In this document: positions 1 through 41,919 of the stretch, piece after piece
How the letters are laid out: each line of letters begins with the position of its first letter
Numbering within the stretch: the stretch's first letter is position 1
Source: an uncultured Saprospiraceae bacterium
GTDB taxonomy: Bacteria > Bacteroidota > Bacteroidia > Chitinophagales > Saprospiraceae
Length of the DNA: 41,919 bases
Reading direction: 5' to 3'
Assembly: GCA_937974625.1 (NCBI GenBank)
Contig: CALJVJ010000129.1
Span: forward strand, 1 to 41,919
The notes under the pieces: model-generated
The model's database searches: none
Seen by the model: only the letters and a program-made list of their open reading frames with translations
What the model was told of the DNA's origin: nothing
Position numbers and translations under genes: made by a program

Positions 1-53
1 AAATATATTTCCTCATGATAAAAAAGAAACAAAAAATCAAGTCAAAAAAAACT

Positions 54-160
54 GGCAGCCCGTCCCTTCGGGTTCAGAAACTTTGTTTCTTCATGTCAAA
101 CAGTTTTTTGACAGGCAGCCGCCACCAGCTCTAACTTGTTCTTAGATGTTGGGGCTAGTG
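54..160 (+). ncRNA. Structured leader or intergenic RNA upstream of rimM
   Basis: This short stretch holds four hairpins in a row. Two copies of GGCAGCC (54-60 and 114-120) can pair with each other with one A-A mismatch and would close a multibranch loop. Inside are a CC-TTCG-GG tetraloop hairpin (65-72), AGAAA/TTTCT (76-80 with 86-90) and TGTCAAA/TTTGACA (94-100 with 107-113). A fourth stem pairs 127-135 with 148-156 and extends through one mismatch to 123-125 with 158-160. The fourth stem relies on G-U pairs that exist only in a plus-strand transcript, and UUCG is the favoured tetraloop on that strand. It could be a leader regulating rimM, the tail of an upstream gene or a small RNA. No known family is recognised. 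Confidence 0.4.
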
Positions 161-252
161 CTAAAAATAATCATTTGATTTTCAAAAGTTAATATATAAC
201 GATAATTCATTGTTCAGTAGAATAAGATTTAGTACTATTTTTAAAAAGTAAT

Positions 253-780
253 ATGGAGGCATATCAAAGCATAGGTTTTACTAAAAAAACATACGGCGTC
301 AAAGGAGAATTAAAATTGAATATCGAAGACCGTTATTTGGAGGATTTTGCCCAAGCAGATGTACTTTTTTTAGATATCGCAGGTCGAAAGATTCCTTACT
401 TTTTGGAATATATAAACTTCGAAAATCCCTTCACTTTAAAATTTGAAGATTTTGATTCAAAAGAAAGTGCGATTGAGCTGACAGGGAAAGAAATCTTTAT
501 GAGAGCATCAGATTTATTGGCAGAAGAGGATAAGGAATTTGAAGTAAAGGGGACTTTAGTTTTTGAAAAATATGTTCAATTTGAAATACAAGATAAGGCG
601 CTCGGAAGGGTAGGAGTGATTGAAGAAATAATTGAATATCCTCAGCAAGAAATGGCTTCCCTCACCTTTCAAGAAAAGGAGGTATTAATACCTTTGAATG
701 AGCAACTGATTATCGAAATCGATGAAGAAAGAAAGATAATTAAAATGGATTTACCAGAAGGATTATTAAGGTTAGATTAG
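253..780 (+). CDS. rimM: Ribosome maturation factor RimM
   Basis: The product is 175 aa, close to the usual RimM length (about 170-185). RimM binds ribosomal protein S19 in the 30S head and helps 16S rRNA processing in the cytoplasm. The N-terminal RimM domain shows the family signature near residues 8-22 (GFTKKTYGVKGELKL, matching the G-x-HG-x-x-GE-x-K pattern). The C-terminal half (about 95-175) fits the PRC-barrel, including a segment around VGVIEEIIEYPQQEMASL. The ATG at 253 has no clear Shine-Dalgarno sequence. The gene is followed by a terminator and then a convergent gene, so the frequent rimM-trmD-rplS continuation is absent here. The upstream neighbour lies outside the window. Confidence 0.93.
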   Translation: MEAYQSIGFTKKTYGVKGELKLNIEDRYLEDFAQADVLFLDIAGRKIPYFLEYINFENPFTLKFEDFDSKESAIELTGKEIFMRASDLLAEEDKEFEVKGTLVFEKYVQFEIQDKALGRVGVIEEIIEYPQQEMASLTFQEKEVLIPLNEQLIIEIDEERKIIKMDLPEGLLRLD

Positions 781-807
781 ACATATTCTTAAAAGAAAGG
801 AATAATA

Positions 808-864
808 AAACAAGATTGAATTACGAGTTGTTTTTTCGATAAAAAGCGTAATTCAACCTTGTTT
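808..864. terminator. Bidirectional terminator between rimM and the nagB fusion
   Basis: An 18-position inverted repeat (808-825 with 847-864) has one A-C mismatch and about a 21-nt loop. It has A-rich sequence on the left and a T-run on the right, so it can stop transcription on both strands between two convergent genes. Confidence 0.8.
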
Positions 865-875
865 TTAGAAAACTA

Positions 876-2819
876 TTAGAAATCTGTCCATCGAACAAAA
901 GCTTCCATAGCTTCATATTCTGCCAGACCTAAGTTATTATAGGTTTTGGCGGTAGCCATATTTCTATCTTCTGCTCGTTGCCAAAATTCTCTAGCATCAG
1001 AGCCAGGGAAAGGAGCACTATCTTTTTGAGATTGATGCATAAAGATAGCTCTTCGTTTTTTCAATAATTCTTGAGGGCTCAAAGGAACAGCCATTTCTAT
1101 TTCGTGAATGCCCCACTCATGCCAAGCACCACGGTACATCCAAAGCCAGCAATCCTTCATCCATTTTTCCTTTTTTAAATTACGGAAGGATTGAAAGATA
1201 GCATCTAAACAAACTCGGTGTGTACCATGTGGGTCAGCTAAATCACCTGCAGCAAATACTTGATGTGGTCGAACTTCTCTTAATAAATCTTCTACAATTT
1301 TAATGTCGGAATCCCCAAGTGGTTTTTTTCTAGCCCTACCTGTTTCATAAAAAGGCATGTCTAAAAAATGAATTTGTTTATCAGGCAATCCACAAAATCT
1401 AGCACCCGCTCGTGCCTCTCCCCGGCGAATTAATCCTTTGACCATTCTAACTTCAGGAGAATCAGACTGCCCAGTTTTTTTATTTTTTAGAAAACGCTCC
1501 ACTTTATTAAGTGTTTTACTTAATTTTTCTTGTTCTAGACTTTTATGCTGTCCAAATTCTTTGAAAAATTCTAAATAGCGTAAAGCATCATGGTCATGAA
1601 CTGCTATATTTCCAGAAGTTTGGTAAGCCACATGGACTTCATGTCCGTGTTCTACCAATCTTAAAAAAGTACCACCCATAGAAATTACATCATCATCAGG
1701 ATGTGGACTGAAAATAATGACCCTCTTTTTCGCTGGAGTAGCCCGTTCAGGTCTAGTGGTATCATCAGAATTGGGTTTACCACCTGGCCACCCAGTAATA
1801 GTATGTTGCAGCCGGTTAAAAATTTCTATATTCAGTTTATAAGCAGATTGATACTCCACTACTAAGTCACTGAGTCCATTTTCATTATAATCTTCATCCG
1901 TTAATTTTAAAATTGGTTTATTGGTTTCTATCGACAACCAAGTCACTGCTTTGGTAATCAAATCTTTATTCCAATTACATAAACCAACTAACCAAGGTGT
2001 TTTTACTCTCGTCAATTCACCTGCCGCTTCAGTATCTAATATAGTTGATATGTTTGGATGCTTTTGCAAGAAGGTCGCAGGAATATTTTCACTAATAGGC
2101 CCTTCAACAGCTTTTTGTACAATTGGGGCTTTGTGTGCCCCCCAAGCCATTAAATACACCTTTCTGGCTTTTGCAATCGAAGCAATCCCCATGGTGATAG
2201 CTCTATAAGGAACATTTTCCTCTAAGACAAAATCTTTAATAGCGTCTTGCCGAGTTAAGGCATCTAGCTTAACTAATCGAGTGAGTGCATTTTCCCAAGA
2301 ACCAGGCTCATTAAAACCGATGTGTCCAGTTCGACCGATACCTAAAAGCTGAATGTCAATCCCACCATAAGCATCAATCTTTTTTTCATAGTTTTCACAG
2401 TAAGTTCCGATTTCATCCATTGGAACGGTACCATCAGGGATGTGTATATTTTCTGCTTTGATATCCACATGGTCGAAAAGGTATTCATGCATAAAGTGCC
2501 AATAACTTTGCTGTGCGTCTGGTCGCATCGGATAGTATTCATCTAAGTTGAAGGTTATTACATTTTGAAAGCTAAGCCCCTCTTCTTTGTGTTGTCTGAC
2601 CAATTCATCGTAAACACGGATAGGTGTTGAGCCAGTTGCCAAGCCCAAAACAACAGGTTCTCCCTCTTGTTGCTTTTGCCGGATAGCTAAGGCAATAGAC
2701 CGTGCAACATGAATCGAGGCTTCATTGGCATTTTTCCAGATTCGAGTGGGGAGTTTTTCAAAAGATTTGAATTGGTATTTTAACACTTTACTCTTTGCGT
2801 TTTTTACGGTTGTTGGCAT
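876..2819 (-). CDS. nagB: Glucosamine-6-phosphate deaminase fused to a LmbE/PIG-L-type deacetylase
   Basis: This 647-aa protein joins two domains. Residues about 20-300 are a NagB/RpiA-type glucosamine-6-phosphate isomerase: ATGSTP at 61-66, FNLDEYY with the likely catalytic base D93, and GIGRTGHIGFNEP at 161-172 with H166 and E171. The aspartate that precedes the histidine in E. coli NagB (D141) is T164 here. After a linker (about 340-365) comes a LmbE/PIG-L N-acetylglucosaminyl deacetylase-like domain, with HPDD at 373-376 and the second metal-binding HGTH at 531-534. This architecture is known from Bacteroidetes. The ATG overlaps the end of the upstream ROK kinase gene by 16 nt, implying coupled expression. 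Inferred role: amino-sugar catabolism, possibly deacetylation plus deamination. The substrate of the second domain is not established. Confidence 0.88.
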   Translation of the reverse strand: MPTTVKNAKSKVLKYQFKSFEKLPTRIWKNANEASIHVARSIALAIRQKQQEGEPVVLGLATGSTPIRVYDELVRQHKEEGLSFQNVITFNLDEYYPMRPDAQQSYWHFMHEYLFDHVDIKAENIHIPDGTVPMDEIGTYCENYEKKIDAYGGIDIQLLGIGRTGHIGFNEPGSWENALTRLVKLDALTRQDAIKDFVLEENVPYRAITMGIASIAKARKVYLMAWGAHKAPIVQKAVEGPISENIPATFLQKHPNISTILDTEAAGELTRVKTPWLVGLCNWNKDLITKAVTWLSIETNKPILKLTDEDYNENGLSDLVVEYQSAYKLNIEIFNRLQHTITGWPGGKPNSDDTTRPERATPAKKRVIIFSPHPDDDVISMGGTFLRLVEHGHEVHVAYQTSGNIAVHDHDALRYLEFFKEFGQHKSLEQEKLSKTLNKVERFLKNKKTGQSDSPEVRMVKGLIRRGEARAGARFCGLPDKQIHFLDMPFYETGRARKKPLGDSDIKIVEDLLREVRPHQVFAAGDLADPHGTHRVCLDAIFQSFRNLKKEKWMKDCWLWMYRGAWHEWGIHEIEMAVPLSPQELLKKRRAIFMHQSQKDSAPFPGSDAREFWQRAEDRNMATAKTYNNLGLAEYEAMEAFVRWTDF

Positions 2820-3769
2820 GGTTCTTTTTTATTAAACACAAGTGTGCTTGCTCCTAATAAAGCTGCTTCGTTAGCGCCTAAGGCAGATGGCAGAACTTGT
2901 ACAGTATCTATATAGTTAGGTAATAAATTTTCAAACAAGGTATTGATGGTAGGAGTGAATAGGATTTCTCCTACAGCTGCCAAACCACCAGCTAAAATGA
3001 TAGCTTCTGGTTCAAAAAGGTGCACGTAATTGGCAAGATGTTCGCCTAAAATTTTGCCCCCAAATTCAAAAGATTTTATAGCAACTGGGTCTCCATTTTT
3101 AGCAGCTATTCCAATCTTTTCAGCGGTAATTTTATTTAAAGTTAAATCATCTAAACAACTTTTGATTTGAGTTTGGGCTAATTGTGCTAAAAAATTGCGC
3201 TTTATTCCAGTTGCTGAAATGTAAGTTTCTAAACATCCCTTCCTACCACAGCCACATTGTCGGCCATCTCTAATTGCGGTAATGTGTCCCATTTCTCCAG
3301 ATAATCCACTGTACCCAGTCATTACTTGACCATTAACGATAATTCCAGCTCCAAGGCCTGTTCCTAAAGTAACAACCACAAAATTCTTCATACCTTTTGC
3401 ATTGCCAAATTGCCCTTCGCCAAGGGCAGCAGCATTGGCATCATTACAAAGAAAAACAGGTTTTTTATATTTTATTGCTAAAATATCTACAATGGGTATT
3501 TCCCCTTTTAAAGGAAGATTGGATGCACCTTTAATAATGCCCTCAGCTGGGACACAGCTGGGTGCATCAATTCCTACCCCTACAATTTGATGAAAAGTTT
3601 CAGGTGAAACAAGTTCATTGATAGTTGAGAAAAGATGGTCGAAAAATGCATTTTTAGAATTACCAGTCCAAGTTAAAAAAGTGGATTTTTTTAAAATTTG
3701 ACCACTTTCATCGACTAAGGCAATTTTAGTATTGGTTCCACCAATATCTATACTTATAGCTATTTTCAA
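2804..3769 (-). CDS. ROK family sugar kinase (glucokinase or GlcNAc kinase-like)
   Basis: The product is 321 aa, normal for ROK kinases. The N-terminal phosphate-binding motif DIGGTNTK lies at 8-15. LCNDANAAALGE contains the probable catalytic base D110. GTGLGAG is at 136-142. The zinc-binding ROK signature is complete, with H162 in GEMGH and CGCGRKGCLE at 172-181. It should phosphorylate a hexose or N-acetylhexosamine in the cytoplasm using ATP. Its stop codon overlaps the start of the nagB fusion by 16 nt, so an amino sugar such as GlcNAc is the most sensible substrate. That is inference from context, as ROK specificity cannot be read from motifs alone. There is no helix-turn-helix domain, so this is a kinase and not a ROK repressor. 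Confidence 0.88.
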   Translation of the reverse strand: MKIAISIDIGGTNTKIALVDESGQILKKSTFLTWTGNSKNAFFDHLFSTINELVSPETFHQIVGVGIDAPSCVPAEGIIKGASNLPLKGEIPIVDILAIKYKKPVFLCNDANAAALGEGQFGNAKGMKNFVVVTLGTGLGAGIIVNGQVMTGYSGLSGEMGHITAIRDGRQCGCGRKGCLETYISATGIKRNFLAQLAQTQIKSCLDDLTLNKITAEKIGIAAKNGDPVAIKSFEFGGKILGEHLANYVHLFEPEAIILAGGLAAVGEILFTPTINTLFENLLPNYIDTVQVLPSALGANEAALLGASTLVFNKKEPCQQP

Positions 3770-3776
3770 AAAAAAT

Positions 3777-3793
3777 AATTTTCTCAGAAAATT
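3777..3793. promoter_or_regulatory. Palindrome just upstream of the ROK kinase start
   Basis: AATTTTCT and AGAAAATT are perfect 8-bp inverted arms separated by one base, 8 nt upstream of the kinase start codon. The position suits an operator or a leader hairpin. An isolated CAAATATA (3935-3942), the reverse complement of the Bacteroidetes -7 motif, lies further upstream without a matching -33 box. A-T richness makes chance palindromes likely. Confidence 0.25.
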
Positions 3794-4044
3794 TAAAAAA
3801 TCAATTTATTCTGTTGTTTTATTTTCTTTTGCTGACAGTTTTGTTTGCCAAAAAAGAAGCTAAAGTAAAATATAATAAGACAGAATTATTTTCATTACCT
3901 TGAAAAGTGTTAAAAAAATGACCGTGTACGCACACAAATATACATTTTTTCTTTTTTTATTAAAATTTTTTTCCCTAATTTTAGCAAGAAATATTTTTTG
4001 AGTCTAAAAAATCCTATTGAGTACTTGTTTGCAACTACTATTAA

Positions 4045-4575
4045 ATGAATGGTCTACAATTTGAAAAATGCACTTTAAATGAATTGGAATGCTTACAGCA
4101 GCTAAGTTTAACAACTTTTATAAAAGCTTTTGGAGACCAAAATTCTCCCATTGATATGGATGCTTATTGCCAAGTAGCATTCAGTAGAGATAAATTGAAA
4201 AATGAATTAAAAAATGAAAATTCTATTTTCTATTTTGTGAAGTCAGGAGAAATAGTGGTAGGGTATTTTAAATTAAACACAGAAAAAGCCCAAACAGAAC
4301 CCATTGAGGATGGATTAGAAATAGAAAGGATTTATCTATTAAGCCCATATCAAGGCCAAGGAATTGGGCAATTAATGTTTAATAAGATATTTGAATTGGC
4401 AAGAAAGATGAAAAAGACGCATTTATGGTTAGGCGTATGGGAAAAGAATTATGGGGCAATTCGTTTTTATGAACGAAATGGCTTTAAAGTATTTGGCAAG
4501 CATAGTTTTTTATTAGGAAAGGATTTGCAAATGGATTTGATGATGGAATTAATTTTATTGAACGATGATGAATAA
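4045..4575 (+). CDS. GNAT family N-acetyltransferase
   Basis: The product is 176 aa with a GNAT fold. The acetyl-CoA-binding motif A is seen as LEIERIYLLSPYQGQGIG (Q-x-x-G-x-G type), followed by the motif B region NYGAIRFYERNGFKVFG. The layout resembles the PaiA-like diamine/polyamine acetyltransferase group, but the acceptor substrate cannot be told from sequence. The N-terminal part is a normal family feature and no signal peptide is seen. It is divergent from the ROK kinase and lies 93 nt before the aminotransferase gene on the same strand. An 11-position inverted repeat occupies that gap, so co-transcription is uncertain. Confidence 0.85.
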   Translation: MNGLQFEKCTLNELECLQQLSLTTFIKAFGDQNSPIDMDAYCQVAFSRDKLKNELKNENSIFYFVKSGEIVVGYFKLNTEKAQTEPIEDGLEIERIYLLSPYQGQGIGQLMFNKIFELARKMKKTHLWLGVWEKNYGAIRFYERNGFKVFGKHSFLLGKDLQMDLMMELILLNDDE

Positions 4576-4583
4576 TCTGAAGC

Positions 4584-4617
4584 ATTAAAATACTTTTGAA
4601 AAACTTGGTGTTTTAAT
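4584..4617 (+). terminator. Hairpin between the GNAT and aminotransferase genes
   Basis: ATTAAAATAC (4584-4593) pairs with GTGTTTTAAT (4608-4617) through ten positions with one G-U pair. No long T-run follows, so it may be an attenuator, a processing site or a weak terminator. Confidence 0.3.
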
Positions 4618-4668
4618 AAATAGCTATACAAAGCAGCCTACCTATTACCTCATACAAAATATCAAATT

Positions 4669-5925
4669 ATGACAAAACGAGATTTTCTTAAAACAACTTT
4701 AGGTGTTTCCACAGCACCAGCATTTCAATATTTAGCTGATTTATTAGTAAAATTCAATTCCTATAAGCCAGAAGCTTTAGCTAAGCAGGAGGATTTTTGG
4801 CTGAAAATAAGAGCAGGATATCGATTAAAGCCAGATTATATTAATTTAGAAAATGGTTATTACTGTATTATACCAGAAGAAACATTGGATAATTATATCA
4901 AACATGCAAGGGAAACCAATTATCAAGGGTCTTGGTATATGCGAACAGTACAATGGGAAAATAAGGATAGGGTAGCAGGAAGGTTGGCAAAATTAGTTGA
5001 TGCGGAACCAGGGCAAGTAGTGATTACCCGAAATACAACAGAGTCCTTAGATACAATTATTGGTGGATATCCTTGGGAAGAGGGGGATGAAGCGGTTTAT
5101 GCAGCGCAAGATTATGGAGCGATGCGACAGATGTTTCAGCAGGTTTCCTTAAAATATGGTGTAAAAACAAAGGTGGTTTCAATCCCTAATCATCCGAAAT
5201 CTGATGAAGAAATTGTTGCCATTTATGAAAATGCAATTACTAAGAATACCAAATTATTAATGGTTTGCCATATTATAAACGTCACTGGACACATTCTTCC
5301 CATTAAAAAAATATGTAAAATGGCGCACAAGCATGGCGTAGAAGTAATGGTAGATGGCGCACATGCGGTTGGTCATTTTGATTTTTCAATGAAAGATTTA
5401 GGTTGCGATTATTATGGTAGTAGTTTACACAAATGGTTAAGTGCACCCTTAGGAGCGGGACTTTTATATGTCAAAAAATCAAAGACAGAAAAAATATGGC
5501 CAAGATTTGCTGATTTTGGAAAAGACATGGATGATTTGCGTCGACTTAACCATACAGGAACGCATCCAGTACATACTGATTTGGGCGTTGGAAGTGCTAT
5601 TGATTATTTAGAAAAACTGGGTTTGGACCGTAAAGAAGCAAGACTCCGATATATCCAAAATTACTGGACAGATAAGGTACGAGACAATCCTAAAATTTTG
5701 GTCAATACACCAATAGAAAGACATCGTTCCTGCGGTATAGCTAATGTCGGTATTAAAGACATGAAGCCCCATGACCTTGCTAAATTATTATTAGAAAAAT
5801 ATAAAATTTGGACGGTTGCAATTGATGGAGCAGGGGTTCATGGATGTAGAATTACCCCTAATATTTACACTACAATAGCTGAATTAGATATATTTGTCAA
5901 TGCTTTAAATGAGCTAGCAGGCTAA
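4669..5925 (+). CDS. Class V aminotransferase, isopenicillin N epimerase-like
   Basis: This 418-aa PLP-dependent enzyme of aminotransferase class V (the NifS/CefD-like fold) shows the PLP-contact motif VDGAHAVG (D229, H232) and the Schiff-base lysine K255 in SSLHKWLSAPLGAG. The N-terminus MTKRDFLKTTLGVSTAP resembles a twin-arginine signal (S/T-R-R-x-F-L-K) with KR in place of RR, followed by a moderately hydrophobic stretch. It may therefore be exported folded by Tat, or the motif may be a vestige. Related secreted homologues are often labelled isopenicillin N epimerase, but no beta-lactam genes are nearby and that reaction should not be assumed. A strong bidirectional terminator follows. Confidence 0.85.
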   Translation: MTKRDFLKTTLGVSTAPAFQYLADLLVKFNSYKPEALAKQEDFWLKIRAGYRLKPDYINLENGYYCIIPEETLDNYIKHARETNYQGSWYMRTVQWENKDRVAGRLAKLVDAEPGQVVITRNTTESLDTIIGGYPWEEGDEAVYAAQDYGAMRQMFQQVSLKYGVKTKVVSIPNHPKSDEEIVAIYENAITKNTKLLMVCHIINVTGHILPIKKICKMAHKHGVEVMVDGAHAVGHFDFSMKDLGCDYYGSSLHKWLSAPLGAGLLYVKKSKTEKIWPRFADFGKDMDDLRRLNHTGTHPVHTDLGVGSAIDYLEKLGLDRKEARLRYIQNYWTDKVRDNPKILVNTPIERHRSCGIANVGIKDMKPHDLAKLLLEKYKIWTVAIDGAGVHGCRITPNIYTTIAELDIFVNALNELAG

Positions 5926-5947
5926 TCCATGTGAATACAATATAACC

Positions 5948-5986
5948 AAAAAAGCCCTTTAGATTTATAATCTAAAGGGCTTTTTT
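5948..5986. terminator. Bidirectional terminator after the class V aminotransferase
   Basis: A perfect 18-bp inverted repeat (5948-5965 with 5969-5986) has a 3-nt loop, six A at one end and six T at the other. It separates the plus-strand aminotransferase gene from the minus-strand response regulator. Confidence 0.92.
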
Positions 5987-6010
5987 GAAGGTAGAATATA
6001 GGAAAGTTGT

Positions 6011-6787
6011 TTAAGTTGACTCAGGCACAAAAGTTTCCTGTAGCTGTCTTAATTTTTCTAGAAATAAGGGCCTCCTTCTACGAGAGATTTCTACGGACTT
6101 TCCATCCTCCATTAATAAATAACCACCTTCATTTCTTACATAAGATTTGATGTAATTCAAATTGATTAAATGACTTTGGTGAACTTTGAAAAAATTGAAA
6201 GGCGTAAGTAGCGTATCAAAGTGTTTCAAGGTTTTAGAAGCGGTAATTCTACGTCCATCTTTTATCCAAAAATGAGTCATATTATCATCTGCTTCCAACC
6301 GTATAATGTCTGTAATTTGTACAAACTGTACCTCAGTCATAGAGGAAATTCCAATTTTTTGGAAAGGATTCGGGTTGTAATGCCCCTTAAATACTTCTAA
6401 TTTTTCTTTAGTGTCACTATAGCGCCTACCTTTTGGAATGCGATTTACTGCCGCTACTAAATCATCTGCATCAATAGGCTTAGTCACATATCCAATGCTA
6501 CTATATTCACAAGCACGAATGGCAAATTTGTCATAAGCAGTCACAAAAATTATTTCGAAATTAATGTCTTTGATTTGGTCAATTAGCGAAAAAACTAGAC
6601 CGTCTGGTAGGTTAATATCTAGAAAAGCAACATCAATATTTGTCTTTCTATTATTAATTAGTGTTAATCCTGATTCAATATCTTCTGCGGTCCCTACTAC
6701 TTTGATGTTTTGACAATGTAATCCTAATTGATTGTTTAGATTACTGACACCAGCAGGTTCGTCATCAATAATTACAGCATTTATCAT
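6011..6787 (-). CDS. LytTR family two-component response regulator
   Basis: A receiver domain (about 1-120) is followed by a LytTR DNA-binding domain (about 150-250). Numbering from the chosen start, the acidic pocket is D8/D9 (IIDDEP), the phosphoacceptor D57 (VAFLDINLPDG), the switch threonine T83 and the conserved K103 (TKPID). The C-terminus has typical LytTR elements (ITDIIRLEADDN, FFKVHQSHLINLNYI). The frame is open to an ATG at 6847, but the extra 20 residues have no receiver character while MINAVIIDDEP is a canonical beginning, so 6787 is preferred. This gives 258 aa. No sensor kinase gene is adjacent, so it is an orphan here. Targets are unknown. Confidence 0.88.
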   Translation of the reverse strand: MINAVIIDDEPAGVSNLNNQLGLHCQNIKVVGTAEDIESGLTLINNRKTNIDVAFLDINLPDGLVFSLIDQIKDINFEIIFVTAYDKFAIRACEYSSIGYVTKPIDADDLVAAVNRIPKGRRYSDTKEKLEVFKGHYNPNPFQKIGISSMTEVQFVQITDIIRLEADDNMTHFWIKDGRRITASKTLKHFDTLLTPFNFFKVHQSHLINLNYIKSYVRNEGGYLLMEDGKSVEISRRRRPLFLEKLRQLQETFVPEST

Positions 6788-6847
6788 AGTATGGTTTGTT
6801 TTGGCAAAAGCACCGCTTCCATACCTCAAAAAGGTATAATCGCTCAC

Positions 6848-7362
6848 TTTACTTATTAGCTAAATTTGTTTTGCTCATCTAATATAAAACTAACTTTAAA
6901 AGTTATTATTTTATATTTCTAAATATAAGCGAAGTTATGATAATTAGCAATTAAGTGGTAATTATTTATATGAAATTAATATATTTTAACTTATTCTTTT
7001 TGGAACGGTTGAGGGTAGAACAGGAATGGTATTTATTTAGGAGTTTGTAGTAGAGGATTAGAAATTAAAAACTGGCAATACTATTATTTAGTAGTGGGGT
7101 AAAAATAAAGTGTACATCTTTTTTGGGCAATTGCTTTAGCCCTCCAAGAGTTTCCTTATAGCCAACATTTAGAGGACTAAAACAATGGCAATGTATACCC
7201 TTTATTTTTCTTTCACCCCTTATTGATATTCAGCACCAAATCAACTTGATGCCTAAAATAGGATTATTCGAGGCTATTATTGGTATGGAAAGTTATTTTA
7301 TAGTTACAAAAGAATTCCTTTTTTTGGTTTGCTAATCTTAGACTTACGCCAACATCAATCAA
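6848..7362. other. Gene-poor 515-bp spacer
   Basis: No convincing coding region is seen between the response regulator and the minus-strand helical-repeat gene. Its main content is the long imperfect inverted repeat at 7096-7219, described separately. The rest is AT-rich and unremarkable. Confidence 0.6.
7096..7219. repeat. Long imperfect inverted repeat, possible MITE or cruciform
   Basis: The 124-bp segment begins GGGGTAAA and ends TTTCACCCC. The ends pair as an outer arm that includes AATAAAG and GTACAT blocks, with small bulges. An inner arm pairs GCAATTGC with ACAATGGC and TTTAGCCCTCCAA with TTTAGAGGACTAAA, leaving about a 20-nt apex. No open reading frame is inside and no clear target duplication was found. 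A degenerate non-autonomous mobile element or a structured RNA are both possible. Confidence 0.45.
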
Positions 7363-8928
7363 TTATTTATTATTAATAGATAACCTCTTTTTCAAAAATT
7401 TTTCTCTGATAACCGCCTTAACAGGTTTATTTTCAATTTTTGATTCTAGCCAAGAGATGATGTCCAAATAAAGGAAGGGTCTACGTTCATAGGGTGCATC
7501 TTGAATTTTTTCAAGATTAGATTTTAGTTTAATAAATTCTTTCTTCAAACTATTCTTCCGTTGAATTCTGTGGAGTCGGCGCAAAAATTGTAAGATTTCT
7601 TTTTGAGCTTGATGCAATTCTTGCATTTTAGCTAAGAACCGATAAACTGATTTTACCAAATATTCCACTAATTGATTGTGCCCTAATTCGTAATGTGCCA
7701 TTAAATTGAGAAACCTAGCAAAACACTGAATATCCTCTCTTATTTGGGGGTTGGGCGCGTTTAGAATAAGGTTTAAATGGTGAATGGCACTATCGTTCTG
7801 ACCACTGGAAAAATATAGACAGGCAATCCGATAATGGAATAACATAATTCTATGGTCATCCCAATGGTATTTTTCAGAGTTAATACATTCCATCAATTCT
7901 GGAACAAGATGAATCCCCTCATCAAAAGTACCTTCGATATAGTGTAGGTTAATTTTATGGGTATATTTAAATAAATGCAGGATGCTTTCTAGGTTGTGAA
8001 TTCTACGATTTTTATCATTAAGTTTAAAATTATCTAATTCACTCAACACCTCTACAAATCGGGTATAATGAGAGAGATAAAATAAAGAACTTAATAAATT
8101 GTGCAAGCCTTTTATATAAAGTGCTGGGTCAATTTGCTTCATTTCAGGAGATTCATTGAATAAATCAACCCATTTTTGTGCATATTTATAGCAGTGGAGA
8201 AAATCTTGAGTGGTATGATGATACCATACGTAAGATTGAAAATAATAGAGTTTTTCATAGAATCCAAGTACCTCTAAATTATATTGAGGAAGACTAGAAT
8301 GAAAAAATTCTTTTACAAAAAAGTGGTCTTTTTCATTGCGAACAAAACCTATTTTTAAATAAAGACCATACAATTGCAGAGCGACATTGGATAATTTTTG
8401 CGTCCGAATAGCTCTTTGAGCAATTTCATTCGCTTCTTTTGTCAATACTTCGGCTCTGGTATTGATGCTTCTGGTAATATATTGCGACTCAATTAATTTT
8501 TCGAATTCTACAACCTCCAAAGCCAAAGTATTCTGTTTATATTTCAATGCCAAGCCTTTTGCCTTGTCTAACATTTCTAAACTTTGCCGATACAATCCTT
8601 TGTTGTAAAGCACTCTAGCATAGTCTATTCGTTCTCTGATTTCAATATCCTCATTATAGTTCCTACTCAACAAGCGTAGACTTAACAAAAGTTGTTTATA
8701 CAAGTGCGCTTTTAAATTTGACAACTGTCTTTTCTTAATTTGAGGTATTTTTTTTAAAATTAAGGCCTCATCATAGTCGTTATGCTTGTCAATCATATCA
8801 AACAATTGCAAAAATAATAATTCATCCGAAGCTTGATTCCTTGTAACAAACAGCCTGAAATGTCGCTTTTCTGCCTTACTTAGAGAAGAGATTAGTTGAA
8901 TTAAATGGTCTGTTTGTTGCTTACGCAT
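7363..8928 (-). CDS. Helical-repeat (TPR-like) protein of unknown function
   Basis: The product is 521 aa with no signal peptide or membrane segment. Composition and spacing suggest an all-helical solenoid: segments such as ARVLYNKGLYRQSLEMLDKA (about residues 109-128) and FHYRIACLYFSSGQNDSAIH read like degenerate tetratricopeptide repeats. The N-terminus (LIQLISSLSKAEKRHFRLFV) is basic and helical. No catalytic motif is recognised. It stands alone, with long AT-rich spacers on both sides and a divergent leuA-like gene upstream. A cytoplasmic scaffold role is the most that can be inferred. Confidence 0.75.
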   Translation of the reverse strand: MRKQQTDHLIQLISSLSKAEKRHFRLFVTRNQASDELLFLQLFDMIDKHNDYDEALILKKIPQIKKRQLSNLKAHLYKQLLLSLRLLSRNYNEDIEIRERIDYARVLYNKGLYRQSLEMLDKAKGLALKYKQNTLALEVVEFEKLIESQYITRSINTRAEVLTKEANEIAQRAIRTQKLSNVALQLYGLYLKIGFVRNEKDHFFVKEFFHSSLPQYNLEVLGFYEKLYYFQSYVWYHHTTQDFLHCYKYAQKWVDLFNESPEMKQIDPALYIKGLHNLLSSLFYLSHYTRFVEVLSELDNFKLNDKNRRIHNLESILHLFKYTHKINLHYIEGTFDEGIHLVPELMECINSEKYHWDDHRIMLFHYRIACLYFSSGQNDSAIHHLNLILNAPNPQIREDIQCFARFLNLMAHYELGHNQLVEYLVKSVYRFLAKMQELHQAQKEILQFLRRLHRIQRKNSLKKEFIKLKSNLEKIQDAPYERRPFLYLDIISWLESKIENKPVKAVIREKFLKKRLSINNK

Positions 8929-9017
8929 TGGATTTTAATTGTTTGCAATGAATTGAAAATCAATAATTTGTGGATACTTACTTGTTTTGGATGCTGTATG
9001 TCTCCTCCATATAAGGT

Positions 9018-9048
9018 TTTGTCTCTTATTAAATCAAAGATAAATTTG
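9018..9048 (+). promoter_or_regulatory. Bacteroidetes-type promoter for the leuA-like gene
   Basis: TTTG (9018-9021) and TAAATTTG (9041-9048) are separated by exactly 19 bp, a full match to the TTTG-N19-TAnnTTTG pattern of the Bacteroidetes primary sigma factor. Transcription would start near 9055, leaving about 138 nt of leader. No T-box or leucine-rich leader peptide was found in it. Confidence 0.7.
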
Positions 9049-9192
9049 AATAACATTGAATGGGTAATATTATTTTTACGAAGTACGATATCCTAACCAC
9101 AACTAGAATTATATATTTAAGAGAAAAACTCAAAGATAAATACTAAGTCTTAAAAGACGAAATATAGATTTAGCTAGAATAAAACTAAAAAT

Positions 9193-10368
9193 ATGACAAA
9201 CGATAAAGTTTTCATTTTTGACACAACACTAAGAGACGGAGAACAAGTTCCCGGTTGTAAACTAAATACACCTGAAAAAGTAGAAATTGCGCTACAATTA
9301 GAAAAACTGGGGGTAGATATTATTGAAGCAGGTTTTCCGATTTCTAGTCCAGGAGACTTCAAATCCGTCCAGGAGATTTGTAAAGCGGTCAATGACCCGA
9401 TTGTTTGTGGTTTGTCCAGAGCAGTAATGAAAGATATTGAAGTAGCAGGAGATGCTTTAAAGTTTGCAAAAAGACCTAGAATTCATACAGGAATTGGTAC
9501 ATCTGACTCCCATGTTCAATATAAACTGCGCACGACGAGAGCAAAGATTATTGAAAGAGCAGTGGCTGCTGTAAAACATGCTAAAAGATTTGTGGAGGAT
9601 GTAGAGTTTTATGCAGAAGATGCAGGTAGAACAGATAATGAATATTTAGCGCAAGTTATTGAAGCGGTAATCAAAGCAGGGGCAACGGTCTTAAATATTC
9701 CAGATACAACAGGGTATTGTTTGCCAGAAGAATATGGTGCAAAAATTAAATACCTCAAAGAAAATGTAAAAGGTATCCATAAGGCAATTATTTCTACACA
9801 TTGCCATAATGATTTAGGCTTAGCTACAGCAAATTCAATAGCGGGGGTTTCCAATGGAGCCAGACAAATCGAATGTACCATCAATGGAATTGGAGAAAGA
9901 GCGGGTAACACTTCCTTAGAAGAAGTGGTGATGATTATGAAACAACATCCTAGATTGCACTTGGATACAGGAATCAATACAAGAATGCTCAAATCCTTAA
10001 GTGGTTTAGTCTCGGATAGAATGGGAATGGTGGTACAAGCGAATAAGGCAATTGTTGGAGAAAATGCTTTTGCGCATTCCTCAGGAATCCATCAAGATGG
10101 CGTAATTAAAAAGAGAGAGACCTACGAAATTATGGACCCAGCAGATGTTGGAGTGGATAAAAGTTCTATCGTATTGACTGCAAGAAGTGGTCGTGCAGCC
10201 TTAGCGTTTAGGTGCAAAGAAATTGGAATCAACTTAACAAAAGTAGAATTAGATAAAGCGTATCCTAAATTTTTAAAAGTTGCAGATAAGAAAAAAGAGA
10301 TAGATGACCAAGATTTAATGATTCTTTGCGAATCTATGGGTTTGTCTGTTAATGCAATCGTATTGTAG
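9193..10368 (+). CDS. leuA: 2-isopropylmalate synthase, short form without the regulatory domain
   Basis: The 391-aa product is an HMGL-like TIM barrel enzyme condensing acetyl-CoA with 2-oxoisovalerate in leucine synthesis. [10 protein letters not shown] (9-18) carries the catalytic R14 and metal ligand D15. HCHND at 203-207 gives further metal ligands, GIGERAGN at 232-239 is the family signature, and a downstream SSGIHQDG is typical of LeuA. Residues 44-110 ([24 protein letters not shown]) also favour LeuA over homocitrate synthase. It ends near residue 390, so the C-terminal allosteric LeuA domain of the roughly 520-aa enzymes is missing. leuB, leuC and leuD are not in the window. A citramalate or related synthase cannot be fully excluded. 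Confidence 0.85.
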
Positions 10369-10396
10369 CTAGAGATGCTTAATACTAGTTTTCATA

Positions 10397-11227
10397 CTAC
10401 CATTCCATTTCATTCAAAATTTCCCCGCAATACTTACAATATTCAGCGTCATCGTCGTGACCTTCTTCTCCACAATATCTACAAGCCTGGGTGTTGTGTT
10501 GTAATTCTTTTTGGTTAAAAAGTTCAGAAGATACGATTCCTGTCGGAACTGCAATAACCACATAACCCATTATCATAATGGCTGCTGCAACAAATTGTCC
10601 TAAATTAGTTTGAGGTGCAATATCCCCGTAGCCAACTGTAGTTAAGGTAACAATTGCCCAATAAATACTTCGTGGAATGCTAGTAAAACCAGTGTTTTGC
10701 TCGGATTCTATCAAGTACATAAAGGAACCCATTATCATTACTATCAACAAAATAAAAACCAAAAATACGGTAATCTTAGCACGGCTTGCTCTTAGTGCTG
10801 CAATAATAACATGCCCCTCTTTTAAAAAGTGAGCTAATTTAAAGATTCTAAAAACTCTAAATAATCGTAAAGCTCTGATAACCATTAAACTCTGAGAGCC
10901 AGGAATAATTAGACTAAGGTAAGTAGGTAGGACTGCTAAGACATCAATTATACCATAAAAACTCTTGGCATATTTTACTGGACTATACACACAATATAAC
11001 CGTAAAGCATATTCTACTGTAAAGAAAATGGTGAAAATCCATTCCAAAAAATAGAAAATAGCATGGTATTTTTCTTGTAATTCTTTAATACTCTCGAGCA
11101 TTACAACGAGGATACTCGCTACTATCATCACCATGAGAAAGATATCAAAAGCCTTTCCCTTAGGTGTGTCAGCCTCAAAGATAATTTCGTGTATTTTTTC
11201 CTTTCGTGGATTTAGTGTAGTTGGCAT
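10397..11227 (-). CDS. Voltage-gated potassium channel with a C-terminal zinc ribbon
   Basis: This 276-aa inner-membrane channel has six apparent transmembrane segments. S4 carries regularly spaced arginines (R118, R121, R124, R127 in VIRALRLFRVFRIFK). The pore loop has the K+ selectivity filter TTVGYGD at 196-202. After S6 the tail ends in two CxxC knuckles (C249/C252 in CRYCGE and C264/C267 in CKYCGE), which look like a small zinc ribbon. The layout is that of KvAP/Kch-like tetrameric channels. It converges on the leuA-like gene with only 28 nt between stops and no obvious terminator. The tail may be a regulatory or assembly element, which is inference. Confidence 0.9.
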   Translation of the reverse strand: MPTTLNPRKEKIHEIIFEADTPKGKAFDIFLMVMIVASILVVMLESIKELQEKYHAIFYFLEWIFTIFFTVEYALRLYCVYSPVKYAKSFYGIIDVLAVLPTYLSLIIPGSQSLMVIRALRLFRVFRIFKLAHFLKEGHVIIAALRASRAKITVFLVFILLIVMIMGSFMYLIESEQNTGFTSIPRSIYWAIVTLTTVGYGDIAPQTNLGQFVAAAIMIMGYVVIAVPTGIVSSELFNQKELQHNTQACRYCGEEGHDDDAEYCKYCGEILNEMEW

Positions 11228-11404
11228 TAGCTGCTTCCTTAAAGTTTATTTCGTGTTATTGGTTTCGGCAAAAATAGTGATTTTTTAACTTGGTTGCTTT
11301 AGATACGAGATTTTTGATTTAGGGTTGATGATTTTCGGCAGAAAATTTAATAAACGTCGCTAACATGCATTAAATAGACCTTATTTACGTTTAGAACCCA
11401 TTAT

Positions 11405-11437
11405 TATCAATTAACTAACTGACTATCAATTGACTAA
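11405..11437. promoter_or_regulatory. Direct repeat upstream of the T9SS protein promoter
   Basis: TATCAATTAACTAA (11405-11418) recurs as TATCAATTGACTAA (11424-11437) with a 19-bp period and one difference. It sits about 45-80 bp upstream of the -33 box at 11483, a usual place for an activator. The regulator is unknown. Confidence 0.4.
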
Positions 11438-11482
11438 TGATAGCATAAACTTTTTTTTATAAAATTACTTTCTTACGCTTCA

Positions 11483-11512
11483 TTGTTTCGTCTATAAGGA
11501 TACTTACCTTTG
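11483..11512 (+). promoter_or_regulatory. Bacteroidetes-type promoter for the T9SS type B protein
   Basis: TTG (11483-11485), a 19-bp spacer and TACCTTTG (11505-11512) match the Bacteroidetes consensus. The start of transcription would be near 11519, giving a leader of about 45 nt before the ATG at 11566. Confidence 0.65.
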
Positions 11513-11565
11513 TAATTTTGTAGGCAACAAGTACTTGCATACTTAGAAAAACGATAACAAATTTG

Positions 11566-13161
11566 ATGTCCAAATCCCTACCATTTTTTCTGTTTTTTTG
11601 TTTCCTTTTCCATTTTATAAAGGGAAACGCCCAATGTGTTCAGGTGTTAACCAGTGAACCTTTAGAGGTGTGCAGTGGTGGGGGGACAACCGTTAATATT
11701 CTAACAGCGGGGAATTTTTTAACCGTAGAATGGACCCCAAATATAGGGATTGATGACCCTACTATCCTCAACCCAACTTTTTTGAATCCAATTGATACTA
11801 CTTACTTGTTGACCTTCAAAGGTTTAGACCAGGAGACAGCAGATACGTGTGAAACTAAAGCATATGTCGAAATAAAAACGGTCCAATTCGATTTGATTTT
11901 ACCCTTAGATACCGTAGCATTGCCTTGTGGAGATACGATTCGTTTACCTGCACAGGTATTGCCAAGTGAAAGTTATTTCCTTACGGAATGGCAAACTACT
12001 TCGGGTAATTTTGTCCAAGGTAATCAGATTTTGAATCCGCTAATCGATGATATTGGAAGTTATAAACTAAGAGCTATTGGCACTTTAGGAAGGATTTTTT
12101 GTGAAGCAACGGATAGTTTAGAAGTAATTTATTCCAATCACCATCTAGAAATTGACCCTCCTGAAAATTTACATTGTAACCAAACTTCAGTGACTTTATC
12201 TATTACCAATGTAGATACTACAAATTCTTTTTTATACAATTGGAGGACAGTAGCTGGAAATTTTGTTAGCCCAACAGACCAAGCAATAGTAGTCGTTGAT
12301 GAAATTGGCGAATATGAAGTAATTCGAACAGATTTATTTGGAGAATGTACCCTGACTCAAGTCGTACAGGTAGAGGAAGTTGAGTTGGAAGATTTTGATT
12401 TAACGATAAGCGAACCAAGTTGTGGAAACCCTAAAGGAACGATACTTGTTGAAGAAATAGTTGGTGGAATTGCACCATTTATGTATTCCATTGACAATGG
12501 AATAAGTTTTCAAACAAATACTGAATTTTCAGATTTAGAAGCAGGAAATTATTCCATATTGTTGAGAGATGCCAATGGTTGTAATTTAGGTAAGGATACC
12601 AATATTATTCCTTTTCCTACTTTTGAATTATCCTTGATTTCTAAAAAAGAGGTGGAAAGAGGAAGTACCTTTACCATACCTTTAGTAATTGAAAATGAAC
12701 AAGTTACCATTGAATCAATTGAGTGGCAACCAGCTTATGGATTAAGTTGTTCCGATTGCCAAAACCCAATAATTACAGATTTTAGAACAACCAATTACAA
12801 GGTTATTGTTAAAGGGGATAATGGATGTGAGCTAGAAGCTAATATCGATATTTTGATTACTGAACCTAGTCTATTTTATGCACCAACAATCTTCTCTCCA
12901 AATGGAGATGGACAAAATGATGTATTCACTATCTTTCCTAATAATAAAATAGCAAATGGCTTAGCCCAATTATCTATTTTTGACCGATACGGTAATTTAG
13001 TTTTTCAAAAATCGAATAATACAACTAATCAAATAGGAAGTTGGAACGGAAAATATAAAGGTAAAGAAATGCCAAATGGTACCTATATTTACTGGGGAGA
13101 AATAGTTCTTTTAAACGATAAAAAAGAAAGAGTGAATGGAACGATAAATCTTGTTAGATAA
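11566..13161 (+). CDS. Secreted protein with T9SS type B (gliding motility/CHU_C) sorting domain
   Basis: The product is 531 aa. An N-terminal signal peptide (MSKSLPFFLFFCFLFHF, cleavage near GNA-QC) is followed by immunoglobulin-like or PKD-like beta segments with paired cysteines. Next is one SprB-type repeat (about 280-345, ending LRDANGCN), and finally a gliding-motility-associated C-terminal domain: TIFSPNGDGQND, then LSIFDRYGNLVFQ and PNGTYIYWG. This ending directs export by the type IX system to the cell surface. The frame is open three bases earlier at a TTG, but the ATG at 11566 begins a normal signal peptide and was chosen. Function beyond surface display or adhesion is not visible. 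A terminator follows. Confidence 0.87.
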   Translation: MSKSLPFFLFFCFLFHFIKGNAQCVQVLTSEPLEVCSGGGTTVNILTAGNFLTVEWTPNIGIDDPTILNPTFLNPIDTTYLLTFKGLDQETADTCETKAYVEIKTVQFDLILPLDTVALPCGDTIRLPAQVLPSESYFLTEWQTTSGNFVQGNQILNPLIDDIGSYKLRAIGTLGRIFCEATDSLEVIYSNHHLEIDPPENLHCNQTSVTLSITNVDTTNSFLYNWRTVAGNFVSPTDQAIVVVDEIGEYEVIRTDLFGECTLTQVVQVEEVELEDFDLTISEPSCGNPKGTILVEEIVGGIAPFMYSIDNGISFQTNTEFSDLEAGNYSILLRDANGCNLGKDTNIIPFPTFELSLISKKEVERGSTFTIPLVIENEQVTIESIEWQPAYGLSCSDCQNPIITDFRTTNYKVIVKGDNGCELEANIDILITEPSLFYAPTIFSPNGDGQNDVFTIFPNNKIANGLAQLSIFDRYGNLVFQKSNNTTNQIGSWNGKYKGKEMPNGTYIYWGEIVLLNDKKERVNGTINLVR

Positions 13162-13214
13162 TGGTAAGTGATGAAATCTATTAAAGAATAATAATATCCT
13201 GAATTTGGACATCA

Positions 13215-13251
13215 AAAAAGGCTACTTTCCTCAACGAAAGTAGCCCTTTTT
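13215..13251. terminator. Bidirectional terminator between the T9SS protein and topA
   Basis: GGCTACTTTC (13220-13229) pairs perfectly with GAAAGTAGCC (13236-13245) around a 6-nt loop. A run of A precedes it and a run of T follows it, serving two convergent genes. Confidence 0.88.
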
Positions 13252-13294
13252 GCAAAATCTAAATACTCTTCACTTACCACTCACCACTAAAAAA

Positions 13295-15850
13295 TTATTT
13301 CTTTTTCTTAGCAGCCTTCTTTTTCTTCTTTGGCTTAGCAGCCTCTAATGCACCTGGCAATTCTTCTTCGATGATTGCTTTGACATCTTCAAGAGATAAT
13401 TCTTTAGCTTCTTCGGAGGTCATTTTGCCATCTTTACCTTTTGGTAATTTGACATTGAGTTTACCAAATTTGATAAATGGGCCCCATCGGCCATTTTGAA
13501 CAGAGATTTTTTCTTCTTCCCAATTATTGACATATCGATTAGCTTCCTTTTCTATCTTCGCAGCAATCAAATCATGTTGCTCTTGGGTTGTTAAATTATC
13601 TGGGTCGAAGCGCTTTGGAATATTTACAAAGAATTTATCCCATTTTAAAAATGGACCAAATCTACCAGCACCTTTAGTGTAGGCAATACCTTGATACGTA
13701 CCAATTGGTCTTTCTTCTTCAATCTTCGCGTCAATCAACTCTTTTGACCGCTCCATGGTAATGGTCATTGGGTCTTCTCCCTTTGGGATAGATACATATT
13801 TGTCTCCAAATTTAACGTACGGACCAAAACGACCAATTGCAACAGAAACATCCTGCTCCAAGTATTGTCCCAAATCTTTAGGTAATTGGAAGGAGTCAAT
13901 AGCCTCTTCAAAAGTAATGGTCTCTAAAGACTGTCCAGGTCGGAGATTTGCATATTTTGGCTTTTCTCCTTCTGCTAATTCATCAGGTGCACCAATTTGT
14001 ACCAACGCACCATATCGAGACATTCTTACTAATAAGGTTCTGCCTGATTCTGGGTCTTTCCCTAAAATTCTTTCTCCTGATGCTCTTTCAGCATTATCAA
14101 TAGTATTTGTAACAGTGTTGTGGAAAGGCGTGTAGAATGTTTTTAGCATTGCTGTCCACTCTTGGTTCCCTTCTGCTATCTGGTCAAATTTAGATTCAAT
14201 TTCTGCGGTAAATCCATAATCCATGATTTCCTTGAAATGCTGGTCAAGAAAATCTACCACAATTTTTCCCATGTCAGTAGAGTAGAGGCGGTTAGAAGTC
14301 GTTCCTGTTACTTCCGTTTCTGTTTGCTTACCCAATACTCCTTTTTTGAGACTTAGTACCGTATACGCTCGCTCTACACCTTCTCGGCTATCTTTCACGA
14401 CATATCCTCTCTTGACTTCCATGATTTTACCAATCGTTGGCGCGTAGGTAGAAGGTCGGCCGATACCTAATTCCTCTAATTTTTTTACCAAACTCGCTTC
14501 CGTATACCTTGCTGGTGGTCTTGTAAATCGCTGAATACCAGTCATTTGGTTTAGGTCAAGTATTTGCCCTAAGCGCAAAGGAGGTAATACCCCATCTACA
14601 GTTTCATCTTCATCGTCGTCTGTTGATTCAATATAAACTTTTAGAAAACCATCAAAAATAAGTACTTCTCCCATTGCCGTTAATTGGGCATCATTCATGG
14701 TAGAAATATCAATTTTAACGGTTGTTTTTTCAATTTCTGCATCTGCCATTTGAGAAGCCATTGTCCGCTTACGAATTAAATCGTATAACCGTTGTTGGTC
14801 TCTATCTTGGGTAACAACCTGCTGAGCGACATAGGTAGGTCTGATGGCTTCGTGGGCTTCTTGAGCGCCTGCTTTTTTACTTTTATATTGACGGGTTTTG
14901 ACATAATCTTTGCCAAAATCCTTTTCAATTACATCCGAAATATCGGAAACGGCTAACTCACTTAATGCAGTAGAATCCGTTCTCATATAAGTAATGAAAC
15001 CTTGTTCGTACAAGCGCTGAGCATTTTGCATGGTCCGTTTTACCCCAAAATTTAACTTTCTACTTGCTTCTTGTTGGAGAGTAGACGTGGTAAATGGTGC
15101 TGCAGGTTTTCTTTTTCTAGGTTTAACTTCAACCTTACCAATTGTAAAATTGGCAGCTTGACATTTTTCTAGAAAAGCTTGTGCCTCTGCTTCTGTATTA
15201 TATCTAACTGGAGATTCTGCTTTTAAAGCAACCATCTTTCCCTGTGCATTCTTCACATCAAATACGGCAGAGATTTTAAAGTAAGGAGCTACCTGAAAAT
15301 TTTGTATTTCTCTTTCTTTTTCTACGACCAATTTAACTGCAACCGATTGTACTCGACCAGCAGATAATTGTCCTCTTACTTTTTTCCAAAGAGTACCAGA
15401 CAATTCAAAACCTACTAATCGGTCTAGAATCCGTCTAGCTTGCTGTGCATTGACTAGGTTGATATCTACCGTTCTAGGAACTTGAATAGCCTTCTGGATA
15501 GCAGGTTTGGTAATTTCTCTAAAGACAATTCTTTTGGTTTGAAGCTCATCTAAGCCTAACTCTTTACATAAATGCCAAGAAATAGCTTCTCCCTCTCGGT
15601 CCTCATCCGTCGCTAACCAAACTTCGTCCACTTTTTTGACCCATTCTTTTAGGTCTTTGACAATTTTCATCTTGTCAGGAGAAACAACGTATTTAGGTTT
15701 AAAGTCATTTTCTATATCAACCCCTTCGTTATTCTTCTGCAAATCCCGTATATGTCCCATGCTGGACTTGACTTTAAAGTCTTTACCGAGATACTTTTCA
15801 ATTGTTTTTGCTTTTGCTGGTGACTCAACAATTAAAAGGTTCTTTGGCAT
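13295..15850 (-). CDS. topA: DNA topoisomerase I (type IA)
   Basis: The 851-aa enzyme relaxes negative supercoils. The Toprim domain begins at residue 3 (LLIVESPAKAKTIEKYLG, E9) and contains TDEDREGEA with D82, D84 and E86. The active-site tyrosine is Y288 in GFITYMRTDS. Beyond about residue 600 the protein carries four topoisomerase C-terminal repeats of the R-x-G-x-x-x-x-x-G type (for example GRFGPYVKFGDKYVSIP and GRWGPFIKFGKLNVKLP) in place of the four-cysteine zinc fingers of E. coli TopA. It ends in a lysine-rich tail (KPKKKKKAAKKKK), likely a nonspecific DNA contact. Length and start are typical. A partial promoter lies about 145 bp upstream. Confidence 0.96.
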   Translation of the reverse strand: MPKNLLIVESPAKAKTIEKYLGKDFKVKSSMGHIRDLQKNNEGVDIENDFKPKYVVSPDKMKIVKDLKEWVKKVDEVWLATDEDREGEAISWHLCKELGLDELQTKRIVFREITKPAIQKAIQVPRTVDINLVNAQQARRILDRLVGFELSGTLWKKVRGQLSAGRVQSVAVKLVVEKEREIQNFQVAPYFKISAVFDVKNAQGKMVALKAESPVRYNTEAEAQAFLEKCQAANFTIGKVEVKPRKRKPAAPFTTSTLQQEASRKLNFGVKRTMQNAQRLYEQGFITYMRTDSTALSELAVSDISDVIEKDFGKDYVKTRQYKSKKAGAQEAHEAIRPTYVAQQVVTQDRDQQRLYDLIRKRTMASQMADAEIEKTTVKIDISTMNDAQLTAMGEVLIFDGFLKVYIESTDDDEDETVDGVLPPLRLGQILDLNQMTGIQRFTRPPARYTEASLVKKLEELGIGRPSTYAPTIGKIMEVKRGYVVKDSREGVERAYTVLSLKKGVLGKQTETEVTGTTSNRLYSTDMGKIVVDFLDQHFKEIMDYGFTAEIESKFDQIAEGNQEWTAMLKTFYTPFHNTVTNTIDNAERASGERILGKDPESGRTLLVRMSRYGALVQIGAPDELAEGEKPKYANLRPGQSLETITFEEAIDSFQLPKDLGQYLEQDVSVAIGRFGPYVKFGDKYVSIPKGEDPMTITMERSKELIDAKIEEERPIGTYQGIAYTKGAGRFGPFLKWDKFFVNIPKRFDPDNLTTQEQHDLIAAKIEKEANRYVNNWEEEKISVQNGRWGPFIKFGKLNVKLPKGKDGKMTSEEAKELSLEDVKAIIEEELPGALEAAKPKKKKKAAKKKK

Positions 15851-16233
15851 AATTAGTTATTTTACATTTATCATTTTCCAACACCTTATATATATGTGTA
15901 TGATGGAAAAAGGAGTGGTGATTATTAAAAAATGGATTTTCTATTACTCGTCCTTAACGGCAAATAATTCGAAAAAGTTTTAGTGAAACATCTGCAAATG
16001 TATAAATTTTGTTTTTGTAAAGAAATTTATCTGAAAATTCTTAGTTAAAAGAACCTAGTTTTTGAACTGTTTTGTCTAATGTATTTTTGGAAAGAAGACG
16101 CCTGCAATAAGTTGATTATCAGTTATTTAACCTTGATTTTTTTTGTAAAAAAAATGAGGGGTAAAAAAAATATTTTTTTTTTTTAGAAATGTATGGATAA
16201 AAAAGGACGGTTTATGATATATTAAAAATTAAT
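15851..16233. other. AT-rich spacer upstream of topA
   Basis: No gene is seen in these 383 bp. It contains a partial topA promoter (15995-16026) and long A/T runs near 16140-16185, including an A-run followed by a T-run that could form an A-U hairpin at the 3' end of the 607-aa protein gene. Nothing else stands out. Confidence 0.6.
15995..16026 (-). promoter_or_regulatory. Partial promoter for topA
   Basis: On the minus strand TACATTTG (15995-16002) matches the -7 motif, and TTTC lies about 20 bp upstream in place of TTTG. It is about 145 bp before the topA start codon. The -33 box is imperfect. Confidence 0.35.
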
Positions 16234-18057
16234 TTACTGACTCATCAAATATCCAAACTCTTGTAATCTGGTCTTAAATTGAGTCAATTTTTTCTTTTCT
16301 ATTAATATATGGTATCCTTCTGCTTTGTAGCATAAATTTTTCAATTTAGTATCTCTAGCTATTAATTTTATTAAGGCTGGATTATCGGCTGGAATTTTGT
16401 AAACGATTATAGAAGATATTTTTTCTAAAGGGTCAATCTTTTGATGTAATTGGTCGAAAAAAGTAGTCCAGTTAGCAGGTAATTCGTCGGTTACTGATTG
16501 CTTGAATAATTTAATTTTATCCGATAATTCTTTTTTACCAGAAATCCCTTTCAAAAAGATAGAAAAATCTGTTTTGAATCGATTGGGTGTTACTTTTTCT
16601 GTATAAGGTTCCAAAACAACTGCTGCGGTTGCGTCATCTTTATCAGAAATGATAGTTAAAGAATCTGAGGAAAGTTCTATTTTGGAATGCCTAATTTCCG
16701 CAGGTGCATCATAACGAGTCCGCTGGCCTGACACATAAGCGCCTAAACTATTTAAGCGGACATATTTTAAGCCATCATAAGGGGAATCACAGGTTTTTCC
16801 TATAGTAGCAGCGTCTACTTCTTCATAGGCAATATCTAATAAACCAAAAGCAGCAAAAAGGTATAGCGTTCCTTTTAAGGTGGGAATGGTAATGGCTCTG
16901 TCATAGCGTTCATTGTCAATGTAATGCTTTTGTTCTGTGTATGCATACCGCTCATATTGAACGACCGCTTCGTATTCATAAAATAATTTATTCCTTGCCG
17001 TATAACTTTTTATTGGTCGGATATCAACGAAATTAAATTTCAAGTATTTTAGTAGGTTTTCAACCGAAACCCATCCATTTTCGGGTAGTTCGGAAAGTAA
17101 ATGTACAAAGTGAGGTTCTACTTTTTCTACATAATAAGTCTCTGCATAAGCAGTCCCTTTTAGATAAGTCAATAGTTTATATACAGAGGTATAACTATTC
17201 GCATAGTAAGATTGAATTAATGTTTTAATTAAAATGTTATGGTCAGAAGTACTTGAAGCGGCACCCATGGTGCTAATTAATCCTGCTACTAAATTAGTTC
17301 GCATCAAGCCCAACAACTTCTGGTCCTCACCTGGGTAAAATTCTGCTAAATTTAATTTGCGTTGCATTTTACCAAGAGAACTAACTTGGGGTTTTCCTTT
17401 AGCGGAAGTCTTAATATTCCCCTGTTGAGAATAGGCGAGAAGTCTTGGCATTTCTAACATGATATCAATTTCTCCTCGGTCGTAAATATGAGAAACGGCA
17501 GGAGTTTCCGTAACTGGATTAAGTTTTGAACCAGTAGGCACATCGTAATAAATGGTAATAATTCGCCGAACTGAAGGTTCGATATAAAGTGTATAGTCTG
17601 GCGTTTTCAAAGAAGAATACCGATGAATGTTTACATATCTGAAAAATTTAAAAATTTGTTTTACGACTACTTGTTTATACCCGCTATAGCCACTTTTAGA
17701 GGCTTCATATACCTTAAAGCCGAGGCTGGTTTCGATTTCTGTTTGAGTCATTTTTTCTTCCCAAACTAATTCATCTAATAATTGAGCAACCTGTTTTGGT
17801 AAAATAGCTTTGAACGCATCAAATAGATTTTTATTTAAGTAGGGAAGGGTAACAAATAAGGCTAAATCTCGCTTTGTCCAACTGTTATAAGTGCCAATCA
17901 AAATGATTTTGTCTGGTACATCCTCTTGCATTAGCAAGGTCATATTCTTCTGCACGAAAGTTCTTGTTAGCCCGAAAAAACTTTCCTTTAGGTCTGCTAA
18001 GGTGTATCCTTTCTCAAAAGCATCAGCTACTAATTCATGTTGGTTTGCTATGTACAT
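16234..18057 (-). CDS. 607-aa protein, possible XPB/Ssl2-like helicase-associated partner of SNF2
   Basis: The product is 607 aa, apparently cytoplasmic, with no Walker motifs. I do not recognise it with certainty. Its plan resembles XPB/Ssl2-like helicase-associated proteins (the Helicase_C_3 type): a winged-helix-like stretch near 87-115 (LPKQVAQLLDELVWEE), a middle TLKGTLYLFAAFGLLDIAYE segment followed by VRLNSLGAYVSG, and a C-terminal alpha-beta unit (IIVYKIPADNPALIKLIARD, then LIEKKKLTQFKTRLQEFGYL). It lies 178 nt downstream of the SNF2 helicase gene on the same strand, and most of that gap is one large inverted repeat. A partner role in DNA remodelling or repair is inferred from position and the weak resemblance. 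Confidence 0.6.
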   Translation of the reverse strand: MYIANQHELVADAFEKGYTLADLKESFFGLTRTFVQKNMTLLMQEDVPDKIILIGTYNSWTKRDLALFVTLPYLNKNLFDAFKAILPKQVAQLLDELVWEEKMTQTEIETSLGFKVYEASKSGYSGYKQVVVKQIFKFFRYVNIHRYSSLKTPDYTLYIEPSVRRIITIYYDVPTGSKLNPVTETPAVSHIYDRGEIDIMLEMPRLLAYSQQGNIKTSAKGKPQVSSLGKMQRKLNLAEFYPGEDQKLLGLMRTNLVAGLISTMGAASSTSDHNILIKTLIQSYYANSYTSVYKLLTYLKGTAYAETYYVEKVEPHFVHLLSELPENGWVSVENLLKYLKFNFVDIRPIKSYTARNKLFYEYEAVVQYERYAYTEQKHYIDNERYDRAITIPTLKGTLYLFAAFGLLDIAYEEVDAATIGKTCDSPYDGLKYVRLNSLGAYVSGQRTRYDAPAEIRHSKIELSSDSLTIISDKDDATAAVVLEPYTEKVTPNRFKTDFSIFLKGISGKKELSDKIKLFKQSVTDELPANWTTFFDQLHQKIDPLEKISSIIVYKIPADNPALIKLIARDTKLKNLCYKAEGYHILIEKKKLTQFKTRLQEFGYLMSQ

Positions 18058-18076
18058 TTAGTAATTTTTGAAGGTA

Positions 18077-18235
18077 GAAAGTTATAGAGGTTGAGGGGCA
18101 GAAAGGTAAGGGGGGCTTGCTGTCTTTTACTACCTTTTCTTCCAATTTGCTTCCTTTTATTTACCATAATTTTCTTTTATATTTTCAGTAAGTTGTATCT
18201 ATGAACCCTTCTGCCTTTCCACCTCTGAACCTTTC
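18077..18235. repeat. Large imperfect inverted repeat between the SNF2 and 607-aa genes
   Basis: Positions 18077-18106 pair with 18206-18235 at 26 of 30 positions (counting G-U), leaving a loop of about 99 nt. The right arm ends exactly at the SNF2 stop codon. The arms are purine-rich on one side, with AGAGG, GGGGC and AGAAAGG blocks. They resemble the hairpin at 38060-38125, suggesting an interspersed palindromic element. It may act as terminator, attenuator or mRNA processing site. Confidence 0.55.
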
Positions 18236-21052
18236 TTAACCCAATATGTACTCGATATCCTCTTCCGATAAAGCTTTCAAAGAGCCATCTGCGGAAATTA
18301 CATTATCGAACAGTTCTTTTTTCATTTGTTGTAAAGCTAAAATTTTCTCTTCGATACTGCCTTCGGTGATGAGTTTATAGGCGAGCACTTTATTTTTTTG
18401 TCCAATTCTATGTGCTCGGTCAATGGCTTGATTTTCAGCAGCTACATTCCACCAAGGGTCGAAGATGAAAATGGTATCGGCAGCAGTTAGGTTTAAACCA
18501 GTTCCTCCAGTTTTCAAGGTCATTAAAAAGACCTTGCAATTTGGGTCATTTTGGAAACGATTAACTAAACTTTGTCGGTCTCTAGTTGCCCCAGTCATAC
18601 TTACGAAGTCAATACCCAATTCTTCTAATTGGTCACAAATCAGCTCAATAGTTGCTAAGAAATTGACAAAAACTAAGGCTTTATGACCATTTGCCACTAC
18701 ATCCACCAATTGTTCTTGTAGCAATTCTCGTTTTGGAGAAGGGATTTTACCTTCGCTATATTTTTCTGGAGTAGAAGCAATTTGCCGAAGTTCATTTAAG
18801 GCTTGGAAAATAAAGAACCGAGATTGCTGCATACCTTTGGTAGCAATAGATGTTTCAATTGCTGCCTTATAAAAACTACGACGACTTTCGTATAATTTTC
18901 GTTGTTTTTCAGACATTTCAATAAACAACGTTTGTTCAATTTTATCAGGTAAATCCTTAAGTACATCTTTTTTCAATCGACGCAAAATAAAAGGGAATAT
19001 CTTTTTTCGTAACTGCATAATAGCCCCTTTATCATTATCTTTTTGAATGGGAGCTAAATAGTTTTCGCTAAACTGATGCACGGTTCCAAACATGCTCGGA
19101 TTCAAGAAACGGAAAAGCGAGTAAAGTTCTCCTAAATTATTTTCAATCGGGGTTCCACTTAAAGCCAATCGATGTTGACCATTTAAAAGCATGGCGGCCT
19201 TCGTAGTTTGAGCTTGCAAGTTTTTGATGTTCTGCGATTCATCTAAAATGACGTAGAAAAAGTTTTCTTCTTGGAAACTTTCGATATCGTTTCTCATCAA
19301 TGCATAAGTCGTAAAAATAAGGTGATGTTTTCGAGCATCAACAATATTTCGACTACTCCCATAATAGGTATAAGTGGTTAATTGAGGTGCAAATTTCTCG
19401 ACTTCTGACCGCCAATTAAATAACAAACTTCGAGGCATCACAATTAACGTCGGCAATTGCTCTTTTGGATATGCACTTGCTAAAATAGCTATGGTTTGCA
19501 AGGTTTTACCCAAACCCATATCATCGGCTAAACAACCACCCAAGTGCTTTTCTTGTAAGTATTTTATCCATTTATACCCATCTTTTTGATAAGGGCGGAG
19601 CTTAGCATTCAATTTTGGGAACTTATACTTTTTACTACCCAACTCATTAAACCCTTCAAAAATAGCTCGGGACTTTTGAAATTGTTTGCCGGTTACTTTT
19701 TCATTAATTAAATCCTCGACTAGGGGTAAATCGAAAAAGGATAGTTCCACTTTACCTTGTTCTTTTTTTCTAAAAATCCGTTCTAGTCTTTTGACATAGG
19801 CATCATTCATCAAAGCGTGCGTTCCATCGCTTAATTTGATATAATTATTTTTTCTTAATTGAGCTATTGCATCGAATAAATCTATTTTTTCTTCACCAAA
19901 AGTTAGGTCAACACTGCCTTCCAAAAAGTCAATGGAATGAGAAAGATTCATATTGACTTTAGGTGGATTGGTAGAAATTTTATAAGATTTTAATTTCTCT
20001 GCACCAAAAAACTCAAATTGGGTCAATAATTCTACTAATTCATTATAAATGAAACCACTGGCTACTTCTCTTGGAATAATATATAAGCCATCTTCAAAAA
20101 CGACAACTGCTCGTTCTTCTTTTTTCTTTCTGGGTGTATGTTTTTTTAATAATTTACTGACTAAAGCGGTAACTTCTTCCAATGGGTCTTGCTCAATAAA
20201 TTTGATGGTGATTTGTTTTTCTAGCTCATTAATTTCTGCATATTTAAACAAATCAAATTGTTCTAAAACACTGACTGATAAATTAGGTAAAGATTGTCCG
20301 ACGCGCATAAATAAAGAATCATCCACGTCTACCTTTTCAAAAACTAAACTCGGTTTAGCATAAATTTTATCATCACTATGCACCACTTTATACCCTTCAA
20401 ATGATAGGTCAATGTTCTCCAAGTAAGAAAATAATAAGGAAAAGAAAATGGTGGTATCTGTTTCTTTAATCTCTGTTTGGAAATAACCCAAATTTTTAAA
20501 GCCACTTCCAAGTGGTTGAATATCAAATAGTTCCTTGCCAACTATAGCGGTTTCTTCGTTTAGTAATAAAAAATCGTTATGCTGTTGATTATTGATAATT
20601 AAAGCTACTTCACTTTTCCAAAATGGTTCGGCAGTAGCGAGTCGTTCAATATTGTCTTCTTTGTTTAATTGAATGGCAAATCTTCCCAAATCTTCAGAAA
20701 AGGTTAAAGTTTCCATTTCCGAATTAACTAAATTTTGCGTCCTTTTTAATAAGTCAATTAGATAATCATGCTCAGCGAGATAGATGCGTTCTGCTGGTTT
20801 TTCCCAATCAATAACAAAACTATTTTTCTCTGATATTTGCTCAATTGACTTTAATAAATTCCGAATGGCCCCACTATATCCTAGGTAACTAACATCAATA
20901 TTTTTTCCTTTACTATCGACTATAGAAAGGTAGGCTCCATAATCATCAAAATTAATTTGGAAATAAATTTTAGGATGGGTTTTGGCTTTTGTATCGCCTG
21001 ATTTTTGGCGGCGAAAATGTTCGAAGACTGAGTTCTCTGGCATAGCGCGCAA
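18236..21052 (-). CDS. SNF2/SWI2-family DNA helicase (translocase)
   Basis: The 938-aa ATP-dependent DNA translocase has an unrecognised N-terminal half (about 1-480) of mixed alpha-beta composition. The SNF2 core starts near LRPYQKDGYKW (486). Walker A is DDMGLGKT at 510-517, and the motif II box is DESQ at 604-607 rather than the commoner DEAH/DEAQ. Motif III is SGTP at 632-635. The C-terminal RecA lobe has TGGTGLNL (848-855) and DRAHRIGQ (878-885). This is the bacterial HepA/RapA-like SNF2 group. No nuclease, methylase or other defence gene is nearby, so a housekeeping role in remodelling or repair is more likely than restriction. The 607-aa gene follows on the same strand. Confidence 0.9.
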   Translation of the reverse strand: MRAMPENSVFEHFRRQKSGDTKAKTHPKIYFQINFDDYGAYLSIVDSKGKNIDVSYLGYSGAIRNLLKSIEQISEKNSFVIDWEKPAERIYLAEHDYLIDLLKRTQNLVNSEMETLTFSEDLGRFAIQLNKEDNIERLATAEPFWKSEVALIINNQQHNDFLLLNEETAIVGKELFDIQPLGSGFKNLGYFQTEIKETDTTIFFSLLFSYLENIDLSFEGYKVVHSDDKIYAKPSLVFEKVDVDDSLFMRVGQSLPNLSVSVLEQFDLFKYAEINELEKQITIKFIEQDPLEEVTALVSKLLKKHTPRKKKEERAVVVFEDGLYIIPREVASGFIYNELVELLTQFEFFGAEKLKSYKISTNPPKVNMNLSHSIDFLEGSVDLTFGEEKIDLFDAIAQLRKNNYIKLSDGTHALMNDAYVKRLERIFRKKEQGKVELSFFDLPLVEDLINEKVTGKQFQKSRAIFEGFNELGSKKYKFPKLNAKLRPYQKDGYKWIKYLQEKHLGGCLADDMGLGKTLQTIAILASAYPKEQLPTLIVMPRSLLFNWRSEVEKFAPQLTTYTYYGSSRNIVDARKHHLIFTTYALMRNDIESFQEENFFYVILDESQNIKNLQAQTTKAAMLLNGQHRLALSGTPIENNLGELYSLFRFLNPSMFGTVHQFSENYLAPIQKDNDKGAIMQLRKKIFPFILRRLKKDVLKDLPDKIEQTLFIEMSEKQRKLYESRRSFYKAAIETSIATKGMQQSRFFIFQALNELRQIASTPEKYSEGKIPSPKRELLQEQLVDVVANGHKALVFVNFLATIELICDQLEELGIDFVSMTGATRDRQSLVNRFQNDPNCKVFLMTLKTGGTGLNLTAADTIFIFDPWWNVAAENQAIDRAHRIGQKNKVLAYKLITEGSIEEKILALQQMKKELFDNVISADGSLKALSEEDIEYILG

Positions 21053-21358
21053 AAATAAACAATTCTAAAGGTTTGAAGGATGATTTTTTGTACAAATTTT
21101 CTGATAATTATGTTAAATAAATAAGCATGTGCTTTTACCTAATGAGAACTTATTCTCTCTAGTTGAATAATTAAACCCCTTAAGCCATTATTTTTAAATT
21201 ACATTGTTATTTATTAAAGTTAGCTGTAAAATATTTTCCATTCAAGGAAGTTTATAAAATTTGGAAAAGATGTTTATTGAAATTTAAAAATCAAATCTTA
21301 AATATTACCTATTTTTGCTTTTATTTGTCATTCATTCTTCCTTCTAAATCCATTAAAA
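21053..21358. other. Divergent AT-rich spacer
   Basis: These 306 bp separate the minus-strand SNF2 gene from the plus-strand phosphatase gene. A TATTTTTG matching the -7 motif lies at 21310-21317, about 42 bp before the phosphatase start, but no -33 box stands 17-23 bp upstream. No coding region or strong hairpin is seen. Confidence 0.45.
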
Positions 21359-22075
21359 TTGAGTAAATTATTTCTGATTCGCCATGCCCAAGCTTCTTTT
21401 CTTTCTGCTGATTATGACAACCTCTCTAACCACGGTCATCAACAATCATTAGATTTAGGCGAATATTTTGTCAAAAAAGGAATAACGATTGATAAAGCCT
21501 ACGTTGGTCCTTTAAAACGACAAATTCAGACGTATAATCGGGTAAAAGAAGTCTATGATAAGCATGGCTTATTTTTTCCAGCAGCTATCCAATTAGAGGA
21601 ATTAAGAGAATATGATGGAATGGACATTATGGGGACGGTTCAAACGGATTTAGCAAAACATCATCCTGTTTTTAAACAATGGTATGTAGAGATGCAAGCT
21701 AAACCAAACCATAAAACCAAAATGAAAATGGTTGTCACTTTCCTTAATTTATGGGCAACCAATACCTTAGGTTTTGACCTGCCAGCAGGTGCACAGACTT
21801 TTGCAGGATTTAGAGCAATTGCAGAAAGGGGCTTGGAAAAAATCATGGAAGGCAATGAGAAAGGAAAGTCTATTGCCGCTTTTTCTTCTGGTGGATGTAT
21901 TGCTGCAATGTTAGGTAAAGTTATTGGCGTAGAAAATCCCGAAAAAACGATGGGCTTTAACTTGGTTATGCGCAATACAGCCATTAATGAAGTGCTTTTT
22001 TCTGGAAATCGCACAAGTTTGATGACCTTTAATGGATTACCCCATCTAAGTGAGGAGATGATAACTACTATGTAA
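21359..22075 (+). CDS. Histidine phosphatase superfamily protein with a TTG start
   Basis: The product is 238 aa. The catalytic histidine is H9 in LIRHAQAS, with R8 and a second arginine R54 (GPLKRQIQT) in the phosphate pocket and the acid E84 in ELREYDGMD. The second conserved histidine, usually in an SHGG motif, is replaced by serine (SSGG, S176-S177), as in a subgroup of this superfamily. The substrate is unknown and activity may differ from classic phosphoglycerate mutases. The start is TTG at 21359: it begins MSKLFLIRH directly, and no in-frame ATG lies upstream for at least 55 bp. A hairpin with a T-run follows the stop. Confidence 0.82.
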   Translation: MSKLFLIRHAQASFLSADYDNLSNHGHQQSLDLGEYFVKKGITIDKAYVGPLKRQIQTYNRVKEVYDKHGLFFPAAIQLEELREYDGMDIMGTVQTDLAKHHPVFKQWYVEMQAKPNHKTKMKMVVTFLNLWATNTLGFDLPAGAQTFAGFRAIAERGLEKIMEGNEKGKSIAAFSSGGCIAAMLGKVIGVENPEKTMGFNLVMRNTAINEVLFSGNRTSLMTFNGLPHLSEEMITTM

Positions 22076-22102
22076 AGTTGGGAAGAACAAGGTCAAATAT
22101 TA

Positions 22103-22131
22103 AGTTCAAGTTCAAGTATCAAGTACAAGTT
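22103..22131. repeat. Short degenerate tandem repeat
   Basis: About five copies of a 6-7-bp unit (CAAGTT, CAAGTAT, CAAGTA) lie between the phosphatase stop and its terminator. This looks like replication slippage in non-coding DNA. Confidence 0.45.
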
Positions 22132-22157
22132 CAACAACCAACTGTTGAATCGTTTTT
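22130..22157 (+). terminator. Terminator after the histidine phosphatase gene
   Basis: TTCAACA (22130-22136) and TGTTGAA (22143-22149) form a 7-bp stem around a 6-nt loop, followed by TCG and five T. It is immediately preceded by several degenerate repeats of CAAGT from 22103. Confidence 0.55.
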
Positions 22158-22230
22158 AAAAACTGCTTTTCTTTTTTAGTAAAATAATATCCTATCAATT
22201 TTCCCTTTAGGGAAAAAATACTCATCTTTT

Positions 22231-22265
22231 TTGTTCGCATAAACAAAATCAATTCCTTATATTTG
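22231..22265 (+). promoter_or_regulatory. Promoter for the acyl-CoA carboxylase cluster
   Basis: TATATTTG (22258-22265) is a full -7 match. Upstream, TTTTTTGTTCG offers TTTG at a 24-bp spacing or TTCG at 20 bp. Transcription would start near 22272, about 27 nt before the start codon. Confidence 0.5.
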
Positions 22266-22298
22266 GCATCCAAATTAAAAACTTAGAATCCACAATAT

Positions 22299-23900
22299 AT
22301 GCAAGTACTCCGTTCAAAGATAAATGCTAAGAGCCAACAATTTCAGAAGAATGTAACAGGCATGAAAGCGTTGCTGAAAAAATATGAGTTGGCAATGGAA
22401 CAAAGTCGGTTTCAAGGCAAAGAAAAATCTATAGCCCGCGCAAGAAAAAGAGGTAAGCTATTAGCGAGGGAGCGACTAAATTTATTGTTAGACCAAGATA
22501 GCCCGTTTTTAGAGTTGTTACCCTTAGCAGGGATGGAGCGAAAAGGAGGCTTTGGGGCAGGTGGCACTAATGTAGCTGGAATCGGGATAGTTTCAGGTAA
22601 ACTATGCATGGTTTCCTCTAATGTAGGAACAAGAAAAGGTGGTTCGGTAGATTATCATACCACTTTTAAGAGTTTGAGAATTGGCCAAATAGCAAGAGAA
22701 AATAAGTTGCCGTCCATTAATTTAGTGGAAAGCGGTGGAGCTAATTTACCTGACCAAGCCAAGATTTTCAACTATGGTGGAGAATCATTTAGAGAAATCT
22801 CCCGACGGTCAAAAATGGGATTGCCTTCTATTTCCGTGGTTTTTGGAAATGCTACAGCAGGAGGTGCCTATGTACCGGGGATGTCTGATTTTTCAATTTT
22901 TCAAAAAAATAAAGCAAAAGTTTTTTTAGCAGGCCCCCCTTTGGTTAAAATGGCGACTAATGAAATTTCGACGGATGAAGAATTGGGCGGAGCGGAAATG
23001 CACAGTAGAGTTTCAGGTGTTTCCGATTATTTGGCAGAAGATGAGTTGGATGGAATTCGTATTGCACGGGAAATAATGGAAATAATTGACGTTAGCAAAC
23101 CACATTTTATTCCTACGGAGGAAATCGAAGAACCAGTTTATGAATCAGAAGAAATACTTGGGGTAATTCCACCAGACCCTAAAATTCCTTTTGATGTTAG
23201 AGAATTAATCAGCAGAATAGCCGATGGCTCAAAATTTTCTGAGTTTAAGCCAGAATACGGGAATACGATGGTAACAGGTTGGGTAAAGATTCATGGATAT
23301 CCTGTAGGAATTGTAGGCAATAACGGAGTGATTTTTTCTGAATCAGCGAATAAGGCAGCTCAATTTATTCAATTGTCCAATAAAAATAATATCCCATTAA
23401 TCTTCATGCAAAATACTACTGGTTACATGGTAGGAAAAGCATATGAAGAGGGAGGAATTATTAAAAATGGGGCAAAATTAATAAATGCGGTTTCCAATAG
23501 TGAGGTGCCGTCAATTACCTTGATGATAGGTAGTTCGTATGGAGCAGGAAATTATGGAATGATGGGGCGTTCTTATGACCCAAGATTTCTATTTTCTTAT
23601 CCAAATGCCAAAATTGGAGTCATGGGTTCTGAGCAATTAGCTGGAGTAATGGAAATTGTTCAGAGAGCTTCAGCTAAATCATTGGGCAAGCCTTATGATG
23701 AAAAGCAGGGGGCTATGATTAAGCAAATGTTGATACAAGAAGCTGATAGTAAAGCTTCGGCTTGGTACTCTTCTTCCGAATTGTGGGATGATGGCTTATT
23801 AGACCCAAGAGAAACTAGAAGTTATTTAGGCTTTTCTTTAGCGGTTTTATACAATCAACCGATTAAAGGCGCGGATAGTTATGGTGTTTGGCGGCATTAA
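22299..23900 (+). CDS. Acyl-CoA carboxylase beta subunit (carboxyltransferase), methylcrotonyl-CoA-like
   Basis: The 533-aa carboxyltransferase subunit transfers CO2 from biotin to an acyl-CoA. The N-terminal half shows the crotonase-fold region VESGGANLPDQAKIFNYGG and the oxyanion segment FGNATAGGAYVPGMSD. The C-terminal half has GNNGVIFSESANKAAQFI and YGAGNYGMMGRSYDPRFLFS. The GAGNYGM-GR-Y-PRF pattern is that of methylcrotonyl-CoA and geranyl-CoA carboxylases rather than propionyl-CoA carboxylase. The partner alpha subunit is encoded about 1 kb downstream on the same strand. A role in leucine or isoprenoid acid breakdown is therefore likely. Other methylcrotonyl pathway genes (isovaleryl-CoA dehydrogenase, hydratase) are not in the window. 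Confidence 0.9.
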   Translation: MQVLRSKINAKSQQFQKNVTGMKALLKKYELAMEQSRFQGKEKSIARARKRGKLLARERLNLLLDQDSPFLELLPLAGMERKGGFGAGGTNVAGIGIVSGKLCMVSSNVGTRKGGSVDYHTTFKSLRIGQIARENKLPSINLVESGGANLPDQAKIFNYGGESFREISRRSKMGLPSISVVFGNATAGGAYVPGMSDFSIFQKNKAKVFLAGPPLVKMATNEISTDEELGGAEMHSRVSGVSDYLAEDELDGIRIAREIMEIIDVSKPHFIPTEEIEEPVYESEEILGVIPPDPKIPFDVRELISRIADGSKFSEFKPEYGNTMVTGWVKIHGYPVGIVGNNGVIFSESANKAAQFIQLSNKNNIPLIFMQNTTGYMVGKAYEEGGIIKNGAKLINAVSNSEVPSITLMIGSSYGAGNYGMMGRSYDPRFLFSYPNAKIGVMGSEQLAGVMEIVQRASAKSLGKPYDEKQGAMIKQMLIQEADSKASAWYSSSELWDDGLLDPRETRSYLGFSLAVLYNQPIKGADSYGVWRH

Positions 23901-23943
23901 GTTGGTTGTTTTTTAGCATAAAGAATTTTTCAATTTTTAAAGA

Positions 23944-24480
23944 ATGGCATCAGCATTTGGACATGGTATAGCCGCTTATGGATTGGGGAAACTATTTCCC
24001 AAGTCAGTTATGACCCGAAAGGTATACACACTCGGTTTACTTTCTTCCATATTACCTGATTTAGATGTAATCGCTTTTAAATTTGGTGTGTCTTGGGATA
24101 GTATGTGGAGCCATCGAGGGTTTACCCATTCGATTTTTGTGGCTATTTTTTGGACAATTATATTGCTGATTTTTTTTCATAGAAAGGACAAATTTTCCAG
24201 TAAATCAAAATTGAGTATTTACTACTTTTTAGCAACTGTATCTCATGGTATTTTAGATGCTATGACAAATGGAGGAAATGGCATTGCGTTTTTTGCTCCA
24301 TTTAGTGCAGAACGTTATTTTTTACCCTGGGAGGTGATTCAAGTATCTCCAATCGGTATCAAAAATTTCTTTAGTAAATGGGGCGTTGAGGTGTTAAAAA
24401 GCGAATTTATATATATTGTTTTGCCGAGTTTAGGATTGGTACTTATTGGCAACTGGTTGAATAAAAAAGTTTATCAATGA
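23944..24480 (+). CDS. Membrane-bound metal-dependent hydrolase (YdjM/DUF457 type)
   Basis: The 178-aa protein has several hydrophobic segments. The family's metal-ligand pattern is visible as H7 near the start, the LPDLD motif with D39 and D41, HRGFTHS at 57-63, and a late HGILDAMTNGG (H101, D105). Proteins of this type are inner-membrane and annotated as putative metal-dependent hydrolases with undefined substrates. The gene follows the carboxyltransferase gene by 43 nt and overlaps the next small gene by ATGA, so all are probably co-transcribed. Confidence 0.82.
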   Translation: MASAFGHGIAAYGLGKLFPKSVMTRKVYTLGLLSSILPDLDVIAFKFGVSWDSMWSHRGFTHSIFVAIFWTIILLIFFHRKDKFSSKSKLSIYYFLATVSHGILDAMTNGGNGIAFFAPFSAERYFLPWEVIQVSPIGIKNFFSKWGVEVLKSEFIYIVLPSLGLVLIGNWLNKKVYQ

Positions 24481-24794
24481 AGCTACAAAAAAGGCAAATT
24501 GTATGCTTAATTTTCGGCTCTATGTTGATATTCCAGGCAGAGATATCAAATGCACAATGCCCTGATAGGCCAGGTAAGCCAGTTTTACGTGACCAAGAAG
24601 CCGTTGATAGTTTTTTAGCCATTTATCCCAATTGCACGAATTACATAGAGGGAACGATGTCTGTAAATGGAGTACCTATTTATTGGGTTTATGAGGATGT
24701 AAGCAATTATTTATTGACCTTAATAGGTCTTTTAATATTGATTTTGGGAGCATTAAAATTGTTGTTTTCGAAAGTGAAGTTTTTTCAAGAATAA
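24477..24794 (+). CDS. Small secreted or membrane-anchored protein
   Basis: The 105-aa product has a signal peptide (hydrophobic core about 8-20, cleavage near SNA-QC), a short ectodomain with two cysteines, and one C-terminal transmembrane helix (about 78-97) before a basic end. The segment DQEAVDSFLAIYPNCTNYIEG resembles the opening of Receptor-L-like leucine-rich domains found in Bacteroidetes surface proteins, here cut down to one unit. It overlaps the upstream hydrolase gene by 4 nt (ATGA), which supports it being real and translationally coupled. Function is unknown. Confidence 0.7.
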   Translation: MKLQKRQIVCLIFGSMLIFQAEISNAQCPDRPGKPVLRDQEAVDSFLAIYPNCTNYIEGTMSVNGVPIYWVYEDVSNYLLTLIGLLILILGALKLLFSKVKFFQE

Positions 24795-24900
24795 GCGAAT
24801 GATAACTATTTTATTAATGTACCATTCCTAATGCAAGCCACTTATTTTTTTAAGTGTAGAAGTTCAAATTGCTGATAGTCAAAGAAATATAAAGAATTTT

Positions 24901-26883
24901 ATGAAAAATATAGAAACTATCTTAATTGCCAACCGTGGCGAAATAGCTTCAAGAGTTATCCGTACCTGTCGAAAAATGGGTATTAAAAGTGTTGCTGTTT
25001 TTTCAGAAGCCGACCGAGATGCACTTTTTGTAGAACAAGCAGATATGGCAGTTTTTATAGGAGAAAGTGCTCCTGCAGCTTCTTATCTAGACCAAGATAA
25101 AATAATCAGTACCGCCAAAAAAACAGGAGCAGATGCGATACATCCTGGTTATGGTTTTTTGTCTGAAAATGTAACCTTTGCCAAAAGATGTGCAAAAGAA
25201 GGATTGATTTTCATCGGACCAAATTCTGAGGCGATTGATGCGATGGGGTCTAAATCTAAGGCGAAAACCTTAATGACCAAACATAAAGTGCCTGTAGTGC
25301 CAGGATATCAAGGAAAAGACCAGCGTGTTGAAAGGTTGACCAAGGAAGCTGAAAAGATGGGTTTTCCTGTATTATTAAAAGCAACTGCAGGTGGTGGTGG
25401 TAAAGGCATGCGGATTGTTCACGAAGCAAAGGGAGTAGAAAAAGCAATTGAAGCAGCAAAAAGAGAGTCCTTAAGTGCTTTTGGAGATGAGGAATTGATT
25501 GTAGAAAAATACATCGCATCGGGTCGACATATTGAATTCCAAATTTTTGGAGACCAACATGGGAATGCCATTCATATTCTAGAAAGAGAATGTTCTATTC
25601 AGAGACGATACCAAAAAGTATTAGAAGAAAGCCCATCTCCAGTGATGTCTAAAAAACTAAGAGAAGAGATGGGGAAGGCAGCTGTAAATGCTGCAAAAGC
25701 TTTGAATTACGATAATGCGGGAACAGTAGAATTTATCTATGATGATAAAAGTGGTGATTTTTATTTTTTAGAAGTGAATACAAGATTGCAAGTGGAGCAT
25801 CCTGTCACTGAAGCAGTTACAGGCTTGGATTTAGTCCAGATGCAGATAGAATCTGCCCAAGGATTACCCCTGTCAGTTACTCAAAAAGACATTAAAGGTA
25901 GTGGATACGCTTTGGAAGCAAGATTATATGCAGAAGATGCGAGCAATGATTTTTTACCTGTTACAGGTACGGTTCAGCGTTTTGAATATCCTGAAGTAGC
26001 GGGATTAAGGGTAGAAACAGCCATTCGGAGTGGTTCTAAAATCTCTGTTTTCTATGACCCAATGATTGCTAAAATTATTGTTCATGATACAAGTCGGGCG
26101 GCAGTAATGAGAAAGATGAAGTATGTCTTGAAACATTTGGTTTGTCAAGGAATGACAACTAATCAGGATTTTTTGCTGCACATGGTAGAAAATGCGGAAT
26201 TCCAAGCAGGTAAATACGACACTCATTTTATTCAAAATAAAATAGATTTAGCAAGTATTGCGAAAAAAGACCCTAATGATAAAGCATTAGCAGCTATATC
26301 TGCGACCCTTTATGGTTGGCAAGCTAGAGAAAAAGGACGGACTTTACTTCGTTCCATGCCTTCAGGTTGGCGAAATAATTTTTACGAACCACAATTTGAA
26401 GCATATGTCATAGATGAAACGGAATGGAAAATAGGGTATCGTTCCAAAGGAAAGAACCATTTTGAATTTTATATTTGTGAAGAAACTTATGCAGTAAACC
26501 TGATAGCAGTTGAGGTACATCAGATTAGGGTAGAAATTAATGAGATTCAATATACTTTTCAAATAGCCAAAAGTGGGAATGAGCTTTTTGTTCATAATGA
26601 ACGAATGGGAAATATTTTGATAATTCAAAAAGAACGGTTCCCTGCCAAAGAAGTAGAAAAAATAGCAGGAGGATACGAAGCCCCAATGCCCTCGCAAATT
26701 ATTAAAGTATTAGTTAAAACAGGTCAAAAAGTTAAATCTGGGGAAGGTTTAGTAATTTTATCTTCTATGAAAATGGAAAATACCATTGAGGCAGTAGAAG
26801 ACGGGGTAGTGGATGAAATTTATGCCACCGAAGGAGGTAATATTGAAGCCGGATTTTTATTATTAAAATTGAAAAATAAATAA
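24901..26883 (+). CDS. Acyl-CoA carboxylase alpha subunit (biotin carboxylase plus biotin carrier)
   Basis: The 660-aa protein carries an ATP-grasp biotin carboxylase (about 1-450) and a C-terminal biotin carrier domain. It starts with ILIANRGEIASRVIRT. The glycine-rich ATP loop GGGGKG is at 164-169, and the catalytic EVNTRLQVEHPVTE at 291-304. The biotinylation site is K624 in SSMKMEN. This is the alpha-subunit plan of methylcrotonyl/propionyl-CoA carboxylases. It should pair with the beta subunit encoded at 22299-23900. Separation of the two by a hydrolase gene and a small membrane-protein gene is unusual. The 106-nt gap upstream holds no clear promoter. Confidence 0.93.
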   Translation: MKNIETILIANRGEIASRVIRTCRKMGIKSVAVFSEADRDALFVEQADMAVFIGESAPAASYLDQDKIISTAKKTGADAIHPGYGFLSENVTFAKRCAKEGLIFIGPNSEAIDAMGSKSKAKTLMTKHKVPVVPGYQGKDQRVERLTKEAEKMGFPVLLKATAGGGGKGMRIVHEAKGVEKAIEAAKRESLSAFGDEELIVEKYIASGRHIEFQIFGDQHGNAIHILERECSIQRRYQKVLEESPSPVMSKKLREEMGKAAVNAAKALNYDNAGTVEFIYDDKSGDFYFLEVNTRLQVEHPVTEAVTGLDLVQMQIESAQGLPLSVTQKDIKGSGYALEARLYAEDASNDFLPVTGTVQRFEYPEVAGLRVETAIRSGSKISVFYDPMIAKIIVHDTSRAAVMRKMKYVLKHLVCQGMTTNQDFLLHMVENAEFQAGKYDTHFIQNKIDLASIAKKDPNDKALAAISATLYGWQAREKGRTLLRSMPSGWRNNFYEPQFEAYVIDETEWKIGYRSKGKNHFEFYICEETYAVNLIAVEVHQIRVEINEIQYTFQIAKSGNELFVHNERMGNILIIQKERFPAKEVEKIAGGYEAPMPSQIIKVLVKTGQKVKSGEGLVILSSMKMENTIEAVEDGVVDEIYATEGGNIEAGFLLLKLKNK

Positions 26884-26974
26884 AATAAGCCAAGTTACTT
26901 GTTCTTTTTATCTTCTATAGCCATTCCCATCCGAATGTTTTTGTTTTAGCACTTACTTAACTTATTTCAAAACA

Positions 26975-27011
26975 AAAAAGTCTTTGCCAAACATTTTAGC
27001 AAAGACTTTTT
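26975..27011. terminator. Bidirectional terminator between the carboxylase alpha gene and ychF
   Basis: AAAAAGTCTTTGC (26975-26987) and GCAAAGACTTTTT (26999-27011) form a perfect 13-bp stem with an 11-nt loop between two convergent genes. Confidence 0.9.
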
Positions 27012-27028
27012 GGAATGCAGAAATCAAA

Positions 27029-28126
27029 TTACACATTAAATAAAAAATGCATAATATCTCCATCACTGACTACATATTCTTTGCCTTCAATACTCATTTT
27101 ACCAGCAGCTTTTACAGCTTGTTCGGAGCCTAAGGTTACATAATCATCATAACCAATTACTTCCGCCCGAATAAATCCTTTTTCGAAGTCTGTGTGAATG
27201 ACCCCCGCAGCTTGTGGTGCTTTCCAGCCTTCCATAATTGTCCAAGCTCGAACTTCTTTAACTCCTGCAGTAAAATAAGTAATCAATTTTAAAAGTTTAT
27301 AACTCGCAGCAATTACTTTATTGACACCTGGTTCATCCAATCCCATATCATTCAAAAACTCCAAACGTTCCTCGATAGAGTCAAGCTCTACAATATCCGC
27401 TTCGATACCCGCACTAATTAAGATAACTTCTGCCCCTTCGTCTTTGACAAACTCTTTAAAAGCTTTAGTATGTTTGTTACCATCATGCACAGAATCTTCA
27501 TCGACATTGCAAACATATAAAACTGGTTTTTCAGTCAATAAATATAAAGATTTTATCAATGCCATAGCATCGTCCTCTAAATCCATAGCCCGAGCAGGCA
27601 TTCCTCTTTCTAATTGTTCAAGGATGGAAGTTGCAATTTCAAGATTTCTTTTATCCTCTTTTTTTTGTGTTTTTGCCTGTTTTTTGAACTTCTCTACTGA
27701 TTTTTCGACTGTTTCTATATCTTTTAAAATCAGTTCGGTATCAATAATGTCTTTATCCCTTACCGGGTCAACACTGCCATCAACATGAACGACATTGGTA
27801 TCCTCAAAGCATCTAACGACATGTAAGATGGCGTCAACTTCTCGGATATTTCCAAGGAATTGATTGCCTAAACCTTCTCCTTTACTAGCCCCTTTAATTA
27901 AACCAGCAATATCTACAATTTCTACAGTGGTAGGTTGAATTTTTTGAGGATTTACGATATCTGCCAAAGCAGTCAATCGGTTATCAGGAACCGTAATGAT
28001 ACCGACATTCGGTTCTTTAGTAGCAAAAGGATAATTGGCTGCCAATGCACCCGCTTCTGTTAACGCATTAAACAAAGTAGATTTTCCAACATTAGGAAGA
28101 CCAACGATTCCACATTTAAGTGCCAT
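27029..28126 (-). CDS. ychF: Obg-like ATPase YchF
   Basis: The 365-aa cytosolic P-loop protein is the usual length for YchF. The G1 loop is GLPNVGKST at 9-17 and the G3 region DIAG at 72-75. The G4 motif is NVDE (207-210) rather than NKxD, which explains why the family prefers ATP over GTP. A coiled-coil insert (about 125-165) and a C-terminal TGS domain (about 280-365) follow. YchF is a ribosome-associated ATPase linked to stress and redox responses. It is a single-gene unit flanked by a terminator and a long divergent spacer. Confidence 0.96.
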   Translation of the reverse strand: MALKCGIVGLPNVGKSTLFNALTEAGALAANYPFATKEPNVGIITVPDNRLTALADIVNPQKIQPTTVEIVDIAGLIKGASKGEGLGNQFLGNIREVDAILHVVRCFEDTNVVHVDGSVDPVRDKDIIDTELILKDIETVEKSVEKFKKQAKTQKKEDKRNLEIATSILEQLERGMPARAMDLEDDAMALIKSLYLLTEKPVLYVCNVDEDSVHDGNKHTKAFKEFVKDEGAEVILISAGIEADIVELDSIEERLEFLNDMGLDEPGVNKVIAASYKLLKLITYFTAGVKEVRAWTIMEGWKAPQAAGVIHTDFEKGFIRAEVIGYDDYVTLGSEQAVKAAGKMSIEGKEYVVSDGDIMHFLFNV

Positions 28127-28432
28127 GTAGCTATTTTTTCATTATGAATAAAGTTGCCTTTTTCAAAAGCGGTGCAAAGTTCGTTTTTTATTATTCAAAA
28201 GGCAAGGGTAGATTTTAATATAATGTATATACGAATATTAATAAAATGATAATTTAATTAATTGATTATCATATATATTAACACTATAAAAATAACAAAA
28301 TGTAGTTTTAATGAATTTGAATAATTTTTAAACAAGAATTAAAAAGGGTAAATTTTGAATTCACATTAAGATAAAATGCAATATTAATAAAATATTTATT
28401 TTTAGAAACATAGATAAGATTCTGAAAATCAG

Positions 28433-28440
28433 TAGATTTG
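28433..28440 (+). promoter_or_regulatory. Possible -7 box for the SprB-repeat protein
   Basis: TAGATTTG matches TAnnTTTG, about 120 bp upstream of the start codon. No TTTG or TTG stands at the expected distance upstream, so the match is partial. Confidence 0.35.
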
Positions 28441-28444
28441 CTAG

Positions 28445-28478
28445 GTTCTATTAATGATTGGAGGGTTTTTGATAGAAC
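28445..28478 (+). promoter_or_regulatory. 5' leader hairpin of the SprB-repeat gene
   Basis: GTTCTATTAA (28445-28454) pairs over ten positions, one G-U, with TTGATAGAAC (28469-28478) around a 14-nt loop containing GGAGGG. If the box at 28433 is used, the transcript would start at the base of this stem, so it may protect the 5' end or bind a regulator. Confidence 0.4.
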
Positions 28479-28559
28479 AGACTATTTTAAGTAAGTCAAC
28501 ACTAAATTGATTGTTGTTGAATCTTACACCTTTTTCACAAAACTAAAACATTACAAATT

Positions 28560-31500
28560 ATGAAAAACATTCCCCTCATTAGAGCACTGTGGGTATTCTG
28601 CCCATTGCTGTTTTTATCGATAACAGGTTGGAGTGCTAGTGAGACCTTTAATGCAAATCCCAAAAACAACTACACTTGTACAATGAGCATAAAAGTAACT
28701 CCTAATGGAGTTTTTTGTGGGGAAACCCACGGCTCAATTGATGTAAAAATTACAGGAGGTTCTGCTCCTTACACAGTAGAATGGGATAATAGCAATAGTA
28801 CTATATGGGCAGAGACGACCACTAGTAACAAAAGCTATAGTATAACAGATTTACCGAAAGGGAAGTATCTGGTTAAGGTCAGAGATGCAAATGGGTGTTT
28901 AGAAATGGTTACGGATGTCGAGCTAGATGTGAATGCTAGTGATTTGTCTTATACCCTTGAACCAAGTGAGCCTTGCCAAAACATAGGGTCCATGACCATT
29001 AGGATTAGTGGAAGTACTCCTCCATATTGGATAATTTTGGATGGTCCCACTTCGGGTGGCATCATTGCAACGACTAATGATTTTAAAATTGACAATTTAT
29101 TGGGTGGAAATTACACGGTCACAGTTGACAAAGATGGATGTGGACATTCAAAGGAAACAACGGTTATCACCACTTCAGAAAAGCTAACAGGACATGCATC
29201 AGCTGTCGATAACCATAATAGTTGTGATAATTTTGGAGATGTACAATTAGATTTAAGTGGTGGTTCTCCTGGGTATTCTATTTCTTGGCATGGCCCAACT
29301 ACAGGTTCGACATCAGCAACGGGTTCAAAATTAGTACAAAATTTAGCCCCTGGAGCTTATACTTTTGTAATCAGTGATGCGAATGGTTGTTCCATTACAG
29401 AACATGTTTCTGTGACCGCGAGCAGTAGTACCATGTCTGCATCGCTTACCCAAACGCCTGTCATATGTGATAACATGGGTCAAATTGGGGTGTCAATTAC
29501 TGGCGGAGATGCAGGGTACAGCGTATCCTATTCAGGACCAAAATCTGGAACCATCACAGCTACGAGTACAGGAAGTAACGCAGGTGATGCAAGTATCCTT
29601 GACCTACCACCCGGGCATTACACGATTACAGTTACAGATAGTAAAGGTTGTTCTGATAGTAAAAGTATTGAGGTTGGTGGTGAAATGAAAGATGTTAGTT
29701 GCATCGTTACACAAACCCCCGTTGAGTGTGATAATATGGGGCAGATTGGCGTCGCTATATCTGGAGGAAACCCTGCATTTAGGGTAGATTATACAGGACC
29801 TAAATCTGGTTCATTAGTTGCAACGACAACAGGTGAAAGAACTGCGACCGCAAGTATTTTGGATTTACCACCTGGCCATTATGTGATAACTGTTACAGAT
29901 AGTCGAGGTTGCTCTGCATCCGAAGCTATTGATGTGACGGGTTCAATTACAGACATGTCTACGATAGTTACTCAAACACCCGTAGAATGTGATAATATGG
30001 GACAAATTGGTGTCGCAATATCTGGAGGAGACCCAACCTATAGAATCGATTACACGGGACCAAAATCAGGCTCCTTAATTGCCACTACTACTGGTCCTAA
30101 AGCAGGAACTGGAACTATTTTAGGAATGCCAGCAGGTATTTATACTATTGTTGTAACAGATAGTAGAGGTTGTTCCGATACAGAACAAATTACTGTTACA
30201 GGTTCGCTTTCAGATATGTCAACAATAGTTACTCAGACGCCTGTTATTTGTAATAATATGGGGCAGGTTGGAATTATAATTGAAGGAGGCAGTCCTACTT
30301 ACAGAATTGATTATAGTGGACCAAAGACAGGTGCAGTTATTGCTACTACAACCGGCGCAAAATCTGGAACTGGTTCAATTTCTGACTTACCTGTGGGAGA
30401 TTATACCATAATAGTGACGGATAGCAGAGGTTGTTCTGATACCAAAACGATTACTGTAGATAATTCTGTTTCTGATTTAGCATGTGTTTTAAATCAGTCG
30501 CCTCAAATTTGTGATAACATGGGAGGCATTACAGTTGCGATTAGTGGCGGTTATCCAGATTATAGAGTGGATTATACGGGGCCAACTACAGGTTTCGTTA
30601 TTGGGACGACCACTGGGAATCGTACAGGAACCGCAAATATTACAGGTTTAAGTGCTGGAACCTATACCATAGTTGTTTCTGACAGTAAAGGTTGCTCTGC
30701 TTCAGAAAGTATAACTGTTGGAGGAGGAGCACCAGATATGGTCTGTACCGTAGGGGTACAATCGCAAGTATGTGAAAATAATTCAGGTTTGGATATAGGT
30801 GTGGTAGGAGGAACTCCTGTCTACACTGTTTCTTATTCAGGTCCAGTTTCTGGGTCTTATATTTCTACAGCCGGAGCCACACAGTTTGTTCCATTACCAT
30901 TAGGAGATTATACCGTAGTAATAACTGATGCGAATGGCTGTACCGCTACAGAGTCTGCTACAGTTGGGACTGGAGTCAATGATTTACATTGTCGACTTGT
31001 GAATACTGATGCAATTTGTCTTAAGAATGGTGCTATTGAAGTTATCATTTCAGGTGGGAAACCTGGGTTTACCGTCAAATGGTCTACGGGACATGCAGAA
31101 AACGTAGGTTATAGTGATGGATATAGTTATAAATTTGAGGTTCCTTGTCCTGGCATTTATCATATTACAGTAATAGATGCCAATGGATGTGAAGTAAATG
31201 AGTCAACCGAAATTTTCCAATTAGAAAACAATTTAGCTTTTGAAGTTATTCCTAATCCTGGTATTCAGGAAGGAAATGGTTTTGCAGAAATTTATTTTCA
31301 AAGTGGACGGGCACCCTATACTATAAATTTAACTGGTCCAGCTGTTCAAACACAAATTTCGAGTGGCCCAATTGTTTTTAGTAATTTACCAAGTGGATAC
31401 TATTCAGCGGTTATCACCGATGGGAATGGATGTAGTAGCCAGAGATATTTTACTATTCCTAAAATTGGTGCGACGGATGTTCCTAGTGGACCAGACATTG

Positions 31501-31886
31501 ATGGGATGAAAGTGAATAATGACAAAGGAACTGCATTAATAGCAGAGAAAACATCCACCAAAAATAATGTGGGGCAAGAAAATTTTTCTATTTCTCCTTT
31601 TACTTTTGGTAATAATTTAGAGAAAGATGAGTTTAAGGTTTTCCAGAATTATCCGAATCCTTTTAAGTCGAGTACTACTATCAGTTTCAATTTAGCACAA
31701 GCTGGGAAAGTGAAAATATTAGTTCACGATTATTTAGGCAAGACGGTAAACGTTATTGAAAATGACTTCTCTAAAGGGTATAATGAATTTGAATTTAATC
31801 AAGCAAACCTTAGTAAAGGAGTGTATTATTATACCATCTCTACAGGAAAAAATTCTAAAACTAATCGGATGTTACACATCGATTAA
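28560..31886 (+). CDS. Large secreted SprB-repeat protein with T9SS type A sorting domain
   Basis: The 1108-aa product starts with a signal peptide (about 1-26, ALWVFCPLLFLSITGWSA). Eleven SprB-like repeats follow from about residue 40 to 965, each ending in a D-x-x-GC motif such as TVTDSRGCS. The central five units are 87 aa each and very similar (TQTPVECDNMGQIGVAISGG recurs). A linker leads to a C-terminal T9SS type A sorting domain (about 1025-1108: FQNYPNPFKSSTTISFNL, then GVYYYTISTG). The protein should be exported by the type IX system and kept on or released from the surface, like adhesins. Adhesion is inferred from SprB. A terminator follows. Confidence 0.9.
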   Translation: MKNIPLIRALWVFCPLLFLSITGWSASETFNANPKNNYTCTMSIKVTPNGVFCGETHGSIDVKITGGSAPYTVEWDNSNSTIWAETTTSNKSYSITDLPKGKYLVKVRDANGCLEMVTDVELDVNASDLSYTLEPSEPCQNIGSMTIRISGSTPPYWIILDGPTSGGIIATTNDFKIDNLLGGNYTVTVDKDGCGHSKETTVITTSEKLTGHASAVDNHNSCDNFGDVQLDLSGGSPGYSISWHGPTTGSTSATGSKLVQNLAPGAYTFVISDANGCSITEHVSVTASSSTMSASLTQTPVICDNMGQIGVSITGGDAGYSVSYSGPKSGTITATSTGSNAGDASILDLPPGHYTITVTDSKGCSDSKSIEVGGEMKDVSCIVTQTPVECDNMGQIGVAISGGNPAFRVDYTGPKSGSLVATTTGERTATASILDLPPGHYVITVTDSRGCSASEAIDVTGSITDMSTIVTQTPVECDNMGQIGVAISGGDPTYRIDYTGPKSGSLIATTTGPKAGTGTILGMPAGIYTIVVTDSRGCSDTEQITVTGSLSDMSTIVTQTPVICNNMGQVGIIIEGGSPTYRIDYSGPKTGAVIATTTGAKSGTGSISDLPVGDYTIIVTDSRGCSDTKTITVDNSVSDLACVLNQSPQICDNMGGITVAISGGYPDYRVDYTGPTTGFVIGTTTGNRTGTANITGLSAGTYTIVVSDSKGCSASESITVGGGAPDMVCTVGVQSQVCENNSGLDIGVVGGTPVYTVSYSGPVSGSYISTAGATQFVPLPLGDYTVVITDANGCTATESATVGTGVNDLHCRLVNTDAICLKNGAIEVIISGGKPGFTVKWSTGHAENVGYSDGYSYKFEVPCPGIYHITVIDANGCEVNESTEIFQLENNLAFEVIPNPGIQEGNGFAEIYFQSGRAPYTINLTGPAVQTQISSGPIVFSNLPSGYYSAVITDGNGCSSQRYFTIPKIGATDVPSGPDIDGMKVNNDKGTALIAEKTSTKNNVGQENFSISPFTFGNNLEKDEFKVFQNYPNPFKSSTTISFNLAQAGKVKILVHDYLGKTVNVIENDFSKGYNEFEFNQANLSKGVYYYTISTGKNSKTNRMLHID

Positions 31887-31917
31887 TGAATTGTTTCTTT
31901 AGATTTTAAGAAATAGT

Positions 31918-31954
31918 AAAGCCCCTCTCTTTTGATTAAGAGAGGGGCTTTTTT
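31918..31954. terminator. Terminator after the SprB-repeat gene
   Basis: A 14-bp perfect stem (31918-31931 with 31938-31951) built on GCCCCTCTC/GAGAGGGGC has a 6-nt loop and a T-run on the plus strand. It may also serve the convergent minus-strand gene at 32022. Confidence 0.92.
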
Positions 31955-32021
31955 ATAGAATCTACATTCTGATAAGAATTCGGACTGGTTTTTTATAGCG
32001 ATAAAGAATAACCTAACCCAT

Positions 32022-32984
32022 TTATCTATTTTTCCGCAATGGTAGATTTTTATTTCTTTTCTTCCGTCTTGCCTTTTTTCCGAATAAATCTTTTTGGCTA
32101 GAGCCTTCTGTCAATACTCTTCTTGGAGCAGGTGGTTTTTCTGAAACTTGATTAAATACTTTCTCCACATATTCCCAGACACCATTTTTTAATTGGTAAC
32201 CAATATAGCTGCCATCGGGAATATTAACATTTCCAACGCCTTTATAAGGGCTTCTCATAGAAACAAGATTATCTAGGATGACCATTTCTAAGCTAGGGTC
32301 ATAATTTAACCTAGCAGCGACTTCTGCCGAATATTCTAAATACAATCTATTTTTTGTACTTGCCTCGTACCCCGTTTCAGCTTTGGCAAATGCAGGTGCA
32401 CCAAAAACAGGCTGACCTGCTTCATCAAAATACAAGGCTTCTGCAACTTTCCTTTTATTAAAAAATTGGAATCCATCAAAACCAAAAAGTAAATATTGCT
32501 TTCCTTTTGGGGTGTCAAATTCATGAAGGTTGAAATATAATGCACCATACCAATCACTTGGTCCTAAAACATCATATTCTAAATCGTAGGTTTCAATATC
32601 ATTGGAAGCATCCGTTAAAGGAAAAATTTGATTTTTTTCATTATTGAGTTGAATAACACCACCATATTGGTAATCACTTTTATCTACATATAATTGCCAT
32701 GTGAATATCCTAAAGGTACTATCTGAAGGGTAAAGAATAGAAACTGACTCCAAACCATTGAAGGGAAATTGGAATGAATTTTCCATTTTTAAAGCCTCCG
32801 TTAAAGTGGTTTGGAAAGCTTTTTCTGCTTTGATTCTATTGGCTTTTGTAGAATCTGATATAAGGGCAGAAGACAATTGAATTAGCGTAGCTTCTTTCAC
32901 GGCTATACCTGAAGCATCTTGCGCCACAAGGTCAACACCAAAAAATAAACAAGCTAATACAAGAGAAAGAACACTGATTCGCAT
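32022..32984 (-). CDS. Secreted protein of unknown function
   Basis: The 320-aa product has a clear signal peptide (MRISVLSLVLACLFFGVDLVAQ, cleavage about VAQ-D). The mature part is mostly beta-rich with many aromatic residues and ends in a very basic tail (KKARRKKRNKN). I recognise no domain and no T9SS sorting signal. A conserved-looking core includes YGALYFNLHEFDTPKGKQYL and a late IPDGSYIGYQLKNGVWEYV. Convergent with the SprB-repeat gene; a nested palindrome lies upstream. Likely periplasmic. Confidence 0.72.
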   Translation of the reverse strand: MRISVLSLVLACLFFGVDLVAQDASGIAVKEATLIQLSSALISDSTKANRIKAEKAFQTTLTEALKMENSFQFPFNGLESVSILYPSDSTFRIFTWQLYVDKSDYQYGGVIQLNNEKNQIFPLTDASNDIETYDLEYDVLGPSDWYGALYFNLHEFDTPKGKQYLLFGFDGFQFFNKRKVAEALYFDEAGQPVFGAPAFAKAETGYEASTKNRLYLEYSAEVAARLNYDPSLEMVILDNLVSMRSPYKGVGNVNIPDGSYIGYQLKNGVWEYVEKVFNQVSEKPPAPRRVLTEGSSQKDLFGKKARRKKRNKNLPLRKNR

Positions 32985-33136
32985 AGATGACTTTTTATCA
33001 ATAATGTTTCTTCAAAACGATGTTCATTTTGATTAATTGTTTGAGGTAACCGAAAAATGTATTTGGTAAGAAAATTTTAACTTGCTGGGTGCTGGATGCT
33101 AGGGTTTTTAAGTAATCGCACTAATTTACTATTAAA

Positions 33137-33216
33137 TTTCACACAACGCCTCAACAAACACAACGATTTAACATGCAGTTTTTTATACCGTTGTGTCGTA
33201 ATGCCGTTGTGTGAAA
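33137..33216. repeat. Nested inverted repeat (REP-like), CACAACG units
   Basis: Outer arms TTTCACACAACG (33137-33148) and CGTTGTGTGAAA (33205-33216) are perfect. Inner arms CACAACG (33159-33165) and CGTTGTG (33189-33195) are also perfect. The 80-bp unit could fold into a two-stage hairpin and lies between the interrupted symporter gene and the secreted-protein gene. A similar plan is seen at 39153-39224. Confidence 0.6.
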
Positions 33217-33270
33217 CTAATTAGGTCTTAATACTTTTCTGTTAGTAAAACTGATAATTGTCAACTAAAA

Positions 33271-33843
33271 TTAATTCGCAAAGAAAATATAAATAGCAAT
33301 GACAATTAAAGTAATAAGAATACCAACTTGATTGACTAATTTCCAAGGAGTAATATCTACTTGCTCGGTATAGACCTGTTCGTAAGCTTCTGTTCTTGGC
33401 TTTAATTTTCCAATAACAAGCATTATCAATACATTCAAAATAAAAAGAATGGCCATAACGTGTAAGAAATTCGGATAAGCTAATTTTTCAATATCGGCTA
33501 ACTGAGCAACATCTGTAATGCCTGCTGCCTTTGCTTCTGCGACGGCTGATTCTGCCATTCTAGGTTTAAGAATGAATTGGCTAATACTATATAAGACAAC
33601 ACCTAAACCCATAGCGACTTTTGCTGCTAAAGCAGGAACATATTTCGTTAAATAACCCACCACAATAATGGTGAAAATTGGAATACTATAACAGCCATTA
33701 ATCTCTTGTAAGTAGCCAAATAAACCATCTGGAGCATCTGCAATTTTTGGTGCAATAAACATAGCTAAAATAGCTAAGCCGATGCCAAAGGTTTTGCCCG
33801 CTTTTACTATCTGTTTTCCATCAGCTTCTTTATTAAAATATTC
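33271..33843 (-). pseudogene. 3' fragment of the interrupted sodium:solute symporter gene
   Basis: The fragment encodes about the last 190 residues of the symporter, starting at EYFNKEADGKQIVKAGK, with several membrane helices (GLAILAMFIAP, IPIFTIIVVGYL, LHVMAILFILNVLIMLVIG, ILITLIVIAIYIFFAN). It begins inside the 8-bp target duplication at the end of the IS66 element. The frame continues into the element to a TTG at 33858 but has no ATG or ribosome site of its own. A separate functional protein is improbable. Joined to the 5' fragment at 35362-36449 it restores an SSS-family transporter of about 550 aa. Confidence 0.9.
33836..33843. repeat. Target-site duplication, left copy
   Basis: AAATATTC directly abuts the left end of the IS66-family element and recurs at 35362-35369. 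Eight base pairs is the duplication length known for IS66. Confidence 0.95.
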
Positions 33844-33858
33844 GTAACTATTCAGCAA
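33844..33858 (+). repeat. Left terminal inverted repeat of the IS66 element
   Basis: GTAACTATTCAGCAA matches the right end in reverse complement over all 15 bases. The transposase stop codon lies inside it. Confidence 0.93.
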
Positions 33859-35312
33859 TAAAGATTGCTGATTAAATTTAGAGGAATAGAGTTATTAGTA
33901 AACAAACTACGGATTGCTTCAAAAGCATTCACTCCTTGTTTACGAGCCGTGCCGATATAGCTACGAATTCTAGCGAAATATTGAGCACCATTTAAACTTC
34001 TAAAGCAACCAGAAATTTTAAGTTTGACTTTCATCATTCTTAAATCTCTTTCGGAGAAGTTATTATCGAATGGCACTTTAAAATCGTAAAAGAATCTGAG
34101 TATATCGTCTGAAAAGCCTGATAATCGTTCTAACAAATTTCGAGGTTTTGATTTTGCTTTCCGACCTCGTTTAACAACTAAAGGAGGGGCATTGGATAAT
34201 GGATTGATTGCAAGCCCTTTATTAACAATATCATCATAAGCTTTACGATATTTGTCTAAAGTGGCTTTTGATAAATCCGATTTATTTTTTAGTAATGCTT
34301 TTTGCTTTGTTTGTTTCATTTTGAGCAATAGGTCAATTAATTCTTGTGCCCAATCTTGCTCAAAGCGTTCTTTGATAAAAATGAGTTCTCGAAGAATATG
34401 TGCATTACATAAAGCATGTTCACAATCATATAGGTAATAAGACTTCCAAAAATCGTGGACAGCTATACCTTTGAAATTAGGTAGAATATTGATGTCATCC
34501 ATTGCTTTTCGACCTCTTTTCTCATGTACTTTATAATGCACACTCTTATCTGTAGAGCAACTATGCAACCAATGAAGGCTGGCAATTACTCTTAAGCCTG
34601 TTTCGTCAAAACCTGCAAAGGTGGCAGCACATAAGAATTGTTCAAGATTTAGTTCAAATTCTTCTAACTGTTTAAAGGCATGCTGGCGAATATTATAAAG
34701 CGTTCCTTGACTTATTTTATGTTCAAACAAATCATCGACCAATTGTGCAGTCCTTTGATAAGGTAATAATTGATAGTCTTGCAAGTAGGTTAATAAGGTT
34801 TTGATATTTGCCCCATATTGAACGTAATGAGTTACATCATTTGGAAATAAACTGGTCGTGGTACAACCACAACTACATCGTTTAACTTCAATTTGATGCT
34901 CGGTTACTTTCATGCGTAGAGGTGGAATATCATAAACTTGTCGAGTTTTGTTATTGATTGATTTTTGATTGCTAAGGTCTCTATGACATTGGCTACAAAA
35001 ATCTACCTGATGTATAATAGTTTGGTCTGGATTAGTCGTCATTTTTAAATTATGACCTTTATGACCCTTTTGACCACCTACTTTACGACCAGTTTTCTGG
35101 CGAAGACTTTTAGGTGATGGCTTTTTATACCCATCACTTGAGGGTGGTTTGCTACTATTTTTACTGTTTTTTGATATTTGGTCTTCGAGTTCTTTTATTC
35201 GAGATTCCATTTTTTGAAATTTGGACTCATATATCATAGCAATTGCCTGTACGACCAGTTGATTCTCTGGTGGCAATGTTTTGATTAAGTCTTGTATCTC
35301 TTGTGGAAGCAT
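33852..35312 (-). CDS. IS66 family transposase
   Basis: The 486-aa DDE transposase is of normal length for the single-gene IS66 group. The N-terminus has a coiled-coil (about 35-48) leading to the IS66 signature SKNSSKPPSSDGYKKPSP (47-64) and the basic GRKVGGQKGHKGH. A zinc-binding region follows (C106/C109 and C146-C150). The catalytic triad is most likely D236 (GFDETGLRV), D287 (HDFWKSY) and E421 (NNFSERDLRMMKVK). The C-terminal IS66 domain ends inside the terminal inverted repeat, so coding and transposition sequences overlap. No frameshift or premature stop is seen, so it may be active. Confidence 0.96.
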   Translation of the reverse strand: MLPQEIQDLIKTLPPENQLVVQAIAMIYESKFQKMESRIKELEDQISKNSKNSSKPPSSDGYKKPSPKSLRQKTGRKVGGQKGHKGHNLKMTTNPDQTIIHQVDFCSQCHRDLSNQKSINNKTRQVYDIPPLRMKVTEHQIEVKRCSCGCTTTSLFPNDVTHYVQYGANIKTLLTYLQDYQLLPYQRTAQLVDDLFEHKISQGTLYNIRQHAFKQLEEFELNLEQFLCAATFAGFDETGLRVIASLHWLHSCSTDKSVHYKVHEKRGRKAMDDINILPNFKGIAVHDFWKSYYLYDCEHALCNAHILRELIFIKERFEQDWAQELIDLLLKMKQTKQKALLKNKSDLSKATLDKYRKAYDDIVNKGLAINPLSNAPPLVVKRGRKAKSKPRNLLERLSGFSDDILRFFYDFKVPFDNNFSERDLRMMKVKLKISGCFRSLNGAQYFARIRSYIGTARKQGVNAFEAIRSLFTNNSIPLNLISNLYC

Positions 35313-35346
35313 CGCACAAATTAAAAAAAAATTCTTAAATCAGCTT

Positions 35347-35361
35347 TTGCTGAATAGTTAC
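35347..35361 (-). repeat. Right terminal inverted repeat of the IS66 element
   Basis: Read on the minus strand the sequence is GTAACTATTCAGCAA, identical to the left end. Adjacent bases add AAGCTG, forming CAGC-AAAA-GCTG. Confidence 0.93.
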
Positions 35362-36449
35362 AAATATTCTTTATAAATGTCTACACCAAATAGCGTAACA
35401 GAACTATTCAATGCACTATTAAAGGAACTTAAAATAGCACCAAATAAAACAGCGGCAAAAAATCCTACTAGACTTGCTGGTAAAACCTTAGCTACTAGTT
35501 TAGGGTAAGCTTCATCTGCTACCTCTAACTGTCCTTCAAAAATATGCCACGCAATTACTCCAGGCAATACAACAATTAAAGGACCTAGTATCTTTAAAAA
35601 ACTAGCCAATAAAAGCCCTTTTTGCCCTTCTTCTAGATTCTTTGCACCCAAGGCCCTTTGAATAATAGCTTGGTTGGTTCCCCAATAAAATAATTGGACA
35701 AGCATCATTCCAGTAAAAATAGTAGCAAATGGAACCGAAGCAGTTTCGCCGCCTATTGAATTAAATTTCTCTGGATTTGTTCTAACTAAAATTGAAATCC
35801 CCTCACTCATACTACCATCTCCAATATACATTAACCCAAATATGGGTATCATTAAACCGCCAATCAATAATCCGATGGCATTAATCGTATCGGAAACCGC
35901 AACTGCCTTTAGCCCGCCAAATACAGCATAAATAGAACCGATAATACCAATTCCCCATACACAAATCCACAAAGAAGTTGTTTTTGAAACCCCTAATAAT
36001 TCTGGTAAATTAAACATAGCACTAAAGGCCACTGCACCAGAATATAAAACAATGGGTAATAAAACGACCACGTAACCCGATAAAAAGAGGGCAGAGGTCA
36101 AACTTTTGGTAAAAGTATCATACCGTCGCTCCAGAAATTGAGGTACGGTAGTGATTCCACCTTTCAAATAACGAGGTAATAAAAATATTGCGGTTACCAC
36201 CATTGCCATTGCAGCTAAAGTTTCCCAGGCCATTACTAAAATGCCTTCCGTGTAGGCTTGTCCATTTAAGCCGACAATTTGTTCAGTGGAAAGATTGGTT
36301 AACAAAAGAGAACCAGCAATCACACCTGCAGTCAAACTTCTACCTGCTAAAAAATAGCCATCGGCAGAACTCTCATCTGTGCTTTTTGTAGACCACCATG
36401 CTATCCCTGCTACCAATAAGGTGAATCCGAAGAAAGAAATTAAGCCCAT
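35358..36449 (-). pseudogene. 5' fragment of a sodium:solute symporter (SSS family) gene, interrupted by IS66
   Basis: The fragment encodes 363 aa starting [19 protein letters not shown]. It is a typical SSS/SGLT-type Na+ symporter: [10 protein letters not shown] and [17 protein letters not shown] near the N-terminus, [12 protein letters not shown], and the TM8-like sodium-site helix [17 protein letters not shown] at the end. The frame breaks at the IS66 boundary (after KEYL, where the element supplies a TAA stop). Insertion plus target duplication adds 1526 bp, which also shifts frame. Without the later helices transport is unlikely. The substrate was probably a sugar or similar solute. Confidence 0.92.
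35362..35369. repeat. Target-site duplication, right copy
   Basis: AAATATTC lies directly outside the right end of the IS66 element and is identical to the left copy at 33836-33843. Confidence 0.95.
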
Positions 36450-36579
36450 TCTGTTTAAAGTTTTTGAAATTATAGGTTTTCGTTAAGTATTGCGGATTAA
36501 TAAGGATGCATTACTTAATTTTTGTAAAAAAGACAATAAGATATGTTATATCCTAATTTTCGGCTTATTTTTTAGATAT

Positions 36580-36689
36580 TAGGCTTGTTACCCTTTAAAA
36601 TTATTCTCATCTGAAAATGCCTTTTTGGGCTAAAACTATCGCAAAAAATCAAATTTCAGCTAAGCATTTTCTAAAGGGTAACAAGTCTA
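36580..36689. repeat. Nested inverted repeat, possible MITE or terminator
   Basis: The outer arms AGGCTTGTTACCCTTT (36581-36596) and AAAGGGTAACAAGTCT (36673-36688) pair over 16 bp with one G-U, extended by one A-T pair. The inner arms GAAAATGC (36613-36620) and GCATTTTC (36664-36671) are perfect. The 110-bp element sits between the flippase and symporter genes and has no coding frame. Confidence 0.55.
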
Positions 36690-36703
36690 TTTTTGAAAAT
36701 GAG

Positions 36704-38032
36704 TTAACTTAAATATAGACTCATCCAAAAAAACAGGGCTAAGGAAATATTATAAAAGAAATACTTAGGTAAATTTAAATAAGCACTTAAAGGAATTTTA
36801 AATTGGAAATAATTATAAGCAATAAGCATTATTTTATTAACAAAATAGGCACAAACTGTAGCAAAAGCTATACCTTCTAAACCATAATCTTTCACCCAAT
36901 ATAGACTTAAACCTAGGTTAATTAATACTTCAATTAAGGCACTCCAAACTAACACATAATTATGCTGATGTGCCAAAATAATTACTTGAGGTAGGAGTAT
37001 TCGGCTAGAAATAATCAATAAATAAACATTAAAAACGCTAGCTGACGGAGCGAAATTTTCATTATAAACCATTGGAAATAAAAAGGGACTCACTAGCATC
37101 AATGCCATCGTTAATGGGAATAACCACCAAGATAATTTATCAATTTCTTTTTTAATTTTTGGTAAAACAAAGGCTTGATTTTCGACAGCTATGGGAATTA
37201 AGGTCGCAGTTAATGCGGCTGTCAAAATAGTAACTAAAGGTAATTCTCGAGCTCCGTATCTAAAAATGGCAAACATGCTGGTATCTTCAAAATATTTTGT
37301 AACAATGAAGCCATCTACATATTCCATGCCGCCGCCAATTAGCATATGTAGACTCAAAGGAAATATTAGGATTAACAGCCTTTTTTGTGTAGACCAATTT
37401 AAAACTGACTTGTTTTTTAAGGTTGATTTTGACCGATTCCAATGTTGTTTTAAAATTCCTAAAAGCCAACCAAATTTAAAGAGGCTCCAAATTACTAAAC
37501 ATTGAAAAATACCTTCAATTCCCCACTTCATCAACAAGGGTACTAAAACAGCCATTAGTTGAAGCCCAAAAATAATCAGCCCATACCTGATAATCTTATT
37601 ATCTTTTTTATCCAATAGATAAATGTATTCAATGAGAGAACTAGGGGCATTAAATATTAGGTATAGACAGATTAAATATAGGTAAGAAATCTGGTCAAAT
37701 TGGGTGAAGTTTTGGAGTAGGAAAGACTGAAAATAATAGAGTATAGCAGCAGCTAGTAAACCTACAATAAAAAGTAAAAAACTTGTATTAATCAATAGGG
37801 TAGCCGCTTGGTTTTTGGACCTAGTGTATTCACTTAATAAACTTTTGATACCCGCTGAAATCCAGAAAAAGGAGACAAAATTTCCTAAGAATAAAATAAC
37901 CTCATACAATGCAATTTCAGCAGTAGCTAAACCAAAAATTTTGGCCAACAATATTCCAATAAATAAGGTGGTTCCAAATCGTAAGAGTTGAAAAAATTGC
38001 AAACTATTTATTGGAAGACGAGTAAGCGACAT
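36704..38032 (-). CDS. Polysaccharide/oligosaccharide flippase (MOP superfamily, Wzx-like)
   Basis: The 442-aa integral membrane protein has about twelve hydrophobic helices spaced through its length and few charged residues. It matches the polysaccharide-transport group of the MOP (MATE-like) superfamily, which flips lipid-linked glycans across the inner membrane. The N-terminal LRFGTTLFIGILLAKIFGLA and the YGARELPLVTILTAALTATL segment are typical. No glycosyltransferase genes are adjacent, so the glycan is unknown. It is separated from the GDPD gene upstream by a hairpin element. Confidence 0.82.
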   Translation of the reverse strand: MSLTRLPINSLQFFQLLRFGTTLFIGILLAKIFGLATAEIALYEVILFLGNFVSFFWISAGIKSLLSEYTRSKNQAATLLINTSFLLFIVGLLAAAILYYFQSFLLQNFTQFDQISYLYLICLYLIFNAPSSLIEYIYLLDKKDNKIIRYGLIIFGLQLMAVLVPLLMKWGIEGIFQCLVIWSLFKFGWLLGILKQHWNRSKSTLKNKSVLNWSTQKRLLILIFPLSLHMLIGGGMEYVDGFIVTKYFEDTSMFAIFRYGARELPLVTILTAALTATLIPIAVENQAFVLPKIKKEIDKLSWWLFPLTMALMLVSPFLFPMVYNENFAPSASVFNVYLLIISSRILLPQVIILAHQHNYVLVWSALIEVLINLGLSLYWVKDYGLEGIAFATVCAYFVNKIMLIAYNYFQFKIPLSAYLNLPKYFFYNISLALFFWMSLYLS

Positions 38033-38059
38033 TTAATGTATAAGGCTGATAGGAAGAGA

Positions 38060-38125
38060 GGCGGAGAGGCTGAAAGGTGGAGCAACGCTGATATACCTAC
38101 CTTTGTGCCCTTCAGCCACTTCGCC
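38060..38125. repeat. Palindromic element between the GDPD and flippase genes
   Basis: GGCGGAGAGGCTGAAAGG (38060-38077) pairs with 38108-38125 at 16 of 18 positions, one G-U, across about a 30-nt loop. Its right arm abuts the GDPD stop codon, as the element at 18206-18235 abuts the SNF2 stop. Shared AGAGG and GAAAGG blocks suggest the same family. Confidence 0.55.
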
Positions 38126-38126
38126 T

Positions 38127-39041
38127 TTAAATCCCTTTAATCAGATTTGGATAATCCGTAATAATTCCATCTACCCCTAATTCTTTCATCCGTTGCATAT
38201 CTTCCACTTTATTAATTGTCCAAGGAATTAAATCCATGCCTTTTGTTTTTACCTGTTGGACTAAAGTATCGGTTACTAGTTGGTAATAAGGACTATAAAT
38301 AGTTGGAATAAAGTCTAATTTTGCCATATTTTCCTCAAACGGATTGATATTTTCAATCAAATAAGCCGTCATTATGGTTTTGTCTAATTCATTGACCGCC
38401 AATAAACTTCTAGCATCAAACGACTGAATACAAGCCTTGCTATGAATGCCTAATCGATTTATTTCAGCCAGTAAAATTTTAGCAAACTTTGCTGGAATAG
38501 GTGCTAATTCGACATCCCATTCTGGTCTACTTTTTATTTCAATATTATAAAAAGGTAGTTCTTGATTATGCTTTTTACAATAGGTATTCACGGCTTTTAC
38601 TACCTGTGCTAAAGTTGGCTTGTGGATTTTCATCTTCTCCTGCTCTGGAAATCGTTCATTACCTCTACTACCAACATCAAACGCTAATACCTCTTCGGTT
38701 GTCATTTGATGAATTAAATAATTTTTTTCCATTTCATCTGTCACCGCTTTCCCGTCAGGAGTGGTACTGATTTCATGAGAGAACCACGGTTCATGAGAGA
38801 TAATAACCTCCCCATTTTGAGAAATCGCTGCATCCATTTCTAAGGTTCTCACATTTAATTCCAAAGCTTTTAAGAAAGCAGGGACGGTATTTTCTGGCAA
38901 TAATCCTCTAGCACCTCGATGTCCTTGCCAATCAAATTCAGGTAATGGTTTAGGAGACATGGTTGAATTTTTTGTCGTCGTATCATTGCAAGCAAAGCAA
39001 GCGAACAATAATAAAATAAAGAATGGATATTTGAATTGCAT
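38127..39041 (-). CDS. Glycerophosphodiester phosphodiesterase lipoprotein
   Basis: The 304-aa protein hydrolyses glycerophosphodiesters to glycerol-3-phosphate and an alcohol. Residues 1-18 are a lipoprotein signal (lipobox LFAC, C15, or CFAC, C18), so it is probably anchored in the envelope. The GDPD TIM barrel shows HRGARG at 41-46, PENT at 49-52, the metal ligands E68 and D70 (TLEMDAA) and the catalytic H83 (ISHEPW). A late VDGIITDYPNL is the family's usual ending. An accession as glpQ-like is reasonable, but the symbol is withheld. Likely role: phospholipid head-group scavenging. Confidence 0.9.
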   Translation of the reverse strand: MQFKYPFFILLLFACFACNDTTTKNSTMSPKPLPEFDWQGHRGARGLLPENTVPAFLKALELNVRTLEMDAAISQNGEVIISHEPWFSHEISTTPDGKAVTDEMEKNYLIHQMTTEEVLAFDVGSRGNERFPEQEKMKIHKPTLAQVVKAVNTYCKKHNQELPFYNIEIKSRPEWDVELAPIPAKFAKILLAEINRLGIHSKACIQSFDARSLLAVNELDKTIMTAYLIENINPFEENMAKLDFIPTIYSPYYQLVTDTLVQQVKTKGMDLIPWTINKVEDMQRMKELGVDGIITDYPNLIKGI

Positions 39042-39152
39042 AATAAAAGTTTTATCAGCTTCGGATAAAACTCAAAGATGCGAGTTTTTCTTAATTTCTT
39101 AGTAGGAATTATCTAAATTTCTCCAAAATGAATAAAATTGGCTATAAACTAA

Positions 39153-39224
39153 AATATCCGTTGCCATATACTATCTATTGCTATAAATGTTAACAGCAAC
39201 GGAATCTGATGGACAACGGATATT
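39153..39224. repeat. Nested inverted repeat (REP-like), CCGTTG/CAACGG units
   Basis: AATATCCGTTG (39153-39163) and CAACGGATATT (39214-39224) are perfect 11-bp arms. Inside, TTGCT/AGCAA pair across about 12 nt, and a second CAACGGA overlaps the inner right arm. The two-stage plan resembles 33137-33216. It lies 25 bp from the signal peptidase stop codon. Confidence 0.55.
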
Positions 39225-39249
39225 AAGCAAAGCAAATAATTTTTTATCG

Positions 39250-41022
39250 CTATTCCGCTTTGCTTGCTGAGGTAAACATTCTATCCCAATTTATGCCATT
39301 CATCATATCATTTTCTTTTGTAGAAAAATAGATAAAAAGTGGTTTGCCGACAATATGCGTTTCTGGGACAAACCCCCACATTCGGGAATCTTCAGAGTTA
39401 TTTCTATTATCACCCATCATCCAATAATAATCTTTTTTAAAGGTATACTTATTGGTAAGTTTTCCATTAATAAAGATTTGATGGTCTTTTATTGCTAAAT
39501 CGTTCGATTCATAAATAGCAATAACTCTGTGGTAGGCAGCAATATTATTTGGCGTAAGTGTTATGGTTTCTCCTGCTTTAGGTATCCACAATGGACCATA
39601 ATTATCTACATTCCAATCGCCAAAATTCTGCGGGTCATGCGGAAATAAGCGGTCAGATTCCGAATATCTTTCAATGTTTAAGCCTTCGTCAGTAGCTTGG
39701 AGCGCTGATTTTTGGGATTTTGTTAAAGTCAATAATAGTCGATTAGCACTAGAAGAAGCCCTGATATGTGCATCATTTATTCCAAAGTTGATTAATTGTG
39801 TTTTGTCGTAAGAAGCAGGAAAATTGACCCAATACATATCATTTAGAATGATTTCAATATCGTCGCCCATGTCTTGAATTTTTGCTTTTTGTTCTGCAGA
39901 CAGCACAAGCATTTTATGATTTGGGCCTTCAGGATTATAATATTGTTGGTCTTCTTCTGTGATGTCCCAGTCACTAAATCTTTTTTTGTTCAGTGGAGTA
40001 GGGTGCTTGACTAAATAGCGATATTGTAGATTTTTAGGATTTTTAACAGCTTTGCCATTGATATAAACTTGACGGTCAATTATTTGTAAAGTTTCTCCAG
40101 GAGTCCCAATACAATGTTTAACATAATGGTCAATTTTATCGAGTGGCCGAGTGACAAGGGGATATTTCCCTTTTAATATTTGGTTCTTTGTATTTTGAGG
40201 AATAGCATTCCTTTTTAAATCATAGTGACTCCAATTCCTTCCTGGAGTTATGTAAACACTATCCCCTTCGGGCATATTAAAGACCACAGGGTCATTTCTA
40301 TCCAATCTTTCTATCGCTGGCAATCGAAAACTAGGTAAATTGGGCTTTTCCAAATAAGATTCTTTATCAAAAAAAGGAAGTCGATTGTGCATCAATGGAA
40401 ACATCAACACGGTAGAAGGAGTCCGCAAGCCGTAATGGGCTTTGCTGACGAACAAATGGTCTCCAACGTTTAAAGAACCTTCCATAGAAGAGGTTGGGAT
40501 AGCATATGCTTCTATAGTAAACATTCGGATGAAGGCGGCAGCAAAAACAGCAAAGACGACCGCTTCTGTCCAATCTCTTAAGGGTGTTTTTTTATAAGGA
40601 TTTTTTTCTTGTAATTTTTTGAGTTTATATTGATTTTTTTCAGTGAATGCAGCTTGTAATTTTTCTTGGTAAGCTTTTTCTTTTGCTAGGGTAGGGCCAT
40701 CATACTTATCTTTTAAATCAGCACCAATTTGGAAAAAAATATAAGGCGCATAAACAACGGCTTTGAAACTATCAAGAAATGAGTAATGTTTAAAAGAGCG
40801 AACTAAATCAACACACATGCCTGTATAGATAAAAATATTCACAACTGGAATTAGTAAAAGTGCTGCCCACCATGAAGGGCGACCAATTAATTTACACCAT
40901 TCTATAAAATTAACTCCTGGAATTAATGCATTTTTGGGATTGAGACCTGCCTTTTCGAAAATTTTATAAAGACTTAAGCTTAAAAGTAGATAGGTGAAAA
41001 GGAAAAATATTAAAATAGCCAT
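39250..41022 (-). CDS. lepB: Signal peptidase I
   Basis: The 590-aa membrane protease removes signal peptides from exported proteins. The N-terminal 110 residues hold hydrophobic helices of a DUF5684-like type (KAGLNPKNALIPGVNFIEWC) and then a charged linker. A transmembrane helix (about 153-170) leads into the S26 catalytic box IPTSSMEGSLNVGDHLF with nucleophile S179. The general-base lysine is K302 in YVKHCIGTPGE, and the C-terminal box is MMGDNRNNSEDSRMWGFVP. The 123 residues between Ser and Lys and the long stretch before the last box make it much larger than E. coli LepB, as is usual in Bacteroidetes. Confidence 0.93.
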   Translation of the reverse strand: MAILIFFLFTYLLLSLSLYKIFEKAGLNPKNALIPGVNFIEWCKLIGRPSWWAALLLIPVVNIFIYTGMCVDLVRSFKHYSFLDSFKAVVYAPYIFFQIGADLKDKYDGPTLAKEKAYQEKLQAAFTEKNQYKLKKLQEKNPYKKTPLRDWTEAVVFAVFAAAFIRMFTIEAYAIPTSSMEGSLNVGDHLFVSKAHYGLRTPSTVLMFPLMHNRLPFFDKESYLEKPNLPSFRLPAIERLDRNDPVVFNMPEGDSVYITPGRNWSHYDLKRNAIPQNTKNQILKGKYPLVTRPLDKIDHYVKHCIGTPGETLQIIDRQVYINGKAVKNPKNLQYRYLVKHPTPLNKKRFSDWDITEEDQQYYNPEGPNHKMLVLSAEQKAKIQDMGDDIEIILNDMYWVNFPASYDKTQLINFGINDAHIRASSSANRLLLTLTKSQKSALQATDEGLNIERYSESDRLFPHDPQNFGDWNVDNYGPLWIPKAGETITLTPNNIAAYHRVIAIYESNDLAIKDHQIFINGKLTNKYTFKKDYYWMMGDNRNNSEDSRMWGFVPETHIVGKPLFIYFSTKENDMMNGINWDRMFTSASKAE

Positions 41023-41494
41023 TAGGGTAATTTTTAATTTTTAAAAAACTTCATTAAGAAAAGAACTGAAATTAAAAAGGTTCTATAGGGTAATCTATTT
41101 TGATAGAGCAATGACTATATTTTTTCGATAAAAGGAAATAAAAATATAAAAGTTTAAATATGTATCTATGTTATTCTGTTCATATTTATAAGCAAGGATT
41201 AATTTAAATATCGATAAATTATTAGTTTTAAAGAGTGTTTTGTTGGTTTTGAGACTTTTCAATCGAAAAAGTGAAAAAAAAATTTAGATTTTAAACTTTC
41301 TTTTGGTATATTGCATTATATATGTAGTTGTATCAGTTTTTATTCGATTTCTTAAAGAAGAAAAATGGGAAAAACTCATCAAAAATAACGACTATTTTGA
41401 GGTCTTTAAAATTAACTTAAGTTATTAAATTTATTTTTTTTGTTAAAAAATTTAGAATTTTATTTATAATTTAAAATAGTTTTATATATTCGCA
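41023..41494. other. AT-rich spacer upstream of lepB
   Basis: No credible gene is seen in this region. A minus-strand -7-like motif (CAAAAATA on plus, 41380-41387) lacks a -33 partner and is far from lepB. A weak plus-strand promoter for the possible small RNA may end here (TTTA-N18-TATATTCG, 41463-41492). Confidence 0.45.
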
Positions 41495-41622
41495 CTTCAA
41501 ATCAAGCAAAACACCTTTTGCTTAGCTTTAAAAGACAATGTTTATACATTAAAGATATATAAGAATTTGTTTTCATTTGGTTTTTTGGGTTAAGGTGCTG
41601 ACTATCCAGTCAGCACCCCTTT
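41495..41622 (+). ncRNA. Candidate small RNA with two hairpins and an intrinsic terminator
   Basis: On the plus strand, AAGCAAAA (41504-41511) and TTTTGCTT (41516-41523) form a perfect 8-bp hairpin with loop CACC. About 70 nt later the strong terminator at 41594-41622 follows. No plus-strand coding gene lies upstream that would need this terminator, and the only short reading frame here (starting ATGTTTATACAT) stops after four codons. A near-consensus -7 box (TATATTCG, 41485-41492) would start transcription near 41497. The length would be about 125 nt. No known RNA family is recognised. Confidence 0.45.
41594..41622 (+). terminator. Strong plus-strand intrinsic terminator
   Basis: GGTGCTGACT (41594-41603) and AGTCAGCACC (41608-41617) form a perfect 10-bp GC-rich stem with a 4-nt loop, followed by CC and five T. 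The minus strand has no T-run after the stem, so direction is plus, although it also lies 34 nt beyond the stop of the minus-strand gene at 41651. Confidence 0.85.
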
Positions 41623-41650
41623 TTGTTTTAGGACGTTTTTTTTTATTTTT

Positions 41651-41919
41651 CTACTCTTTTTTTCCTAAATTTTCTTCCTGTTGTAATTCCTTCAATTTTT
41701 CTATTGCTCGTTCATTCTTATCATCAAGTAGGACTACTTTTTTATAATTTTCTATAGCCAATTTAGGTTTTCCAACAGCAATATATCCTTCAGCAAGACT
41801 ATCAAATACATTCGCATTTTTAGGAAAAGCTAAAGCATTTATTTCGAAAATAGCAATTGCTGCGTCTTTTTGGTCTGTACTTAATAGGACATATCCGTAT
41901 GTATTTAATTCATACGAAC
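41651..41919 (-). CDS. 3' end of a gene with a C-terminal tetratricopeptide tail (partial)
   Basis: The last 89 codons of a gene are visible, running off the right edge of the window. The translated end reads YELNTYGYVLLSTDQKDAAI, then NVFDSLAEGYIAVGKPKLAI and YKKVVLLDDKNERA, before a basic tail and TAG at 41651-41653. Two tetratricopeptide units are evident. The pattern N-x-x-GY-x-LL, FDSLAE-Y, A-x-x-NYKK is common at the C-terminus of Bacteroidetes serine hydrolases (beta-lactamase-related) and similar enzymes. The catalytic part is outside the window, so the product cannot be named. Confidence 0.75.
   Translation of the reverse strand, partial: SYELNTYGYVLLSTDQKDAAIAIFEINALAFPKNANVFDSLAEGYIAVGKPKLAIENYKKVVLLDDKNERAIEKLKELQQEENLGKKE

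Follow-up and report, generated by a model that had tools for sequence, protein, structure and literature searches.

A SNF2 gene and its downstream neighbour

We have analysed a stretch of 41,919 nucleotides (the window) from a draft genome, focussing on two neighbouring genes of its minus strand, which are followed by topA. The closest relative of the downstream protein in a named record is from an uncultured Saprospiraceae bacterium (Bacteroidota), with 85% identity. Both genes are open throughout. The features are as follows.

18236..21043, minus strand: SNF2-family ATPase gene, the first of the pair (the 938-aa ORF, 18236-21052, opens at TTG 21052)
19628..20965, minus strand: N-terminal half of SNF2 (ca. 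residues 30-475), without a Pfam family, which marks this SNF2 clade
18239..19627, minus strand: SNF2 motor (ca. residues 476-938); closest solved cores SSO1653 (1z63), Mot1 and CSB
19502..19525, minus strand: Walker A motif DDMGLGKT, invariant in 29 sequences
19232..19243, minus strand: motif II, DESQ
18058..18235, minus strand: 178-bp gap between the two genes
16234..18057, minus strand: partner gene, 607 aa, predicted p52/Tfb2-like
17533..17874, minus strand: predicted N-terminal helical and winged-helix-like region (ca. residues 62-175); the alignments with p52 start near residue 80
16690..16905, minus strand: predicted winged-helix-like domain (ca. residues 385-456) with the conserved motif SxYDGLxYxRLTxLGAY, shared with an XPB-adjacent homologue
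16429..16689, minus strand: predicted clutch-like domain (ca. residues 457-543), fold of the XPB N-terminal domain and p52 clutch
16237..16428, minus strand: predicted C-terminal domain (ca. residues 544-607), fold like the Tfb2 C-terminal domain that binds Tfb5/p8

The SNF2 start is better placed at the ATG at 21043 (codon 4), near where most of the homologues begin. The motor is beyond doubt (PF00176, E 1.5e-68; PF00271, E 1.9e-20), with Walker A and motif II intact. An earlier note, made from the sequence alone, had described a SNF2 gene with a novel N-terminal half and a DESQ box, followed by a 607-aa protein that matched no domain firmly, and this description is correct. In the 29 SNF2 sequences aligned D604, E605 and Q607 are invariant and S606 is at least 90% conserved, while the first 475 or so residues have no Pfam hit. 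The motor is not an XPB by its domains, as neither the PF13625 N-terminal domain nor ERCC3_RAD25_C was listed for it at E up to 5, while the two bacterial XPBs scanned show both. The 607-aa protein had no Pfam hit beyond chance (best E 0.12) and no NCBIfam or PADLOC hit. However, it is not a chance ORF, as the 36 homologues aligned with it have 21-85% identity and come from several phyla (partners with unknown residues or not over 540 aa were left out of this alignment). The gap between the genes, wider in this genus, holds GAAAGGCAGAAGGGTT-like runs that are also seen in the relative L019 (L numbers denote individual loci, G numbers genomes). A Bacteroidota-type promoter pattern occurs in the window no more often than by chance, and none of its 3 sites lies before the pair.

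Conservation and co-occurrence of the pair

That the two genes are not neighbours in relatives had been set in advance as a condition that would overturn the idea of a unit, but they are neighbours. We scanned one genome for each of 84,980 species with the partner profile, a scan that rests on two short peptide patterns, and obtained 39 loci in Saprospiraceae, Cyclobacteriaceae, Desulfobacterota and other proteobacterial assemblies, Caldithrix, Kapaibacteria, Verrucomicrobia, Fusobacteria and one weak Gemmatimonadetes fragment. In 31 of the 39 the SNF2 gene lies directly upstream on the same strand. Of the 8 others, L046, L055, L077 and L080 begin at a contig edge. The SNF2 N-terminal half is found elsewhere in the draft genome for L044, L055, L065, L077 and L080 (for L077 probably the copy beside L058, from the same assembly), and was not found for L046 (a 55% complete assembly), L052 or L081. 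Pairing is not without exception: the genome of L052 (G655) has a partner but no SNF2 N-terminal half, and its partner gene (L052:108-2957) lies near a divergent NACHT and pentapeptide-repeat gene, while in that of L044 (G002) a sulfatase-type ORF precedes the partner and SNF2 is on another contig, so the pair may be split there. With 7 further Bacteroidota loci there are 38 same-strand junctions in 41 loci examined, 26 of them with a gap of 30 bp or less, or an overlap. No third gene is conserved, the largest cluster of neighbours spanning 4 of the 41 loci. In the loci compared topA is next door only within the genus of the window, and four genus mates have topA without the pair beside it.

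The two genes also occur together. In a sample of 395 Bacteroidota genomes the partner is strongly present in 8 (E 1e-37 or better; two weak matches, E 0.002 and 0.0075, were counted as noise) and the full N-terminal half of this SNF2 in 8. They are the same 8 genomes, in 4 families. The next SNF2 match falls from E 7e-94 to 6e-17, and 31 further genomes that match only after position 284 of 461, at E 6e-17 or weaker, were taken as other SNF2 proteins. A random draw would give this coincidence with a probability of 7e-17, a figure that ignores kinship, and only a few candidates per genome were scored (up to 3 for the partner, 4 for the SNF2 half and 8 in a search of relatives), so that a further copy could be missed. 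Among 100 relatives SNF2 was found in 8 and the partner in 10, including all 8. The two extra ones are a gene cut by a contig edge in a 55% complete assembly and a 177-aa remnant without SNF2 nearby (L028:7553-8086). Another decayed copy is a broken pair on a Fusobacterium polymorphum plasmid (L108). Pairwise distances of 28 SNF2-partner pairs (three extra partner copies were left out) correlate at r 0.92, and 0 of 5000 permutations reached this value. Such a correlation also follows from shared descent, and no species tree was used as a control. The most conserved part of the partner is residues 385-607, with a mean conservation of 0.50-0.55 against 0.29-0.41 before it.

Predicted structure and sequence links of the partner

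The second condition named beforehand, fold similarity to helicase partners, was also fulfilled, although on a predicted model only. AlphaFold2 on 37 sequences gave a model of the partner with pLDDT 87.5 and pTM 0.80. A Foldseek search against 350,542 PDB chains put TFIIH p52/Tfb2 chains of human and fungal complexes in ranks 1-18 (best E 1e-5) and XPB/Ssl2 or p52 chains in ranks 19-32 (several of these chains are named as p52/TFB2 in the records, the rest were assigned by us from the entries). Whole-chain TM-scores are low (0.15-0.23 for ranks 1-18), so the match with p52 rests on the domains and their order. A second comparison of these matches with VIA-align aligned residues 457-542 with the XPB N-terminal domain (Z 8.9, rmsd 2.8 over 83 residues) and 544-602 with Tfb2C (Z 5.0, rmsd 2.3 over 55 of 58 residues, a weak Z taken alone). 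Longer alignments run from about 80 to 603 against p52 42-460 with flexed domains (Z up to 8.6, rmsd about 20), and the best row outside TFIIH is at Z 5.1. The order of winged helices, clutch and Tfb2-type C-terminal domain is that of p52. In human TFIIH, the transcription and DNA-repair complex in which p52 steers the XPB motor, the p52 clutch (306-399) has the same fold as the XPB N-terminal domain and the two form a pseudo-symmetric dimer (PMC6422496), so the same stretch matching both is what a p52 clutch should do.

By sequence the partner could be linked to proteins encoded beside bacterial XPB. A search of plasmids gave 13 records, among them Rhodococcus “helicase-associated domain” proteins (E 2e-9) and a Gloeocapsopsis protein (E 1e-6) encoded 1 bp upstream of a gene annotated as DNA repair helicase XPB. 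That XPB has the PF13625 N-terminal domain and ERCC3_RAD25_C, and its neighbour a PF13625 match of E 2e-7, just under the cut-off. BLASTP of the two partners aligns 223 residues (E 2e-13 for the pair), including the shared SxYDGLxYxRLTxLGAY motif, and profile-profile comparison with a set of 6 that holds the Gloeocapsopsis protein gives 99.9%, E 9e-36 over 439 columns. Only this one of the 6 stands next to XPB. Of 4 members of the set scanned, 3 hit PF13625 (Helicase_C_3), 1 of them over the cut-off. In one alignment used (A6), one row (L106) starts inside an ORF and another (L101) carries extra, probably untranslated, upstream sequence. The window protein itself has no PF13625 match at E up to 5, 1 of 37 family members has one at E 0.036, and among 198 Bacteroidota genomes none passed the PF13625 cut-off, one reaching E 0.006. 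A genome with the SNF2-partner pair also holds a 698-aa ORF with a PF13625 match under the cut-off (L136, G497:C105:8647-8886; E 2.6e-6), perhaps a lone XPB-type homologue.

Bacterial XPB genes are often paired with such Helicase_C_3 proteins. Of 32 plasmid records with XPB we opened 9, all bacterial and none archaeal, of which 7 are annotated, and in all 7 a helicase-associated or homologous gene lies within 4 kb. It is on the same strand and adjacent, or separated only by an ORF of about 100 aa, in Deinococcus (3), Paenibacillus (1) and Gloeocapsopsis (1), divergent in Actinomyces, and 3.5 kb away in Tsukamurella. The ORF of about 100 aa stands between XPB and the helicase-associated gene in three Deinococcus plasmids and one Actinomyces plasmid (L125:5759-6088, L126:5762-6061, L127:5755-6102, L128:3220-3519). 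The one tested had no Pfam hit, a result that does not say whether it is a p8-like subunit. Of the two unannotated records, the profile finds such a gene next to XPB in Arthrobacter but only XPB itself in Nonomuraea. In 148 Desulfobacterota genomes PF13625 passes its cut-off in 3, each time as two hits about 2.6 kb apart, XPB and then partner, and a fourth genome has one hit under the cut-off.

These XPB-paired partners match the Gloeocapsopsis set (95.1%, E 3e-8) and, weakly, p52 in the clutch (56%, E 1e-4). However, other comparisons failed. Against three p52 C-terminal sequences neither the window family (hhalign, 0.07%) nor the XPB-adjacent set gave a match, the window family compared directly with the XPB-paired set was not significant (1%), and PF03849, the Pfam model of p52, found the partner gene in 0 of 32 partner-bearing genomes (6 of the 32 gave chance hits elsewhere, as did 6 of 14 control genomes). 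Homology to the XPB-adjacent protein is therefore firm, that to the wider group of XPB partners is by a chain, and that to eukaryotic p52 rests on predicted structure.

A proposed motor with a p52-like partner

We believe that the best explanation, and a likely one, is a dedicated two-subunit dsDNA motor in which a p52-like clutch subunit regulates SNF2 in place of XPB. What the data demonstrate is a conserved and co-inherited gene pair, an intact SNF2 motor, a partner with a predicted p52/Tfb2-like architecture, and the homology of this partner to a protein encoded next to bacterial XPB. The complex and its role are inferences from these. By analogy with p52, which with p8 stimulates the ATPase of XPB and caps its speed (PMC7708078), the conserved C-terminal half of the partner would bind SNF2, hold the motor and gate its ATPase, while the variable N-terminal winged-helix half would bring the motor to DNA or to another protein. 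In this view lineages with XPB use this partner type on XPB, and here SNF2 has taken the place of the motor. Neither binding of the partner to a motor nor its effect on one was assayed, and no complex was modelled. There is also evidence against the analogy. The SNF2 N-terminal half, which in the 395-genome sample is found only with the partner, shows no similarity to the partner profile (0.08%) and no PF13625 hit, so the TFIIH-style clutch dimer has no visible second half (the half was not compared with an XPB N-terminal profile other than that of Pfam, and the SNF2 model is of lower quality, pLDDT 79.9, pTM 0.51). In addition, XPB of TFIIH with p52, p34, p8 and XPA had no measurable translocase activity and the whole core complex was needed (PMC7708078), so a two-protein translocase does not follow from the analogy. 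The proposal of the earlier note, an XPB/Ssl2-associated-like protein with a layout and C-terminus resembling Helicase_C_3 proteins that forms a DNA-remodelling pair with SNF2, is supported by our results and sharpened. The partner is more precisely p52/Tfb2-like than XPB/Ssl2-like, and the fold that its clutch domain shares with the XPB N-terminal domain explains the original suggestion.

Compared with the XPB-p52(-p8) module of eukaryotic TFIIH, the pair also has a motor plus a p52-type partner with its domains in the same order, but the motor is SNF2, no second clutch domain was seen in it, no conserved third gene could be p8, and homology to p52 is not detectable directly by sequence. Compared with bacterial XPB and its Helicase_C_3 partner (Deinococcus, Paenibacillus, Desulfobacterota, Gloeocapsopsis), a motor gene again stands beside a partner gene, and the partners are homologous by profile through the Gloeocapsopsis set, but the motor family is different. 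The SNF2 motors of DpdE, ZorD and pilus_reg_Snf2 type share the motor core and part of the region before it, although the SNF2 of the window scores far under the NCBIfam cut-offs, and we know of none of them with a p52-like partner. What would be new is the exchanged motor; a motor with a clutch subunit is already known. In the papers searched we saw no description of a SNF2 with a p52-like partner, or of bacterial p52, although a Tfb2 label appears among CRISPR-adaptation associations (PMC10910872), so a Tfb2-like annotation in prokaryotes is in print in another setting. A further possibility, about as likely as not, is that the XPB-p52 module has bacterial relatives in which the p52-like clutch subunit is the constant part and the motor is exchangeable, XPB in some phyla and SNF2 in others. 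The pair would then be an undescribed bacterial DNA-opening machine of excision repair or transcription, and p52-like subunits would be older and wider than eukaryotes. If our reading holds, p52-like subunits are widespread in bacteria, pair with XPB there as well and have also been joined to a SNF2 motor, which would give a two-protein system, free of the other TFIIH subunits, in which to test how a clutch subunit controls a dsDNA motor, and it bears on the origin of TFIIH.

As to purpose, a housekeeping role in opening or clearing DNA (excision repair or transcription complexes) is more likely than anti-phage defence. The neighbour families shown are mostly metabolic or housekeeping, and among 87 neighbouring proteins no Pfam family recurs in more than 3 and no PADLOC family matches more than 2 (25 families shown in each case). 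For this set five loci were left out as near-duplicates, as were ORFs outside 90-900 aa, and 18 of the 105 proteins then listed, mostly ORFs cut at contig edges, were dropped by hand. In one genus (G111, G131, G227) the gene 14-16 bp after the partner belongs to one cluster (L093:7382-9103 and its mates in L094 and L095) whose member in L093, from G111, is a DEDDh exonuclease, GIY-YIG and UVR-motif protein. This excision-repair-like nuclease is a lead to function and points to excision repair, but it is a single lineage.

An anti-phage defence pair is the likeliest of the alternatives, although we consider it unlikely. SNF2 helicases are parts of Zorya, DISARM, Dpd and other systems, and the patchy distribution (10 of 100 relatives, 8 of 395 Bacteroidota) over several phyla, which suggests horizontal transfer or repeated loss, could be that of a horizontally transferred defence module. 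The motor scores with the PADLOC models of DpdE (441 bits over residues 388-927) and ZorD, and single neighbours score with models such as PtuB, SspH and mads. XPB-type homologues without XPB beside them sit on plasmids, among them those of Cupriavidus and Polaromonas, near Wadjet (annotated in L103:8041-14660, with a similar ORF order in the unannotated L106) or Hachiman genes (L109:12840-13601), and a defence role of these lone members is possible. However, the best PADLOC match of 37 members of the partner family is only E 0.0094, SNF2 is far below the NCBIfam cut-offs (ZorD, 236 of 1500 bits), and no relative was found in phages, nor in viral contigs by a pattern-limited scan. Defence and a p52-like complex are not exclusive, as the same complex could serve defence. 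Also unlikely, and again not exclusive with a p52-like partner, is a RapA-like factor that recycles stalled RNA polymerase, with the partner as the polymerase-contacting subunit. The SNF2 fold would fit, RapA being the best-known bacterial SNF2, but the RapA model (PRK04914) gave 18.9 bits against a cut-off of 576 and the partner resembles p52 instead. The least likely alternative is that the partner is a separate DNA-binding regulator that merely shares an operon with SNF2 and resembles p52 by the common winged-helix plan, since, although winged helices are common, whole-chain TM-scores are low and no interface was predicted, the clutch and C-terminal domains match XPB NTD/p52 and Tfb2C, a homologue is encoded 1 bp from XPB, and the same 8 of 395 genomes carry both genes.

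The partner also varies in size and number. In four proteobacterial or Desulfobacterota assemblies and in Caldithrix (L065, L066, L067, L068, L070) it is 850-873 aa long, with a Cys-rich N-terminal extension visible in the four sequences inspected, and one of 37 family members has a HEAT_2 hit. Four loci have two partner genes around one SNF2 (L048:8102-9898, L054:1216-3027, L074:413-2473, L099:11252-13441), which may mean partner heterodimers.
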